64,000 nt of DNA, taken from Deltaproteobacteria bacterium. GTDB lineage: Bacteria; Desulfobacterota; Desulfobulbia; Desulfobulbales; Desulfobulbaceae. The stretch covers positions 1-64,000 of the forward strand of contig JAJRQC010000129.1 of the NCBI GenBank assembly GCA_024280455.1. Direction: 5' to 3'. Shown piece after piece: positions 1-64,000 of the stretch. How positions within the stretch are numbered: position 1 is the first letter of the stretch; each line of letters opens with the position of its first letter. The notes beneath the pieces are model-generated. The model ran no database searches. It was not told where the DNA came from and worked only from the letters and a program-made list of their open reading frames with translations. Both the position numbers and the translations under genes were made by a program.

Positions 1-149
1 GTAGCCGCGTGCGGCGGGGCGTCAATAAAATCGGCTCTCAAGAACTTGTTGAACAATGATGGAATCGGTCTACTCGACCAGTGCGGTTATTCTGCGATAT
101 TACCGATATTACCGATATTTTTCGTTAGCTTGACGGCTATGACGAAAAC

Positions 150-175
150 GGGGCATTCCAACAAAAGAATGCCCC
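150..175 (-). terminator. Rho-independent terminator of hsp20
   Basis: A perfect 9-bp stem (GGGGCATTC paired with GAATGCCCC) with an 8-nt loop lies 25 bases beyond the hsp20 stop codon. Read on the minus strand it is followed by GTTTTCG, a short T run. A triple direct repeat of GATATTACC at about 92-118 lies just beyond it and has no obvious role. Confidence 0.7.
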
Positions 176-199
176 GGAGCGGAAGGATTCGAAACCGAA

Positions 200-709
200 T
201 CAGTTGATCGGAATCCGGCGAAACGCTGGTCTGGTCTCTTTTAACTTAGGCAGCTCGATGCGCAGAATCCCTTTTCGATATTTCGCCTTGATCCTGCTCT
301 GATCTACCGGTGCCGGCAGAGGTATGGCCCGTTCAAAACGGCCATAGGCACACTCAACCACATGGTACCGGCCATGAGTTGATTCCCGTTCGGTCCTCTT
401 TTCACCCCGAATGATCAGAATATCATCCACCACTTCAATGTCAAAATCACTCCGCTTCATACCCGGAGTCTCGATCCGGACAACGACCTGTTTGGGATCA
501 TCAAAGACCTCTGCCGCCAGCACCCCCCAGCCGATATTACGGTGACTGGTTTCAACCAGTTCCTGTTTATCCTCATCTTTTCCGGGTTTACCCGGCAGGG
601 AAAAGCGGGTGATGGCACTGGACGCCTTTTGGGTGAGGCTGTTCCATCCTTCAACTACACTATCCCAAACCTGGCCAAATCCCTGACGAAGCTGTGTCAA
701 TGTTGCCAT
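200..709 (-). CDS. Small heat shock protein, Hsp20/alpha-crystallin family
   Basis: This encodes a 169-residue ATP-independent holdase chaperone that should bind unfolding proteins in the cytoplasm. The alpha-crystallin domain fills about residues 60-155 and includes the typical RKGILRIELPK strand near its end. The C-terminal tail ends RRIPIN, giving the IxI motif that docks into neighbouring subunits during oligomer formation. The start is supported by a near-ideal ribosome binding site (AAAGGAGGT) seven bases upstream of the ATG. The gene stands alone, with its own terminator downstream. No CIRCE operator was seen upstream, so a heat-shock control site is not evident. The family assignment is secure; client proteins cannot be told from sequence. 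Confidence 0.93.
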   Translation of the reverse strand: MATLTQLRQGFGQVWDSVVEGWNSLTQKASSAITRFSLPGKPGKDEDKQELVETSHRNIGWGVLAAEVFDDPKQVVVRIETPGMKRSDFDIEVVDDILIIRGEKRTERESTHGRYHVVECAYGRFERAIPLPAPVDQSRIKAKYRKGILRIELPKLKETRPAFRRIPIN

Positions 710-912
710 AACAGTTACCTCCTTTGCAGATGTTCAGAAATATTCATTGAGTGACATACCAAACACCACTCAGGCCTCCGCAGGTTGCCCCCGGATCAAA
801 AGCACTCTCCTTCCACCTGCAAAATAAACCTGCTCTCCCGCTTCGTCAAGATGACAAATTTATTTTTTTTACCGGCCCCGGCCAGCAGCAATCAGCAGTA
901 ATCGAAAAACAC

Positions 913-1422
913 TCAGATCTGCACTGTTACCGGATCATCATCCCGGTGAACAACCCTCCACAACTGTTCTTCCACATCAAAACCAGCAATCTTATCTATA
1001 TCCATCTTCAGGTATTTCCCTTTACCTTCCACGGCTACGTTGCCATCGGCCAGAAGAATCTCGCCGCTGCCTTCAAAAATGCGTTTGCCGTCTTTTGTTA
1101 CCCGGGCCAGCACCCGAACTTCACCATCCAGGGGAATCGGTTTTTTAAGCCGCATGGAAAAATCAACCGTTACGCCCCATATATTGTCGGACTGATGAAT
1201 CATCATGGTTCTGCCGATGGTCTCGTCAAGAATGGTCGCGGCCAGCCCACCGTGCAGACGACCGGGATAGCCCTGATGTTCCTCTGCCGGTTGAAAAATA
1301 CCGAGCAGCTCGCCGGTTTCCAGCTCATAAAACCGGCTTTTCAGACCGAAACTGTTGTCCAGCCCGCAGGCAAAACACATTTTTGAATTGGGCTGCTTGC
1401 CGGTCACCCTGATCTCTTTCAT
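913..1422 (-). CDS. PaaI-like hotdog-fold thioesterase
   Basis: The 169-residue protein belongs to the hotdog-fold acyl-CoA thioesterases. The signature is GRLHGGLAATILDETIGR, which matches the PaaI/4HBT helix and loop carrying the catalytic acidic residue. An N-terminal CFACG motif around residue 16 is common in one PaaI subgroup. An in-frame extension to 1587 exists, but I chose the ATG at 1422 because GGGAGAGGG sits just before it and the extension looks unlike the family. The substrate is probably an acyl- or aryl-CoA. A link with the arylacetyl-CoA genes at 41-52 kb is possible but the genes are far apart, so it is only inference. It stands alone on its strand. Confidence 0.85.
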   Translation of the reverse strand: MKEIRVTGKQPNSKMCFACGLDNSFGLKSRFYELETGELLGIFQPAEEHQGYPGRLHGGLAATILDETIGRTMMIHQSDNIWGVTVDFSMRLKKPIPLDGEVRVLARVTKDGKRIFEGSGEILLADGNVAVEGKGKYLKMDIDKIAGFDVEEQLWRVVHRDDDPVTVQI

Positions 1423-1670
1423 GTTCCCTCTCCCCTGATATTCCAAACTCCATGTTTGAGAACTCAGCATGTACCACATATATTTGGAGACTTCAAAAGG
1501 AGGTTCAGGAACGCGGGTCCTGTAAAAGAACATGGGGGATTCGAGTTCGACAAGACAAACCGGGTTTTTTTTTGTAAGCTGGCGCAATCGCGCAATGCAG
1601 AGGAACGATTATGCACTACATGATGTTCCCGGTTCTCGGTACGCGGAGGGGAAGAAACAACATTTATAAT

Positions 1671-1831
1671 TGTCGATGTCGTAAAAAGTCACGAGACCGA
1701 CGGCGGGAAGGTCGTATCATCTTGTAATTCCGTTCTGTGCAAGTAGCGATTTTGACCTTTTACGAGTCCATCATTATTCAATTTTTCCCATTTTCTTTTT
1801 CCGGAAGTCTTCGCTATCGACGACACCGACA
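1671..1831. repeat. MITE-like palindromic element, TCGTAAAAAG family, copy 1
   Basis: The 463-base gap before hemC carries this element; the rest of the gap (1423-1670) shows nothing I can name apart from a long T run near 1564. The ends are inverted: TGTCGATGTCG at 1671 and CGACACCGACA at 1821. Inside, TCGTAAAAAG at 1679 is answered by CTTTTTACGA-like sequence near 1757. The right side contains the reverse complement of a GATAGCGAAGACTT motif that occurs in direct orientation in copy 3. Other copies lie at 18072-18173 and 31559-31700, with a highly diverged one near 4178-4340. Confidence 0.75.
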
Positions 1832-1885
1832 CTGAATGTGACAACGTAGAAATAAGATGAATTAAGATCTAAACTGGATAGCACA

Positions 1886-2815
1886 ATGAAAATACGAATC
1901 GGTTCCAGAAAAAGCAAGCTGGCCATGTGGCAGACCTATTACGTTCAGGACAAGTTGACCAAAGCAGGTGTTGACACGGAAATTATCACCATGGAGACCA
2001 AGGGCGACAAGATCCTTGATACCTCGATCGCCAAGATCGGTTCCAAAGGGGTGTTTACCGAGGAACTCGAAGAACAGCTGGCCAACGGCGACATCGATAT
2101 TGCCGTACACAGTGCCAAGGATATGCCCTCTGTCCTGCCGGAAGAATTTGAACTGATCGCCTTTACCGACCGGGAAGAATCGAACGATGTTCTGGTCAGC
2201 CATAATCCGGAACTCAGCCTTGAAAATCAGACAAAAAAAATCGTTATCGGCACCTCATCGGTTCGGCGGCGGGCCCTTTTAAAATTGTACTATCCCCATG
2301 TTGAAACCGTTGATATACGGGGCAACCTGCAGACTCGGATCAAAAAAATGCAGGACGGACTCTGTGACGGCATCCTGCTGGCCTATGCCGGTGTCCACCG
2401 GATGAATCTCGAGTCCATGATTGTCCGGCATTTCCCGGTCGATAAATTTGTTCCGCCCGTGGGCCAGGGATGCGTTGCCATTGAGGCGGCAGGGACCCTG
2501 CCGATAGAAAAAAAAGAAATGATTCGCTCCTGTATCAACAATCCGGACAGTGAGACCTGCCTGCTGGCGGAACGGGCGTTTCTACGCTGTCTGGAAGGGG
2601 GCTGTTCCATTCCGGCCTTTGCTCTGGCGACCCTGGACGGGAATACACTATCCCTGTCAGGCGGTCTGGTCAGCCTGGATGGCACTAAAAATATCACATC
2701 CACCAGGATCGGCTCAAGAGCCGAAGCCCAAAGCATCGGCAAAGAGCTGGGTACCTTTATTCTTGGTTCAGGCGGCAAAGAACTGCTGGCCGATATCAGA
2801 AGCCTGCAGGATTGA
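1886..2815 (+). CDS. hemC: Porphobilinogen deaminase (hydroxymethylbilane synthase)
   Basis: HemC joins four porphobilinogen units into hydroxymethylbilane, the linear precursor of all tetrapyrroles. At 309 residues it has the usual length. It begins with the typical KIRIGSRKSKLAMWQ segment and contains the RRRALL and DIRGNLQTRIKK substrate-binding regions. The motif CLEGGCSIP near residue 240 supplies the cysteine that carries the dipyrromethane cofactor. The start ATG follows an ACTGGATAGCACA leader with a modest binding site. No hemD or hemB is adjacent. ahbD and hemE lie 2.6-4.7 kb downstream on the same strand, but a minus-strand gene interrupts, so they are not one operon. Confidence 0.97.
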   Translation: MKIRIGSRKSKLAMWQTYYVQDKLTKAGVDTEIITMETKGDKILDTSIAKIGSKGVFTEELEEQLANGDIDIAVHSAKDMPSVLPEEFELIAFTDREESNDVLVSHNPELSLENQTKKIVIGTSSVRRRALLKLYYPHVETVDIRGNLQTRIKKMQDGLCDGILLAYAGVHRMNLESMIVRHFPVDKFVPPVGQGCVAIEAAGTLPIEKKEMIRSCINNPDSETCLLAERAFLRCLEGGCSIPAFALATLDGNTLSLSGGLVSLDGTKNITSTRIGSRAEAQSIGKELGTFILGSGGKELLADIRSLQD

Positions 2816-2862
2816 GGAAAAACCAAGACTCGTCCTGATTTCTTACTGCAAGAGGTGTCGTA

Positions 2863-4134
2863 ATGTTGAATGAGCTCACCGTCAATTTCAGCAACCTGCT
2901 TCTATCGCTTTCCGATGCTGTGGATCTCGCCAACGCAAAAATCGCTTCTCACCAGATGCGAACAGCTTTTATCACCTGGCAACTCTGCCGGGCCGCGCAA
3001 CTGCCCGAACCTGAGGCCAATCAACTCTACATGGCCGCACTCCTGCATGATATCGGGGCGCTATCTCTAGAAGAAAAGGAACGGTTACACGCCTTTATAG
3101 AAGTTGATCTCAACACTCACTGTATTCTTGGCGAGGCCCTGTTTAACTTATCCCCCCTACTCTCTCCGGCGGCACAAGTTGTCAGATTCCACCATAAACC
3201 CTGGCGGGAATGGGAGACCCCTGTTGATTCACCGGTTGTTTTCGGATCGCAGGTATTGTATCTGGCGGATCTGCTTGAGCGATACATTGTTCGTGACCAA
3301 TATATCTTGCTGCAGGTTGACGACCTGAAGAAAAAAATCCTTGCCTGTTCAGGGAATGAACTCCACCCGGAGATAATTGACCTGTTCATGCAGATCGCTT
3401 ATCGAGAAGATTTCTGGTTTGATCTGACATCGCCACGGCTCTATTCTCTGCTGTTACATTCCGGCCCCTACAGGCTGACCGAAATCGGTAACAGCAGCAT
3501 ATTTTCCATCGCCTCTCTTTTCCGGCATATCATTGATTTTAAATCAAGATTTACCGCAGCCCACTCCACCGGGGTTGCCGAGTGTGCGGTTTTACTTTCA
3601 CAGCAATTCGGCTTAACGGATTCGGAAATTGTACAGATGGAGATTGCCGGCTATTTTCATGACCTGGGAAAACTTGCCATACCCAACACTATTCTTGAAA
3701 AAACAGGGAGCCTGACAAAAGAGGAATTTGCAATCATCAGGCAGCATACTTATTTCACCTATTCGGTTTTAAATACCATAGGGGGACTTAATCAAATCAG
3801 TGAATGGGCGGCTTTTCACCACGAACGACTTGATGGTTCAGGTTATCCTTTCCATATTAGCGCCGAGAAGATTACCATAGGGGCCAGGATCATGGCTGTC
3901 TCCGACCTGTTTACTGCCGTGGCCGAGGACAGACCATACAGAAAAGGAATGAAACAGAAGGATATCGAACGTATTTTATTGTCCCAGGCAAATAAAAATG
4001 CCAATGACAAAAGGATAACAATGCTTCTGCTCGATAATTATCAGGAAATAGCATCCCGGGTAAAAGAAAAGCAGGCACTGTCCAGAGAAATGTTTGAAAT
4101 GAAATTCTTGAAATGTAAACCAAAGCCCTCGTAA
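2863..4134 (+). CDS. HD-GYP domain protein, probable cyclic-di-GMP phosphodiesterase
   Basis: The 423-residue soluble protein has two HD regions. The first (about residues 20-110) holds ALLHDIGAL and RFHHKPW, resembling a divergent HD domain. The second (about 225-390) is a true HD-GYP domain with GYFHDLGKLAIP and HHERLDGSGYPF, the metal-binding and GYP signatures of enzymes that hydrolyse cyclic-di-GMP to pGpG or GMP. No sensory PAS, GAF or receiver domain is visible, so its input is unknown. It starts 47 bases after hemC with a GAGGTGTCGTA leader and could be cotranscribed with it. It may counter the diguanylate cyclase at 29334-31337. Confidence 0.88.
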   Translation: MLNELTVNFSNLLLSLSDAVDLANAKIASHQMRTAFITWQLCRAAQLPEPEANQLYMAALLHDIGALSLEEKERLHAFIEVDLNTHCILGEALFNLSPLLSPAAQVVRFHHKPWREWETPVDSPVVFGSQVLYLADLLERYIVRDQYILLQVDDLKKKILACSGNELHPEIIDLFMQIAYREDFWFDLTSPRLYSLLLHSGPYRLTEIGNSSIFSIASLFRHIIDFKSRFTAAHSTGVAECAVLLSQQFGLTDSEIVQMEIAGYFHDLGKLAIPNTILEKTGSLTKEEFAIIRQHTYFTYSVLNTIGGLNQISEWAAFHHERLDGSGYPFHISAEKITIGARIMAVSDLFTAVAEDRPYRKGMKQKDIERILLSQANKNANDKRITMLLLDNYQEIASRVKEKQALSREMFEMKFLKCKPKPS

Positions 4135-4177
4135 ACAGCAACACCAACCAGAAAGTTTTTATTTATCGATGCCATAA

Positions 4178-4340
4178 GTAAGCGTAGACTCCCGGTAGTG
4201 ATGTAACAATGACCACATGACGAACAACACGTGAGACTCCGAGAAGCCACGAAATCGACAGCTGAGAACTGGTAACGTCCTGTAATTACGTGCTGTGAAA
4301 ATGATTTTCTGGACTTTTCCGAGCTCATCTTTTTTGACGT
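4178..4340. repeat. Highly diverged copy of the TCGTAAAAAG/GTAGACTCC repeat
   Basis: Two stretches match other repeats in the window: GTAAGCGTAGACTCC at 4178-4192 and GTGAGACTCCGAGAAGCC near 4230, the latter exact in the copy at 31559-31700. The following 80 bases align weakly with that copy (CTGTA, CGT, GTG, AAATG, TTTTC and CATC blocks in the same order). The element is heavily decayed, so its limits are approximate. Confidence 0.45.
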
Positions 4341-4488
4341 ATCACCACTACCGGAAGCGGTGGCAGCGGAGTTGGGCAAACGGATCTCCCGGTCAGCGGC
4401 CAAAGGCCGGGGTATAGAGAACCGAATCTTCGGTTTCAAGGAAATCAGCGAGCTCCTGGTCGTAGAACGCACCGACGCCCTGGTATGA
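4276..4488 (+). pseudogene. C-terminal remnant of an unrecognised protein-coding gene
   Basis: A 70-codon frame without a start codon ends with TGA at 4486. From about residue 12 it reads like real protein (SELIFFDVSPLPEAVAAE, then GKRISRSAAKGRG and FGFKEISELLVVERTDAL), with balanced composition and high third-position GC like the flanking genes. The upstream part is stopped by TAA at 4273 and runs into decayed repeat sequence. I do not recognise the family. The likeliest reading is the 3' end of a gene whose front was lost. It lies between the HD-GYP gene and the universal stress gene. Confidence 0.45.
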
Positions 4489-4556
4489 CGAGTTTGCCGG
4501 TGATAATCCTCCATATATTCAAAGCCCCCGCAAAAAGCGCCCTGAAAGTTTGGGGA

Positions 4557-5039
4557 TCAGGCAGCCTCTTCGCACGCTTTACGGTAAGGGTTGATGGTCA
4601 TGACCGGACAGCAGGCGCTCTTGACAACCTTGTCGGCCACCGACCCGAACATGATCCGCTCCAGTCCCTTGTAGCCGTGGGTGCCCATGACAATCAGGTT
4701 GCAGTTGATTTCAACGGCATAACTCAAAATTTCTTCGCTGACATCACCGGCCAGAACTTTGCTTTTAACACCGGCAAGGCCGAAACCCTCCAGCATCGCC
4801 TTGTTCTCTTCCATAAAAGACTCCATGCGCTGCTGGGCCGAAGTGAAAATTTCTTCTTCCAGGTTCGGCAGATTGACCGGCGGCACAAAAAATCCGCTGT
4901 AATCTTCAAAATTCTGGACCACAAAAATAAGGTGCAGCTTCGCCTTGAAGGTACCGGCCACATACGCAGCCGATTTAGCCACCTTGCCGGCATTTTCAGA
5001 AAAATCAATGGGGGTCAATACGGTTTTAATTTCCTGCAT
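4557..5039 (-). CDS. Universal stress protein, UspA family
   Basis: The 160-residue protein is a single Usp domain, a cytoplasmic nucleotide-binding stress protein of the Rossmann-like fold. It opens with KTVLTPIDFSENAGK and ends with the ATP-binding signature GTHGYKGLERIMFGSVADKV, followed by CCPVMTI, the usual final strand. The start at 5039 is preferred over an ATG 15 bases upstream because GAGGAG lies seven bases before it. The gene is monocistronic. The ATP-binding motif GxxGx(9)GS is intact, so this is likely an ATP-binding rather than UspA-like non-binding member. Its specific stress signal is unknown. Confidence 0.92.
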   Translation of the reverse strand: MQEIKTVLTPIDFSENAGKVAKSAAYVAGTFKAKLHLIFVVQNFEDYSGFFVPPVNLPNLEEEIFTSAQQRMESFMEENKAMLEGFGLAGVKSKVLAGDVSEEILSYAVEINCNLIVMGTHGYKGLERIMFGSVADKVVKSACCPVMTINPYRKACEEAA

Positions 5040-5217
5040 AGAAAGTCTCCTCATTTAGGGTAGCCAAGAGAACATGGAAATCGATGCGATAAACCGCAGC
5101 TCATCCCATCACTTCTGTAGTATTATCGCACGGGAAGGCTCTCTTTACAAGTAGAAATCATGGTGGAAATACAAAGCTGTTGACCCTTGACTGGAAGAAG
5201 AATATAGTCGGAAAATC

Positions 5218-5356
5218 GTAACTGTTCAAGAGCACTTCACGGAGTCTGCGCTTACCTCTTCGTCCACTTAGACCTGCTCGAGTAGCATAAGTACGCTTTG
5301 CAGTCCTAGGTAAGCGAGGTACGAGACTCCGATCTAAGGCACTCCTGAATAGTTAC
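5218..5356. repeat. 139-bp imperfect palindromic element
   Basis: Left arm 5218-5257 and right arm 5308-5356 are imperfect reverse complements. The left arm begins GTAACTGTTCAAGAG and ends GCTTACCT; the right begins AGGTAAGCG and ends CTGAATAGTTAC. A direct copy of GGAAAATCGTA occurs just outside each end (about 5210 and 5358), which could be a target duplication. The arms contain the GGTAAGCG...GACTCCG core found in several other repeats here. The rest of the 388-base gap before ahbD shows no gene. Confidence 0.7.
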
Positions 5357-5427
5357 GGAAAATCGTATATGAAAATTAAGCGCTTCCCCTGATACAGGCT
5401 GCGCTTCCTCTATTTCTGGAGAACACC

Positions 5428-6477
5428 ATGGAGTTTGAACCAAAGTGGATCGCCTGGGAAATAACCCGGCGCTGCAATCTCAAATGTGTACATTGCCGAT
5501 CCTCCTCGGAACTTGACGTCCTGGGACACCCTGATTTTTCTTTTGACGAGGCCAAGCGTGTTCTTGATGATATCCACAGTTACGGTGACCCGGTGATTGT
5601 TCTCTCCGGGGGAGAACCGCTGCTGCGCGACGATGTCTTTGATATTGCCGCCTACGGAACAGGGCTCGGCCTGCGCATGTGCCTGGCCACCAACGGCACC
5701 TTGGTCAATCAGGAACTCTGTGAAAAAATTAAAAAATCCGGCATTAAGATGGTCTCCCTCAGCCTCGACGGTGCAAGTGCCGACATTCACGATGATTTTC
5801 GTAATCAGTCAGGTGCCTTTGACGGGACCATGAACGCAATCAAACTCTTCAACGAGAACGGCATCCCTTTCCTCATCAACTCCTCGTTCACCAAGAGAAA
5901 CAAGGAGGAGGCCCCTAAGATTTATGAGTTGGTCAAGGGCTTGGGGGCAACGGCCTGGTATCTGTTCATGATCGTACCCACCGGCCGGGGTGAGGAGATC
6001 ATGGAGGAGTTGATTCCGGAGTCCGAATACGAAGACATCCTCAACTGGCACTATGATATGGAAAAAGAAGAGTCGGCCATGCTGGTCCGGCCCACCTGCG
6101 CGCCCCAGTATTACCGAATTGTCTTGCAGCGCGCCAAGGAAGATGGAGAAAAATTCAAACGCCGCAGCCTGAAATTTTCCACCGGCGGCTCCAAGGGCTG
6201 CCTGGCCGGTCAGCTGATCTGCCTGATCGATGTCGACGGCAATGTCCTGCCCTGCAGTTATTTTCCCAAGAGCGCCGGCAATATCCGTGAGCAGTCGTTC
6301 AAAGATATCTGGGAGAACTCAAAGCTGTTCCTGGAGCTTCGTGACTTCAAGAGCTACAAGGACAACTGTGGCCGCTGTGAATATGTCCACGTCTGCGGTG
6401 GATGCCGGGCCCGGGCCTATGCCATGAGCGGCGATTACCTGGCCCAGGAACCCTTCTGCAGCTACCAGCCGAAGTGA
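5428..6477 (+). CDS. ahbD: Radical SAM/SPASM heme b synthase AhbD (Fe-coproporphyrin III decarboxylase)
   Basis: AhbD oxidatively decarboxylates two propionates of Fe-coproporphyrin III to make heme b in the siroheme-dependent anaerobic pathway. The radical SAM cluster motif is CNLKCVHC (Cys16, Cys20, Cys23), followed by SGGEPLLR for SAM binding. The C-terminal third has the SPASM cysteines, including CLAGQLIC, a further cysteine at VLPC and [13 protein letters not shown], for extra iron-sulfur clusters. The N-terminal [12 protein letters not shown] and the CAPQYYR segment resemble AhbD rather than AhbC, which usually carries a longer leader. The protein has 349 residues and starts after TGGAGA. 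It precedes hemE by 78 bases. Alternative: another SPASM maturase, which the hem neighbourhood makes less likely. Confidence 0.8.
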
Positions 6478-6555
6478 ACGTTTAAACGTTTAAGCGATCA
6501 ATCGTTTAAGCATTTAGACGTTCAGAAACCTGAAACCTGAAACCTGAAACCTGAT
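6478..6555. repeat. Heptamer tandem repeats (CGTTTAA-like, then AAACCTG x4)
   Basis: The spacer between ahbD and hemE is built of two short tandem arrays. The first (6478-6523) has degenerate CGTTTAA units; the second (6525-6554) is four near-perfect AAACCTG units ending three bases before the hemE start codon. As a result hemE has no recognisable Shine-Dalgarno site. Related arrays occur at 42600-42706, 46231-46260, 48432-48456, 56382-56423 and 57551-57597. Confidence 0.8.
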
Positions 6556-7587
6556 ATGAACGATACATTTCTCAAAGCCTGTCGCGGTGAAAAAACCGAT
6601 TATACCCCTGTCTGGATCATGCGTCAGGCAGGACGATATTTACCCCAGTACCTTGAGGTCCGGGGACGCGGCAAAGGAACTTTTCTCGACCTGTGCAAGG
6701 ATCCGGCCCGCTGTACCGAGGTCACCCTGCAGCCGATTGATTTTTTCAACATGGATGCGGCCATTCTTTTCTCCGACATCCTGATCCCCATGGAACCGAT
6801 GGGCATGAACCTGGAGTTTCACGAGGGCAGAGGGCCGGTCTTCACCGACCCGATCCGCAACCAGAAAGATGTAGATGCACTCGTTATTCCAGATCCCGAG
6901 GCCACCATGCCTTTTGTGCTGGAGACCATAAAACTGTTGCGGGCGGAGCTCCAGGTGCCGCTGATCGGGTTTTCCGGCGCCCCGTTTACCCTGGCCACCT
7001 ACCTGATTGAGGGCGGGTCCTCCAAGGTCTTTCTTGAAACCAAAAAAATGATGTTCCAGGCTCCTAAGCTGTACCATAACCTGCTGCAGAAAATCACCGA
7101 CTGCACCAGTCTCTACCTGCAGGCCCAGGCAAAGGCCGGGGCCCAGACCCTGCAGATCTTTGATTCCTGGGCCGGTATTCTGGCACCGGTTGATTATGCC
7201 CGGTTCGCCCTGCCCTATGTGCAGTCGATCATCAGCGACCTGCGCAAGGTCACCGATGTACCCATCATCTACTTTGCCAACAACGGCTCGACATTAATCG
7301 AGCATACGGTGACCGCCGACGCAGACGTCCTCGGCCTTGACTGGCGCATCAACATCAAGAAGGCCATCGCCCGGGTAGGTAACCATGCGGTCCAGGGCAA
7401 CCTGGACCCCATTGCCCTGTTCCTGCCCGAAGATGACCTGCGGCAGCGGATCAAACAACTGCTCGAAGATGCCGGGGAGGCAAAAGGTCATATATTTAAT
7501 CTGGGCCACGGGGTTGTTCCGCAGACACCGCCGGATCAGGTACGGATTACCGTTGATGCCGTCCACGAATTTAGTACCCAGTCGTGA
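6556..7587 (+). CDS. hemE: Uroporphyrinogen III decarboxylase
   Basis: HemE removes four acetate carboxyls from uroporphyrinogen III, giving coproporphyrinogen III for the oxygen-using or coproporphyrin heme routes. The 343-residue protein has the usual length and carries the family signatures MRQAGRYLPQY near residue 22 and GFSGAPFTLATYLIEGG near residue 140, plus FDSWAG and NLGHGV. It follows ahbD on the same strand, separated only by heptamer repeats that leave no clear ribosome binding site. It precedes an HD hydrolase by 12 bases, so the four genes to 9038 probably form one transcript. Its presence beside ahbD is unusual because the Ahb pathway bypasses coproporphyrinogen III. Confidence 0.96.
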   Translation: MNDTFLKACRGEKTDYTPVWIMRQAGRYLPQYLEVRGRGKGTFLDLCKDPARCTEVTLQPIDFFNMDAAILFSDILIPMEPMGMNLEFHEGRGPVFTDPIRNQKDVDALVIPDPEATMPFVLETIKLLRAELQVPLIGFSGAPFTLATYLIEGGSSKVFLETKKMMFQAPKLYHNLLQKITDCTSLYLQAQAKAGAQTLQIFDSWAGILAPVDYARFALPYVQSIISDLRKVTDVPIIYFANNGSTLIEHTVTADADVLGLDWRINIKKAIARVGNHAVQGNLDPIALFLPEDDLRQRIKQLLEDAGEAKGHIFNLGHGVVPQTPPDQVRITVDAVHEFSTQS

Positions 7588-7599
7588 GGTCAGAGTTCC

Positions 7600-8283
7600 A
7601 TGTTTGGATTTTGTAAATGTGCGTCAGGAAATAATTATGCCGGTCGGGGTGTGATTGCCACAGCGAACAAACAAATTGCCGTGCCCGATACCGCCGACTG
7701 TATCCGTCTCATGGACGAGTACGAAATGCTCGACAACATCCGACACCATTCCCTTGTGGTGGCGCGAATTGCCGATGCCCTGATTATTGAACTCCTTGAG
7801 GATCCTGTCCATACATCCGCACCGGATCGGGCTTTGGTTCTGGCAGGGGCACTGCTCCATGATATTGCCAAAACCCCCTGCCTGGACGGATCCTGCGATC
7901 ATGCCACGGCAGGTGGCGATATCTGCCGCAAGCATGGCTACCCAGAGGTTGCCGACATAGTCGAGCAACATGTTATCCTTAAAGATCACGATGTTGAAAG
8001 GTATAACAGCGGCCGGTTTACGGCCATGGAAATCGTCTACTATGCCGACAAACGGGTTCGGCACAACCAGGTGGTCAGCCTGGAAGAGCGACTGGATTAC
8101 ATCCTGGAACATTACGGCAACAATGATCAGGAACGACATCATGTGATCCACAAAAATTTTCAACGCTGCCGGGATCTGGAACAGGCCCTGTTCAGGGTTC
8201 TCCCCTTTACGGCTGAATCCCTGGAACACCGGATACGTTTTCCGCAACTGCCGGATACAATGTGGAATGACCCGTGGGCATGA
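7600..8283 (+). CDS. HD domain phosphohydrolase
   Basis: The 227-residue protein contains an HD domain: DNIRHHSLVVARIADAL, then GALLHDIAK and GYPEVADIVEQH, supplying the histidines and the HD pair for metal binding. Such proteins are metal-dependent phosphohydrolases of nucleotides or related compounds; the substrate cannot be told. The first 37 residues are poorly conserved-looking and the family core starts near the ATG at 7711, so the true start may be downstream. It begins 12 bases after hemE and its stop overlaps the start of the next gene in an ATGA junction, so translation is probably coupled. Confidence 0.8.
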   Translation: MFGFCKCASGNNYAGRGVIATANKQIAVPDTADCIRLMDEYEMLDNIRHHSLVVARIADALIIELLEDPVHTSAPDRALVLAGALLHDIAKTPCLDGSCDHATAGGDICRKHGYPEVADIVEQHVILKDHDVERYNSGRFTAMEIVYYADKRVRHNQVVSLEERLDYILEHYGNNDQERHHVIHKNFQRCRDLEQALFRVLPFTAESLEHRIRFPQLPDTMWNDPWA

Positions 8284-9038
8284 ACTGTATGGAGGTTCAC
8301 TTTCTCGGCGTCGGTGAGGCCTGTGACAGCCGCCACGGCAACACTTCGGCCCTGGTAACCGCCGGCGGCTGCAAAATCCTCCTCGACTGCGGTTTTTCAG
8401 TACCCCATCGTTTTTTCGGTATATGCAAGGATCCCGATTGCCTGGAATATATCTGGATTTCCCATTTTCATGGTGATCATTTCTTCGGCCTGCCCCTGCT
8501 GCTCCTGCGATTCTGGGAAATGGGCAGAACACGCCGCCTGCAGCTTATCGGCCAGGAAAGGCTCCAGGAAAAAACAATGACGGTCCTGGAACTTGCCTAC
8601 CCGGGCTTTGCCAAAAAGCTCAGCTTTCCCCTGCAGTTTCACAGCGTTCAACCCGGTATCACCCTGGAGCTGGAGCAGCTGAAGTTTCAGACCACCCCGA
8701 CCACCCATTCCCAGGCAAACCTCGGCCTGCTCCTTGATGATGGCCGTAAACGCCTGTACTACAGCGGTGACGGCAGGCCCACTGCCGAGGTCATCCGACT
8801 CGCGCATGGCTGTGACCTCGCCCTGCACGAGGCCTTTACCTGGGAAGATTCCATACCCAACCACGGCTCGGTCACCGGCTGCCTGCAGCTCATGGAGAAG
8901 GCGGGAATCAAACAACTGGCCCTGCTCCATATTGAACGTAAGACCAGACAAAACCGGCAGAAGGCCCTTGTTAAATTGCTCAAAGAACATCCGGATGTCC
9001 TGCTTCCTGTTGAGAACGACATCATCCATCTCGATTAA
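8280..9038 (+). CDS. Metallo-beta-lactamase fold hydrolase, RNase Z-like
   Basis: The 252-residue enzyme has the metal-binding motif HFHGDH near residue 63 and later His/Asp ligands in YYSGDGR, HEAF and LLHIE. The order resembles ribonuclease Z/tRNA 3'-processing and arylsulfatase-like relatives. It lacks the long exosite arm of classical RNase Z, so a different phosphodiesterase or hydrolase is possible. I chose the ATG at 8280 because it forms an ATGA overlap with the preceding HD gene; a GTG at 8274 and an ATG at 8289 are alternatives. The pair of HD hydrolase and MBL enzyme suggests a shared nucleotide or RNA-related job, which is inference. Confidence 0.8.
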   Translation: MNCMEVHFLGVGEACDSRHGNTSALVTAGGCKILLDCGFSVPHRFFGICKDPDCLEYIWISHFHGDHFFGLPLLLLRFWEMGRTRRLQLIGQERLQEKTMTVLELAYPGFAKKLSFPLQFHSVQPGITLELEQLKFQTTPTTHSQANLGLLLDDGRKRLYYSGDGRPTAEVIRLAHGCDLALHEAFTWEDSIPNHGSVTGCLQLMEKAGIKQLALLHIERKTRQNRQKALVKLLKEHPDVLLPVENDIIHLD

Positions 9039-9085
9039 GGACATTTTTTCCGGAGGAACGGGAGACGAGTGTACCGACAACAGAC

Positions 9086-9173
9086 AGGGTCACGTCAACG
9101 CTGCTCTGGTGCATCTCGGAGTCTATGCTTACCTGTTTGTTCTTTTCCGCGCCTGCATCGTTGACGCGACACT
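9086..9173. repeat. Small inverted-repeat element, AGTGTCGCGTCAACGATGC family, copy A
   Basis: The left end reads AGGGTCACGTCAACGCTGC (9086-9104) and the right end is the reverse complement of AGTGTCGCGTCAACGATGC (9155-9173), 15 of 19 matching. The interior carries CTCGGAGTCTATGCTTACCT (9115-9134), a core shared with other repeats, and TTCTTTTCCGCGCC, which matches reverse-complement sequence inside the related element at 29155-29319. The right end supplies the TAG stop codon of the kinase remnant on the minus strand. Confidence 0.7.
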
Positions 9174-9471
9174 AGCCATGCATTACCCCTTTCAGGGTAA
9201 CAAGAAAGGTGGATCCTTCCCCCTCATGACTCTCCTCTAGAAGGAGTTCACCACCATACGCCCTGACCAGTTTTCTACTGATGCCAAGGCCCAGGCCGGT
9301 TCCTTCCTCTTCCCCCTTGGTAGTAACCGGGTTGAGAACTTCATGGGCTACTCGTCCTGAAGTCTCGCCGACGTTGAGGGCGTTGTCCGGAGAGTATGTC
9401 AAAGAGACCCCATTATCCTTCTCCGGTATCCTGCGTTCTGTTGCGGGCAAATCCCGATTCCCGGCAACCAT
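9172..9471 (-). pseudogene. Collapsed histidine kinase remnant (H-box fused to G2-box)
   Basis: The 99-codon frame contains GRVAHEVLNPVT, a degenerate phosphoacceptor H-box (usually GxAHEIxNPL), joined directly to TTKGEEEGTGLGLGISRKLV, the F/G2 region of the HATPase domain, then YGGELLLEESHEGEGSTFLVTL, the domain's last strands. The roughly 100 residues that should lie between (helix 2 of HisKA, the N-box and G1-box) are missing. It therefore looks like an internal deletion product that cannot bind ATP. Its TAG stop comes from the end of the inverted-repeat element at 9086-9173. An expressed small peptide is not excluded, but kinase activity is. Confidence 0.7.
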
Positions 9472-9595
9472 TTCGCCGACACGCCCTTGACGGAGAGGAA
9501 AGAATATGAGAACATGGTGTAGGAGTCATACCTTTTATACACGAAAAACAGCGCTCAGAAACAGATGGTCACGAATGCAACAGAATAGGATACAT

Positions 9596-12574
9596 ATGAA
9601 GTACCTCTGTTTTTCTTCGTCTCTTCTACGGGGCCTGTTCCTGCCACTGGCTCTGCTCGTCCACTTCTTATTCATAACTCCTGTTCCAGTCCCTGCTGCG
9701 CCCCAGCCGCCCATCAGGGTCGGCTATTACGAGAACCCGCCAAAACTCTTTAATCTCGACCAGGGCGCGCCCAGGGGAATTTTCGCTGAAATCCTTGAAG
9801 ACATCGCCGAAAAGGAGAACTGGCATCTTCAGTGGGTGCCCGGCAGCTGGCAGGAGGGGCTGACCCGTCTTGAATCTGGTGAAATCGACATAATGCCCGA
9901 TGTTGCGTACTCGCTCAAACGGGCCGAGAAGTATACCTTCTCAGACGAACCGATTCTCATTAACTGGGCGGTTCTGTATACCCGAAACGGTGTGCATGTA
10001 GATTCCCTGCTTGATCTGAACGGAAAGAGAATAGCTGTTATGCGGGGAAGCATCCATACCGACGGCCCCGAAGGGATTAAAAACCAGGTGAAAAAATTCA
10101 ATCTCACATGTGAGTTTATTGAATTTGACAACTATCAGGAAGTTTTTCTTGCCCTGCAGAACGGTGTCGCCGATGTCGGCGTGGTCAACAGACTGTTTGG
10201 AGCGACTTCCCAGGAGCTGTTCGATGTCCGGCCGACAACGGTGGTTTTCAACCCCAGGCACCTTAAATTTGCCTTTCCGCCGGACGGGAACCGTACGCCC
10301 TACCTGAAAAAGACAATAGACAGCCACCTGAGAAATGCCTCTCTTGCAACAGATTCGAAAATACAACAAATAATCAGATCAAACCTGCAGGGGTTGGCGC
10401 GGGAAAATAGCGGCAGTACCAGTGAAAAAAGCATACACCTTACACCTGGGGAAAAAGAGTGGATCAGGCTGCACCCAAAAATACGGGTTGGAGTGGATCC
10501 GGAGTTTGCCCCCTTTGAATTTTTCGATAAAAACGACCAATACAGCGGTTTTGCCTCCGATTACATCAGCATTCTAAACAAACGGCTGGGCCTCAACCTT
10601 GAAATCGTCAGGCGGCCGCCCTGGAAAGAGGTCATGTCGATGGTCAAAAAAGGAGAAATCGACGTGCTTCCTGCGGTCGGTTTTACCGCTGAACGTTCCC
10701 GATTTCTGACCTTTACAAACCCGTATATCGGTTTTTACCGGATGATTTTCTGCCGGACCGAAGCGCCTTTCATATCCGGCCCGGAGGACCTGCACGATCT
10801 CACCATCGCCGTCCAGGCCAGTTCATCGCATGCAGGCTGGCTTAGAGAACACACCGATTTTACCCCTGTCTATTTCGACACCCTTGAAGACGTCATCAAG
10901 GCGGTTTCCAATGGAGACGCCGATGTCTTTATCGGCAACCTGGCCGCGTCCACCTACTGGATTCGAAAACTCAATATTATAAATCTGCGAGCGGCGGCAC
11001 CGGTGTCGATGGAGCGCCGGCTCCTGCACATGGCAGTGCGAAAGGACTGGCCGATTCTGGTCGGAATACTAAACAAGGGGCTGGCTTCGATTTCACCCCG
11101 GGAGGCCGAAGAAATCCGTACCCGCTGGACGGCATCCGGCTACAACATTGGCCTTTCTTCCCGGGTGGTTCGGCAGCGAATCGGTTTAATCGTCGCTGGA
11201 GCAATGTGCATTGTTGCCCTGTTCTGGTTCTGGAACAGACGGCTGAAAAAGGAAATCGACCTGAGACAAAAGGCGGAAAGAGGCCTTCTGGATTCCCAAA
11301 AACAACTCGAGGATCGGGTCCACGACCGGACCCGTGAACTGGCCGAGGCAAACGTATCTCTTCAGCGGGAGATACGGGAGAAGGACCGGCTGCGGACAAA
11401 ACTGCATCGTTCTGAAAAAATGGAGGCCCTGGGGCTTATGGCCGGCGGCGTGGCCCATGATCTCAACAATATTCTGACCGGCATCGTCGGTTATCCCGAC
11501 CTTCTACTGGTCGACCTGCCCGAAAACAGTCCGTTGAGACGGCCCCTTGAAGTCATAAAGGACTCAGGAAACAGGGCAGCGGCAGTGGTCTCGGATCTGC
11601 TTACCGTTGCCAGGGGAGCGATGCGTGAAAAACTACCGACGAATCTCAACACATTGATAGACGAGTACCTCCAATCACCTGAATACAGGGAACTCAAATC
11701 ACGTTTTCCCTCGATCACCTGCACGACAGTTGCCGCTCCGGATCTAAAAAATATTCTCTGTTCTCCGGTCCAGATCAAGAAATGCTTCATGAATATTATA
11801 ACCAATGGTTTTGAGGCGATAGGAACTGAAGGAACGGTTTCTCTGGAAACGAAAAACGTAACAATCGAGGAAACGGAAAACAGCGTTTCTCCGGGCCCGG
11901 GAGAATGGATAACCCTTTGCGTATCCGATACCGGACCGGGTATTTCCACCGAGGATCTGGAGCACATCTTTGAGCCTTTTTATTCCAAAAAAGTTATGGG
12001 AAGAAGCGGGACCGGGTTGGGCCTTGCGATAGTCTGGAATACGGTCCACGATCATGGCGGCGGTATCCGGGTCGAAAGCAGCAGCAGGAGAACCTCTTTT
12101 ACGCTTTTCTTTCCGGTGACCGACGTCTCGGAATCCGCCCGGCCTACGGAGTTGCCCTATTCCATGTTAAAGGGCAACGGAGAACGCATCCTTGTTGTTG
12201 ACGATGAGCCCCAGCAGAGGGAAATAGCGACCGGCATGCTGGTGTCGATGGACTATACCGTTGACAGCGTCGGCTCGGGAGAAGAGGCAGTCCGGTTTCT
12301 GGAAAACAACCGGGTCGAGCTCCTCATACTGGACATGATTATGAAGCCGGGGATGAGCGGTCTTGAGACCTATAAGAAAATCCTGCAAATCCGCCCCGGT
12401 CAAAAGGCGATTATCGTCAGCGGCTTTTCCGAAGATGAAGAGGTCATGGAGGCCATCCAGCTAGGGGCGGCGGGATTTATCCACAAGCCATATACCTATG
12501 CCCAGCTCGGCACCGCTGTCAGAAAGGAACTCAAAAGCTCTGGAGCAGCCTCCCCTTCGCAGCCAACGCCTTGA
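9596..12574 (+). CDS. BvgS/EvgS-type hybrid sensor histidine kinase with two periplasmic SBP_bac_3 domains
   Basis: The 992-residue sensor has a signal peptide (about residues 1-35), then two tandem solute-binding (Venus flytrap) domains at about 40-265 and 300-525. The second begins KIRVGVDPEFAPFEFFDK. A membrane helix follows (LIVAGAMCIVALFWFW), then a coiled linker, HisKA with GGVAHDLNNILTG carrying the phosphohistidine, HATPase with SDTGPGIS and GTGLGLAI, and a C-terminal receiver with ILVVDDEP and phospho-aspartate in LLILDMI. It should sense an amino acid or similar small ligand. I chose the ATG at 9596, which precedes the hydrophobic leader and has AGGA upstream, over 9506. No HTH regulator is adjacent, so output is unknown. 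Confidence 0.9.
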   Translation: MKYLCFSSSLLRGLFLPLALLVHFLFITPVPVPAAPQPPIRVGYYENPPKLFNLDQGAPRGIFAEILEDIAEKENWHLQWVPGSWQEGLTRLESGEIDIMPDVAYSLKRAEKYTFSDEPILINWAVLYTRNGVHVDSLLDLNGKRIAVMRGSIHTDGPEGIKNQVKKFNLTCEFIEFDNYQEVFLALQNGVADVGVVNRLFGATSQELFDVRPTTVVFNPRHLKFAFPPDGNRTPYLKKTIDSHLRNASLATDSKIQQIIRSNLQGLARENSGSTSEKSIHLTPGEKEWIRLHPKIRVGVDPEFAPFEFFDKNDQYSGFASDYISILNKRLGLNLEIVRRPPWKEVMSMVKKGEIDVLPAVGFTAERSRFLTFTNPYIGFYRMIFCRTEAPFISGPEDLHDLTIAVQASSSHAGWLREHTDFTPVYFDTLEDVIKAVSNGDADVFIGNLAASTYWIRKLNIINLRAAAPVSMERRLLHMAVRKDWPILVGILNKGLASISPREAEEIRTRWTASGYNIGLSSRVVRQRIGLIVAGAMCIVALFWFWNRRLKKEIDLRQKAERGLLDSQKQLEDRVHDRTRELAEANVSLQREIREKDRLRTKLHRSEKMEALGLMAGGVAHDLNNILTGIVGYPDLLLVDLPENSPLRRPLEVIKDSGNRAAAVVSDLLTVARGAMREKLPTNLNTLIDEYLQSPEYRELKSRFPSITCTTVAAPDLKNILCSPVQIKKCFMNIITNGFEAIGTEGTVSLETKNVTIEETENSVSPGPGEWITLCVSDTGPGISTEDLEHIFEPFYSKKVMGRSGTGLGLAIVWNTVHDHGGGIRVESSSRRTSFTLFFPVTDVSESARPTELPYSMLKGNGERILVVDDEPQQREIATGMLVSMDYTVDSVGSGEEAVRFLENNRVELLILDMIMKPGMSGLETYKKILQIRPGQKAIIVSGFSEDEEVMEAIQLGAAGFIHKPYTYAQLGTAVRKELKSSGAASPSQPTP

Positions 12575-12740
12575 TCTCTCTTGAAGGCAGAAAAGTTCCT
12601 GTTCTGCAGGGAGTACAAAAGGTAGAGAAAGGAAAATGAGTCTTCTTACTCTCCGGATTCCACCGGATGAAAACCGGTTCATCAGGCGGCCGTAACCATC
12701 GACCGGATTGAATTCATCCCGTAATTCCGGTCGTGTTGCC

Positions 12741-12770
12741 TTGACAGTGCTCACTTCCGACAGGTATACT
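12741..12770 (+). promoter_or_regulatory. Sigma-70-type promoter of the VWA-OmpA gene
   Basis: A consensus TTGACA (12741-12746) and TATACT (12765-12770) are separated by 18 bases, 73 bases upstream of the chosen start at 12843. The position argues that the gene is transcribed separately from the hybrid kinase and that in-frame codons before 12770 are not translated. The rest of the 268-base spacer shows no gene. Confidence 0.6.
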
Positions 12771-12842
12771 CCCAGACATATACAGTCTTTTTCTTTGTTT
12801 TGTCCGCCCCAGGCAGGCCACACATTTATCGGGAACAGGTCC

Positions 12843-13910
12843 ATGCAGAAACTCCGTCATCCCCTTGTATTGTCCCTTATCGTTTTCTTCCTTGCCCTTG
12901 CCGCTCAGGTCCAGGCTGGCAGCCAGGCACCAGGAACGCTTGACCTGCAACAGGACCGCTACCTGCGGATGGCCGACAACTTCTTCATTATGTACGACCC
13001 GTCCACCTCCATGGACGTGCCGTATAAACAGAGCGGCCTGACCCGGCTGGAAATGGAAAAAAAGATTATCCGGGAGAGTAACAAATCCCTGCCCGAGCTC
13101 GGCTGGCAGGCCGGACTGTATCCGCACTGGAAAGGCGGGCTCTGGCTGAGTGGTTCGCCGCACGCCTTCAAGCCCTACTATCGTCTGCAGAATTACAACA
13201 ATAAAGAGTACGGCCTGGCCATCGACAAACTGCCCACCATCAGCACCGGGCCGCCCATGCTGCAGATAGGAATGATGAAACTTGAACATCTGCTGGGCCT
13301 GTCCGGACGAACCCAGGTCTTTTTATTTACCGACGGTAAAGATTCCCGAGTCGACGGGGTGGAGGAACCCGAACCGCTGGCTCAGGCAAAAAAACTGGCG
13401 GGGAAATATGACGTCTGCTTTACGATTATCAGCAGCGCCGAGGGTGCAAAAGAGAAAAAACTGCTGGATGATATGGCTGCGGTCAACAGTTGTTCCCAGG
13501 TCATTGATTTCGACACCGTGGCCGAACATCCGGAACACCTGCTGGGCAAGCTGTACATGGATGCGAACAACAGCTTCAGCAACGTCCTCTTTGATTTTGA
13601 CAAATATGCCGTCAAAAAAGAATATAGAAAAAATCTCGACAACCTCGGCCGATTCCTCAGGAAGAATCCGCAGGCCTATGCAGTGCTTTCAGGTTTTACC
13701 GACAGCATAGGCACTGAGGCCTACAATATTAAGCTCTCCCGGATGCGTGCGGAAAGTGTTCGCAACTATCTGCACAATAAATTTCAGATCAGCAGCAAGC
13801 GACTGCTTCCCTACTGGTACGGCTACGCCAATCCGGTGGCCACCAACAAAACCGCTCAGGGACGACAACTGAACCGACGGGTAACCATTGCCCTGCGGCA
13901 GGGTCGTTAA
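12843..13910 (+). CDS. Exported VWA-like domain fused to OmpA peptidoglycan-binding domain
   Basis: The 355-residue protein has a signal peptide (LVLSLIVFFLALAAQVQA), a von Willebrand A-like region and a C-terminal OmpA domain. Near residue 48 is DPSTS, matching the DxSxS metal-site motif, and FLFTDGKDS near residue 160 looks like the second MIDAS strand. The OmpA part (about 240-355) has VLFDFDKYAVKK, LSGFTDSIGTEAYN and NRRVTIAL, expected to bind diaminopimelate of peptidoglycan. It probably anchors to the cell wall in the periplasm and binds a protein partner through the metal site. The start is fixed by the leader peptide, an AGG site and the upstream promoter. I do not know the partner. 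Confidence 0.82.
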   Translation: MQKLRHPLVLSLIVFFLALAAQVQAGSQAPGTLDLQQDRYLRMADNFFIMYDPSTSMDVPYKQSGLTRLEMEKKIIRESNKSLPELGWQAGLYPHWKGGLWLSGSPHAFKPYYRLQNYNNKEYGLAIDKLPTISTGPPMLQIGMMKLEHLLGLSGRTQVFLFTDGKDSRVDGVEEPEPLAQAKKLAGKYDVCFTIISSAEGAKEKKLLDDMAAVNSCSQVIDFDTVAEHPEHLLGKLYMDANNSFSNVLFDFDKYAVKKEYRKNLDNLGRFLRKNPQAYAVLSGFTDSIGTEAYNIKLSRMRAESVRNYLHNKFQISSKRLLPYWYGYANPVATNKTAQGRQLNRRVTIALRQGR

Positions 13911-13948
13911 CAGCAGATCTCGTCCGGAATAAAGCGGGCAAGATGTTA

Positions 13949-14109
13949 TCTGATTACGTATGAAACTCAGCCAAGCCGATTTCAGGGATACCATCGCTCT
14001 TGATCTCAGGCCTGGGTTATATAAATGGTCGGATGTGGTGCGTATTCTCCAGCACTTTACCATTTCAGCGATGGTATCCCTTGCCGGCTGAGCTTTGCGG
14101 GTAATCAGA
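13949..14109. repeat. Long nested imperfect palindrome between convergent genes
   Basis: Three nested inverted pairs share one centre: TCTGATTAC (13949) with GTAATCAGA (14101), CTCAGCC (13966) with GGCTGAG (14086), and GGGATACCATCGCT (13985) with AGCGATGGTATCCC (14067). The innermost pair is 14 bp and perfect. The element fills most of the gap between the VWA-OmpA gene and the convergent frameshifted kinase. It could be a decayed MITE-like element or a bidirectional transcription stop; there is no T run, so a classical terminator is less likely. Confidence 0.65.
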
Positions 14110-14201
14110 AAATGTTGAGGGTCCGGCTGCGCATGTGTCTTGACATCGTGGCCCAGGTCATTGAAGTAGAGGCTGCCGAACCCATTGCTGCAGTCCGGAA
14201 A

Positions 14202-16962
14202 TTAAGAAGAATTAGTACCGGATGAATGTAAAGCGTTCTCCAGAATGCGCTCCAGCCCATTGACGTCGTACGGTTTGGAGATCGTAGCGACAAATCCGTA
14301 TTGTTCATATTCCGCCATGACCGGATCATTGGAATAGCCGCTGGAGACTATAATCCGGGCCTTGGGGTCAAGCTGAAGCAGCAGTTCGGCTGCCTCTTTC
14401 CCCCCCATACCGCCGGGAACGGTCAAATCCAGAATAACCAGGTCAAAGGGTTTCTCAGAATCCATGGCGTTGCGATAATTTTCAACAGCCTCCTGCCCGT
14501 CACGGACCGTTGTTACCTGATGGCCGATGAAAGACAGCATCTCAGTGGCCAGTTCCCGGATCATCTCCTCATCATCCATGAGCAGAATCCTTGCCTGCCC
14601 AGGAGGAACGGATTTATTTTCAGGAGGCACCTGCACTACATCCTGCCCCCCGACCGGCAGTAAAATGGTAAAGGTTGTTCCTTTTCCAGGTGTTGAAGAA
14701 ACACTGATGCGGCCGTCATGCTTCTCAAGGATGGAGTGGCAGATGGCAAGCCCGAGCCCACTGCCCTCGGTCCTGGTTGAAAAATAGGGGTCAAAAATTT
14801 TTTCGGCCACCTCGGGTGCCATACCGGGGCCGTCATCACTGATGATAATCCGTATGCAACGATCACCAAGAAACTGCAATTCTCCGGAACAGTCCCGGAA
14901 ATTCTCCGCAGTTATGCGTAGCTGCCCCCCCCCCGGGCATGGCCTGCCTGGCATTGAGAATGATGTTCTGGATGACCTGGCTGATCTGTCCCGGGTCGAC
15001 TTCTGCAAACCACAAATCGTCAGCAATATCATAGGAACACCGGACCGGCGAGCCCCGAAGTACAAAACCGACCGATTCCCGGATAATTTCAGAAATGGAG
15101 GCCGTCTGTTTGACCGGGTCACCTCCCTTGGAGAAGGTCAACAGTTGATTGGTCAGGTGGCGGGCCTGACCGCCGGCTTTTTCCGCCTGGGCCAGCAGGC
15201 CTTCCACCCGGTCACAGGAAATGCCCTCTGTCTGCATGCGGGCACGGGCCAGACTAATATTGCCGAGTATTGCCGCTAAAATATTGTTAAAATCATGGGC
15301 AATCCCACCGGCAAGCACCCCCACCGATTCGAGTTTTTTGACTTTGAACAGCTCCTGCTCAAGTCTGTTCTTTTCAGTTACATCACGAAAGACCACCACC
15401 ACACCGATAACCTGACTTTCCGGATCGTAAATAGGGGCCGCACTATCTGCTATGGCGTGCCGGCGGCCATCACGACCAAGAAGCAGGGTATGATTGGCCA
15501 GTTCAATAATCTTCCCGGTCCGTAAGGCCTCACCGGCCGGATCGGTGCTTGATTTACCGGTTTTTTCATCGACAATATGGAAGACCGCCGGCAACGCCAT
15601 CCCCCGGGCCTCATTCTGACTCCAACCGGTCAACTGCTCGGCGACCCGGTTGAGCAGAACCACCCGCCCCTCAAGATCGGTGGTGATGACACCATCACCA
15701 ATACTGCGCAGGGTGACGGCAAGCTGTTCCTTCTCCCTGGCCAGAGCAAGCTCTGCTTTTTTCCTTGCATCGATATCCCGGATAACGGCAAGGACACAGC
15801 TTCGGTCACCAAAGTGGACATAATTCAGGGACACATCCCCCCAGAACAACGTCCCGTCTTTCTTTTTCCCCAACCACTCAAAACGGACTGAACCGTGGAC
15901 AATGGCCTGTTCAATCTTTTCTCCCGCCTCCTGCATTCCATAGGGTGACGCCCCCTGACTGATATCCTCAACGCTCAAGCCCAACAATTCCTCAGCACTG
16001 TAACCGTACAGTTGCTCCGCCCCTGTATTGACTTCCAGAAATTTTCCGCTCTCAGGATCATGGATAATAATAGCATCACCGGGGGCATTAAAAATGGCCC
16101 GATATCGTTCCTCACTTTCCTGCAAAACCGCAAGGGTTTCAGACAACTGCTCCTCACGTTCCTCAATCCGGACAATCTGCTCTTCACTTTCTTTCATTTT
16201 GGACCGAAGAGACGCCACCATCTGCAGAATGTCATTCTTAAGCACTTGCAGTTCCAGTATGTACGAACCCTTGAGCTGGACTTGATAGTCGCCGTTTTTT
16301 ATTCTGGAAGCGAATCCGGTCAGGTTGATAAGGGGAGTGACAAAATTATGCTGCAGCCACCAGGTAAAAATCATCGCCACCATAAGAACCAGAGCAAGAA
16401 CGCCAAGGTTAAAACGAACAAAGAGGTTTCGGGGGGCAAACAGTTCGTCCTCATCAATGCTCAGGCCGACAAAACATTCCCAGGGAGTATAATATTTGAC
16501 GACGGCCCGCCTTTGTACCCCACCAACCTGATACACGACTGGTGACTCTCCCGACTGCAGACGGGTAAAAAAAAGGCTGAAGTCGACGGAGGAAGTATCC
16601 TTAAAATCCGATGAAAGGAGGATATCTCTATCGGCACGGATAACAAACAGTCTCCCGGTCTGTTTATACAGATAGTCGGAAAAGGACTTGAGGGCCTCAT
16701 CCATAATTTCCCGTCGATGTATCCGACTGTCTTCAAGACCTACACGGGAAAGGGTTGCGTATCGCCTGTCCACCGACTCCATCCGGGCACGAAGTTCACC
16801 GGCCAGCAATTCCATCCCGTACTGGTTGATAAGATTATCCATGATCCGTATTCCCGAATAAAGCAGGGGCATGGACAGGATGAGGATCAGCGCCGTCATG
16901 GACAACAGAAAGCCTGACCGAATGGAAGAGATACGCAGAAAGCGCAGAAGCATGTTTTTCAT
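14202..16962 (-). pseudogene. Membrane hybrid histidine kinase, frameshifted at a G10 tract
   Basis: Read with one frame change this is a 919-residue hybrid kinase. It has two membrane helices flanking a periplasmic Cache-like sensor (about residues 15-205), HAMP, two PAS domains, HisKA with GGIAHDFNNILAA, HATPase with SDDGPGMA and GSGLGLAI, and a receiver with ILLMDDEEM and VILDLTVPGG. The upstream frame reads to QAMPGGG and then leaves frame; the downstream frame resumes at QLRITAEN. The break is a run of ten Gs on the coding strand (14925-14934); nine would restore the protein. As sequenced, the kinase stops soon after the N-box and lacks G1, G2 and receiver. Its ATG directly follows the stop of the upstream binding-protein gene. 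Error, decay and phase variation are all possible. Confidence 0.88.
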
Positions 16963-17955
16963 TTACCTGACCACGATATCCACAGCTTCAAGAGCAGCAA
17001 ACGGAACCGACACCTGCAGGCGTCCGGCTGCTGCCAGATTGACAAACGCGGTCTGCCGGGACGGGCGCGGTATGGTTTCTTCAATGGTTTGTTTACCGTC
17101 GCAAATGTCGGCGGTCATCTCCGCCGCCTGTCTGCCGCAGTAGCCGAACGAATTGAAGAGACCGGCAACGATGTTGCTCGTCCGGACATAGTCGCCGATC
17201 TCGGCACGCCCGATATCCAGGGTCAGCGAAGTAATAACCGGCAGGCCGCTCTCGGCAAGCCCTTCACGGTGCTGAAAGACACCGACAATACCGCCGTAGG
17301 CCTCGACATGTTGCTCCCTGAATACCCGCAAAACAGTGTCAACCCCCTGGGCAAGATCAATATAAAGGATATCAACCCCGTGCCGGTCAGCTAAAGACAA
17401 ACCCTCGTATGCAGCCTTGAAAATCATATCAGCCGGAATACGCGAGTCAAAGACATAGGCGTAATTGTCCATTTCAGGCAGGAGCAGGCGGGCCAGCCGC
17501 AGGATCTTTTCCGGTGGATACATCAGATAGATACCGGAGAGGTTCGTCTTCGGCGCCTCAGTTACCGAGGGCAGCATTTTCAGGGCCACGGAACGAAGAA
17601 CCGGGACAAATAACTGAGGGGTTGCGCTTCCCTTGAGTTTGTCGCGGGCATACATGGAAACCCAGCCGCAGGTGATGAACATGTCGGCTGAATCCTTATA
17701 TTCGGCAACGGCGGCCAGCACCTCGGGGACTGAAGCCTTATCAGCGGTACTGGTCAGGACGTCGACATAGGTGATATTTTCTCCTTCCACATATCCCCGC
17801 TTCCGCATCCCCTCTTTTACCTCTTTAATAACGGTGGCAAAATAGGTCGGCGCAATCCGGTAGCGGATAAACACCACTTTTTTCATCTCTGCAGCCTCAA
17901 GCGTGGAACAGAAAACCAGGCCCGACAGAAGAATAAAGGCGAGGCGAAAAACCAT
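16963..17955 (-). CDS. Periplasmic ABC-type substrate-binding protein (ABC_sub_bind family)
   Basis: The 330-residue protein starts with a signal peptide (FRLAFILLSGLVFCSTLEAA) and resembles the PF04392-type binding proteins: KKVVFIRYRIAPTYFATVIKEVKEGM at the front and repeated Rossmann-like lobes, with SVTEAPKTNLSGIY in the middle. No ABC permease or ATPase is nearby. Its TAA is immediately followed by the ATG of the hybrid kinase, so the two are translated together, and the protein probably presents its ligand to that kinase's periplasmic domain. The start at 17955 is preferred over 17973 because GGGAGGT precedes it at good spacing. The ligand is unknown. Confidence 0.85.
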   Translation of the reverse strand: MVFRLAFILLSGLVFCSTLEAAEMKKVVFIRYRIAPTYFATVIKEVKEGMRKRGYVEGENITYVDVLTSTADKASVPEVLAAVAEYKDSADMFITCGWVSMYARDKLKGSATPQLFVPVLRSVALKMLPSVTEAPKTNLSGIYLMYPPEKILRLARLLLPEMDNYAYVFDSRIPADMIFKAAYEGLSLADRHGVDILYIDLAQGVDTVLRVFREQHVEAYGGIVGVFQHREGLAESGLPVITSLTLDIGRAEIGDYVRTSNIVAGLFNSFGYCGRQAAEMTADICDGKQTIEETIPRPSRQTAFVNLAAAGRLQVSVPFAALEAVDIVVR

Positions 17956-18071
17956 GGCGACCTCCCGGGTCAATGGTTGAGGGTTTGTTGATTAAAAAAA
18001 AATCGCCGGCATGAGATGTAGTCAATGGGCATCAGAAAAAGTGATCTGACGGCACACCTGCCCCGCATATT

Positions 18072-18173
18072 TGTCGGTGTCGTAAAAAGCCTCGCCACCG
18101 ACGGCGGGAAGGTTATAACCTCTTGTATTCCCGTACAGTGCAAATGGCGTTTTTGCCTTTTTACGAGTCCATC
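18072..18173. repeat. MITE-like element, TCGTAAAAAG family, copy 2
   Basis: This 102-bp copy starts TGTCGGTGTCG. It carries the inverted pair TCGTAAAAAG (18080) and CTTTTTACGA (18157-18166), ending GTCCATCA. It lacks the right-hand CGACACCGACA end seen in copy 1. It sits in the 438-base gap between two divergent genes; nothing else was seen there except the promoter at 18318. Confidence 0.8.
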
Positions 18174-18317
18174 ATATTTCACATATTCAAAGTATACCTT
18201 GAAACAGTCTTTCCTGTTGAGTGTACCCAATGTCGAGATTTCCTAAAAGAAGTATATGAAATTGCAGCCATACCGGTCAAATAAAAAGATACGTTGTGGT
18301 ACCCGCAAAGAGCTTTC

Positions 18318-18346
18318 TTGCGTTCAGGATCAGACAAGGATATAGT
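18318..18346 (+). promoter_or_regulatory. Probable promoter of the beta-CASP nuclease gene
   Basis: TTGCGT (18318-18323) and TATAGT (18341-18346) are 17 bases apart and end 48 bases before the start codon. This is a reasonable sigma-70-like match found by eye, without statistical support. Confidence 0.45.
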
Positions 18347-18393
18347 CTGGATATAAAACTTTTTTCCAGCACTTTCCAACGGAGTCATTCATT

Positions 18394-19785
18394 ATGAAAC
18401 TTTCCTTCCATGGCGCGGCCCGCGGCGTGACCGGCTCCTGTCATCTTGTTGAATGCCGGGGCAAGCAGCTGCTTATTGACTGCGGCATGTATCAGGGACA
18501 CAGAGAACTTGAAGAAGACAACAGGGGAGACTTCGGTTTTGATCCGGCGGACATCGACTTTCTGATCCTGACCCACGGCCACCTTGATCACTGCGGTCGT
18601 ATCCCGCTGCTGGTCAAGCGCGGATTCACCGGCAAAATCGTCTGTACTGCGGCAACCCGGGAACTGGCTAAGCTGGTCATGCTGGATTCCGCTCATATTC
18701 AGGAAGAGGAAGCAGAGTACCGAAATAGAAAAGCGGCAAAAAAGGCGGAGGAAAGTGAAATCATAGAGCCCCTGTATGATACGCTGGACGCACTCAACAG
18801 CATGGATTTTTTCGTTGATTTTTCCTCGCTTACCCAGCCCCATGACATTGCACCGGGTATTCGCATTACTTTTCTCGATGCCGGTCATATCCTCGGTTCC
18901 GCGTCTATTCTTCTTGAACTCGAGGAAAATCACAGCCATCGCCGGGTCCTGTTTTCAGGTGATCTCGGCTATGGCGGACGGGCTATCCTCCGTGACCCGG
19001 CCATACCGCCCAAAGCCGATATCGTGGTTATGGAGACCACCTATGGCGACCGTTTACACAAACAGCTGCAGCCCTCCATTGAAGAGCTGTACAGTGCAGT
19101 TAACGAAACCCTGGCCCAGGGCGGCAACGTCCTGATCCCCAGTTTTGCCCTGGAACGGACCCAGGAGATCCTCTACTACCTGCGCGAGGGTATGGAGCAG
19201 GGCCTGGTTCCGGAAAAAACAAAGGTCTTTCTCGATTCACCCATGGCTATTTCCGCCACCCGGATCTTCCAGCGTCATCCCGAATGCTTTGACACCGAAA
19301 CCTGGGCGGTCTACCAGGGGGGACAGGATCCCTTTGCCCTGCCCGAGCTCCACTTCACCCGGGAAACAGCGGCCTCAATCGCACTCAAACAGGTAAAAAG
19401 CGCGGTTATTATTGCCGGGTCCGGCATGGCCACCGGCGGCCGTATCCGTCCCCATCTTCGCCATAACATCTGGCGCAAGGAAGCAGCCGTCATCTTTGTC
19501 GGCTACGCAGCCCAGGGAACCCTGGCCCGGCAGATCATCGACGGCGCCAAGACGATCCGAATTTTCAGAGAAAAAATTGAGGTCAACGCGCAGATATACA
19601 CCATCGGCGGTTTTTCAGCCCACGGCGATCAGCAGCAACTGCTGGACTGGCACGGTCATACCGGTCAGCCGGAAATGACCATCCTGGTCCACGGAGAGGA
19701 ACGGGCCATGGAAACGTTCGGGGAACTGCTGGAAAATACCCGGGTGGAGATGCCCCAACTGCACCAGGAATTTAAAATCGGGTAG
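18394..19785 (+). CDS. Beta-CASP metallo-beta-lactamase ribonuclease
   Basis: The 463-residue enzyme belongs to the beta-CASP branch of metallo-beta-lactamases, which process RNA as endonucleases or 5' exonucleases. Motif 2 is THGHLDHCGRIP, with further ligands in DAGHILGS and FSGDLGYGGR. The beta-CASP insert is marked by PSFALERTQEILYYL, FLDSPMAISATRIF and IIAGSGMATGGRI, and the C-terminal motif is FSAHGDQQQLLDW with LVHGEE. It resembles the bacterial YsgA/CPSF73-like group rather than RNase J. The ATG follows AACGGAG at correct spacing and a plausible promoter. It is monocistronic. Its RNA targets are unknown. Confidence 0.93.
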   Translation: MKLSFHGAARGVTGSCHLVECRGKQLLIDCGMYQGHRELEEDNRGDFGFDPADIDFLILTHGHLDHCGRIPLLVKRGFTGKIVCTAATRELAKLVMLDSAHIQEEEAEYRNRKAAKKAEESEIIEPLYDTLDALNSMDFFVDFSSLTQPHDIAPGIRITFLDAGHILGSASILLELEENHSHRRVLFSGDLGYGGRAILRDPAIPPKADIVVMETTYGDRLHKQLQPSIEELYSAVNETLAQGGNVLIPSFALERTQEILYYLREGMEQGLVPEKTKVFLDSPMAISATRIFQRHPECFDTETWAVYQGGQDPFALPELHFTRETAASIALKQVKSAVIIAGSGMATGGRIRPHLRHNIWRKEAAVIFVGYAAQGTLARQIIDGAKTIRIFREKIEVNAQIYTIGGFSAHGDQQQLLDWHGHTGQPEMTILVHGEERAMETFGELLENTRVEMPQLHQEFKIG

Positions 19786-20117
19786 CCGACCTGGAATAGA
19801 ACAACATCTGAAAACCAGGCGTATTTGTCTGTAGTTAGCCGTAGGTTGGCGTTAGCGGGTCTCAGCTTCAAACCTGTTGGGTTAACGCTGTCCCTGCCTT
19901 AAGATATGCGTCCCGGCAAGCAGGTGAGGCCAGCGTAACCCAACAATTATCGGGTTGATAATCTGCTTTACCCCAACCTTGTTTTCATGGTTTATTGTGC
20001 TGTCAAAGCATGCTGATTTATCTGTTGCCGGGATAGATGTTTTTCGGCCAGGGGAAAATGAAGCCGATACAAACAGAGTGCTGATGAAATGAATATCAGA
20101 ATTGTTTTTTAATCGTA
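19786..20117. other. Gene-free stretch with a decayed GTAGGTTGGG-type palindrome
   Basis: No credible gene is seen here. GTAGGTTGGCGTTAGCGGGT (about 19850) and the pair GTTGGGTTAACGCTG (19876-19890) and CAGCGTAACCCAAC (19931-19944) look like a decayed relative of the perfect palindrome at 48317-48389. It lies just downstream of the beta-CASP gene and could weakly terminate it. Confidence 0.4.
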
Positions 20118-20222
20118 TCAAGGGTAAGAAAGAAACCTGGCCAGGGTTGTTTTACCGACTTGTCTCGGCCCTCCGAGAAAGGCCATTTTTTGCTGAAGGT
20201 CCTCACGGACCGGTCGAGTCAT
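20118..20222 (-). pseudogene. N-terminal stub of an AAA_14/DUF4143-type ATPase
   Basis: The 34-codon frame begins MTRPVREDLQQKMAFLGG and continues PRQVGKTTLARF, a textbook start plus Walker A motif of the AAA_14 ATPases (usually about 400 residues with a DUF4143 C-terminus). It ends at TGA two codons after LSY. Nothing downstream continues the family, so the gene was lost by deletion. The promoter region is still readable upstream at 20255-20301. The parent family is often found in mobile or toxin-antitoxin-like settings; here it neighbours a transposase stub and an HNH nuclease gene. Confidence 0.7.
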
Positions 20223-20301
20223 ATATCGTTTTCGCATATGACAAAAATATATCGCAGGTAAAAATTGTCAATACAAAAAAGTAGTACAGGTAAAAATTGT
20301 C
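20223..20301 (-). promoter_or_regulatory. Preserved promoter with two 15-bp direct repeats for the AAA_14 stub
   Basis: GACAATTTTTACCTG occurs twice on the minus strand (20287-20301 and 20255-20269), 32 bases or about three helical turns apart. The copy nearer the gene forms a TTGACA -35 box, followed after about 17 bases by TATTTT-like sequence before the ATG at 20222. The tandem copies could be operator sites or a duplicated promoter. Confidence 0.5.
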
Positions 20302-20441
20302 TTGTTTAACTCATGTTGTTCAATCGAACATAGACCGTATGGAGGGCCGTTTTTTCTTTCCCTTAAAACAGGTTCGATTCATCAAAATCCACAACTGAAT
20401 CTTTTTCTTTTTCCCTGCAACGATAACTCGATAACCTGTAC

Positions 20442-20600
20442 TCATGGTAACTTTAAAAGAAAAAGGAAAAAAGGACAGGCTGACCCCGGACCTGCACCGT
20501 CTTTTTCGAACCGGAGGAGAAACTCCTGTTTATGACACCTGTGGGTGATATGCCAGCCGCAACCGGGTATGTAATACCTGTTCGCTCTTGGCAAAGCCAT
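20442..20600 (-). pseudogene. N-terminal stub of a REP-associated tyrosine transposase (RAYT)
   Basis: The 52-codon frame starts MALPRANRYYIPGCGWHITH and continues RCHKQEFLLRFEKD, matching the characteristic N-terminus of TnpA_REP/Y1-type transposases (the HITHRCHK...FLLKF motif). After about residue 35 the similarity ends and the frame runs into a GC-poor polypyrimidine stretch and stops. The HUH active site and catalytic tyrosine are absent, so it is inactive. GGAAGGACAGG precedes the ATG as ribosome binding site. RAYT genes mobilise or maintain short palindromic repeats, of which this window has many. Confidence 0.7.
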
Positions 20601-20775
20601 TCTGACCTGTCCTTCCTTAAATGGCTCTTTTTAGAGGCAAGAAGAGGCTTCTAAGGGCTAAACCGGGTGTTTTTCACACTATTTAATCAATGATACAGCT
20701 AGTTCCCTTGGTCCGACCCCGTGACCGGCTGGTCCGGAAAAACCCCCGGCTACCCGATTCTGTATTTCTAAATGA

Positions 20776-21522
20776 CTATTGCAGTACAATCCCATTAGCA
20801 TTAGAGATGAAATTCATACGGTCAGTTTTGAACCATACTTTTCCATCAGGCAAAAAAAAGGTGGTGGGCTCACCCTCCAAAGCTACAATGCGAAAACCTT
20901 TGTACAACATATCAAGACGTTCTACAATTAATTGATTAGGCGGATTGATCTTCAAAATAAGAGAAATTTTACGAAGGTACTCTCTGATAATGACTTTATT
21001 GCCTTCGCTTTTTATATCCCAGTTTTTAGCATCTCCTCGCCATTCGTTTCTGTTAATTGTAGCGATCTCTTTTCCTGATTCATCATGAAACACAGCACTA
21101 ATACTGAATGGTGTTTTACTATCCTCTGGTCCTTCAATAATAAGCAGTGATTTGCCAAAAACTTCTATCATATTAGGAGTATTGACGAAGGTAATGTTTC
21201 CTAAAATCACTTCAGGAGACCAACGAAGATCAAGTAAAAAATTTGAAGAACCTCTTTTGAGGCATGCAGGATTGTCATTGTATCGTTCAACAGTACGAGC
21301 TGATAGCAACCCTTTTTTTTCGAGTTCATGGCATGATGGACACAATAAGGTTATGTCATCTTCTCTATGTTCTTTAGCATGTTCAAATGAAGGATCGAAA
21401 TGATGATATTGATATATAGCAAAACCACATTTCACACAACCAAACCCGCATCGCTGCCGAATATTTCTGGCAATAGGTTCAGGGATATGCCTACTTAGAC
21501 CATATCTATTAATTTGATTCAT
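20776..21522 (-). CDS. HNH endonuclease domain protein with unknown C-terminal domain
   Basis: The 248-residue protein has a zinc-finger HNH nuclease module in residues 18-75: CGFGCVKCGF, YQYHHFDPSFEHAKEH and DDITLLCPSCHELE, giving two CxxC pairs and the HH catalytic pair. The remaining 170 residues are beta-rich and unrecognised (for example FGKSLLIIEGPEDSKTPFSISAVF). The gene is markedly more AT-rich than its neighbours and uses many A/T-ending codons, which suggests horizontal transfer. It lies next to decayed ATPase and transposase stubs. A role in defence or selfish-DNA function is inference; the family is also seen as standalone genes. The start ATG has no strong ribosome binding site. 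Confidence 0.7.
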   Translation of the reverse strand: MNQINRYGLSRHIPEPIARNIRQRCGFGCVKCGFAIYQYHHFDPSFEHAKEHREDDITLLCPSCHELEKKGLLSARTVERYNDNPACLKRGSSNFLLDLRWSPEVILGNITFVNTPNMIEVFGKSLLIIEGPEDSKTPFSISAVFHDESGKEIATINRNEWRGDAKNWDIKSEGNKVIIREYLRKISLILKINPPNQLIVERLDMLYKGFRIVALEGEPTTFFLPDGKVWFKTDRMNFISNANGIVLQ

Positions 21523-21794
21523 AGTCTTTTGTACAGAACCAAGAGCGTTTTATCTTTCGTCCCGCCCCGCAAGAGCTCTCTATGTTTATTTTTCCCGTAA
21601 CTTTTCCGTTTACTCAATCGGTTGCCGGTAAGAGCGGGATGAAGAATAAAATGTTGTTTAAAAAGGTGTCAGATTTATTTTTCAAGAAAAGGGGCTGAGG
21701 CCTCCAGGAAAAAATCAAAAACTGCCCCATTTTTCCATGATAATGCCGCCTCACCAGATTGAAAATACGTCATTATTGACTTCACGTTCAAACT

Positions 21795-22391
21795 CTACTC
21801 AGCGGGTGTTGCCGTTGCCTCGCCATTCTCAGCAGGGGAAGGATCATCCGGAGCGGTAGCCTTGTGAATTTGGGCCTTGCCCTTTTCCCAGGCCTCTTTG
21901 GAACTTTCTGCGGCCTTGTCCAGCCCTTCTTTGGATTTGCCTTTCACCGTATCCCAGGTTTCAGTTGCTCCTTCCCTGGTTTCTTTCCAGACTTTTTTCG
22001 AAATTTCCCGAGCCCCTCTGTACAGCTCCTTTGATTCGGCCTGGATTGCCTCCCATGCCTTTCGGGACGCCTCTTCAGCCTTATCCATGGCCTCTTTGGA
22101 ATCGGACTTTATGGCCTCCCAGCTCTCGGCACTCTTTTCCCTGGTCTGGTCCAGGGTCTTCTGTGAGGCCTCACTGGTCTCTTCATAGAACTCTTTTGAG
22201 CCCTGCCTGGTTTTCTCCCAGGATTCTTTTGTTGCCTCCCCCACTGCCTGAGCCGCCTCTTTTACCTCCTGGCCTGCGGCATCCCATTTTTCCGGATTCT
22301 GTTCATCGGCAGCCAGGGCGGGAACAGCCAGGAACAGAATTACCATAACTGCGCACCCGGCCAGTTTTACTTTCATCGTATACTTATTCAT
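21795..22391 (-). CDS. Exported amphipathic 22-residue-repeat protein (apolipoprotein/LEA-like)
   Basis: The 198-residue protein has a signal peptide ending VPALAAD, then about five consecutive 22-residue repeats between residues 55 and 165, and a Pro/Glu/Ala-rich tail. Each repeat has alternating Lys/Glu with an aromatic or leucine at the same place (KESWEKTR, QKTLDQTR, KEAMDKAE, KELYRGAR, TETWDTVK, KEAWEKGK). This pattern gives long amphipathic helices, as in apolipoproteins and group 3 LEA proteins, and may bind membranes or protect against stress in the periplasm. AGGTGAATTC precedes the ATG. Cysteine is absent after the leader, so it is not a lipoprotein. I do not know a named family. 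Confidence 0.75.
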   Translation of the reverse strand: MNKYTMKVKLAGCAVMVILFLAVPALAADEQNPEKWDAAGQEVKEAAQAVGEATKESWEKTRQGSKEFYEETSEASQKTLDQTREKSAESWEAIKSDSKEAMDKAEEASRKAWEAIQAESKELYRGAREISKKVWKETREGATETWDTVKGKSKEGLDKAAESSKEAWEKGKAQIHKATAPDDPSPAENGEATATPAE

Positions 22392-22484
22392 GAATTCACC
22401 TCGTTACTGGATGACCTTTGCTGGTCTTTATATTCTTTCACTTTTATTTACTTTGTGATGGACTCGCCCCCCCCTGTTCCGTCT

Positions 22485-22562
22485 TCCCCGCATGCTTTTA
22501 GCGGGGATCCAGGACGTTTTCGGCGAATAGGAGCCCCGACAACTCCCTTCGGGCATGACGAG
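22485..22562. repeat. Small dispersed hairpin repeat (CCCCGC...GCGGGG type)
   Basis: A 7-bp stem TCCCCGC/GCGGGGA around ATGCTTTTA is followed by ATCCAGGACG and, 50 bases later, a second hairpin-like half (GAGCCCCGACAACTCCC, TTCGGGCATGACGA). The layout resembles the widespread intergenic repeat with TTTTAGCGGGGATCCAG. It lies in the 371-base divergent gap before tolC. Confidence 0.55.
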
Positions 22563-22667
22563 GAACTCGTTATTATCAATTTCATAATTACTGCGACAAA
22601 ATAGAATTACCCGTTCCAACGATAAAAGGAATTGACGGCTTAAACAAGATCAATTATCGAATAAAAT

Positions 22668-22696
22668 GTGACAACATCCTGCAAATACACTATACT
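22668..22696 (+). promoter_or_regulatory. Probable promoter of the efflux operon
   Basis: GTGACA (22668-22673) and TATACT (22691-22696) are 17 bases apart, 67 bases before the chosen tolC-like start. A downstream start codon at 22763 is favoured by this placement. Confidence 0.5.
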
Positions 22697-22762
22697 CAAG
22701 GCTTGGTTACCGGTTATGCCGACTACATTTTACCCCTGAGCCCCCCTAAGGATATTTCCCAA

Positions 22763-24184
22763 ATGGTCAACACATTTCATTTGCACAAATCCTGTTGTTT
22801 CGGCCTGTACGCCGGGGTAAGCAGATTGCGCTTTATCCTGCTGTTTTTCCTGTCCCTGCAAAGTATTGCGACGGCGGCGGAACAGCCGGTTCCCCCTGAG
22901 CAGTGGACGGTGACCGAGGCCGTCACCTTTGCCCTTGCCAACAATCCGGATGCCATGATTGCCCTGCACCGGATATCTGCGGCCAGGGCCGCCATGGATC
23001 AAGCCCAGTCCGCTTTTTACCCGCAGCTTGGTGTCAATGTTGAATATGGCCAGACCAACAATCCCATGTATTCCTTCGGAAATATTCTCAACCAGGGCTC
23101 GTTTACCAACACGATAGACTTCAATAACCCGGGCACAACCGACAATCTCCGCCTTGCCGCCACCCTGCAGTATCGTCTCTACAACGGCGGCCGTGACCAG
23201 GCCGGTGTCCGCTCAGCCCGGGCACAACAGCAGGCCGAAGAATGGCAGCGGACAGCCGTTTTATCCGGGCTGGCCTTTGAGGTCGTCCGCAGCTATTACA
23301 CCATTGCCCAGGCCGGTGAAATCGTCGCCGCCCGCAAATCCGCCATTGCAGCCATCGACACTTCGCTTGCGGTCGCCCGAGCCCGGTACAAGGCAGGCGA
23401 CCTGCTCAAGGCCAGCCTGCTTGACATTGAAGTGCAGCAGTCGATTGCTCACGAGCAGCTCATCCAGGCCCGGCACGGCTTGAACCTTGCCAAACGGGCC
23501 TTTCTCAATCTGCTGGGACTCAAGCAGAAAAAAGTTCGCCTTGATCTTGCCCAGCACTTCCCGCAGCAAATCCCGACCGACCCGGACGGCAGCCTGCGCC
23601 CGGAAATCCAGAGCCTGAATGCCCGGGTACAAGCAGCCCAGGAACAGCTTGAAAAGGCCAAGGGCGGCTACTACCCCACCGCCGACCTTTTCGGCAGCTA
23701 TCAGGTCGACCAGGGCTATGTCTACGAAGAGCACAGCGGCAACTCCTGGATGGCCGGCGTCCGCCTCAACTATACCCTGTATGAAGGGAAAAAAACTTCG
23801 GCCGCCGTTGCCCGGGCCGGTGCCAACCTCACTCAGACCCAGGAGATGAAACGAAAAGCAACTCTTGGCATCGGCCTTGAAATCGAAAAAGCCGAACTCG
23901 CCCTGCAACAAGCCGAGGAACGACTGCAAGTCACAAAAAAAATGGTTGAGCTGGCCCGGGAAAGCGCCCGCCTGTCAAGGGAACGTTTCCGTGAAGGAGT
24001 CATCCTCTCCTCTAACCTGCTTGATGCTGAAAACCGGTTGACTGATGCCCTGGTCCATGCCTCCATTGCCAAAGCCGCCCGGGCAATAGCCATTGCCGAC
24101 CTCCGTCGTGCTGCCGGTATGCCCCAGTTTAACGAACGGCAACAGACCCCTGAGACAACAAACGATTTAACCCTCCTCAAATAG
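22763..24184 (+). CDS. TolC-family outer membrane efflux protein
   Basis: The 473-residue protein forms the outer membrane channel and periplasmic tunnel of a tripartite efflux pump. It has a signal peptide (RFILLFFLSLQSIATAAEQ) followed by WTVTEAVTFALANNPD, the usual first helix of the family, and two OEP repeats rich in long helices with NGGRDQAGVRSARAQ and YEGKKTSAAVARAGAN, the paired turn motifs. The start at 22763 is preferred over 22703 because AAGGA precedes it and it begins just before the leader. The adaptor gene starts 10 bases after its stop, so it heads a three-gene operon. Confidence 0.9.
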   Translation: MVNTFHLHKSCCFGLYAGVSRLRFILLFFLSLQSIATAAEQPVPPEQWTVTEAVTFALANNPDAMIALHRISAARAAMDQAQSAFYPQLGVNVEYGQTNNPMYSFGNILNQGSFTNTIDFNNPGTTDNLRLAATLQYRLYNGGRDQAGVRSARAQQQAEEWQRTAVLSGLAFEVVRSYYTIAQAGEIVAARKSAIAAIDTSLAVARARYKAGDLLKASLLDIEVQQSIAHEQLIQARHGLNLAKRAFLNLLGLKQKKVRLDLAQHFPQQIPTDPDGSLRPEIQSLNARVQAAQEQLEKAKGGYYPTADLFGSYQVDQGYVYEEHSGNSWMAGVRLNYTLYEGKKTSAAVARAGANLTQTQEMKRKATLGIGLEIEKAELALQQAEERLQVTKKMVELARESARLSRERFREGVILSSNLLDAENRLTDALVHASIAKAARAIAIADLRRAAGMPQFNERQQTPETTNDLTLLK

Positions 24185-24194
24185 AGCGCACCCC

Positions 24195-25217
24195 ATGATA
24201 TATACAAAAACCTCCCTCTTCTTCTGCCTGTTCTTCAGCTGCCTCGCCGGCGCAGTTTGGGCTGGAACGGAAGCCCCTGACCAAGCCGCCACCCCGGTCA
24301 GGGTCCAGACCCTCAAAGTGCAGGAACGCAACATCAGCTCCCGGGTCGAAGTGGTCGGCACGGTACAGGCGGTTGAACAAGCCGTTATTGCTGCTAAAAT
24401 TTCCGGCATCATTGTTGAAATTCCGGTAGTTCTCGGTTCTCTGGTCAACAAGGGCGACCTGCTGGTCAAGATCAACGCCGAAGAGATTTCAGCCCGGGTC
24501 CTCCAGGCGCAGGCACAGCTTGACCAGGCCAGACGCAATCTCAAACGGGAAGAAAAACTGCTCAAGCAACAGGCCTCAACCCCGGAAACAGTCAAATCCA
24601 TGCGCGACATGCTGGCGGTAGCCCAGGCCGGTTACCGGGAGGCAGCCTCCATGCTGAGTTATACGACAATCAACGCGCCGTTCTCCGGGGTCATTACCAG
24701 AAAAATAGCCAACACCGGAGATCTGGCCACCCCGGGCAATCCGCTTCTGCATCTGGAAAACCCCGACCGGCTCCAGGTAGTGACGTCCGTACCCGAAACA
24801 ATCGCCCTGCGGATCTCCCAGGGTGACCCTCTTACCGTGCGGATTCCCGCGGCCGACACAACCCTGGAAGCGACGGTGGCTGAAATGTCTCCGGTGGTTG
24901 ATCCCCGGTCCCGGACTTCGCAGGTCAAAATCAATCTCAGCTCATCTTCCGGGCTCCGAACCGGAATGTTCGCCCGGGTCAGGCTTCCCGGGACCGAGAG
25001 TACCACCCTGATGGTCCCGGAGCAGGCGGTTATTCCCTTCGGACAGCTGGAGAAAATCTTTGTGGTTCATGAAGGTAAGGCTCAGCTCCGACTGGTTCGC
25101 ACCGGCATGCATGGAGGGGGGCTGATTGAGATCCTGTCCGGCCTCCAGGCTGGAGAAGAAATCGTCACGGAAAACAACCTCCTTCTGATCAATGGACAAC
25201 CGTTGACAACCGACTGA
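24195..25217 (+). CDS. RND efflux periplasmic adaptor subunit (HlyD/MFP family)
   Basis: The 340-residue membrane fusion protein bridges the inner membrane RND pump and the TolC-like channel. It has a signal peptide ([15 protein letters not shown]), the split lipoyl domain ([23 protein letters not shown] and [19 protein letters not shown]), a short alpha-hairpin between them, and a beta-barrel and membrane-proximal domain to the C-terminus. A cysteine in the leader (FSCLAG) resembles a lipobox, so it may be lipid-anchored. It lies between the channel and pump genes with 5-10 base gaps, giving translational coupling. The substrate is not predictable. Confidence 0.92.
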
Positions 25218-25222
25218 GAATC

Positions 25223-28200
25223 ATGGAAGAAATACCCCAATATCATCAGGGTTTTGCCGGTAAACTGGCGAACACCTTCATCGGCTCTAAACTGACCCTG
25301 ATCACCATCATTGCCTCCCTGCTGCTCGGGGTAATGGCCGTGCTCATGCTGCCCAGAGAAGAGGAACCGCAGATCAAGGTGCCCATGATCGATGTCATGG
25401 TTTCCATGCCCGGCGCTACCCCAAGGGAAATTGAGGAACGGGTCTCCATCCCCATGGAAAAACTGCTCTACGAGCTCCCCGGTATTGAATATATTTATTC
25501 AACCTCCATGCCCGGCCGTTCCCTGCTGGTTGCCCGCTTCTATGTCGGTGAGAATCTGGAAAACTCCATTGTCCGCCTGAACCAGAAACTGGCCACCAAT
25601 TTTGACCGCATCCCGCACGGGGTCTCAACTCCGCTGGTCAAACCGCACACCATCGACGATGTCCCGATCCTGGCCTTGACGTTCCATTCAAAGACCTATG
25701 ATGGTTATGCCCTGCGCAGGCTCGCGGCCCAGGTGGACGATGAAATCAAAAATATATTTGAAGTCGCTGAAACAACCCTTATAGGCGGCAGCCGCAGACA
25801 GGTACGGATCCTCTTTGATCCCCTGAAACTTGCGGCCCGCAACCTGAGTGCGGACGAGTTGACCCGTGCCCTGCAGCAGGCCAACAAACAATCCATTGCC
25901 GGCAATCTGCTTTCACAGGACCGGGAAGTTCTGGTCCAGACCGGAGCCTTTCTCTCTTCGGCCCGGGAAATCGGTCGAATTGTGGTCGGAGTCTATGGTA
26001 ACACCCCGGTCTATCTCGACGAAGTCGCCGAGATCATTGACGGAGCTCAGGAACCGGAGAACTATGTTCTGTTCGGCAGCGGCGAGGGCAAACCGGAGGA
26101 AGCGGCGGTGACCCTGTCGGTTGCCAAACGCCCCGGAGCTAATGCCGTTCAGGTGGTGGACACGATCCTGGAAAAGGTGGAAAGCCTGAAGGGGCACCTC
26201 ATTCCGGCAGACATTGAGGTAACGGTCACCCGCGATTACGGGGACACTGCGGCGGAAAAGTCAAACGAGCTTCTCCTCCATATGGGTATTGCCGTTGTCG
26301 GCGTAGCCGTATTGATCCTGTTCTTTCTTGGCTGGCGGGAATCCATCATCGTCATGCTGGCGATTCCATCCACCCTGTCCCTGACCCTGCTCACCTTCTA
26401 CCTCTACGGCTATACTCTCAACCGAATTACCCTCTTTGCCCTCATCTTCTCGATTGGTATCCTGGTTGACGATGCAATCGTGGTGGTGGAAAACATCGTC
26501 CGCCACATGCGGCTGCCCCACAATAAAACCAAGCCCCTGGTCACCATTGCCCTGGAAGCGGTCTCCGAAGTCGGCAACCCGACTATTCTTGCGACCTGGG
26601 CGGTCATAGCCGCGATTCTTCCCATGGCCTTTGTCGGCGGCCTGATGGGCCCGTACATGCGGCCCATTCCCATCGGTGCTTCGGCGGCAATGATTATTTC
26701 CATGTTCATCGCCTTTACCATCACCCCCTGGGCAGCGGTGCATATCCTTAAAAAAGACTGCCCTCCGGAAGAATGTGCCATAGAACCGGAAACGGACTCC
26801 GACCATGCCCAGGATGACTTTTTCACCCGCCTCTACCACAGGGTCATGGAACCGCTGCTGGCCCATGGAGCCACACGACTGCTGTTCTTCACCGTTATCA
26901 TAGCCCTGCTGCTCGGCACCTGCTCCATGGTCTATTTCAGGATGGTCCAGGTCAAAATGCTGCCCTTTGACAACAAATCCGAATTCCAGGTTATCCTCAA
27001 CATGCCCGAAGGCTCTACCCTCGAGCACACCACCCGGGTGGCCCTTGAGATGGCGGCGGTCGTCGGCGGCCAACCTGAAGTGGTCAACTATCAGATCTAT
27101 GCCGGTACTTCCTCGCCCTACAACTTCAACGGCCTGGTCCGTCACTATTACATGCGTTCCGGACCGACGGTAGCCGATATCCAGGTCAACCTGCTTCCCA
27201 AGAGCAAACGGGACAAGCAGAGTCACGACATTGCCAAACGGGTCCGCCCTGCCATTGCCGCCATTGCCGAGAAATACGGGGCTGCGGTTGCCATTGCCGA
27301 GGTCCCGCCGGGCCCGCCGGTCCTGCAGACTCTGGTTGCAGAAATCTATGGCCCCTCGGATAAAGAACGGGTAGCCCTTGCCACTGCAGTCAAAAAGATA
27401 TTTGCCGACACCGAAGGCGTAGTGGATATCGACTGGTACCGTGAAGAGGACCGCAGCAAGCTGGTTCTCAGCGTGGATAAAGAAAAGGCCGCCTTAAACG
27501 GTATCTCCGAGGGCGCCGTCAACCGGGCGGTCCAGGCTGGCCTGCATGGACTCTCCATTGACCTGTTCCACCAGCCAAGGGACAAGGAAGAGATCAACAT
27601 CATTCTCCAACTGCCGGTGGCCATGCGGGCGACCATTGACGGAGTTCTGAATATCTCGCTGCGGTCGATGAATAACCCGGAGGGGCCGCTGGTACCGCTT
27701 AGAGAGCTGGTCCGAATTGAAGAACAGCCGGTAAACCAGCCCATATACCGAAAAAATCTCAAATCGGTCATCTATGTCACCGGTGATGTGGCCGGGGCTG
27801 CCGAGAGCCCGGTCTACCCGATTCTGGCTATGAATAAAAAGCTGGCCGCTCTTGATGGCCGTGATTTCGGAGGCAGAGAAAAAGACATTGTCATCTACAA
27901 CCTCAATCAGCCGTTTACCCAGACCGAACCGGCCATGAAATGGGACGGAGAATGGCATATCACCCTTGAGGTCTTTCGCGACCTCGGCCTGGCCTTCTGC
28001 GTAGTCATGATCCTGATCTACATGCTGATGGTAGGCTGGTTCAAGGATTATATAACCCCGCTGGTGGTGATGGCGGCGATCCCCTTTTCGCTGATCGGCA
28101 TTCTCCCCGCCCACTGGGCCCTGGGTGCGTTTTTTTCCGCCACCTCAATGATCGGTTTCATGGCCGGGGCCGGAATCGTGGTCCGTAATTCCATCATCCT

Positions 28201-28474
28201 GGTCGACTTTATCGAACTGCGCCGCAGCCACGGTCTGCCGCTGGCCGAAGCCGTGGTTGAGGCCGGAGCCGTCCGTTTCCGGCCCATGCTCCTGACCGCG
28301 CTTGCCGTGGTCGTTGGTTCGTCGGTTATCCTGGCCGATCCCATCTTCCAGGGGCTTGCGATCTCGCTTATGTTTGGTGAAATTGCCAGTCTGTTGATCA
28401 GCCGAATGGCTGTGCCGGTCCTCTACTTTATGGTCAAACAACGCGGCGAAGCGGCAAAAACGGCCGCACCATAA
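25223..28474 (+). CDS. RND-type efflux transporter, AcrB/HAE1-like
   Basis: The 1083-residue inner membrane pump exports substrates using the proton gradient. The first membrane helix ([20 protein letters not shown]) is followed by a porter domain, and the proton-relay aspartate pair is visible in [17 protein letters not shown] in helix 4. A second half repeats the layout from about residue 555. It is longer than typical AcrB (about 1030-1050) because of an acidic insert of about 30 residues after helix 6 ([18 protein letters not shown]). The subfamily is that with [13 protein letters not shown] in the porter domain, common in environmental Proteobacteria. Whether it moves drugs, metals or lipids is unknown; the absence of the CusA methionine triad favours organic substrates. 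Confidence 0.93.
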
Positions 28475-28532
28475 TGAACCTGTGCATTTTGTGCCTGCAA
28501 AAAAATTGAGCATCTGGTAACGAGAAGACATC

Positions 28533-28916
28533 ATGGATATAACCGCAATCTGGAGACCGGAATACAGTGTTGGGCACCAGGAAATTGACGCACAGCACAA
28601 GTATCTCTTTGAGCTGTGGATCATGCTCAACTCAATCAAAGACCAGCAGGACAACCACCTCTCTCTTGAGCAGGCCCTGCTCTCTCTGGTTGATTATGTT
28701 GAAATCCACTTTGCCGATGAAGAGAAGTACCTGCAGGCACACCCTGAATTTGACCGGCACCGACAGATCCATGCCGTTTTTTTAGCCCAATGCAAAACGT
28801 TCACGGAACAGTTCCAAAAGGGTTCCCTTGACACTCATACCGTGGTCGACTTTCTCCGCAGCTGGCTGATTGAGCACATTGTTGAAACAGACATTCGTTA
28901 CTTTAAAGAAATCTAA
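28533..28916 (+). CDS. Bacteriohemerythrin
   Basis: The 127-residue protein is a single hemerythrin domain that binds O2 at a non-heme di-iron site. The ligands are all visible: GHQEIDAQHKYLFEL, HFADEEKY (HxxxE), HRQIH and HIVETD. It probably stores, scavenges or senses oxygen in the cytoplasm, which suits an anaerobe facing oxygen. It starts 58 bases after the efflux pump and has its own weak leader; its stop nearly touches the stop of the convergent remnant at 28919. Physical linkage to signalling genes is typical of the family but no fusion is present here. Confidence 0.93.
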   Translation: MDITAIWRPEYSVGHQEIDAQHKYLFELWIMLNSIKDQQDNHLSLEQALLSLVDYVEIHFADEEKYLQAHPEFDRHRQIHAVFLAQCKTFTEQFQKGSLDTHTVVDFLRSWLIEHIVETDIRYFKEI

Positions 28917-28918
28917 TT

Positions 28919-29143
28919 CTATTTTCGAGCGTCAAGCACCTTACGCACCACTTCAGCCAGCGTCTTATTATCAACCGGCTTGGCAACAAACTCCCGGACC
29001 CCGATCAGTTCTTCGGAAGGGTCGCCGAGAATCTCGCACCCCTTTGCATTGATCAGATTAATCCGTCCCTGGTCATCAAGACCAAGAACCATCACCCCTA
29101 TTTTATCAATCAGATCCTGCTTGGTAAGCTGTTGCAAGACCAT
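28919..29143 (-). pseudogene. Collapsed PAS-to-receiver sensor remnant
   Basis: The 74-codon frame joins the start of a PAS domain (IGVMVLGLDDQGRINLINAK, then GCEILGDPSEELIG) straight to the end of a receiver domain (VREFVAKPVDNKTLAEVV, with the conserved KP and the last helix). The rest of the PAS domain, any kinase core and most of the receiver are missing. It is best explained as an internal deletion of a PAS-HisKA-HATPase-REC hybrid kinase. Its 5' side abuts the inverted-repeat element at 29155-29319. A functional micro-protein seems unlikely but cannot be excluded. Confidence 0.7.
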
Positions 29144-29154
29144 CTTCTGTTCTC

Positions 29155-29319
29155 TAGTGTCGCGTCAATGATGAAACGACGTAATATTGCGCCGCAGTTT
29201 TTTGTGCCATGCTGTTTCCGGCTTTGGGCGCATAGTTGAACTATGTAACTGAAGACGGAAACAGCATGGCGCGGAAAAGGACAAGCAAGATGCGTCGGAG
29301 CATCGTTGACGAGACACAA
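29155..29319. repeat. 165-bp inverted-repeat element, AGTGTCGCGTCAACGATGC family, copy B
   Basis: The ends are TAGTGTCGCGTCAATGATG (29155-29173) and the reverse complement of TTGTGTCTCGTCAACGATG (29301-29319). A perfect 15-bp inner stem (GCCATGCTGTTTCCG at 29206 with CGGAAACAGCATGGC at 29256) surrounds a small CATAGTT/AACTATG palindrome. GGCGCGGAAAAG...ACAAGCA matches the interior of copy A in inverse orientation. It carries no transposase and lies between the collapsed sensor remnant and the diguanylate cyclase stop. Confidence 0.78.
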
Positions 29320-29333
29320 GGGAAAGAAAAAAA

Positions 29334-31337
29334 CTACCCGGCGACGACCCGGTTGCGGCCGGTTTCCTTGGCCCTGTACATGGCCGTATCAACTCGTTTC
29401 AACAACGAATCAATAGTGTCCAACTGCTGCTGATGGGCCACACCGATACTCACCGTCAACCTGCCGGCCTCTGTAAACCGGTACTCACTGATCCGTTGCC
29501 GCAAACGTTCGCCCAGGGCCAGTGCCATGTCCGGATTCGTCTGCGGCAAGAGGACCATAAACTCTTCACCACCCCAGCGGGCGAGGATGTCGGACTGACG
29601 AATCAATTCCATGCTCAGATCCACCACTTCAACAAGAACCCGGTCGCCGACATCATGGCCATAGGTGTCATTCACTCTCTTAAAATGATCAAGATCAAAC
29701 ATAAGCAGGGAAAACGGTTCTCCATAGCGGCCGCTTCTGGTCATTTCCCGAGACAGTATATCCATGAACATTCGACGATTATAGGCGCCGGTCAGGGGAT
29801 CGGTGGTGGAAAGGCGCTGCAGTTTTTCTTCCGCCTCCTTCAGCGCCGTAACATCCCGGTTTGTGGTTCGCCGTCCCTGCCAGGTACCGTCGTCTGTAAA
29901 CATTGCCTGACATTTATGCCATATCCAGCGCATTTCCCCATCTTTACGCAAAATACGAAAGGTAATCTCCGCCGGTTCCGAGGCTCCCTGGTGGTGCTGC
30001 TTCCGGTGGTCGAGGAACCGCTGGCGGTCATCGGGGTGGATAATGGAAACGAAGAATTCAGAATCCTGGGAAAAGACCTCCCTGGGATAGCCGCTTATCT
30101 CCTTGCAGCTCGGGGTGATATAGAGATACTGCCCATCGATTCCATGCCAGGCGTCCCAATCAACGGAATACTCGGCCATGGCCTCAAATTTCGCTTCACT
30201 TTCCTGCAGTTTTTCAAGACTGTGGGCAAGCTCAAGCCGTCCCTGGGCAACCATATTTTCCAGTTTTTTTGCCCCGAGATGGATACCGAAATAGAGCAGG
30301 AGCTCAGTGAGAACAAAAACGAACAGTCCATAAAAAATATTCATTTTCAGGCTGTTGGTAAAGTTCTCGCTTTCCTGAGCAACATTCTGCCAGGCAACGA
30401 TACTGCCTACCGGAGGCAGCGACTGATTCCTGATCCCTGAAAAGTCATAGAGTGGAAAACGAACAATCAGATGCGGAACAGAGGCAATCTCAGCCACCTG
30501 CCAGGAAAAAGCCTGCAGACCCGGCTGCAACACGTTGTCGAGTATGGGCATAATACCGGGATCGGTGGTTGCCTTCAGGAGCAGACCGGCTACCGGCGCA
30601 CTTCTTCCCCGTACAAATTTTTCAAGATATTCCGGCCAGAGATGTGTTGTGAGATGATCAAGGGTCAACAGGACCGCCATGCCGATATGTCGAGGTTCAG
30701 CCGCATTTTCAAGGGTGGATTGACAGGAGGTGCCCGCTTCAAGGGCTCCGACATAGACCTGCCTGAAGTCCGCCTGATCCTCGGCAAAGACGGGAACAAC
30801 TCCACGAATGGCGGAATATATCCGACCGGTTTCAAAGCCGGAAACCGGCTGCCTTGTCTGATTGACAGTATCCACGGTCTTTCTGACCGTATCCATGCGG
30901 TCACCGAATTTTTCCGGCGCGTGAACACGAAGAAAAGAAAGGGCGCCCGGGCCGAGATGAAAGTGCAGTTGGCGAAAATCGTACTCAGCGGCCAGTTTAT
31001 CCCGCGAAGCGGCAAGCCGCCGGTAGAGTTTCATGCGAACCGCAGCAGCCAGTTCTCCACCAGACCCGCCGCCTTCGGCTGCCACCGCCTTTTTCCCGGC
31101 CAGGAACAGTTGCTGCACTTCAGGATCGGCGGCAACAAAGGTAGCAATCTGCAGCATGCGCTGTTCCGTTGCCTGCTGGGCCTGAACAAAGGCGGCTTCA
31201 ATCTCTCGGCCGACCTGGAAGAACTGGTTGTCCAGCGCCTTTTTCGACGAATAATAGTTGATCAGAATAAATATGATATCCAGACTGACAAACAACAGAC
31301 TGAGTACGATAAAAATTCTGACGGATTTCTTTGCCAC
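29334..31337 (-). CDS. Membrane diguanylate cyclase with double-Cache, PAS and GGDEF domains
   Basis: The 667-residue protein makes cyclic-di-GMP. A membrane helix near residues 5-28 precedes a large periplasmic double-Cache region (about 30-320) and a second helix (YGLFVFVLTELLLYFGI). A PAS domain with PAC motif follows (about 360-480), then the GGDEF domain with DPLTGAYNRR, FDLDHFKRVND and the active site RWGGEEF. The longest frame uses TTG at 31433, but a good promoter lies over and after that codon, so I chose the GTG at 31337 with AGGA six bases upstream. The inhibitory RxxD site is not obvious. It probably sets c-di-GMP in response to an extracellular ligand. Confidence 0.88.
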   Translation of the reverse strand: MAKKSVRIFIVLSLLFVSLDIIFILINYYSSKKALDNQFFQVGREIEAAFVQAQQATEQRMLQIATFVAADPEVQQLFLAGKKAVAAEGGGSGGELAAAVRMKLYRRLAASRDKLAAEYDFRQLHFHLGPGALSFLRVHAPEKFGDRMDTVRKTVDTVNQTRQPVSGFETGRIYSAIRGVVPVFAEDQADFRQVYVGALEAGTSCQSTLENAAEPRHIGMAVLLTLDHLTTHLWPEYLEKFVRGRSAPVAGLLLKATTDPGIMPILDNVLQPGLQAFSWQVAEIASVPHLIVRFPLYDFSGIRNQSLPPVGSIVAWQNVAQESENFTNSLKMNIFYGLFVFVLTELLLYFGIHLGAKKLENMVAQGRLELAHSLEKLQESEAKFEAMAEYSVDWDAWHGIDGQYLYITPSCKEISGYPREVFSQDSEFFVSIIHPDDRQRFLDHRKQHHQGASEPAEITFRILRKDGEMRWIWHKCQAMFTDDGTWQGRRTTNRDVTALKEAEEKLQRLSTTDPLTGAYNRRMFMDILSREMTRSGRYGEPFSLLMFDLDHFKRVNDTYGHDVGDRVLVEVVDLSMELIRQSDILARWGGEEFMVLLPQTNPDMALALGERLRQRISEYRFTEAGRLTVSIGVAHQQQLDTIDSLLKRVDTAMYRAKETGRNRVVAG

Positions 31338-31404
31338 CTGCGGTCCTATTCGATTGTTCAAACATCCCGTGCACGTTTTCCGCCCTGCCTTCCACTTATT
31401 GTGT

Positions 31405-31433
31405 ATAATATGCCTCGACCAATTGGATAGCAA
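31405..31433 (-). promoter_or_regulatory. Promoter of the diguanylate cyclase gene
   Basis: On the minus strand TTGCTA (31433-31428) and TATTAT (31410-31405) are 17 bases apart. This promoter overlaps the upstream TTG start codon of the longest frame and supports the GTG start at 31337. Confidence 0.5.
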
Positions 31434-31558
31434 GAGATTTCACAGACATCACGGCTCAAGTGAAAATCAATTTGTTGTTGTACAAAACTGCTGGCTGTGC
31501 AATACTTCCAAACGATTATGCTTCTTCCCGCAAGACGGCCTTTCCCCTTGTTATTTTT

Positions 31559-31700
31559 GTCGGTGTCGCAGATAGCGAAGACTTTCGGCAAGCGAACTCG
31601 TGAGACTCCGAGAAGCCTCGCCACCGAGGGCGGAAAGGTTATAACCCCCTGTATTTTCGTACAGTGCAAATGGCGTTTTCGCCTTTTTACAAGTCCATCA
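31559..31700. repeat. MITE-like element, TCGTAAAAAG family, copy 3 with a 40-bp insert
   Basis: It starts TGTCGGTGTCG like copy 2 and shares GCCTCGCCACCGA, GGTTATAACC, TACAGTGCAAATGGCGTTTT and AGTCCATCA with it. Where copy 2 has GTAAAAA, this copy carries about 40 extra bases, including GATAGCGAAGACTTTCGG and GTGAGACTCCGAGAAGCC, motifs also present in copy 1 (inverted) and near 4230. It lies in the 411-base divergent gap before rlmKL; nothing else was seen there except the cyclase promoter. Confidence 0.78.
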
Positions 31701-31748
31701 TTTTTCTAAGCACCGATATCCGGCAACCTGACATTCTGGTACAAACCA

Positions 31749-33947
31749 TTGACAACAATTAGACGCAAACGCAACACAAAGAAACAGCCGCAGATCTATA
31801 CCGCCACCTGCAGCGCAGGCATGGAAAATATGGTCAAGGCGGAAATACAGGATTTCGGCGGTAAAAACGTAACAACCACTCCAGGTGCGGTTTCCTGGAA
31901 CGGCGGCCTGGAAACCGCCTACCGGGCCTGCCTCTGGTCACGTTTTTCATCGCGCATCCTCCTGCAGATCGCGGCTTTTGATGCCCCGGATACCGATGCC
32001 CTCTATCAGCATATAAATGGGATCGAATGGGACATACATTTTCAGCCCAAGGCGACCTTTGCCGTCTACTGCACCCTTTCCGATTCAGCAATCACCCATA
32101 GCCATTTTGCCTCACTCCGGGTCAAAGACGGGATTGTCGACTACTTCAGGGATCGGACCGGCAAACGACCGGACATTGATGTCCACCGGCCTGGAATCCG
32201 GCTCAACCTGCATATTAAAGGGACCAGGGCCAGTCTGGCCATTGATCTCTCCGGCGACAGCCTCCACCGTCGCGGATACCGGGAACAAGCCGGGATTGCA
32301 CCCCTCAAGGAAACCCTGGCCGCCGCTATTGCCGGTTTGAGCGGCGTCGACACCAACTTCCCGGCTGATGCTACTCTGCTCGATCCCATGTGCGGGTCAG
32401 GCACCCTGCTGATCGAGGCCGCGCTCATCCTCAGTGATTCCGCCCCGGGCCTGCAACGGAAACATTTCGGCTTCATGTTCTGGAAACGGCACAGTAAAAA
32501 AACATGGGACAAGCTTGTGGAAGAGGCCCTGGAACGTGAACAGGCTGGACACGAGCGCCCCTGGCCGCAAATTATCGGTTATGACGCCGATCCAAAGGCG
32601 GTGGCGGCAGCACGGAAAAATATCGATCTGGCCGGACTTACGGACATGATCATCATCAAGCAGGCTCAGCTCGCCCGTCTGCGTTGTCCCGGAAAGAACG
32701 GTCTGCTGATTACAAATCCGCCCTATGGTGAACGGCTCTCTGAACGGGAGGCGGTCAAATATCTGTATCGCTTTTTAGGGCGCAGATTTTCAGCTGATTT
32801 TCAGGGTTGGAAAATGGGCTTTTTCTCCGCCAATCCCGATCTGGCCGACATGATCGGACTCCACTGGACCGGTCGACACGCACTCTACAACGGACCGATC
32901 AAATGCCGACTGCTGACCGGTGACTGGAAAGAAAAAGGCGAAAAGCCTGTCCTGGAGCTCCAGCTCTCGGATGCTGAAATAACCGGACCGGGAATCGATC
33001 TTGCCAACCGGATCCGCAAGAACTGGGACCACCTGCGTCCCTGGGCCGAGAAAAATGCAATCAGCTGCTTTCGGCTCTACGATGCCGATCTGCCGGAGTA
33101 CAATCTTGCGATTGATATTTATGAGGGCTGGGTCCATATCCAGGAATACGCGCCGCCCAAGACCATCGAGCCGGAAAAGTCCTCCCAGCGGTTCCACACC
33201 GGTCTTCAGGTCATGCGGGAACTGTTTTCTCTTGAACGCAGTCAGTTGTTTATCAAGACGAGGACACAGCAGAAGGGGAAACAGCAGTATCAAAAGAAAA
33301 AAGGCGGGGGAAAACTCTTTGAGGTCCACGAAGGCGGTGCGAGCTTTCTGGTCAACTTCACCCACTATTTAGATACCGGCCTGTTCCTGGATCATCGCAA
33401 GACCAGGGCACGAATCGGCGAACTGGCCCAGGGCAGAACCTTCCTCAACCTGTTTGGCTATACCGGCTCGGCAACGGTCTATGCCGCCATGCACGGCGCG
33501 ACCTCGACCACAACAGTGGATGTCTCGGAAACCTACTTGAGTCGCACCCTGGCCAATCTATCCCAGAACGGGTATGGGGGATCGCTGCACACTATTGTTG
33601 AGTCCGACTGCATGGAGTGGTTAAAAAAGGAACGGCAGCGCTACGGTCTGATCTTTGTTGACCCGCCTACTTTTTCCAATGCCCGCCACAAGGAGCGAAC
33701 CTTTTCCGTCCAGGACGACCATGAGGAACTTCTGCGACTGGCAATGGCACGTCTGTCTCAAAACGGACTTCTTTTATTTTCAACCAACTTCCGAAAATTT
33801 TCAATGTCTGATCACCTGTACCATGATTTTAATATCCTTGAGATAACCGACCAGACCCTGCCCAGAGATTTCAAACAGAAGGGACATATTCACCGCACCT
33901 TTGAATTCCGGCACCAACAGGATAATCCGGAAGATACGGAAGCATGA
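31749..33947 (+). CDS. rlmL: 23S rRNA (guanine-N2/N7) methyltransferase RlmKL
   Basis: The 732-residue fusion enzyme methylates G2445 (N2) and G2069 (N7) of 23S rRNA. A THUMP domain fills about residues 15-165. The RlmL methyltransferase part has LLDPMCGSGTLLIEAAL and the catalytic NPPYGERL; the RlmK half from about residue 490 has FLNLFGYTGSATVYAA and FVDPPTFSNA. Length and order match the gammaproteobacterial fused enzyme. The start is TTG at 31749, since no ATG exists before the THUMP domain begins; its binding site is weak. The stop overlaps the next gene's start by four bases (ATGA), so the Nudix gene is coupled. Confidence 0.93.
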   Translation: MTTIRRKRNTKKQPQIYTATCSAGMENMVKAEIQDFGGKNVTTTPGAVSWNGGLETAYRACLWSRFSSRILLQIAAFDAPDTDALYQHINGIEWDIHFQPKATFAVYCTLSDSAITHSHFASLRVKDGIVDYFRDRTGKRPDIDVHRPGIRLNLHIKGTRASLAIDLSGDSLHRRGYREQAGIAPLKETLAAAIAGLSGVDTNFPADATLLDPMCGSGTLLIEAALILSDSAPGLQRKHFGFMFWKRHSKKTWDKLVEEALEREQAGHERPWPQIIGYDADPKAVAAARKNIDLAGLTDMIIIKQAQLARLRCPGKNGLLITNPPYGERLSEREAVKYLYRFLGRRFSADFQGWKMGFFSANPDLADMIGLHWTGRHALYNGPIKCRLLTGDWKEKGEKPVLELQLSDAEITGPGIDLANRIRKNWDHLRPWAEKNAISCFRLYDADLPEYNLAIDIYEGWVHIQEYAPPKTIEPEKSSQRFHTGLQVMRELFSLERSQLFIKTRTQQKGKQQYQKKKGGGKLFEVHEGGASFLVNFTHYLDTGLFLDHRKTRARIGELAQGRTFLNLFGYTGSATVYAAMHGATSTTTVDVSETYLSRTLANLSQNGYGGSLHTIVESDCMEWLKKERQRYGLIFVDPPTFSNARHKERTFSVQDDHEELLRLAMARLSQNGLLLFSTNFRKFSMSDHLYHDFNILEITDQTLPRDFKQKGHIHRTFEFRHQQDNPEDTEA

Positions 33948-34444
33948 GCGACCCCGGCCAGGAAATAATTCAGATCGTTGACCGGGACAACCGGGAAATT
34001 GCCGTGGTCGCCCGTCATATCATGCGGGCGCAGAAACTCATTCACCGGGCCGCGTATATCCTTGTCTTCAACCGGGCAGGAAAACTCTTTGTCCAGAAAC
34101 GCACCATGAGTAAGGATATATATCCCGGATTTTGGGATGTGGCGGCAGGCGGTGTTGTCCTGGCCGATGAGAGTTATGAGCTTTCAGCCGCCCGTGAGCT
34201 TGCCGAGGAACTCGGGGTTAAGGGAAAGCTGCAGTTTCTCTTTGATCAGTATTATGAGGATGCGGACAACCGGGTCTGGGGACGAATCTTTTCGTGTATT
34301 CACGAGGGGCCGTTTACACTCCAGGAAGAGGAGGTGGAGGCCGGTTGTTTTATGGCAATTGCCGAGGCCCTTGCCCTGAGTACGAAAGAACCGTTCACCC
34401 CGGACGGATTGCTCTTATTAAAACGGTTGGACACGGAAAAATAA
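33944..34444 (+). CDS. NUDIX hydrolase
   Basis: The 166-residue protein has the Nudix box at about residues 68-90: GGVVLADESYELSAARELAE followed by ELGV, with the metal-binding REL-EE core intact. The N-terminal EIIQIVDRDNREIAVVARHIM resembles the YfcD/isopentenyl-diphosphate-isomerase-like Nudix group. It should cleave a nucleoside diphosphate linked to another moiety; the substrate is unknown. The ATG overlaps the rlmKL stop by four bases. A housecleaning role is the family norm. Confidence 0.9.
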   Translation: MSDPGQEIIQIVDRDNREIAVVARHIMRAQKLIHRAAYILVFNRAGKLFVQKRTMSKDIYPGFWDVAAGGVVLADESYELSAARELAEELGVKGKLQFLFDQYYEDADNRVWGRIFSCIHEGPFTLQEEEVEAGCFMAIAEALALSTKEPFTPDGLLLLKRLDTEK

Positions 34445-34637
34445 CCACTAATGGACAGGCATCAAAGAATAAGGTTCTTTCTGAAACATGCAGCTGAAAT
34501 TTATACAGACCAATTCAACACCCGGAGAAGACATATTATTTGATCTGCTCTAATGAATCATGATACACATACAGTGTAGGCTATAAAGATTTCTCAACCA
34601 TCACCTCCGCAGAAAAATTAATAACCGAATTTTGATA

Positions 34638-36698
34638 ATGCACAATCCCGCCCCCCCAAAAGACACCTCTCAAGCCGTCGGCAGCATGAAAAGATTGAGA
34701 AAGCTTGCCGAGCTCAGCTTGACTCTTTCCGGAGAGCCTGTAGACATTTTCAATAAAATTGCCCGGATGATCGGTGAGCTCCTTGAAGTCAAAATTGTCT
34801 GCCTGTCGGAGATACAAGGGGAGACCTTACTGTTTCTCAGTGTCTACAACAATGGAAAAGTTTTTATTGATGCCGGCCAGTGCCAGCTTGCCAACACGCC
34901 TTGTGCGACCGTGCAGAACACCAAAGATTTTCGTATCTATCACGATGTCAGCAGCGCGTTCCCTGAAGCTGTATTTTTAAAAGAGCATAACGCCTATTCA
35001 TATTGCGGTTTTCCAGCCCTGGATAATGAGGGTAACGTCGTTGCCGTTATCTGTCTGCTCGATGACAAACATCATGACTATACAGAAGAGGACGAGGATC
35101 TCTTACGGATATTCGGTCAGAGAATCGGCTTTGAGATTGAACGAAAGAAAAGGATGGCCGAAAAGAAAAAATCGGATGCCCAGCTTGCCAGAAGAGAGGC
35201 TGAATTTGAAGCCATCTTTAATTCAATTTCAGATGTTGTGGTCTTTGTCAATGGCCGGCGCAGGGTTCGTATGGTCAATTCCGCCATGGAGACCGTCTTT
35301 GGCTATACACAGGAAGAGTTGCAGGGTAAAGAAACAAGGTTTCTTTACGAGAACCCCGGGGATTTCGATGAACAGGGAAAAATACGGTATAATGCCGGTG
35401 CACAGGAACAGCCGCAAATTTACCGTATGCAGTATCGCAGAAAAGACGGGACCACGTTTCCGGGTGAAACTCTTGGCACACCGGTCAGAGATCACCAAGG
35501 CAATGTTCTTGGTTATGTCGGAATCATTCGAGATATCACCGATCAGCTGAAAGCCCAAAAACAACTTGAGGAAGAAACGCTCAAGGCACAGAAACTTGAG
35601 TCAACCGGGGTGTTGGCCGGGGGCATTGCTCATGATTTCAACAATATACTCACGGCAATAGTCGGCAACATCTCACTGGCAAAAATTCATGCAGGGGCCA
35701 ATTCCAAAATTACCAACCCATTGACTTCAGCTGAAAATGCAGCCGCCAGGGCCAGGGACCTGTCACAACAGTTGCTTACCTTTTCTAAAGGCGGGCAACC
35801 TATAAGAAAACCGGCACAACTAGGTGAACTGATCAATGAATCTGCAGCCTTCGCATTAACCGGGTCAAATGTTACGTGCAGCCTGCAGATATCCGACCAC
35901 CTCCGGCCGGTCAATATTGATAAAGGGCAAATCAGTCAGGTCATCCAGAATGTGGTAAAAAATGCAGACCAGGCAATGCCTGAAGGAGGTACGATTGCCA
36001 TCTCCGCAGAGAATACAACCATTGGCGGGCAGGAGTCATTTTCTTTAAAAAAAGGAAAATATGTCTGGATAAAAATTCAAGACCAAGGTCCCGGGATTCC
36101 TAAAAAAGACCTTACCAACATCTTTGATCCTTATTTTTCCACGAAAAAGGAAGGAAGCGGCCTGGGGCTTGCCGTTTCTTTTTCAATTATAAAAAAGCAT
36201 GATGGCTTCATCTCCGCAGAATCAGAATCGGGTACTGGAACAACCTTTCATATTTATCTTCCAGCCTCTGAAGGACAGGCTCTCGTAGGGGAAAAACAAG
36301 CGAATGAAACCTTGCCTCAAAGCAGTAAGAAAATTTTATTAATGGATGATGACCTTGCAATCCTTGATGTAGCAACGCACATGCTGGACATGATGAATTT
36401 CAAGGTCGAGACCGCTACAAACGGCCAAGAGGCTGTTGCCCTGTACAGAAAAGCTCAAACAAGTGGAGATCCTTTTACCGGAGTGATTCTTGATTTGACC
36501 GTACCGGGTGGGATGGGAGGGAAAGAAACGCTGAAAGAACTCATTCGTATTGATCCTCGCGTCAAGGCCCTGGTTTCAAGCGGATACGCCAATGACCCCG
36601 TAATGGCAGAATATAAACGCCACGGTTTCAAGAGTTTTGTCCCCAAACCCTACAATATTGCACAACTAGGCAATGCGTTGCGTGATTTGCTTGATTAA
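34638..36698 (+). CDS. Soluble hybrid histidine kinase (GAF-PAS-HisKA-HATPase-REC)
   Basis: The 686-residue cytoplasmic sensor starts with a GAF domain (about residues 20-170), then PAS with PAC (about 180-300), HisKA with GGIAHDFNNILTA, HATPase (QNVVKNADQAM, QDQGPGIP, GSGLGLAV) and a receiver (ILLMDDDLA, VILDLTVPGG, PKPYN). Receiver and kinase parts closely resemble those of the frameshifted kinase at 14202-16962, including the unusual LDLTVPGGMGGKE, so the two are probably paralogues. A TTG six bases upstream is an alternative start. There is no membrane helix. No response regulator with output domain is adjacent. Confidence 0.9.
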   Translation: MHNPAPPKDTSQAVGSMKRLRKLAELSLTLSGEPVDIFNKIARMIGELLEVKIVCLSEIQGETLLFLSVYNNGKVFIDAGQCQLANTPCATVQNTKDFRIYHDVSSAFPEAVFLKEHNAYSYCGFPALDNEGNVVAVICLLDDKHHDYTEEDEDLLRIFGQRIGFEIERKKRMAEKKKSDAQLARREAEFEAIFNSISDVVVFVNGRRRVRMVNSAMETVFGYTQEELQGKETRFLYENPGDFDEQGKIRYNAGAQEQPQIYRMQYRRKDGTTFPGETLGTPVRDHQGNVLGYVGIIRDITDQLKAQKQLEEETLKAQKLESTGVLAGGIAHDFNNILTAIVGNISLAKIHAGANSKITNPLTSAENAAARARDLSQQLLTFSKGGQPIRKPAQLGELINESAAFALTGSNVTCSLQISDHLRPVNIDKGQISQVIQNVVKNADQAMPEGGTIAISAENTTIGGQESFSLKKGKYVWIKIQDQGPGIPKKDLTNIFDPYFSTKKEGSGLGLAVSFSIIKKHDGFISAESESGTGTTFHIYLPASEGQALVGEKQANETLPQSSKKILLMDDDLAILDVATHMLDMMNFKVETATNGQEAVALYRKAQTSGDPFTGVILDLTVPGGMGGKETLKELIRIDPRVKALVSSGYANDPVMAEYKRHGFKSFVPKPYNIAQLGNALRDLLD

Positions 36699-36733
36699 TT
36701 TTTCAGCTCTCCCCAACAGCCGGAACGGTTCGA

Positions 36734-37447
36734 TCAATCAGGGACCTGCTGCTGCCAGAGCTGAAATAGCTCCCCGATACCCTTACGGGCAAGCTCACTC
36801 ATCCGGGCAAACATCTCCGGATTAAAGGGCTGCCCCTCTGCCGTGCACTGTAGTTCGATAAAACGATCATCTTCACTCATGACAAAGTTGGCATCGACCT
36901 CGGCCGATGAATCCTCACCGTAGTCCAGATCAAGCACAGCCTCACCGCTCACCACCCCGGCACTGACTGCCGCCACCGACAGGATTTCAGGGACTTTCTC
37001 GATTTTCCCTTCAGCCGTCATCTTTCCCAGCGCCTGTCTCAGGGCCAGAGCGGCCCCGGTAATGGAGGCGCAACGGGTGCCGCCATCGGCATTGATCACA
37101 TCACAGTCCACCCGCAGGGTATGCTCACCCAAATCGTGCAGGTCTACCATCATCCGCAATGAACGGCCGATAAGGCGCTGAATCTCGTAGGTCCGCCCGG
37201 AAAGGCCGACCGCAGCCTCCCGCCTGCCCCGGCTGTGGGTGGCACAGGGCAGCATTCCGTATTCGGCGGTAATCCACCCCTTTCCTTTTCCCTGCAGGAA
37301 CGGCGGCACCTTATTTTCAACCGACACCCCGCAAAGAACATGGGTTCCGCCCATCTTTATCAGTACCGAACCATCGGCATGGGGCTGGGCATTATATTCA
37401 AGAGTTACCGGTCGCAGGGCATCGGCGGACCGCTGGTTATTGCGCAT
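36734..37447 (-). CDS. rph: Ribonuclease PH
   Basis: The 237-residue phosphorolytic exoribonuclease trims tRNA 3' ends using phosphate. It begins [22 protein letters not shown] and has the family hallmarks [44 protein letters not shown] and LDLDYGEDS with catalytic acidic residues. Length is normal. Its first 11 bases overlap the end of the ExeA-like ATPase gene upstream, so translation is likely coupled, an unusual partnership. It is the last gene of the minus-strand run. Confidence 0.96.
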
Positions 37448-39374
37448 GCTGTTCCTTTTTTTTCAACAACCAGTCGATCACGTCTTCCGGATCCGGCTGA
37501 GCTGTTGGCTCTATTTTAATTTTCTTTTCTTTTTTCGGGGAAGCTCCGACCGTGCGAGCATGTTGAGTCGTCTTGAGTACCTGAGAAGACGCTTGGGAGA
37601 CAAATGCGCCCGCTTCAAAAAAATGCTCCAGCTCCGAATTCCTGGCCCTGGCCGAAGGGGTGTTTGTCTTTTTATCCATCCCCTGTTCGGTCCCGGCCAA
37701 AGGAGTTTCAACATTCGTTGCCTGCTGTTCGCGTACAGGCTCGGGAGTAACCAGGGAGACTTCGATGTTTTCTTCTTCCAGAGGCGTTTCCGCTCCGGCA
37801 TCCGCCGCCTCCGGAACTGCAGCGGGTACAACTTCCTGCAGAGTCGGCGTTTCAACATCAATACGTTCCGATGCTGAACTCTCTTCGGGTAGAGAAACCA
37901 TCACTACGTCCTCGTCACTTCGAGGCGGCACGACAGCACTGGTCACAATGGTATCAACAAATCCCTCACGCCCGGAATCGGCAACGCTCTCCTCTGCAAC
38001 CGGCACTATTGAAAGACTCTCTTCCACCTGAAGTGCTTGAACTTCCAGACGGTCCTGAGGTGATTCCTGAGTGACAACCACTGTCTCTCCAACAACTTCT
38101 TCAGCAGTCTCCAGCGAAGAATCTCCAGCAGGAAGGAGATCCGGATCTGTCGCTACAGTCGTTACGGCTTCCTCGTCAGCTGGTTGTTGGACAAGAAAAC
38201 TGTCTTCACTGGGTGGCGAGTAGCCAACGGCATCAAAATCCTCCTGCACTTTTTCAGTTTCATGCACCGGATCAGCAGCTGTATCGACAACGGATGGAGG
38301 ATCGGCAACCGCCGGTACGGCAATCAATTGCGTGTCACCGCTTTTCATGTACAACGCATACCCTCCCCCGGCAAAGACCAGGGCAACAAGCACGGCAAGG
38401 GCGGGCATTGCAAAAGATCGTCTACCTGCTTCCGCGACCGGGACCGACGCTGGAATATCTTTCATTGCAGGAGTGGTCTCACTGTTTTCTTCGGTGCCGG
38501 CAGGACAATCTTTGGCTTCTCCCTCAGGTAGAGTTACAGCCGGGCAACTCTCCTCAATCTTCCCCTGGATGCCGGGAAATTGCAATTTTGCCGCACTCGT
38601 TCGAATAATTTCCGCACCTATTTCAGCGGCATTTTCAGTATACCCTGCAACCAGAGCCAGATCGCAGATGATGTTGATTTGCCCTGGATAGCCGCCGGAG
38701 CAGCGATGAATTTCCAGGATGGCATCGTCGGTAAAAATCCGACGATCAGCACCGGCAATATTCAGACGGTGCCGGATGTATTTTCCGGTTTCGTCCTCAG
38801 TAAAAGAAGCAAGATGATAGCGAACAATGACATGATTCTCAAAGGCCTGACTGACCCGGGTCACCAGATCCCGGGCAGTATCGGCCTGCCCGACCAGACA
38901 TATGCCGAGTCCGCCGGAATCAACCGGTTGCAGCGTTATAAGTTCGCCGATCTCATCGATGAGTTCCGGGCAAAGCTGTTGGGCTTCGTCAATAACGAGT
39001 AGAACCTGCTGATTGTTTTCCCCGGCTTCCTGCAGCAGGACATGGATACGATCATGAAAGTCCTGACGATTTTCTATGGTTCCGGCCAGATTAAATTCGT
39101 GTGCAACCAGATCATAAAATTCCTGGCCGGTCAGACTGGAATCAGAAATAACCGCTGCCCGTGCGGTGTTGCCGAGCGCATGCAACAGAGCCCGCACAAC
39201 CATACTCTTGCCGCTGCCTGCCGTACCGGTCAGCAGACTGAGTCCGCCATGGTGTTCAAGGCTGTATTTCAGGACATCCAAAGACTGATCGTAGTTCTTT
39301 CCCTTCCAGAAAAAATCAGGATCAGTGGCGAGCTGGAAAGGCGGCCTGTTCAAATGATAAAATTGCAGATGCAT
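37437..39374 (-). CDS. ExeA/GspA-like AAA ATPase with membrane anchor and acidic periplasmic tail
   Basis: The 645-residue protein has an N-terminal AAA domain of the ExeA type ([18 protein letters not shown], Walker A GTAGSGKS near residue 52, Walker [11 protein letters not shown]). One membrane helix follows at about 325-345 ([20 protein letters not shown]), then about 280 residues rich in Glu, Val, Pro and Thr that look disordered. ExeA/GspA proteins help assemble the type II secretin across peptidoglycan, but here the usual C-terminal peptidoglycan-binding domain is not visible and no gsp genes are nearby. A different membrane-linked ATPase role is possible. The gene overlaps rph. Confidence 0.82.
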
Positions 39375-39461
39375 GAGAAAAGCCTGGGTACTTTGTTTTT
39401 ACCGGCACCGGATGCCCGCAGCAGGGTAGATTTGTCGTTATCTCCCGTTGCAACGGAAAAC

Positions 39462-40445
39462 CTATTCCTGGAGGACCTCTTTGATTGCTTCAAGCACCGG
39501 ATTGACCTCATCGGATTTCCTGGTGAACGACGGTACCGTTGCCAGTTTTTTAGCAACACAGTCATACTGCTGCCAGCCCTTTAGAGGGAAATCAAGATCA
39601 ACCGCTTTCCATTTGGGATGACCGTTCTGCTTGAGCCAGTCCATATTCTCATACAGAAGCTTTCCCACCCGGCCGACATTTTCACAGTTGGCATTGCGAA
39701 AATTATACGAGATCAACACAGCTTTAACCGCCACGGTGGACACATCCTCCTGCTGCCAGCCGTATGTACCTGCAGGAATAGTGGTCTTGGGATAGAACCC
39801 GGTAATGGCCTCATTTTGTATGGGAAGCAAGACCAGATGATCCTCGGCAGAGATATCAGTGGTCAGCAGTTTGACCGGATAACCGGCCACATAAAACATG
39901 GCATCAATGGTTCCACCCTTCAACCCGGCAAGGGCCTCATTGGTACCGATGGTCACCATTTCCGCAGGCTGGATCCCTGAAATTTCAAAGAGCAGCCGTG
40001 CCGTCAGATAGGTACCACTCCCCTCCTTGCCGACCGCGACCCTCTTGCCCTGCAGATCGGCAAAGCTCTGCAGAGTGTTCCGGCCGACCAGGTGAATCTC
40101 CTCATTATACAACGGGAAAACCATCTTGATTTTCCTGGCTATTTTTCGCAGCACCGGATCGGTCTGGACCCTGGAAACAAAGGCCAGAACATCCGCCTGA
40201 ACAATGCCGAGCTGGGTGTTGGGCCGTTTGAAAACTGCATAGACGTTTTCCACCGATCCGTTTGAAGGTGACACCTTCAAGGTAATGTCATGCTGCTTAA
40301 GAAGTTGGGCCAGATTCAGACCAAACTGGTAATAGGTCCCCTTGGTACTGCCGGTAACAATGCCCATGGAGGCGGCATACGGCATCGTTACGGAAAAGAG
40401 GAAAAACATGAGACTGAGCAGCACAATTTTGTTTCTTTGTTGCAT
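39462..40445 (-). CDS. TAXI-family TRAP transporter solute-binding protein
   Basis: The 327-residue exported protein has a signal peptide (IVLLSLMFFLFSVTMPYAA) and the TAXI family signature MGIVTGSTKGTYYQFGLNLA, with GSVENVYAVFKRPNTQLGIV in the first lobe and GKEGSGTYLTARLLFE in the second. TAXI proteins deliver organic acids or amino acids to 4TM/12TM TRAP permeases, but no permease gene is in the window, so it is an orphan. The start at 40445 follows GGGAGG and is preferred over 40460. It may share a transcript with the exported protein and paaK upstream. Confidence 0.88.
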   Translation of the reverse strand: MQQRNKIVLLSLMFFLFSVTMPYAASMGIVTGSTKGTYYQFGLNLAQLLKQHDITLKVSPSNGSVENVYAVFKRPNTQLGIVQADVLAFVSRVQTDPVLRKIARKIKMVFPLYNEEIHLVGRNTLQSFADLQGKRVAVGKEGSGTYLTARLLFEISGIQPAEMVTIGTNEALAGLKGGTIDAMFYVAGYPVKLLTTDISAEDHLVLLPIQNEAITGFYPKTTIPAGTYGWQQEDVSTVAVKAVLISYNFRNANCENVGRVGKLLYENMDWLKQNGHPKWKAVDLDFPLKGWQQYDCVAKKLATVPSFTRKSDEVNPVLEAIKEVLQE

Positions 40446-40818
40446 TGGAGGCCTCCCCAAGTGGAGCTTTTTTGGAAAAAATTTGAGTCAGATCACCCTT
40501 TCCCCGGTATTTGAAGTGGAGCGCTGGTGACCAAAAGGATATCTCAACATGCCGCATAATTGCGAATCTGTCAAGATTTTCGGAAGGTTGCAACGATGTG
40601 GTACAGGGAAAAACTACCGGATTCATGCCGTCAACCCGACCGGACATAGTCAGGTTGACAGGCAGGATAACAGGTTAAAATGTTGTGGTATTAACTAAAA
40701 AAAACAATCGGAACAGCAGGATGAAAGGCTCAGAATTGCCTTGAAAAAAACCAGACTATTCCAGTCGGGATTACATTCACGGCCGCAAGACCGCGTTATT
40801 ATATCCGGAAAGCGGCTC
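40446..40818. other. Gene-free spacer
   Basis: I see no credible gene, RNA or repeat in these 373 bases. The only open frame, on the minus strand across 40461-40647, has no family resemblance and ends inside the TAXI gene in another frame. Confidence 0.5.
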
Positions 40819-41292
40819 TTAATCAGAAGCTCGTTCTTTAGCCAGTTCCTCCGGAGACATTGCCCAGAAAGGCTTCCCGTTCTTGGTCAGCCTGACTTTG
40901 AGGACAAAATAATCGCCTTTCTTAATCTTGGAGGCCATAAACACGTCTTTGCCGTCGATCTCAGCCCAGGATCCCTTGACCTTGATTTTTTCACCCCGCT
41001 TGATGCCGATGGAATCGCCAAGAAACCATTTGGGGCCGACATGGACCATGATCTTATCGCCGTCACCATCCTTGATAAGTATAGCCACACCAGGCGACAT
41101 ACCCTTCATGGGAACAACGGTGGTGACCTTCTGGACATACCCTTTCAGCTTATCCAGCTCGGACGCCGTATAGAGTTTATTATAGACACCATCCTCTTCC
41201 CAGCCCCCCATATCCTTTGCAACCGCAAATGAACTCATCAGGCAGAACAGAACGGCGAGAACAACAGGAACAATCCTTTGTGCATTCATCAT
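40819..41292 (-). CDS. Exported small protein, possible OB-fold, unknown function
   Basis: The 157-residue protein has a signal peptide (VPVVLAVLFCLMSSFAVA) and a compact beta-rich body. The central part (YVQKVTTVVPMKGMSPGVAI, VHVGPKWFL, IKRGEKIKVKGSWAEIDGKD) resembles periplasmic OB-fold proteins, in which a strand pattern of this type binds small ligands or metals. The C-terminus is charged. It is six bases upstream of nothing but follows paaK by six bases in transcription order, so it is likely cotranscribed. I do not recognise a named family. Confidence 0.65.
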   Translation of the reverse strand: MMNAQRIVPVVLAVLFCLMSSFAVAKDMGGWEEDGVYNKLYTASELDKLKGYVQKVTTVVPMKGMSPGVAILIKDGDGDKIMVHVGPKWFLGDSIGIKRGEKIKVKGSWAEIDGKDVFMASKIKKGDYFVLKVRLTKNGKPFWAMSPEELAKERASD

Positions 41293-41298
41293 TCACCT

Positions 41299-42597
41299 CT
41301 ACAGTTGACGTTTATCAATAACCCGTTGTGTTTTTCCCTCGGAACGTTCCAGGGTTTTATCTTCCACCAGTTTGACCTGGACGCCGATGCCAAGTTCCGA
41401 AGCGAGCATGGCCTTAATGTGATCTACCATCTGCCGCTGCTTCTTCATCTGGTCAAAGAAGATAGACTCCGTCACCTCGACCAGGACCGTCACCTTGTCG
41501 GAATGATTTTCCCGTTCGACAATGATCTGGTAATGGGGCTCGGTGCCTTTGATTTCAAAGAGGACCTTTTCAATCTGAACCGGAAAGACGTTAACGCCTT
41601 TAATGATCAGCATATCATCGGTCCGGCCCATGACCCGCTGCATACGGGTAAAGGTCCGCCCGCAGGGGCAGGGTTCAGGAATAAACCGGGTCAGATCCCG
41701 AGTCCGGTAGCGGATCATGGGAAAAGCCTCTTTGGTCAGGGTGGTGATCACCAGTTCACCGATCTCCCCCGGCTCTACCGGCTCCAGAGTCTCCGGATCA
41801 ATAATTTCCAGCAAAAAATGGTCCTCATTGATATGGAGGCCGTTGCACTCCTCACATTCGCCGGCAACGCCCGGCCCCATGACCTCGGAAAGACCATAGT
41901 TGTCGGTGGCCCTGATCCCGAGTTTTTCATTGATCTCGTGACGCATGGCCTCGGACCAGGGCTCGGCCCCGAACAGGCCGTAGCGCAGGGAAAGACCGCT
42001 CGAATTGATCCCCATCTCCATCATGGTGTCGGCAATAACCAGGGCATAGGACGGTGTGCAGACCAGGGCAGTGGTCTTGAAATCCTGCATGATCCGGATC
42101 TGCCTTTTTGTATTACCGGCCGAGATGGGGATGACCGAAGCGCCGAGCCGTTCCGCTCCGTAATGAAGGCCGAAGCCACCGGTAAAAAGACCATACCCGA
42201 ATGCGATCTGAATGACATCATCCTTGGTCACCCCGGCCCCGGTCAGGACCCGGGCCACAAGATTCGACCAGTTTTTAATGTCATTGCGGCTGTAGCCGAC
42301 CACTGTGGCCAGGCCGGTGGTACCGGAAGAGGAATGGACCCGGACCACATCCCTGAGCGGCACCGCAAAGAGCCCGTAGGGATAGTTGTCACGCAGATCC
42401 TGCTTTACCGTAAAGGGAAGCCGGCGCAGGTCGTCCAGCGACTTGATATCGCCAAAATTCAGGTTGAGCTCTTCAAACTTCTTTTTATAAAACGGAACAT
42501 GGGTTCCCACCCGGTAGAGAGTGGACTGCAAACGCTCCAGCTGCAACTGTTCCAGGTCTTCCCTGGCCATACATTCTTTTTTCGGTTCCCAATACAT
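41299..42597 (-). CDS. paaK: Phenylacetate-CoA ligase (second copy)
   Basis: The 432-residue AMP-forming ligase activates phenylacetate or another arylacetate to its CoA thioester. Motifs include [19 protein letters not shown] (phosphate-binding loop), [11 protein letters not shown] and [12 protein letters not shown], plus [10 protein letters not shown] and the C-terminal [16 protein letters not shown]. It is about the same length and closely similar to the copy at 48443-49741. It lies downstream of livF, separated by heptamer repeats. Together with IorAB it can run toward arylacetate plus ATP or toward activation. Which aryl group each copy prefers cannot be told. Confidence 0.93.
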
Positions 42598-42599
42598 GA

Positions 42600-42706
42600 G
42601 GCAGGTTTCAGGTGTCTGATTTCAGGTTCCAGGTTTCAGATTCCAGGTATCCGGTCTCAACAACTTCTCAGCTGAAACCTGACACCTGAAACCTGGAACC
42701 TGACGG
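42600..42706. repeat. Heptamer array arranged as an inverted repeat
   Basis: CAGGTTT-like units run from 42603 to about 42650 and the reverse AAACCTG-like units from about 42672 to 42702, so the spacer between livF and paaK can fold into a long imperfect hairpin. Units vary (TTTCAGG, TTCCAGG, AAACCTG, ACACCTG). Confidence 0.75.
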
Positions 42707-43432
42707 CTACTCAATTTTTTCACGGCCCAGATAGGCCCGCTGCACATCACGGTTGGCCAGCAGATCTTCCGCCGGTCCCTGGACAATAATTTTCCCGGTT
42801 TCAAGCACGTAGCCGCGATCGGCAATTCCGAGTGCGACCCGGGCATTCTGCTCCACCAGTAAAACAGTACTGCCCTCATCCCGCAGGCGGGCAATCACGC
42901 CAAAAATATCGCGGACAACCAGCGGCGCCAGCCCGGTGGAGGGCTCATCCATCATCACCAGCCGGGGTCTGGACATGAGGGCCCGGCCCATGGCCAGCAT
43001 CTGCTGCTCACCGCCGGAAAGCGTTCCAGCCAGCTGCAGTTTTCGTTCCTTTAAGACCGGAAACAGTTCATACTGGTGGCCCAGCTCTTTTGAAACCGCG
43101 GCCTTGCCTTTCTTTTTCTGCAGCACGTAGCCGCCGAGAATAAGATTTTCCTCCACCGTCATGGTGGCAAAGACCTGGCGCCCCTCCGGCACCAGCACGC
43201 AGCCGGAGGCCACAATTTTCTGCGCCGCCCGGCGGATACAGTCCTGGTCCCGAAAGACAATCTCCCCGGCAGCCGCACGCACCAGACCGATAATCGTGCC
43301 CAGCAAAGTGGTTTTGCCGGCACCGTTGGCCCCGAGCATGGTCACGATCTCTCCGGGGTCGACGTGGAGGGAGATATTTTTGAGGACCCGCAACTTGCCA
43401 TATCCGGCATCCAGGTTACGAATTTTCAGCAT
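42707..43432 (-). CDS. livF: Branched-chain/aromatic amino acid ABC transporter ATP-binding protein LivF
   Basis: The 241-residue ATPase powers the Liv importer. Walker A is GANGAGKTTLLG, the signature is LSGGEQQMLAMGRAL, and Walker B with the LivF-type continuation is LVMMDEPSTGLAPLV. It starts three bases after the livG stop, so the five liv genes are one unit. Location next to paaK and iorAB suggests aromatic amino acids as physiological substrates, which is inference. Confidence 0.95.
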   Translation of the reverse strand: MLKIRNLDAGYGKLRVLKNISLHVDPGEIVTMLGANGAGKTTLLGTIIGLVRAAAGEIVFRDQDCIRRAAQKIVASGCVLVPEGRQVFATMTVEENLILGGYVLQKKKGKAAVSKELGHQYELFPVLKERKLQLAGTLSGGEQQMLAMGRALMSRPRLVMMDEPSTGLAPLVVRDIFGVIARLRDEGSTVLLVEQNARVALGIADRGYVLETGKIIVQGPAEDLLANRDVQRAYLGREKIE

Positions 43433-43435
43433 GGT

Positions 43436-44206
43436 TCAGACCACGGCCTCCTCTTCGTCCTCGCCAAGATAAATCTTGATAACCTCCGGATTCTGCTGAA
43501 TGGAAAGCGGGACATCCTCTGCAATCTTCTGTCCGAAGCTGAGCACCACAATCTCATCGGAGATATCCATGACCAGCGACATATCATGCTCCACCAGCAG
43601 TACAGTGATTCCCATGTCCCGGATTCTGGTAATCAAGCGGCCGACCTCGGCGGTCTCGTAGATATTCAGCCCGGCGGCCGGTTCATCAAGGAGCAGCAGT
43701 TTCGGTTCAGTGGCAAGAGCCCTGGCCATCTCCACCGCCCGCTGCTGGCCAAAGGCCAGACTAGTGGCCTCGGTATCGGCAAATTCTGCAATTCCAAGCA
43801 GTTCCAGCAGCTGCATGGACTTGTCCCGAATCTCCTTTTCTTCCTTCCAGGTGGCCGGGGAGTGGAACATACCGGCAATAAAGCCCGCCCGGCTGCGGAC
43901 ATGGCGACCGACCATCACCGACTCCAGGGCGGTCATGCCATGAAAAAGTTTGATGTTCTGAAAGGTACGCGCCATGCCGAGTGCCGCGACCTGATGGGGT
44001 TTCAACCCCTGAATCTCCCGGCCCTGAAAGATGACCTTGCCGGATGACAGGTTCAGATTCCCGGCAATCAGGTTAAACAGTGTTGTTTTCCCGGCACCGT
44101 TTGGACCGATCACCGCCTTGATGGAGCCGGCAGGCACCGAAAAACTCACGTCACCCACCGCCTGCAGACCGCCGAATTTTTTATGGACTGATTTCAGTTC
44201 AAGCAT
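43436..44206 (-). CDS. livG: Branched-chain/aromatic amino acid ABC transporter ATP-binding protein LivG
   Basis: The 256-residue ATPase pairs with LivF. Walker A is GPNGAGKTTLFNLIAG; the signature is LAFGQQRAVEMARAL, with LAFGQQR replacing the usual LSGGQQR as is normal in LivG proteins; Walker B is LLLLDEPAAGLN. The long insert with ALGMARTFQNIKLFHGMT is typical of LivG. It follows livM by 24 bases. Confidence 0.95.
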   Translation of the reverse strand: MLELKSVHKKFGGLQAVGDVSFSVPAGSIKAVIGPNGAGKTTLFNLIAGNLNLSSGKVIFQGREIQGLKPHQVAALGMARTFQNIKLFHGMTALESVMVGRHVRSRAGFIAGMFHSPATWKEEKEIRDKSMQLLELLGIAEFADTEATSLAFGQQRAVEMARALATEPKLLLLDEPAAGLNIYETAEVGRLITRIRDMGITVLLVEHDMSLVMDISDEIVVLSFGQKIAEDVPLSIQQNPEVIKIYLGEDEEEAVV

Positions 44207-44230
44207 CTATATTCTAATAATCCATGTTTA

Positions 44231-45331
44231 TCAGTGTCCATCCGTGGTTCTCTTTGAAATGAACAGTGCCTTCACATTGAGGCTCAAAATCCCGTCCGGA
44301 GCAAAGAGCATCACCAGGATCAGTATACTACCAAAAACCGCATCGTCATAGGAACCGAAAACGCCACGCAGGGAAAGAAAGGTCAATCCCACGCCCATGA
44401 TCAGGGTGCCCCAGATGTTTGCCATACCGCCGACGGCCACCAGGGCCACATAACGGACCGATTTCATGACCGAGGCTTCGGAAGGACCGATACCTCCATT
44501 GTAATGAGTCAGAAACACCCCGGCAATGGCGGCATAAACGGCGGACAGGACAAAGACATTGAGTTTAAAGCGGGCCGTATCGACGCCGATGGCCTCAGCC
44601 GCCTCCTCAGAGCCGTGAATGGCGCGCAAAGCCCGCCCGACCCGGGAATCTATCAGGTTCAACAGCAGCCAGAGGCCAACACAGAGCAGGCCCCAGGCAA
44701 CATAGTAATTCTCCACCCGAAGGCCGAAATCACCGCTGACACTTAAGGAACCCAAAGGACCCAGGGCAGGAAGAAGTGTTAAACCGGGCACTTCCGAGAT
44801 GCCGTCGGCCTCACCGAAATATTCGGAAGCCAGCCCGATCCGAAAAATAATAATCCCGAACCCCAGGGTGGCCATGGCCAGATAATGCCCTTTGAGTTTC
44901 AAAACAGGAATGCCGAGGACAAAGGCAATACCGGCTGCCGTCAGTACAGCGAGAATACAGGCCGCCCAAGGGGCAAAGACCAGCAGTTGTTCACCATACA
45001 GGTCCTGCCCGGAGACCAGCATGCCAACCGAGCCAAGCCCTTTGACCAGCGGATGCGCCTGCAGTGCAATCAGGTTATGGGTGGTCAGGGCGGCCGACAG
45101 GTAGCCGCCGATGGCAAAGAACCCGGCATGGCCAAGGGAAATCTGACCGGCATACCCCATGACCACGGTAAGACCTATCACTAAGAGGGCGTAATAGGCC
45201 GACATAGTCAGCTGAGTCAGATAAAACTGAGTATCAGTAATTTTTGTCAGCAGTTGGGTACAGATGACCAGGATGACCAGCAGTCCTATCTTCAAGAGCT
45301 TTGACTCTTTGATCTTCATATTCATGATCAA
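44231..45331 (-). CDS. livM: Branched-chain/aromatic amino acid ABC transporter permease LivM
   Basis: The 366-residue inner membrane permease has eight or more hydrophobic helices, beginning LLKIGLLVILVICTQLL, and the conserved cytoplasmic coupling loop SRVGRALRAIHGSEEAAEAIG. The ATG overlaps the livH stop (ATGA), so the two permeases are coupled. The length is slightly above the family average because of a periplasmic insert near residues 90-115. A copy of the ATCAGTGTCCATCCGTGGTTC repeat begins inside its final codons at 44221-44255. Confidence 0.94.
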   Translation of the reverse strand: MIMNMKIKESKLLKIGLLVILVICTQLLTKITDTQFYLTQLTMSAYYALLVIGLTVVMGYAGQISLGHAGFFAIGGYLSAALTTHNLIALQAHPLVKGLGSVGMLVSGQDLYGEQLLVFAPWAACILAVLTAAGIAFVLGIPVLKLKGHYLAMATLGFGIIIFRIGLASEYFGEADGISEVPGLTLLPALGPLGSLSVSGDFGLRVENYYVAWGLLCVGLWLLLNLIDSRVGRALRAIHGSEEAAEAIGVDTARFKLNVFVLSAVYAAIAGVFLTHYNGGIGPSEASVMKSVRYVALVAVGGMANIWGTLIMGVGLTFLSLRGVFGSYDDAVFGSILILVMLFAPDGILSLNVKALFISKRTTDGH

Positions 45332-46218
45332 AACTCCTTGAGTCGGGCTGCTGCACTGGAGCCGAAAATGCCGTGGGGCCGGACAAAGAGAATAATCAGT
45401 AGAATTGTGATGGAAATGGCATCCTGAAAGGCAAGCGGCACCACAGCCACCGAATAGGCCTCAAGGATTCCGAGCAGTAAACCGGCGGCTACCGCACCCA
45501 TGGAATTTCCAAGGCCACCGAGAATAGCGACCGTAAAGCCCTTGACCGCCAGACTGGTTCCGGAATCGTACTGGGTATAGGTAATCGGAGACATCACACA
45601 TCCAGCCAGGGCGCCGATACCGGCACTGAGCATAAACGACAGGGTCACCATATTGCGGGTATTGATTCCGCAGAGAATCGCCGCCGTCCGGTTGGATGAA
45701 CAGGCCCGCATCTCGCGGCCGATCGGGGTTATCTTAAAAAATAAGCTCAAGCCCAGCACCATGACACCGCAGACCCCGATCACCCAGAAAACCTGTGGTG
45801 AAATGCGTACCGAGCCGATGGTAATGGTGGTAATCTCGTTGCCGACAAAATAGGGCAGCGAACGGATGGATTCACCCCAGATATGGCGGGCAACCTCACG
45901 AATGAGAATGGAAAGGCCGATGGTGATGATGATCATCCGCAGGACGGAGGGGCTGTCCAGCCAGCGAATAAAGACAATCTCAATCAGGGCACCGAGCAGC
46001 ATGGTAATCAGCACGGCCAGGGCAATGGCCACCGGCAGTGGAACCACCTGCAGAAGCGTTATCGAAATCATGCCGCCAAGCATGACGAATTCACCCTGGG
46101 CAAAGTTGATTATACCGGTGGTGTTGTAGATAATATTGAACCCGATGGCGACAATGGCATAGATGAAGCCATAGGTTATACCGGCAAAGAGGTATTGGAG
46201 AAACAGGGTAGAGGTCAT
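45328..46218 (-). CDS. livH: Branched-chain/aromatic amino acid ABC transporter permease LivH
   Basis: The 296-residue permease has the LivH start FLQYLFAGITYGFIYAIVAIG and NFAQGEFVMLGG, eight hydrophobic segments and the coupling loop IGREMRACSSNRTAAILCGIN. It follows livK after a strong hairpin at 46342-46364 and a heptamer repeat, so its expression is probably reduced relative to the binding protein, the usual arrangement for such importers. Confidence 0.94.
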   Translation of the reverse strand: MTSTLFLQYLFAGITYGFIYAIVAIGFNIIYNTTGIINFAQGEFVMLGGMISITLLQVVPLPVAIALAVLITMLLGALIEIVFIRWLDSPSVLRMIIITIGLSILIREVARHIWGESIRSLPYFVGNEITTITIGSVRISPQVFWVIGVCGVMVLGLSLFFKITPIGREMRACSSNRTAAILCGINTRNMVTLSFMLSAGIGALAGCVMSPITYTQYDSGTSLAVKGFTVAILGGLGNSMGAVAAGLLLGILEAYSVAVVPLAFQDAISITILLIILFVRPHGIFGSSAAARLKEF

Positions 46219-46230
46219 GGGTTACAAATG

Positions 46231-46260
46231 GTTTCGGGTTCCGCGTTTCGGGTTTGAAGT
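46231..46260. repeat. Short TTTCGGG heptamer array upstream of livH
   Basis: Three to four degenerate TTTCGGG/TTCCGCG units lie 13 bases upstream of the livH start codon. Confidence 0.6.
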
Positions 46261-46331
46261 TTACAGTTTCCCGTCTTCGACGGTCACCACTACTTGCTCC
46301 ACCGCAGGAACCGTGCAACAAGGCCAACGTT

Positions 46332-46364
46332 AAAAACAAATTGGGCGGGCCGAAGGCCCGCCCA
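46332..46364 (-). terminator. Strong intra-operon terminator after livK
   Basis: A 10-bp GC-rich stem (TGGGCGGGCC/GGCCCGCCCA) with a 3-nt loop at 46342-46364 is followed on the minus strand by ATTTGTTTTTAAC. It lies 14 bases after the livK stop and before livH, so it probably attenuates transcription, giving more binding protein than permease. Confidence 0.85.
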
Positions 46365-46377
46365 TTTCAGGTAGAAC

Positions 46378-47529
46378 TTATTTGCCGTCGTAAAGAACAA
46401 ATTTACCGTCCTTTACGGTCAGCATTACAAAAGCGTTGATATCAAGGCCATTGTGGTCTTCCGGAGAAAAGTTAAATACGCCGCCGGTTCCGGGAAAATT
46501 CTTCAGGTTTTCGATCGCATCACGAACCTTGGCCCGGTCATTACCTGCAATTCTGATGGCCTCGGCCAGAATAGTCATGGCATCATAACCGTGACCGCCG
46601 AAGGTGGAGGCTGCTTCTTTGTACCTGCCCTCATAGTCGGCCTTGTACTTCATGAGCAATGTCTTCTGCGGGTCTGAATCCGGCAGTACATCGGCAACCA
46701 GCAGACGACCGGCGGGAAAGATAATCCCTTCGGCTGCAACACCGGCAGCTTCAACGTACTTGATATTACCAAAGCCATGACTCTGGAACAGTGGTACCTG
46801 CCAACCTGCCTTACGCATATTCTTGACGATAATGGCCTGGGCGGGAACGATGGACCAGTTGACCACGGCCTGAATGTCTTTATTGGCCATCAGCTTGGCC
46901 ACCAGGGCGGAGAGATCGGTCGCCTTCTTGTCATAGGTCTCAGCGTCAAGAACCTCAATCCCGAATTCAGGGGCTATTTTCACAAGCTGGGCCTTACCTG
47001 CCTTACCAAAACCGGTGTTGCCGGCAACAACGGCAATCTTATGAATACCGAGCTTCTTCATCTCAGCATAAATCTTCTTGACCGCAAAAGAATCCTTCTG
47101 CGGGGTCTTAAAGACATAGCTTGCAACCGGATTGACAATCACCGCTGCCGCACCGCAGGTGATCAGCGGGGTCTTACCCTGCTCGGCAATCTTTTTGATT
47201 TTCATGGACTCACCGGAGGTGGAGGGCCCGATAATAGCCAGAACTTTTTCCTCTTCAATCAACTGTTTGGCAAAGGAAATAGCCTTTTCCGGATTGGCTC
47301 CTGAATCCTTAAGGATCAGTTCAATGGTGTCGCCGTTAATACCGCCGGCCTTGTTGATTTCATCAACCACCATCTCAGCGGAACGGGCCTCGGGACCACC
47401 AAGAAAGGAGGCACCACCGGTTACAGCGAAAATAGCACCGACCTTTATGGTTCCGGCCTGCACAGGAAGGGCCAGCATACAGAATGCGGCCGCGCCAAGG
47501 ATTATCTGTTGTATTCCAATTTTTCTCAC
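46378..47529 (-). CDS. livK: Branched-chain/aromatic amino acid ABC transporter substrate-binding protein LivK
   Basis: The 383-residue periplasmic binding protein has a signal peptide (IILGAAAFCMLALPVQAG) and the peripla_BP_6 start IKVGAIFAVTGGASFLGGPE. The GPSTSGESMKIKKIAEQ and TFGGHGYDAMTILAEAI segments are typical of Liv-type proteins. It captures the amino acid for LivHMGF. A strong hairpin follows its stop. Upstream it is preceded by a 143-bp palindromic element and a short inverted repeat, so its promoter must lie between 47530 and about 47700. Confidence 0.94.
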   Translation of the reverse strand: MRKIGIQQIILGAAAFCMLALPVQAGTIKVGAIFAVTGGASFLGGPEARSAEMVVDEINKAGGINGDTIELILKDSGANPEKAISFAKQLIEEEKVLAIIGPSTSGESMKIKKIAEQGKTPLITCGAAAVIVNPVASYVFKTPQKDSFAVKKIYAEMKKLGIHKIAVVAGNTGFGKAGKAQLVKIAPEFGIEVLDAETYDKKATDLSALVAKLMANKDIQAVVNWSIVPAQAIIVKNMRKAGWQVPLFQSHGFGNIKYVEAAGVAAEGIIFPAGRLLVADVLPDSDPQKTLLMKYKADYEGRYKEAASTFGGHGYDAMTILAEAIRIAGNDRAKVRDAIENLKNFPGTGGVFNFSPEDHNGLDINAFVMLTVKDGKFVLYDGK

Positions 47530-47568
47530 GTCATTCCCCTTTTTTAATTTTCTGATGGTGATCTTCTA

Positions 47569-47609
47569 AGGGTTCGTTCAGAATGCGAAGTTATTTCTGA
47601 GCGAACCCT
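47569..47609. repeat. 15-bp inverted repeat upstream of livK
   Basis: AGGGTTCGTTCAGAA (47569-47583) and TTCTGAGCGAACCCT (47595-47609) match at 14 of 15 positions around an 11-nt loop, 40 bases before the livK start. It could be an operator, a terminator of the upstream ACT gene or another small palindromic repeat. Confidence 0.6.
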
Positions 47610-47713
47610 AATGATCATTTTTCAACAACAACGACTGAACCGAAAAAAGTCCGCCGGTTTAGCTGTTACAAAAAATCCGTATTCATCGGTGTTCATCTGT
47701 GGTTCCATATTTA

Positions 47714-47856
47714 TGAGTCTGTTGATTAATGAGGATTTTCGTTCAAGGTCAAGGCATACGGAAATTTTTACCACAGGCATATAGTTGATATTCCGAGGAT
47801 AAAAATTTTCGTATAACGCAGAGATTGGGCGAAAATACCATTAATCAACAGACTCA
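47714..47856. mobile_element. 143-bp MITE with perfect 18-bp ends and TTTA target duplication
   Basis: The termini TGAGTCTGTTGATTAATG (47714-47731) and its exact reverse complement (47839-47856) are flanked on both sides by TTTA (47710-47713 and 47857-47860). The inversion continues inward with a near match (GGATTTTCG and CGAAAATACC), and an inner pair GGAAATTTTTACC/GGATAAAAATTTTC completes a full-length hairpin. There is no coding capacity. The right TTTA supplies the TAA stop of the ACT-domain gene. Confidence 0.85.
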
Positions 47857-47857
47857 T

Positions 47858-48289
47858 TTATAATGCACAGACCTGATCACCGGAGAGGATAATAAAGCCG
47901 GCAGCCTGAAGGCTGCTGATCGCCTTGTCCATATCATCAAAGCGAAAAATAAGGACCGCATTTTCACCGCTCTTGTTGACAAAGGCGTACATATACTCAA
48001 CATTCAGTCCCTCGGCCTCCACGGTTTTGAGTACGTTGGCCAGGCCACCGGACTTATCCTCGACCTCAACCGCAATCACATTGGTTTTACCGACCGTAAA
48101 GCCGCCCTCTTTAAGCACTTTTTTAGCGGCATCGACCTTGTCGACGATAAGACGGAGGATCCCGAAATCAGCGGTATCCGCTACTGAAAGAGCCCGGATA
48201 TTGATATTGTTTGTCGCCAGAATTCCGGTAATTTCCGCCAACCTACCTGATTTATTTTCCAGAAAAACAGCAATCTGTTCTACACGCAT
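47858..48289 (-). CDS. Tandem ACT-domain protein
   Basis: The 143-residue protein consists of two ACT domains (residues 1-68 and 69-140), starting [20 protein letters not shown] and [18 protein letters not shown]. Such small proteins bind amino acids and occur next to paaK and ior genes in many anaerobes, probably as allosteric or regulatory partners in aromatic amino acid use. The second domain ends [18 protein letters not shown], close to the family's natural end, so the adjoining mobile element replaced only the stop codon region. It lies between paaK and livK, with a perfect 30-bp palindrome upstream. Confidence 0.88.
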
Positions 48290-48316
48290 GACAAATTCCC
48301 TTGAGGTTCTGAGTAA

Positions 48317-48389
48317 GTAGGTTGGGTTGAGGAACGAAACCCAACAAGCTACTCATCAATGTTGGGTTTCGTTCCTCAACCCAACCTAC
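48317..48389. repeat. Perfect 30-bp inverted repeat with 13-nt loop (GTAGGTTGGG palindrome)
   Basis: The arms at 48317-48346 and 48360-48389 are exact reverse complements. Each contains GTAGGTTGGG and GAGGAACGAAACCC, the consensus of a widespread REP-like palindrome. It separates paaK from the ACT gene inside the operon and could act as a processing or pausing hairpin. Confidence 0.85.
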
Positions 48390-48431
48390 AATTATCAAGA
48401 CATATTGAAAAGTTATTGAATTTTAAATTCA

Positions 48432-48456
48432 GCGTTTCGGGTTCAAAGTTTCCGGT
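48432..48456. repeat. Short TTTCGGG heptamer array at the paaK 3' end
   Basis: About three degenerate TTTCGGG/TTCAAAG units span the stop codon of the upstream paaK and the following bases, so the repeat forms part of the coding end. Confidence 0.5.
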
Positions 48457-49741
48457 TATCAATCACTCGCTGGGCCTTGCCCTCGGAACGTTGAATAGTG
48501 CGGGGCTCGACCAGTTTAACCTTACAGGTAACACCGAGCAGATCCTTAATCTCAACCTGGATCTTTTTGGTCAGGTTTTCCAGGACCCGGACCTCATCGG
48601 AAAAAACCAGATCACTGACTTCGACCAGTACGCCCATGGTATCAAGATTCCCCTCGCGGTTGACCTCGATCTGGTAATGGGGTTCGACACCGTCAATACC
48701 CATCAGGACATGCTCAACCTGGGAAGGAAAGACATTGACCCCGCGGATAATGAGCATGTCGTCGGTGCGACCGGTGACTTTTTCCATTCTGACCAGAGTT
48801 CGCCCACATCTACAAGGCTCGGCAATCAGGCAGGAGATATCCTTGGTCCGGTAACGGATAATCGGAAAGGCCTCCTTGGTCAGGGTGGTGAAGACCAGTT
48901 CACCGGCTTCGCCATAGGGCAGCGGCTCAAAGGTGTCCGGGTCAACGATCTCCGGCAGAAAATGATCTTCCAGGATGTGCATGCCGTGGTCGGTCTCCAG
49001 ACATTCCATGGCCACACCGGGACCGATGACCTCGGAAAGACCGTATATATCGACCGCCCGGATCCCCAGTTTGCGCTCCACTTCCTCGCGCATATTCTCG
49101 CTCCAGGGCTCGGCCCCATGGATACCGACCCGCAGCTTGAGTTCCTCTGGGTCAACCCCCACATCAGCCATGGCATCGGCCAGGTTAAGGGCATAGGACG
49201 GAGTTGCCATCAGCACGGTGGAGCCGAAATCCCGCATAATGGTGATCTGTCTTTTTGTATTACCGCCGGAAACCGGAATAACCGTAGCGCCCAGCGCCTC
49301 AATGCCGTAATGGGCGCCGAGGCCACCGGTGAACAAGCCGTAGCCGTAAGCGTTATGGACCATATCACCTTTGGTGACACCGGCCATGGACAGGGCCCGG
49401 GCCATACCCGAAGCCCACATCTCAATATCACCCTTGGTATAACCGACCACGGTCGGCTTGCCGGTGGTTCCGGACGAGGCATGGACCCGGACCACCTCTT
49501 CCATGGGCACCGTAAACAGACCGAAAGGGTAGTTGTCCCGCAGGTCATCCTTGGTCGTAAAGGGCAGTTTTTTCAGATCGGCAAGCGACTGGATATCACC
49601 GGGTTTCACCCCGGCCGCGTCCATTTTTTCTCTATAGGGAGCAACCGTTGCATAGACCCGGTGGACCAGACGCTGCAAACGTTTAAGCTGGATCGACTCC
49701 AGTCCGGCCCGGGGCAGTGTTTCTATCTCATCAACCCGCAT
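48443..49741 (-). CDS. paaK: Phenylacetate-CoA ligase (first copy)
   Basis: The 432-residue AMP-forming ligase has [45 protein letters not shown] and the C-terminal [18 protein letters not shown]. It is the partner of the adjacent indolepyruvate oxidoreductase: IOR makes arylacetyl-CoA, and PaaK interconverts that with free arylacetate, ATP and CoA. It differs from the second copy across the N-terminal 60 residues. It is downstream of iorB with a 168-base spacer that holds two small repeats. Confidence 0.93.
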
Positions 49742-49788
49742 TGCATGTTCCTCTTTTTAGTTATTTTGACACGCTTTGGATGTTGATT

Positions 49789-49905
49789 GGTGGGCGGTGC
49801 CCACCCTACCACAAAACAATACATGATACCGTTTTCTTCTCACGACGTTGTTCCTTCAAGGACGAGAAAAAATCAGTGTGCATCCATGTCTATCCGTGGT
49901 TCTCT
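49789..49905. repeat. Two small dispersed repeats between iorB and paaK
   Basis: GGTGGGCGGTGCCCACC (49789-49805), followed by CTAC, is a short palindrome of the common GTAGGGTGGGC type. ATCAGTGTGCATCCATGTCT and ATCCGTGGTTCTC (49872-49905) match the ATCCGTGGTTC repeat also found at 44221-44255 and 47680-47707. Confidence 0.6.
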
Positions 49906-49909
49906 ACTA

Positions 49910-50494
49910 TCAACTATAGACCAATTTCCGCCCGGCCTCAAAGGCCTGCTTATTGACTTCGCGGAAAGCTGGTTTTACTTTGATGTCGATCACATCAAGA
50001 AAAACCTGGGGGGCGACCGCCAGAAAATTAGACATGGCCCCGACCATGGCCACATTCGCCGTCCGCAGCTCGCCGACTTCTTCGGCTACCGCAAAGGCGT
50101 CAACCGCCACCACATTGATCCCGCGCGAGGTCAGTTCGTCAAGAATATTATCCGGATACTCTATCTGTCCCTGGGCAACCGCCGGCGGCAGAATTTTTTG
50201 AGTATTCACCACTACCGCACTGTCTTTATGTAAATAGGGCAGATAGCGAACCGCCTCCAGAATCTCAAAGGCGACCAGGATATCCGCCGTACCCGGTTCG
50301 ATCAGGGGCGAATAGACCCGCTCACCATAGCGCAGATGGGCCTCAACCGAGCCACCGCGCTGGGCCATGCCGTGAACCTCGGATTTCTTGACATCAAAAC
50401 CGGCCTGCAACTGGGCATAGGCCGTCAACTCACTGGCCAGCAGAATACCCTGACCGCCGACTCCGGAGAAGAGAATATTTCCACTCTGTTTCAT
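49910..50494 (-). CDS. iorB: Indolepyruvate:ferredoxin oxidoreductase beta subunit
   Basis: The 194-residue subunit is the gamma-type domain of 2-oxoacid:ferredoxin oxidoreductases, beginning NILFSGVGGQGILLASELTA and containing SEVHGMAQRGGSVEAHLRYG, both diagnostic of IorB. It pairs with IorA to oxidise arylpyruvates (indolepyruvate, phenylpyruvate, 4-hydroxyphenylpyruvate) to arylacetyl-CoA, CO2 and reduced ferredoxin. Its ATG overlaps the iorA stop at one base, indicating tight coupling. Confidence 0.95.
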   Translation of the reverse strand: MKQSGNILFSGVGGQGILLASELTAYAQLQAGFDVKKSEVHGMAQRGGSVEAHLRYGERVYSPLIEPGTADILVAFEILEAVRYLPYLHKDSAVVVNTQKILPPAVAQGQIEYPDNILDELTSRGINVVAVDAFAVAEEVGELRTANVAMVGAMSNFLAVAPQVFLDVIDIKVKPAFREVNKQAFEAGRKLVYS

Positions 50495-52307
50495 CAGTTC
50501 TCCTCCCGCTTGCTGATCGCATCAAATTTGCACAGCTCGGCGCACTGACCGCAGCCGTTGCACTGGACCTCGGTAATCATTGCATAACCCTTCTGTTTTT
50601 CTTTGTAGCCTCGCTCCACCGCCTGTTCAACTGTCAACGGGTGCCAGCTGATGGCCGGACAGCCCAGACGGACACAGGCCCTGCACCCTGTACAGTTTTC
50701 AAGACTGGTGCAATAGGGAGGATTTTTTGCCTTCAAGACTTCCGGCAGCAGGGCACAGGGGGCCCGGCTGATAATCACCGAAGGTTCCGGGGAGGCGATT
50801 TCTTCTTTCAACACCTTGCGGGTTGCATTGATCGCATGGGGATCAACCACAACCACCCGGGGCACACCAAGGGCCACGCAGAGTTTTTCCAGGTTGATGG
50901 CGTTGGCCGGTTCGCCCTTGATATTTCTGCCGGAGGCCGGATTCTGCTGATGGCCGGTCATGGCGGTAATGCGATTATCAAGAATGATCACCGTGGCATA
51001 GGATTCATTGTAGACCGCATTGAGCAGCCCGGTCATCCCGGAATGCATGAAGGTGGAATCACCGAGCACGGCAACCACCTTACCCACGCCTTCCTTGCCC
51101 AGAGCCTTGGTCATGCCATGGGCAATAGTCACCGAGGCCCCCATACAGACGCAGGAATCCATGGCTGAGAGCGGCGGCAGAAAGCCCAGGGTATAACAGC
51201 CGATATCACCGGAGACAAAGACATCTTTCATCCTGGAGAGGCCGTAAAATATACCACGATGGGGACAACCGGCACACATATTCGGCGGCCGCATGGGAAG
51301 GTCAAGCGGGGCAAACAGTTCACCCACCGAATCCGTATCCACGGATTTGCGAACCAGAAAGGAGTTCAGCTCACCCTGATTGGGGATCATATCCTTGCCG
51401 TGACAGTCAATGCCCATGGCCTTGATATGGGTTTCCAGAAAGGGATCGAGTTCTTCCACAATGACCAGATCTTCAACTGAAGCCGCAAAGTCACGGATCA
51501 TCTGCTCCGGCAGCGGCCAGACCATGCCGAGCTTGAGAACCGGGGCTTCGGGAAAGGCCTCTTTTACGTAGTTGTACGAAGTGCCGGCACAGATAAAGCC
51601 GCGCGGCCCAGTGCCCTCTTCCACCCGGTTTTCAGGCAGCGTTTCGGCAAGTTCACGGGCGGCGGCCATCCGTTTTCGACCTCGACTCTCCGCATCCTGG
51701 CATTGCCCGGCAGCATCACAAATTTGGCCGGCATCTTTTCCAGACTGGCCTCAGCCCCGGCAACCGGTTCACCCTTTTCAACCACGCCCTTGACATGGGC
51801 GACCCTGGTCGTGATCCGGAACAGAACCGGGGTATCAAGCTGTTCGGAGAGCTCAAAGGCAGTCCGCATCATGGTCTTGGCCTCAGCCGGATCAGAGGGT
51901 TCAAGCATGGGCAGCTTGGCGGCAAAGGCATAGTTACGGTTATCCTGCTCGTTCTGCGAACTGTGCATCTGGGGATCATCGGCAGTCAAAACCACCAGCC
52001 CGCCGCGTCCACCGGTATAGGCGGCGGTAAACAGAGGGTCGGCCGCCACATTCACACCGACGTGTTTCATGGTGGCAAAGGCCCGTACTCCGGCAAAGGA
52101 GGCCCCTATTGCCACCTCCAGTCCCACTTTTTCATTGGGAGCCCATTCACCATAGACCCCGTCGTACTTGACCAGATTGCCCATAATCTCAGTTGACGGC
52201 GTGCCCGGATAGCCTGAGGCCACCTTGACCCCGGCCTCCCAGGCGCCCAGAGCTATGGCCTCGTTTCCCGACAGCCAGAGTTTGTTGTCCTTTTCATCAA
52301 AAGCCAC
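50494..52307 (-). pseudogene. iorA: Indolepyruvate:ferredoxin oxidoreductase alpha subunit, split by a frameshift
   Basis: Both halves together give a normal IorA of about 605 residues. The first (to about residue 210) holds the pyrimidine-binding domain (SGYPGTPSTEIMGNLV, TADDPQMHSSQNEQDNR). The second holds the domain III segment, the TPP site (GDIGCYTLG and LGDSTFMHSG) and two [4Fe-4S] motifs (CTGCRACVRLGC and CNGCGQCAELC). The frame changes at a run of four As (coding strand, 51673-51676): one more A restores VEKRMAAARELAE. The downstream half has its own ATG at 51669 but no clear ribosome binding site. The start is a GTG after AAGGAG. The break may be a sequencing error, since every motif is intact. 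Confidence 0.9.
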
Positions 52308-52509
52308 GTAGTACTCCTTGTGTATCTCGCTATTTTTCAGGTGACGGTATTCCTGAAACCCGCCCTGTATTTCCAGTTACCACAATCGTGCATTGTTACC
52401 CCAAAAGACCGGTGCGAGGCAAGAAATTTCATTACCGCGCAGTCTCTTTCTCCCTTTTCTCGTTGTAACCGTTCACCAAATAGCAACTAAGATTGATAAA
52501 CTCATACTT

Positions 52510-52679
52510 GTAAGCGTTTACCAGATAAGAGCAGACTTCGGTGCTCCATATTCGTTTAGATAAGCGTAGACTTCGAGCAGGCCGACGAATCAGATAAGCG
52601 CAGCGAAGCGGAGACTTCGATAGCTTGCCTATGTGAGGAGGCCTGATCGAACGAAGAGGGGGTGCGGGTGAACGCTTAC
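52510..52679. repeat. 170-bp inverted-end element with GATAAGCGTAGACTTCG repeats
   Basis: The ends are GTAAGCGTTTACC (52510-52522) and GGTGAACGCTTAC (52667-52679), 12 of 13 matching as reverse complements. Inside are three copies of AGATAAG(C/A)G(T/C)AGACTTCG near 52525, 52557 and 52592. The right end overlaps the TAA stop of the gene at 52676. The rest of the 368-base gap upstream of iorA (52308-52509) shows nothing I can name. Confidence 0.6.
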
Positions 52680-54370
52680 TTCTCTTTAAAGGTCAGCACT
52701 GCCCGGCCATGATCAGGAAAGACATCCGAAACAAAAACAGCAATCTCGGTCGACTGCAGCAGTAAAAGCAGTTCATCCTTTAAAACCGAAATTGATCCTC
52801 CAGGCGATGCCTCAACCATCCCGGCCAACCAGTCGGCCGCACCTTGAACCTGATCTGCAAAACGGCTCGGCCAGAGAACAAGAACCCCGTTATTGGCGGC
52901 CTCTATCTGTTTGGCCAACTCTGGACCCAACTTCATATCAACCGACCCCGACAAATGCGTTCGATTGAGTTCCCCATTTAAGAGTTTATTCAGGCTGTCC
53001 GGACCATTGGCCAGATATAACATGTCTTCGGTCAGAACAACAGCCGGCTGGGTTGCCTCCCCGGGAAGCAGTGCCCAAAAATAAATTGTATATTTACCCA
53101 CCTGTCGCTGCTGCTCACCGGTCATCCCCCGGTCCGCTGCATTTTGCCTGATTCTTGCCAGCAGCGCATCCGCCACTTGAGGATCTTTAACCTGAATAAA
53201 TAAAACAACCTTGGGCAGAGGAAACATGCCCTCCTGAACGATCCCTTGCAAGATGAGACCATATTGCGGGCCAAAGGCCTGTACTACCTTATCCAGAGAA
53301 AAACCAAGTTGCCGCTGCAGCCTGTTGTCCAGCTCCTGGTACTGCTCTTCTTCCGCTGCCGACAGAGTTTCCAACAGGGCTGAAGAACCGAGACTCGAAG
53401 ACCAGCTATAGAGCAGCGGGTTATCGCCGAGCAGCTGCAGGGTTCCATTTTCCTTGCTTGCCGAATCAACCAGTTCCTTGACTGCAGGATCAAGAAAAGC
53501 ATAGTCATAACGGCTGATGGACTCAACTTTCCAGCCTTTTTCGGTTTGTCCCCCCGCCGTGCCGACAAACTGCATGCCCTCCAGATATTGACCGGCCTTC
53601 TGCAGATCTTCATCTCCCGAGGACAGCAGGTACGGCTGCAGACGATCTAATTGAACAAAACCACGGCTGTACTGTCTGGTCATCGACAGTCCCTGCCAGA
53701 ATTTCATGACGGTGATAAAATGGGCTGCCTGCTGCAGGGTTTCTCCGGAAGCCTTTGCCGCAACACAACGCTCAATGGCGGCGGGAGTATGGGCAAGAAT
53801 CAGGCGGCTGCCCTCGGTATACGCGTACACGGTATTCTCTTCATCGAACTGAATCCGGGTCAAAGACAGATCACCACTGGTAAACTCGCTGACATCCTTT
53901 TGCAGCAGAGTACGGGCAAAGGTTTCCAGGGCCTTGGAGGACGAGGTCGTCGCCAGAAGAACCATGGATCTTTCCATAGCCTGCTGCGGGTCACCGGCAA
54001 ACAGATCCGCATCAACCGGCAGCAAGGCAAGATCCACATCATCACCAAAGATCATACGAAAGCCCGGATTCTGCAAAACCGAAAACAACTGGTCGTAGCC
54101 CTCTGCATAGTCACGAATAACCTGGGGCTCAACCTGCAGGTCGGACAGGATACGCCCCATGGTTTCCTTGGATAAAAAGTTTCCCAAAGCCGTATTCGGA
54201 AAGAGTTCAGCCAGACCGTTTAAATCCCGCAGGCTGATCGTAGCCAGGGTATCAACAGGCAGATAGTCGGCATAACCGGTATCAGCGGGCTCACTCGATG
54301 TCTGGAAGAAAAAATATGCGCTTCCTGCGCCAAGCAGGATAATGATTAATAATAGACTGATTTTTTTCAT
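52676..54370 (-). CDS. Membrane-anchored periplasmic protein of unknown function (DUF3352-like)
   Basis: The 564-residue protein has an N-terminal anchor (ISLLLIIILLGAGSAYFFF) and a long periplasmic part. Its opening YADYLPVDTLATISLRDLNG and the later LVLWPSRF and DALLARIRQNAADRG patterns resemble DUF3352-type proteins, whose function is unknown. It is built from two similar halves. There is no catalytic motif that I recognise. The stop codon lies in the end of a palindromic element. It is downstream of an ABC-F gene but separated by 42 bases. Confidence 0.65.
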   Translation of the reverse strand: MKKISLLLIIILLGAGSAYFFFQTSSEPADTGYADYLPVDTLATISLRDLNGLAELFPNTALGNFLSKETMGRILSDLQVEPQVIRDYAEGYDQLFSVLQNPGFRMIFGDDVDLALLPVDADLFAGDPQQAMERSMVLLATTSSSKALETFARTLLQKDVSEFTSGDLSLTRIQFDEENTVYAYTEGSRLILAHTPAAIERCVAAKASGETLQQAAHFITVMKFWQGLSMTRQYSRGFVQLDRLQPYLLSSGDEDLQKAGQYLEGMQFVGTAGGQTEKGWKVESISRYDYAFLDPAVKELVDSASKENGTLQLLGDNPLLYSWSSSLGSSALLETLSAAEEEQYQELDNRLQRQLGFSLDKVVQAFGPQYGLILQGIVQEGMFPLPKVVLFIQVKDPQVADALLARIRQNAADRGMTGEQQRQVGKYTIYFWALLPGEATQPAVVLTEDMLYLANGPDSLNKLLNGELNRTHLSGSVDMKLGPELAKQIEAANNGVLVLWPSRFADQVQGAADWLAGMVEASPGGSISVLKDELLLLLQSTEIAVFVSDVFPDHGRAVLTFKEK

Positions 54371-54412
54371 TATATTCTCCGTAGAGTACTCCAGTTGAGC
54401 CGTTTGAGCCGT

Positions 54413-56377
54413 TTAAGCGTTTACGCGTTCCGCCGTCTCGATCTTTCCCTGGGCCTCTTCCCATTTCTGGTACGCACGTTCAAGTTGGCGCTCGACCCGG
54501 CTGTATTCACGGCTGGTCTCAGACCAGCGTTCCTGATCACTGTACAGGTAGGGATCGGCCATCAGCTGCTCAAGTTCAGCCTTACGGGCCTCGTTTTTTA
54601 CAATCTCTTTTTCCGCAGCTACGCTCTTTTTCTTCCATGGTCCTATCCTGGCGTTGAGCTGCTTTCTGGCCAGGGCCTTGGCCCGGCGCTGGGCTTTCTT
54701 ATCACCCGACTTTTCCGGCCCAGGTTTTGACTCATTTTCCGCCGCAGATGAACACACCGAATCCTGCTGTTCTTCCTGCCGGCGACGGGCCAGATAATCA
54801 TCTATATTCCCATCATATAGGGTGCCGTGACCATCCCGAATTTCCAGGACCTTGTTGACAAAAGAGTTGGTGAAAAACCGGTTATGGGAGACAATAATAA
54901 TGGTGCCCTCATACTGGGCCATGGCCTCCTGCAGGACTTCCTGGGAGCTGATATCGAGATGGTTGGTCGGCTCATCAAGCAGCATCAGGTTGGCCGGACG
55001 AACCAGCATTTTAGCCAGGGCCACCCGGCTCTTTTCACCCCCGGACAGAATCCGGACCTTTTTGTCCACCTCATCACCGGTAAACAGGAAGGCGCCGAGC
55101 AGGGAACGAACCTGGGTAATGGTCATGTTCTGAGCCGCATGATAGACCGTATCCAGCAGACTCAGTTCACCGGCAAGTTCCTGGGCCTGATGCTGGCCGA
55201 AATAGGAGAGAATCACATTATGACCTGGACAAACCTCACCTTCGGCCGGTTCCAGACCGGCAAGAATTTTCAGCAAGGTTGATTTTCCGGCCCCGTTGAC
55301 TCCGACCACAGCCAGCTTATCGCCTCGCTGCAGAGAAAGGCTGACATCCTCAAAGACCGTTTTCTCTCCGAAAACCTTGTGCACACCTTTCAGGGTCAGG
55401 ACGTCCCGGCCCGAGGCCGCAGCCGGGGGAAAGGAAAAATGGACGGAGCGCTCGGTTTCAGAGAGTTCAATCCGCTCAAGCTTTTCCAGCTGTTTTACCC
55501 GGCTCTGAACCTGACGCGCCTTGGTGGACTTGGAACGGAAGCGGGTGATGAAGCGCTCGGTCTGCTTGATCATCGCCTGCTGGTTGCTATAGGCCGCCCG
55601 TTCCAGTTCCAACCGCTGCTCCTTTTCAACCAGAAAAAAAGAATAGTTGCCCTTGTACACGGTCAAACGCCCGATGGACAACTCCCAGGTGATCTCGGTG
55701 ACCCGATCGAGGAAGGAACGGTCATGGGAGATGATTATCATGGCGCCCTGATACTGGAGAAGAAAATCTTCGAGCCAGGTCAGCGAATCAATATCAAGAT
55801 GGTTTGTAGGCTCGTCAAGCAGCAGCAGGGCCGGTTTCTGCAGGAGCAGTTTAGCCAGCAGGAGGCGCATGATCCAGCCCCCGGAAAAACTGGCAACCGG
55901 CTGTTCAAGGTCATCGGCGGAAAAACCGAGCCCGAAAAGGATCTTTTCGATTTCCGGCCGCATGCGAAAGACATCCTGGCCTTCAAGCAGGTGCTGCAGA
56001 TCCCCCTGGCGTTCAAGGAGTAGATCAATTTCAGGGGCATTCTGGTCAAGACCTGCCAGTTTTTCGCCAATTCGCTCAAGTTCTTCCTGACTGGCCAGAA
56101 TATCATCAAAGGAGGATTCGGCCTCGTCATAGAGACTGCGATCACCCAGTTCAATGGTAATTTCCTGGGGCAGATAGGCAACCGTGAACCAGGAAGCGCG
56201 ACTGACAATACCGGGATCGGCTTCCTGGCGGCCACACATAATCTTGAGCAGAGTCGACTTTCCGGTTCCGTTTACCCCCACCAGGCTGATTCGTTCACCG
56301 GTATGCACCTGGGCGGAAATATCACGAAAGATATGTTTGGCCCCGTACTGGAGGCTGAGGTTGTTGATGCTGAGCAT
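54413..56377 (-). CDS. ABC-F family ATPase (Uup/EttA-like)
   Basis: The 654-residue cytoplasmic protein has two ABC domains without membrane helices: Walker A GVNGTGKSTLL and GVNGAGKSTLL, signatures FSGGWIMRL and LSGGEKSRV, and Walker B LLLLDEPTNHLDI and LMLLDEPTNHLDI. A linker with many charged residues joins them (ABC-F arm region), and the C-terminus is a lysine/glutamate coiled coil, as in Uup-like proteins. ABC-F ATPases act on the ribosome or in DNA-related processes. Exact subfamily cannot be fixed by eye. It ends inside a GTTTAAGCG-like short repeat. Confidence 0.9.
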   Translation of the reverse strand: MLSINNLSLQYGAKHIFRDISAQVHTGERISLVGVNGTGKSTLLKIMCGRQEADPGIVSRASWFTVAYLPQEITIELGDRSLYDEAESSFDDILASQEELERIGEKLAGLDQNAPEIDLLLERQGDLQHLLEGQDVFRMRPEIEKILFGLGFSADDLEQPVASFSGGWIMRLLLAKLLLQKPALLLLDEPTNHLDIDSLTWLEDFLLQYQGAMIIISHDRSFLDRVTEITWELSIGRLTVYKGNYSFFLVEKEQRLELERAAYSNQQAMIKQTERFITRFRSKSTKARQVQSRVKQLEKLERIELSETERSVHFSFPPAAASGRDVLTLKGVHKVFGEKTVFEDVSLSLQRGDKLAVVGVNGAGKSTLLKILAGLEPAEGEVCPGHNVILSYFGQHQAQELAGELSLLDTVYHAAQNMTITQVRSLLGAFLFTGDEVDKKVRILSGGEKSRVALAKMLVRPANLMLLDEPTNHLDISSQEVLQEAMAQYEGTIIIVSHNRFFTNSFVNKVLEIRDGHGTLYDGNIDDYLARRRQEEQQDSVCSSAAENESKPGPEKSGDKKAQRRAKALARKQLNARIGPWKKKSVAAEKEIVKNEARKAELEQLMADPYLYSDQERWSETSREYSRVERQLERAYQKWEEAQGKIETAERVNA

Positions 56378-56381
56378 AAGG

Positions 56382-56423
56382 CAGGTTTCAGGTTTCGGGT
56401 TTCGGGTTTCAGGTTTCAGGTTT
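56382..56423. repeat. Heptamer array upstream of the ABC-F gene
   Basis: Six consecutive units of CAGGTTT, CGGGTTT and related heptamers lie directly upstream of the ABC-F start codon, in the 163-base gap to the radical SAM gene. A small hairpin ATCCCGGACTTCCGGGAT follows at 56491-56508. Confidence 0.8.
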
Positions 56424-56540
56424 AAAAATCCCTGCGCTTTGCGCGACTCTCTGAGACTATTCGCCGGAGAAGAACTTTGTATTCTTCGTTATCCCGGACT
56501 TCCGGGATGATTGTCAAGGGTTGGCTTCGATGGACAGGAG

Positions 56541-57611
56541 CTATCTATCAGGGATCAGTTGAACAACTCCACGGGCTTGATCCGGATCCGTGTGCAGGGT
56601 GAATCTATCAGAGAGTCCCAGGCTGGTCAACCTGTGAATGTTGGCCGAGCGTATTCCCCGGAACACGGACTGATCTCGATCGGAGATCTGCAGCCGGACC
56701 TGCCTGCCCGGTGGAACCCGGCTGAGCAATTTTCTTGTCTGGCCGAGCATAAGGCGGGCATTGACCAGTTCGCCAAAGGCCGGGTGATAGGGACCGGCCA
56801 CCAGCGATCGCTCCAGCTCCGGGCCAGGCTGTAATCCCATCCGAACCACCCGGATGCCGTGAGCGGTCATCTTTTTTTTCATCCACGCAGCCTGGAGGAC
56901 GGCCCTGGAAAGCGACAACGGCCTATACTCACCCCGTCCGTACTGGAGCTCAAGACCGCTGCCCGCAACCACCAGAACCGGATAAATGCGGACAAAGGCG
57001 GGTGCAAGCGTAATCACCTGGGCCGTGCTCTTTCTCAGGGATGTGAAATTCTGCCCCGGCAGCCCGACCATCAGCTGGATTCCCAGTTCCATCCCCCCAT
57101 CTTTGAGCAGAGCTGATGCTCGAATCGTATCTTTTGCCAGATGACCACGAAGACTCCGCTCCAATACCGCATCGTCAATGGACTGAACCCCGAGCTCAAC
57201 CGTTGCGACCTGGTGCTCCTGTAAAAAAGCAACAATCCCTGGATCAATATAATCAGGCCGGGTCGACAGACGGATGGTCTGCACTTCACTGCACTCAATG
57301 AACGGCTTAACGCTGGAGAGCAATTCCCGCTGCCGGGCCATGGAAAGACCGGTGAAACTGCCACCGTAAAAGGCTACCTGCACCCGGGATGCATTTTTTT
57401 TTCGACCGCGCTTAAGCCAGGTGCGGATAATCCCGGCAACCTCGGAACCCGTTACCGGTTTGCCCTCCACCCCGCTGATAGAGTGCTGATTACAGAACAC
57501 GCAGCTGTGCGGACATCCTTCATGGGGAATGAAGACGGGAATAACCAGTGGTTTCGGGTTCCGGGTTTCGGGTTCCGGGTTCTGAAACCCGAAATCAGCT
57601 GGGCGTGCCAT
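56541..57611 (-). CDS. Radical SAM protein, Elp3-like
   Basis: The 356-residue enzyme has the radical SAM motif CPHSCVFCNQ (Cys33, Cys37 and Cys40), preceded by VFIPHEG, and AFYGGSFTGL for SAM binding; a later ELGVQSIDDAVL and QLMVGLPGQ match the Elp3/oxygen-independent coproporphyrinogen oxidase-like TIM barrel. There is no acetyltransferase domain. The substrate is unknown. The only ATG overlaps rnc by 17 bases, and its first 22 residues are translated from a heptamer repeat (PEPETRNPKP). The true start may therefore differ. Confidence 0.82.
   Translation of the reverse strand: MARPADFGFQNPEPETRNPKPLVIPVFIPHEGCPHSCVFCNQHSISGVEGKPVTGSEVAGIIRTWLKRGRKKNASRVQVAFYGGSFTGLSMARQRELLSSVKPFIECSEVQTIRLSTRPDYIDPGIVAFLQEHQVATVELGVQSIDDAVLERSLRGHLAKDTIRASALLKDGGMELGIQLMVGLPGQNFTSLRKSTAQVITLAPAFVRIYPVLVVAGSGLELQYGRGEYRPLSLSRAVLQAAWMKKKMTAHGIRVVRMGLQPGPELERSLVAGPYHPAFGELVNARLMLGQTRKLLSRVPPGRQVRLQISDRDQSVFRGIRSANIHRLTSLGLSDRFTLHTDPDQARGVVQLIPDR
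57551..57597. repeat. Heptamer array inside the radical SAM gene 5' end
   Basis: Seven units alternating TTTCGGG and TTCCGGG span 57551-57583, then ACCCGAA in reverse order. The repeat crosses the overlap between rnc and the radical SAM frame. Confidence 0.75.
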
Positions 57612-58332
57612 CTTGCCGAAGTTTTTTTAAGGCAGCGCCTGCAGCCTGCTGTTCGGCCTCCTTTTTACTTCCAGCCCGGCCGCTGCCGAGTAACTGGTCA
57701 TGAAACTGCACAGACACGGAAAAAATACGGGCATGGGCCGGACCATCTTCCGCCTCCAGCACATAACTCGGCCCCTCATTATAACGCTCCTGCAAAAACT
57801 CCTGTAGACTGCTCTTGGCATCGGCCAGCATCAGATTGTGCTGGCGTTTGTCGATCAGTGGACCGAAAAAGCGCTGGACAAAACGCAGGGCCTCGTCATA
57901 GCCGCCGTCAAGAAACAGGGCCCCGACCATAGCCTCATAGGCACAGGAGAGTATCGAGGATTTTTCCCGGCCCCGGGAGGCATCCTCTCCCTTACCCAGG
58001 AGCAGATAGTCGCCAAGATCAATGGCCTGAGCCATTTCAGCAAGCCCGATCTCATTAACAAGGGCCGAACGAATCCGGGTCAGCTTGCCCTCGCGCATGC
58101 CGGGGAAGCGGGTAAACAGCGTATAGCCGACAGTCAGATCCAGCACCGCATCACCCAGAAACTCCTGGGTTTCATTATGGCGACCATTGTCGAGCCGTTC
58201 AAAGGCAAAAGAGCTGTGAATCATAGAGAGCTGCAACAGCTCTACATCATGGAACCGATAACCGATTCGTTCCTGCAGAATCTGCAGGCTTTCTTCGTTG
58301 TCCTGGACCAACGCATGAAGAGTGGTGCCCAT
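57595..58332 (-). CDS. rnc: Ribonuclease III
   Basis: The 245-residue enzyme cleaves double-stranded RNA in rRNA and mRNA processing. The catalytic domain has the signature ETQEFLGDAVLDLTVG with the metal-binding acidic residues, and EAMVGALFLDGGYDEA. The C-terminal dsRNA-binding domain spans about residues 170-240 (DAKSSLQEFLQER and GSGRAGSKKEAEQQAAGAAL). I chose the ATG at 58332; a TTG at 58338 is equally spaced from GAGGAAA. The gene overlaps the radical SAM frame and is divergent from tRNA-Cys. Confidence 0.95.
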   Translation of the reverse strand: MGTTLHALVQDNEESLQILQERIGYRFHDVELLQLSMIHSSFAFERLDNGRHNETQEFLGDAVLDLTVGYTLFTRFPGMREGKLTRIRSALVNEIGLAEMAQAIDLGDYLLLGKGEDASRGREKSSILSCAYEAMVGALFLDGGYDEALRFVQRFFGPLIDKRQHNLMLADAKSSLQEFLQERYNEGPSYVLEAEDGPAHARIFSVSVQFHDQLLGSGRAGSKKEAEQQAAGAALKKLRQDGTPS

Positions 58333-58393
58333 ATTCAAGATTTCCTCTTGTCAAAAAGTGAAACTATGGTATAAAGTGCCGCTACATTCTTGT

Positions 58394-58468
58394 GGCGACG
58401 TAGCCAAGTGGTAAGGCAATGGTCTGCAAAACCATTATTCAGCGGTTCAAATCCGCTCGTCGCCTCCA
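58394..58468 (+). tRNA. tRNA-Cys (anticodon GCA)
   Basis: The acceptor stem GGCGACG pairs with CGTCGCC, and the anticodon arm ATGGT-CTGCAAA-ACCAT shows GCA at positions 34-36. A T arm with GGTTCAAATCC is present. Discriminator T and an encoded CCA end the gene at 58468. A terminator follows nine bases later. The gene is monocistronic. Confidence 0.97.
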
Positions 58469-58476
58469 GCATATCC

Positions 58477-58514
58477 AAGGGGTTTTCCGTAACACACGGA
58501 AAACCCCTTTTTTG
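58477..58514 (+). terminator. Rho-independent terminator of tRNA-Cys
   Basis: A perfect 14-bp stem (AAGGGGTTTTCCGT with ACGGAAAACCCCTT) around AACAC is followed by TTTTTG, a classic terminator. Confidence 0.92.
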
Positions 58515-58540
58515 TTGAACAGTTATCCCGGTCATACACA

Positions 58541-58880
58541 GATAAACCAGCATGGCTGGACCAAGATTTTTAACGTCACAGCCACAACCAAGGATGAAAA
58601 TAGCCCGGATCAGCATCACTTCGTGGGCGATTTTCAGATAAACCAGCATGGCTGGACCATATTATACAGGTCACAGCCACAACCAAGGATGAAAATAGCC
58701 TGATACGACATCACTTCGTGGGCTATTTTCGGATAAACCAGCATGGCTGGACCAGATTTTTAACGTCACAGCCACAACCAAGGATGAAAATAGCCTGATG
58801 CGGTATCACTTCGTGGGCGATTTTCGGATAAACCAGCATGGCTGGACCAGGATTTTTTACCGTCACCGCCACAACAGGTA
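58541..58880. repeat. Tandem array of about 3.5 units of a 95-bp hairpin-forming repeat
   Basis: Units begin GATAAACCAGCATGGCTGGA at 58541, 58637, 58732 and 58827 (spacing 96, 95, 95), the last one partial. Each has GAAAATAGCC near its middle and GGC(G/T)ATTTTC near its end, which pair to make a hairpin, and a small CCAGCATGGCTGG palindrome at its front. Units are 90-95% alike. The 568-base gap after the tRNA terminator contains nothing else apart from a TAGCGTAGACTTCGAAG motif at 58880. No spacers as in CRISPR are present. Confidence 0.88.
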
Positions 58881-59036
58881 GCGTAGACTTCGAAGCATGA
58901 AAAAAGCCGGCCTTCCCATCGCCCACAGGGGTGGGCTCCTACGTCAAAACGTCAAAATGATTTTACTGTTATACTCACCGCAGGCGGTAACTGTTCAGAT
59001 TTCTGTCTTCCGGTAAAACCATAGGTGTACATGGCT

Positions 59037-60149
59037 TTATCGCTCGAAACTCTCCAGCCAGCCTATGACGGTATCTCCAGCTTCTTTCTGCGGCCTTACC
59101 TGCTGCTGATCTTCATCACGGCCAAAAGCCTCCATAAGGAGTTTACACGGCTGCACCTTCGGAAGAACATACAGGTGAAGACGACAACGACCATACTCGG
59201 CTGCAGGATATATGGTTTCCAGCAATTCGGCCCACGCACCGGTATCATCGGCAAAAACATCGACCTGCTCCTGTTGTCCGGCCATCGGATCTGCAAGAAG
59301 AGCTTGCAGGCGATCAAAAAGTTCATGCTCCTGCAGGGCCTGCAGACGCTCCGGCGGTAACGGTTTGTTTTCCCCTGACGGCAGCAACAGCTTTAAAAAA
59401 CATTGGCCGGTACGGGCATCCAATCTTTCATATTCCTCAACCAGCAGATCCACGGCATCCTGATTGGTGGAGATAAAACAGTTTGGCGGCACAGCCGGCC
59501 GATCATCACCCAGGCAATAAAGACGGGTCCAGGCCTTGAGCCGCAGCCCCTGCAGACCATCCGTCCGCCCGGTGGCGGAACGGATGTTTTTAGTCAGTGA
59601 AAAAGGCTGCCCATGTTCCTTGCGCAGTTCGGAAAAAAGACCGTTCTCCATCTCGCTGATTTTTTCCAGATCCCGCTTGAGGCACAACTGTTCCGCATCA
59701 AAAATTTCACCAAGCTTTAAGAGCAGGCGGGCCTGCCAGAGCAGCATGTCCTGCTTTTCCCTGACTTCATCCTGCACTCCTTTGCTTTGCAGCAGGTTTT
59801 CAATAATAGCATTTTTTGATTCCCGCCTTGACCGCCCTCCCCGGCCGATTCCGGAGAGTGAAATATTTTTGAGCCGAGCCGCATAATCATCACCCCGGTT
59901 TTTCAAGTCTTTGATCAAAGCAAGAAAACGCTCCCGCTGCTCCCCCAGAGGTGACGGGACATGGATCGTGCCAAGTCCGGCCTCTTCAAGATCCCGGGCA
60001 AGAGGCGACTGCAGGACTTCGGGTATTTCGTCGTCCTCAACCGCCCGGCAGTAGACAATCGGCGAAAAAACCTGTACAAGAGGGAAGAGAATTGCATCCC
60101 CGGGAACTGTTTCCGGAAAAATACAAGCTGACATTTTTTTAGTATTCAT
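59037..60149 (-). CDS. Conserved-looking cytoplasmic protein of unknown function
   Basis: The 370-residue protein is soluble, helical and without a signal peptide. It opens SACIFPETVPGDAILFPLVQ and contains charged helices (SRRESKNAIIENLLQSKG and EEYERLDARTGQ). No catalytic motif is recognised. Composition and codon use fit the local genes, so it is probably real. Its ATG directly abuts the ATG of the divergent gene at 60150 (zero bases between), which suggests that one of the two starts is really downstream, for instance at the second Met (60134). Confidence 0.6.
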   Translation of the reverse strand: MNTKKMSACIFPETVPGDAILFPLVQVFSPIVYCRAVEDDEIPEVLQSPLARDLEEAGLGTIHVPSPLGEQRERFLALIKDLKNRGDDYAARLKNISLSGIGRGGRSRRESKNAIIENLLQSKGVQDEVREKQDMLLWQARLLLKLGEIFDAEQLCLKRDLEKISEMENGLFSELRKEHGQPFSLTKNIRSATGRTDGLQGLRLKAWTRLYCLGDDRPAVPPNCFISTNQDAVDLLVEEYERLDARTGQCFLKLLLPSGENKPLPPERLQALQEHELFDRLQALLADPMAGQQEQVDVFADDTGAWAELLETIYPAAEYGRCRLHLYVLPKVQPCKLLMEAFGRDEDQQQVRPQKEAGDTVIGWLESFER

Positions 60150-60521
60150 ATGAAGACATTACGAGAAAAATTTACCTTAACTATAACGGGCCTGATTTGG
60201 CTCACCTTTCATGTCCGGACCGGGCCTGACATGGCCAGTATCCTTTCCGGCACCTTTGCTCAGATCATGTTAACTGCCCCGTACTCCATAGGGTTCACCT
60301 ATATTACGGTGATCATGATCCGGTATTTTACCGGCGGCTCCACCCCGCCCTGGGATCGAATCATCCGAATCTTTTTTACTATCGGAATATTTTTCGCCTT
60401 TTTCTTTGCCCTCTACGAGTATGGCGACCGGGCGGAAAAACTCCGCAAAGCGCAGGAAGAAAATCCTCCTACCGTATCACGGATTTACCTGAATGAAAAC
60501 CAGAAGGTGAAGTTGTATTAG
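60150..60521 (+). CDS. Small membrane protein of unknown function
   Basis: The 123-residue protein has three hydrophobic segments (about residues 6-24, 38-59 and 67-88) and a charged cytoplasmic tail ending LNENQKVKLY. It is not recognised. No strong ribosome binding site precedes the ATG, and the start touches that of the divergent gene, so the start is uncertain. Its last 53 bases overlap the 3' end of the convergent beta-helix gene, in which both strands are coding. Confidence 0.55.
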   Translation: MKTLREKFTLTITGLIWLTFHVRTGPDMASILSGTFAQIMLTAPYSIGFTYITVIMIRYFTGGSTPPWDRIIRIFFTIGIFFAFFFALYEYGDRAEKLRKAQEENPPTVSRIYLNENQKVKLY

Positions 60522-61269
60522 GCATAAGAATAGTATCAGGCCCGAGCAGCGTTCCCGGATTAGTCACCGAATTACAGCCGGTCTGGGCATTATCGCCCAG
60601 AATAGCACCGAATTTTCGCAGACCGCTGTCCAGAGTGCCGTCGGCTGTTTTCACCCGCACATTTCCCGGTAGAAAGCGAAGGTTGGCGAACTTGGTTCCC
60701 GCTCCGAGGTTGGCGTTTCCCCCTAAGATAGAGTCCCCGAGATAGGCAAAATGCCCGGCCTTGGCATCGTTAAGGAAAATGGAATGCTTCACCTCCGTAG
60801 TGTGGCCGACAACACAGCGTTTTCCAATCAGACAATAGCCACGCAGATAGGCGCCCTGCCTGATTTCAGTCTGATCGCCGATAATTGCCGGCTCCTTGAT
60901 CAATACGCCCGACTCAATCAGTACGCCCTCACCGATAGAGATCCTTCTCCCCAGCAGTACAACACCGGCCATGATGACTGATGCCCCCTGCAGCAACTGA
61001 CCGTTTCGCAGCACCTCAAGTTCCCCCTTGACGGCATCACCGTAATTTATTTCATACTCCCAGGCGCAGAATAGCTTGCCATGATAAAGGACCAGGGGCG
61101 CCTCCAGAGGTACCCCTCTTGTCAGAGACGCGTGTTCCAGCCTCCCGTCAATCTGCCCGTCGACATAGGTTTTCAAATTCCCCAGTGCCTCCCAGACAAA
61201 TTCCGTCCCGACAAATATTTGTTTATGGGAAAACTCACTCAGATCAAAAAAAGAAGCTGCATTCAACAT
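60469..61269 (-). CDS. Left-handed beta-helix protein, GlmU C-terminal-like
   Basis: The 266-residue protein has an N-terminal unknown region (about 1-75) and a hexapeptide-repeat beta-helix from about residue 90, with repeats such as GEGVLIESGVLIKEPAIIGD and ILGGNANLGAGT. The last motif, GDNAQTGCNSVTNPGTLLG, resembles the active-site loop of GlmU-type acetyltransferases and sugar nucleotidyltransferase relatives. It lacks the nucleotidyltransferase domain, so it may be an acetyltransferase or a regulatory partner. Its C-terminus overlaps the gene at 60150 by 53 bases. Confidence 0.75.
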   Translation of the reverse strand: MLNAASFFDLSEFSHKQIFVGTEFVWEALGNLKTYVDGQIDGRLEHASLTRGVPLEAPLVLYHGKLFCAWEYEINYGDAVKGELEVLRNGQLLQGASVIMAGVVLLGRRISIGEGVLIESGVLIKEPAIIGDQTEIRQGAYLRGYCLIGKRCVVGHTTEVKHSIFLNDAKAGHFAYLGDSILGGNANLGAGTKFANLRFLPGNVRVKTADGTLDSGLRKFGAILGDNAQTGCNSVTNPGTLLGPDTILMPNTTSPSGFHSGKSVIR

Positions 61270-61455
61270 AAGGGCACCCCACCTTGATAGTGAGAAATAG
61301 TTTACGGTTATACACCGTATGTGATGTGAACCGCACTTTTCACAAAATGCGAGCCCGTCCTCTACTTTCAGGTATATTGAGCCTGCGATATTTATTCAAG
61401 AAAAAACGGTATTTCTATCCTCGCCATGGTTGTCCCTCCTTGACTTGTGGTCCTG

Positions 61456-61485
61456 TTGTGTTTACCTTCTTTCGACTGATATAAT
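61456..61485 (+). promoter_or_regulatory. Probable promoter of lon
   Basis: TTGTGT (61456-61461) and a perfect TATAAT (61480-61485) are 18 bases apart, 138 bases before the lon start codon. The rest of the 354-base gap shows a small hairpin (TACGGT...ACCGTA near 61301) and no gene. No sigma-32-type site was seen. Confidence 0.5.
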
Positions 61486-61623
61486 CCCGAGCTGAACGCC
61501 CCAACCGATCTGGAACTGGGAAACAAACCCAAACCTCCTTCTTTTGACCGGTTGCAGATGGGATTGTATCTGGCTGAAGTACAATTAATTCTGCAGTCTG
61601 CAGGCTGCTATGAGGAGAAAACC

Positions 61624-64000
61624 GTGGAATTTGATGACGCCTTATCCGCCAGTATGGATGATTTTGCCGAAAACACCCAGGACATGGAGATTCCGGAATC
61701 TCTACCCATGATGGCTGTCCGTGATGTGGTGGTTTTTAATTATATGATTATCCCGCTTTTTGTCGGCCGTCCCGGCTCCATTGAAGCGGTCAATGACGCC
61801 ATGAGCAGTGACAAGCTGTTGATGCTGGTCACCCAGAAAGATGCGACCAAGGATGATCCGGAGCCAGAAGATATTTACGAGACCGGCATGGTCTCCATGA
61901 TCATGCGAACGCTCAAGCTTCCGGACGGACGACTTAAAGTCCTGGTCCAGGCCTTGTCCAAGGCAAAAATTCGCGAATTTGAACAGACCAGCCCCCATTA
62001 CCGGGTCGCCATTGATCTTGTCCCGGAACAGGAGGCCGAGGAGGTCACGGTTGAAATCGAGGCCTTGATGCGCACGGTTCGCGAGCAGACCGAAAAAATC
62101 ATGTCGCTGCGCGGGATTCTGTCCGCCGACCTGATGATGATCATCAACAATATCGAAGAACCCGGGCGGTTAGCCGACCTGGTCGGCTCCAACCTGCGCC
62201 TCAAAATTGCAGAAGCCCAGCAGATCCTTGAAACCGTGGATCCGGTGGAACGGCTGACCCTGGTGGCTGACCTCCTCAACAAAGAGCTCGAGGTTTCAAC
62301 GGTTCAGGCCAAGATTCAATCCGATGCCAAGGAAGAGATGTCCCGTTCCCAGCGGGAGTATTTTCTCCGTGAACAGATGCAGGCCTTAAAACGCGAACTC
62401 GGCGACGAAGACGTCTATTCCCAGGAGATAGAAGACCTCCACAAGGCCCTGAAAAAGAAAAAGATGCCCAAGTATGCAAAGAAGGAGGCAAAAAAACAGC
62501 TTAAACGGCTGGAAATGATGCATCCGGACGCATCCGAGGCAACTATTGTCCGCACCTACCTGGACTGGTTCCTGGATCTTCCCTGGAAAAAATCTTCCAA
62601 AGACAAGCTGGACCTGAAAGTCGCGGCCAAGGTGCTCGATGAAGACCATTACGGCCTGGACAAGATAAAAGAGCGTATCCTGGAATACCTTGCCGTCCGC
62701 AAGCTCAACAAAGACACCAAAGGGCCGATCATCTGCTTTGTCGGCCCTCCGGGCGTGGGTAAGACCTCCCTGGGTCAGGCCATTGCCAAGGCCATGGGCC
62801 ACAAGTTCTACCGCTTATCGCTGGGCGGCATGCGTGACGAGGCCGAAATCCGCGGCCACCGTCGTACCTATATCGGCGCCCTGCCCGGCCGCATCCTCCA
62901 GGGGTTGAAAAACGTCAAGACCAACAACCCGGTGTTCATGATGGACGAGATCGACAAGATCGGCGACGATTACCGGGGCGATCCCTCGTCCGCCCTGCTT
63001 GAAGTTCTTGATCCTGAGCAGAACGACACCTTTTCCGACCATTACATGAACCTGCCCTTTGACCTGTCCAAGGTCATGTTCATTACCACCGCCAACCGGT
63101 ACGATACCATTCCCGGGCCCCTCCTTGACCGGATGGAGGTCATCCAGCTTTCAGGTTATACCCAGGAAGAAAAAATGGTCATCGCCCGCAAGTACCTGCT
63201 GCCGAGACAGATCAAAGAAAACGGTCTGCGCCCGAGCCAGATCAGGTTGAACGATGAAACCCTGAAATTGATCATCAGCCATTACACCCATGAGGCCGGG
63301 GTTCGTAACCTGGAACGGGAGCTGGGCAAGATCTGTCGCAAGCTTGCCCGCAAGATTGCCGAAGGCGGCAGGGGGCCCTACACCATCTCCAGGAATACCA
63401 TCTCCAAATACCTCGGCCCCCTGCGCTTCCTGCCGGAAACCGAGCTCGATACCGTTTCCCAGCCCGGTCTGGTTATCGGTCTGGCCTGGACCGAAGTGGG
63501 CGGAGAGCTGCTGCACATTGAGACCGCAATCCTGCCGGGCAAGGGCAAGTTGATCCTCACCGGCCAGTTGGGCGATGTCATGAAGGAATCGGCCCAGGCA
63601 GCGCTCAGCTATTGCCGCAGCCGCCACACGGCGCTCGGGGTGGATGCGGATTATTTCGAGTCCATTGATATCCATATCCATGTCCCGGCCGGAGCCATTC
63701 CCAAGGATGGGCCGTCAGCCGGTATCACCATGACTACGGCGCTCTATTCAGCGATCCTCGGCAAACCGCTCCAGAAAGGTCTTGCCATGACCGGTGAAGT
63801 CACCCTGCGCGGCCGGGTTCTGCCCATCGGAGGCCTGAAGGAAAAAGCGCTGGCAGCCCTGCGGGCCGGAATCAACCGAATCATCATTCCCGATGAGAAT
63901 GAAAAAGATCTGGTGGACATCCCGGAAGAGCTGCGCAAGAAGATCACCTTCCTGCCGGTCAAGTCCATGGACGAGGTTATTAAAATCGCCCTGGGTGATA
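61624..64000 (+). CDS. lon: Lon protease (ATP-dependent), 3' end outside the window
   Basis: Lon degrades damaged and regulatory proteins in the cytoplasm. The window holds about 792 residues and the stop lies beyond it. The N-terminal substrate-binding domain has [20 protein letters not shown]. The AAA domain has Walker [15 protein letters not shown] and Walker [12 protein letters not shown]. The protease domain shows the catalytic dyad Ser in PKDGPSAG and Lys in [10 protein letters not shown]. The GTG start follows AGGAG at good spacing; an ATG at 61654 and an upstream in-frame ATG at 61558 are alternatives, as the frame stays open back to 61480. Confidence 0.95.

Follow-up and report, generated by a model that had tools for sequence, protein, structure and literature searches.

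A frame-breaking run of ten guanines in a hybrid histidine kinase gene of a draft Desulfobulbaceae genome is probably a homopolymer length error rather than a genetic switch

A hybrid histidine kinase gene is interrupted, in the draft assembly of a Desulfobulbaceae genome, by a run of ten guanines, which raises the question of whether this run acts as a reversible on/off switch of the sensor or whether its length is an error of the assembly. The gene is located in a 64,000-nucleotide stretch of DNA (hereafter the window), corresponding to contig C143 of a 4.15-Mb draft of 173 contigs, with closest named matches in the Desulfobulbaceae and Desulfocapsaceae. If the ten Gs were true, an environmental bacterium would possess a switch resembling that of bvgS. 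The evidence presented here points instead to a mis-stated homopolymer length in the draft as the origin of both the ten-G run and the frame break, a reading to which we assign a probability of roughly three in four.

Read directly, positions 14925-14934 of the window are ten Cs on the plus strand, corresponding to ten Gs on the coding (minus) strand. They fall within the codons for ...NARQAMP-GGG and specify the glycine triplet (Gly-Gly-Gly) of AMPGGG, a conserved motif located where the ATP-binding domain of the hybrid histidine kinase starts. This homopolymer within the ORF decides the frame: as assembled, the upstream frame (16962 to 14863, minus strand) comprises 699 codons and ends at a stop approximately 20 codons past the run, in line with the 20-odd residues claimed by the first-pass annotation, and the alternative frame is open across the tract down to 14202. 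According to ORF and Pfam analysis, the first part of the gene (14863..16962) encodes a membrane sensor, two PAS domains, a HisKA domain and the start of the ATP-binding domain (699 aa), and the second part, placed in the other frame of the same strand (14202..14924) and also recognized by its codon usage, encodes the remainder of HATPase_c together with a receiver domain. HisKA, HATPase_c and receiver are thus all present, but they share a single frame only with nine Gs. The resulting 919-aa read-through displays the Pfam order PAS-PAS-HisKA-HATPase_c-REC, with REC at 792-906 and HATPase_c covering profile positions 2-109 of 111 at 93.4 bits, compared with 76.9 bits for the downstream piece alone. 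The ORF coordinates, residue counts and motif first reported for this locus were therefore right, and the Pfam matches agree with the claim that nine Gs would yield one 919-residue kinase with intact ATP-binding and receiver domains.

Directly upstream of the kinase (16963..17973, minus strand) lies a gene for a putative periplasmic binding protein, assigned through a weak, below-cut-off match to PF04392 (ABC_sub_bind), whose stop codon abuts the kinase start. The gene pair is conserved in another member of the Desulfobulbales (locus L078, CAMYLK010000007.1), where the same two genes are found in the same order with 49-56% identity and where the kinase frame runs uninterrupted over 931 codons. 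A second hybrid kinase encoded nearby in the window (9506-12574, plus strand) is intact and carries two fused SBP_bac_3 sensor domains.

Downstream of the break the kinase shows no decay. Over its 240 codons the second half has a codon-usage score of 0.22 per codon, with the other frames at about -0.5 and intact genes, in chunks of the same size, at 0.31 (s.d. 0.085), and no further stops or indels were seen in these 240 codons. This leaves three possibilities for the break: that it arose very recently, that it can be reversed, or that it is not genuine. A real and recent one-base slip would have inactivated the kinase in the sequenced population, leaving a 699-aa product that still has its sensor, its PAS domains and HisKA but is unable to bind ATP, and hence a dead pathway. 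The break does stand in the consensus sequence, the run is among the longest of the genome, in which seven G/C runs reach a length of at least 10, and the loss of one kinase could be tolerated by a genome that encodes many others. Such fresh decay is nevertheless considered unlikely, as the kinase gene is without any other lesion and as recN, plsX and trpB, in which inactivation is implausible, carry the same type of lesion (see below).

A reversible break would imply phase variation, with the G run growing and shrinking by slipped-strand mispairing and turning the kinase off and on in the manner of the C run of bvgS. This is consistent with the intact, undecayed second half and with a bvgS-like anatomy, in which a hybrid kinase gene contains a homopolymer and is truncated in one state (PMC1891110). 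The comparison with relatives speaks against it, as none of the orthologs or paralogs shares the tract, and the assembly provides one sequence with a single run length. The L078 ortholog has neither the glycine triplet nor a G run at the motif, and among 107 motif matches from paralogs and relatives, which include some chance translations, no other G/C run longer than 7 was found at this position; the idea that the tract is conserved in the kinase family, whether by descent among orthologs or by selection, was rejected accordingly. Comparable tracts do occur elsewhere: when 258 genomes of the order were searched for the motif with a run of Gs behind it, five genomes besides the present one yielded a total of six such kinase genes (L178, L180, L184, L185, L188 and L189), which have 8, 10 or 11 Gs exactly at MPGGG and are all in frame. 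A long G run thus arises occasionally as a by-product of Pro-Gly-Gly-Gly codons. Two of these kinase genes (L185 and L189) are near-identical, are located on different contigs of one genome, and both have ten Gs in frame at the motif. The copy in the window alone is out of frame, which makes it a singleton break. Of the proposal that ten Gs interrupt the kinase, the interruption itself stands for the sequence as assembled, whereas its interpretation as a reversible on/off switch found no support: the tract is missing from orthologs and paralogs, every other kinase gene with a similar run keeps its frame, and recN, plsX and trpB are broken at homopolymers in the same assembly (see below).

The same comparison bears on recoding, by which a ribosomal frameshift on the Gs, or slippage of RNA polymerase there, would allow the gene to produce some full-length kinase despite its ten Gs. 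Both frames are open around the tract and polymerases can slip on homopolymers, but no relative shares the frame transition, and slippage on bacterial transcripts has mostly been reported on A or T runs (PMC3711429); we regard this explanation as highly improbable.

Long G runs are rarer in the window than base composition predicts, with 4 eight-G matches observed versus a mean of 8.05 in dinucleotide shuffles of the window, which does not favor phase variation; the kinase run itself is not improbable given this base composition. Genome-wide, approximately 20 G/C runs of at least 9 were found, and 3-12 in the congeners. Most of the runs in this genome scored as intergenic or unclear, not as coding, which again speaks against phase variation, and the notion of a genome rich in contingency tracts was rejected. 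Two coding runs of 9-10 leave the frame of their genes (a penicillin-binding protein gene and one for a MoxR-type ATPase) intact, which counts against the error reading. The same stretch of approximately 60 bases with a nine-G run was found at two distant genome sites (L160:2971-2979 and L173:2990-2998), representing a dispersed repeat. At L170:3006-3016 (minus strand) a ten-G run directly precedes the ATG of a gene for a secreted fibronectin-type/phosphatase-N-like protein, where a change in length would alter the spacing of the start region.

The G/C runs of at least 9 and most runs of 8 were examined, followed by a codon-usage screen of approximately 1.3 Mb of the genome, and several unrelated genes were found to shift frame exactly at homopolymers in this assembly. 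The genome's only copy of recN is split at a run of eight Gs (L194, contig C13, ~2371) into two frames matching TIGR00634 positions 1-444 and 443-560; the gene is full length and single copy in seven out of seven congeners, whose DNA at the corresponding motif has no long run. The only copy of plsX is split at eight As (L205, C126, ~15489; profile positions 1-77 and 75-329), and the only copy of trpB above the family cut-off at six As (L197, C63, ~7599; positions 1-101 and 97-383). An RND adaptor gene is split at seven As (L246, C26, ~16040) and fliK at eleven Cs (L163, C56, 3057-3067). A cell with no second route of phospholipid synthesis would hardly be expected to survive without plsX. On the other hand, coding G/C runs of 7 and 8 scored in frame in 10 of 10 and 15 of 16 cases, respectively, so that the error rate of the assembly is not high. 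The codon-usage screen returned many candidate frame breaks, most of which proved on inspection to be ordinary overlapping gene junctions, and a candidate in L202 that looked antisense was dismissed as spurious; a stricter version missed known positives, and the screen therefore yields a lower bound and not a rate. A mutator phenotype through lost mismatch repair was also rejected, as mutS and mutL are intact in this genome and a repair defect offers no ready explanation for the breaks.

Two further loci were recorded in the course of this work. At L197:2503 (minus strand), a succinate dehydrogenase/fumarate reductase flavoprotein gene that follows the cytochrome subunit gene has no ATG, GTG or TTG at the expected start, indicating either an unusual start codon or another sequence error. 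Near L204 ~5776 (minus strand), a TPR-type ORF overlaps a PEGA/FGE-sulfatase ORF that is without a usual start codon for 200 bases, possibly a further frame break.

The broken genes are informative on phase variation, for which the other genes broken at tracts should be dispensable or of a surface type: fliK would fit, but recN, plsX and trpB do not, and no cell would phase-vary housekeeping genes of this kind. We thus consider phase variation of the kinase improbable, and give slightly less credence to the broader scenario in which a free-living relative of the sulfate reducers toggles a binding-protein-coupled hybrid kinase by G-run slippage in the ATP-binding motif of the kinase itself and has fliK variably switched off at its C11 run. 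It is because single-copy housekeeping genes also break at one-letter runs that the kinase break is most likely a run-length error; a homopolymer length error accounts at once for the breaks in the kinase, recN, plsX, trpB, the RND adaptor gene and fliK, and we infer that these are sequence errors rather than mutations. The singleton nature of the break, the undecayed second half, the intact mutS and mutL, the intact L078 ortholog and the six long-G kinases in frame argue for the same reading. In a survey of prokaryotic frame transitions, sequencing error was the expected cause of singletons with intact homologs (PMC3711429), and it is typically by homopolymer indels that genes become fragmented in long-read drafts (PMC12007338). 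A counterpoint is that true slippage would likewise break the longest runs. The cell most likely possesses an ordinary intact operon, encoding the periplasmic binding protein and then a 919-aa membrane hybrid histidine kinase, and the draft gives a wrong length for a G run that by chance falls on the Gly-Gly-Gly codons of the ATP-binding motif, the kinase break being one of at least half a dozen homopolymer errors in this assembly. Sequencing error, which the first-pass annotation had kept as its fallback, is therefore the best-supported explanation, and the case serves as a caution that a phase-variable regulator that looks convincing in one draft loses support once frame breaks in housekeeping genes are checked.

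Few matches were obtained in the literature on kinases switched by homopolymers, and the precedent on record is bvgS of Bordetella pertussis, which phase-varies at a C run, with C6 giving the full-length and C7 a truncated kinase (PMC1891110). Both bvgS and the window gene encode a hybrid sensor kinase whose frame is set by a homopolymer within the ORF and which, when out of frame, is truncated and non-functional. For bvgS, however, two alleles were observed and tied to phenotype, whereas the window kinase is known from one assembled sequence with no second allele; in addition, the window run lies in a different place of the protein, and its assembly has homopolymer breaks in housekeeping genes. 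The window kinase thus shares only its anatomy with a bvgS-type switch. In gene order and domain order, and at 49-56% identity, it resembles the Desulfobulbales hybrid kinases paired with a periplasmic binding protein, as in L078, from which it differs by its glycine triplet, its G run and its broken frame. Although the breaks found here number only a few per megabase, unlike typical homopolymer errors of draft assemblies (PMC12007338), they share with such indels, and with the singletons described for prokaryotic genomes (PMC3711429), that single genes are broken exactly at homopolymers, that these genes are otherwise intact, and that single-copy housekeeping genes are among them.
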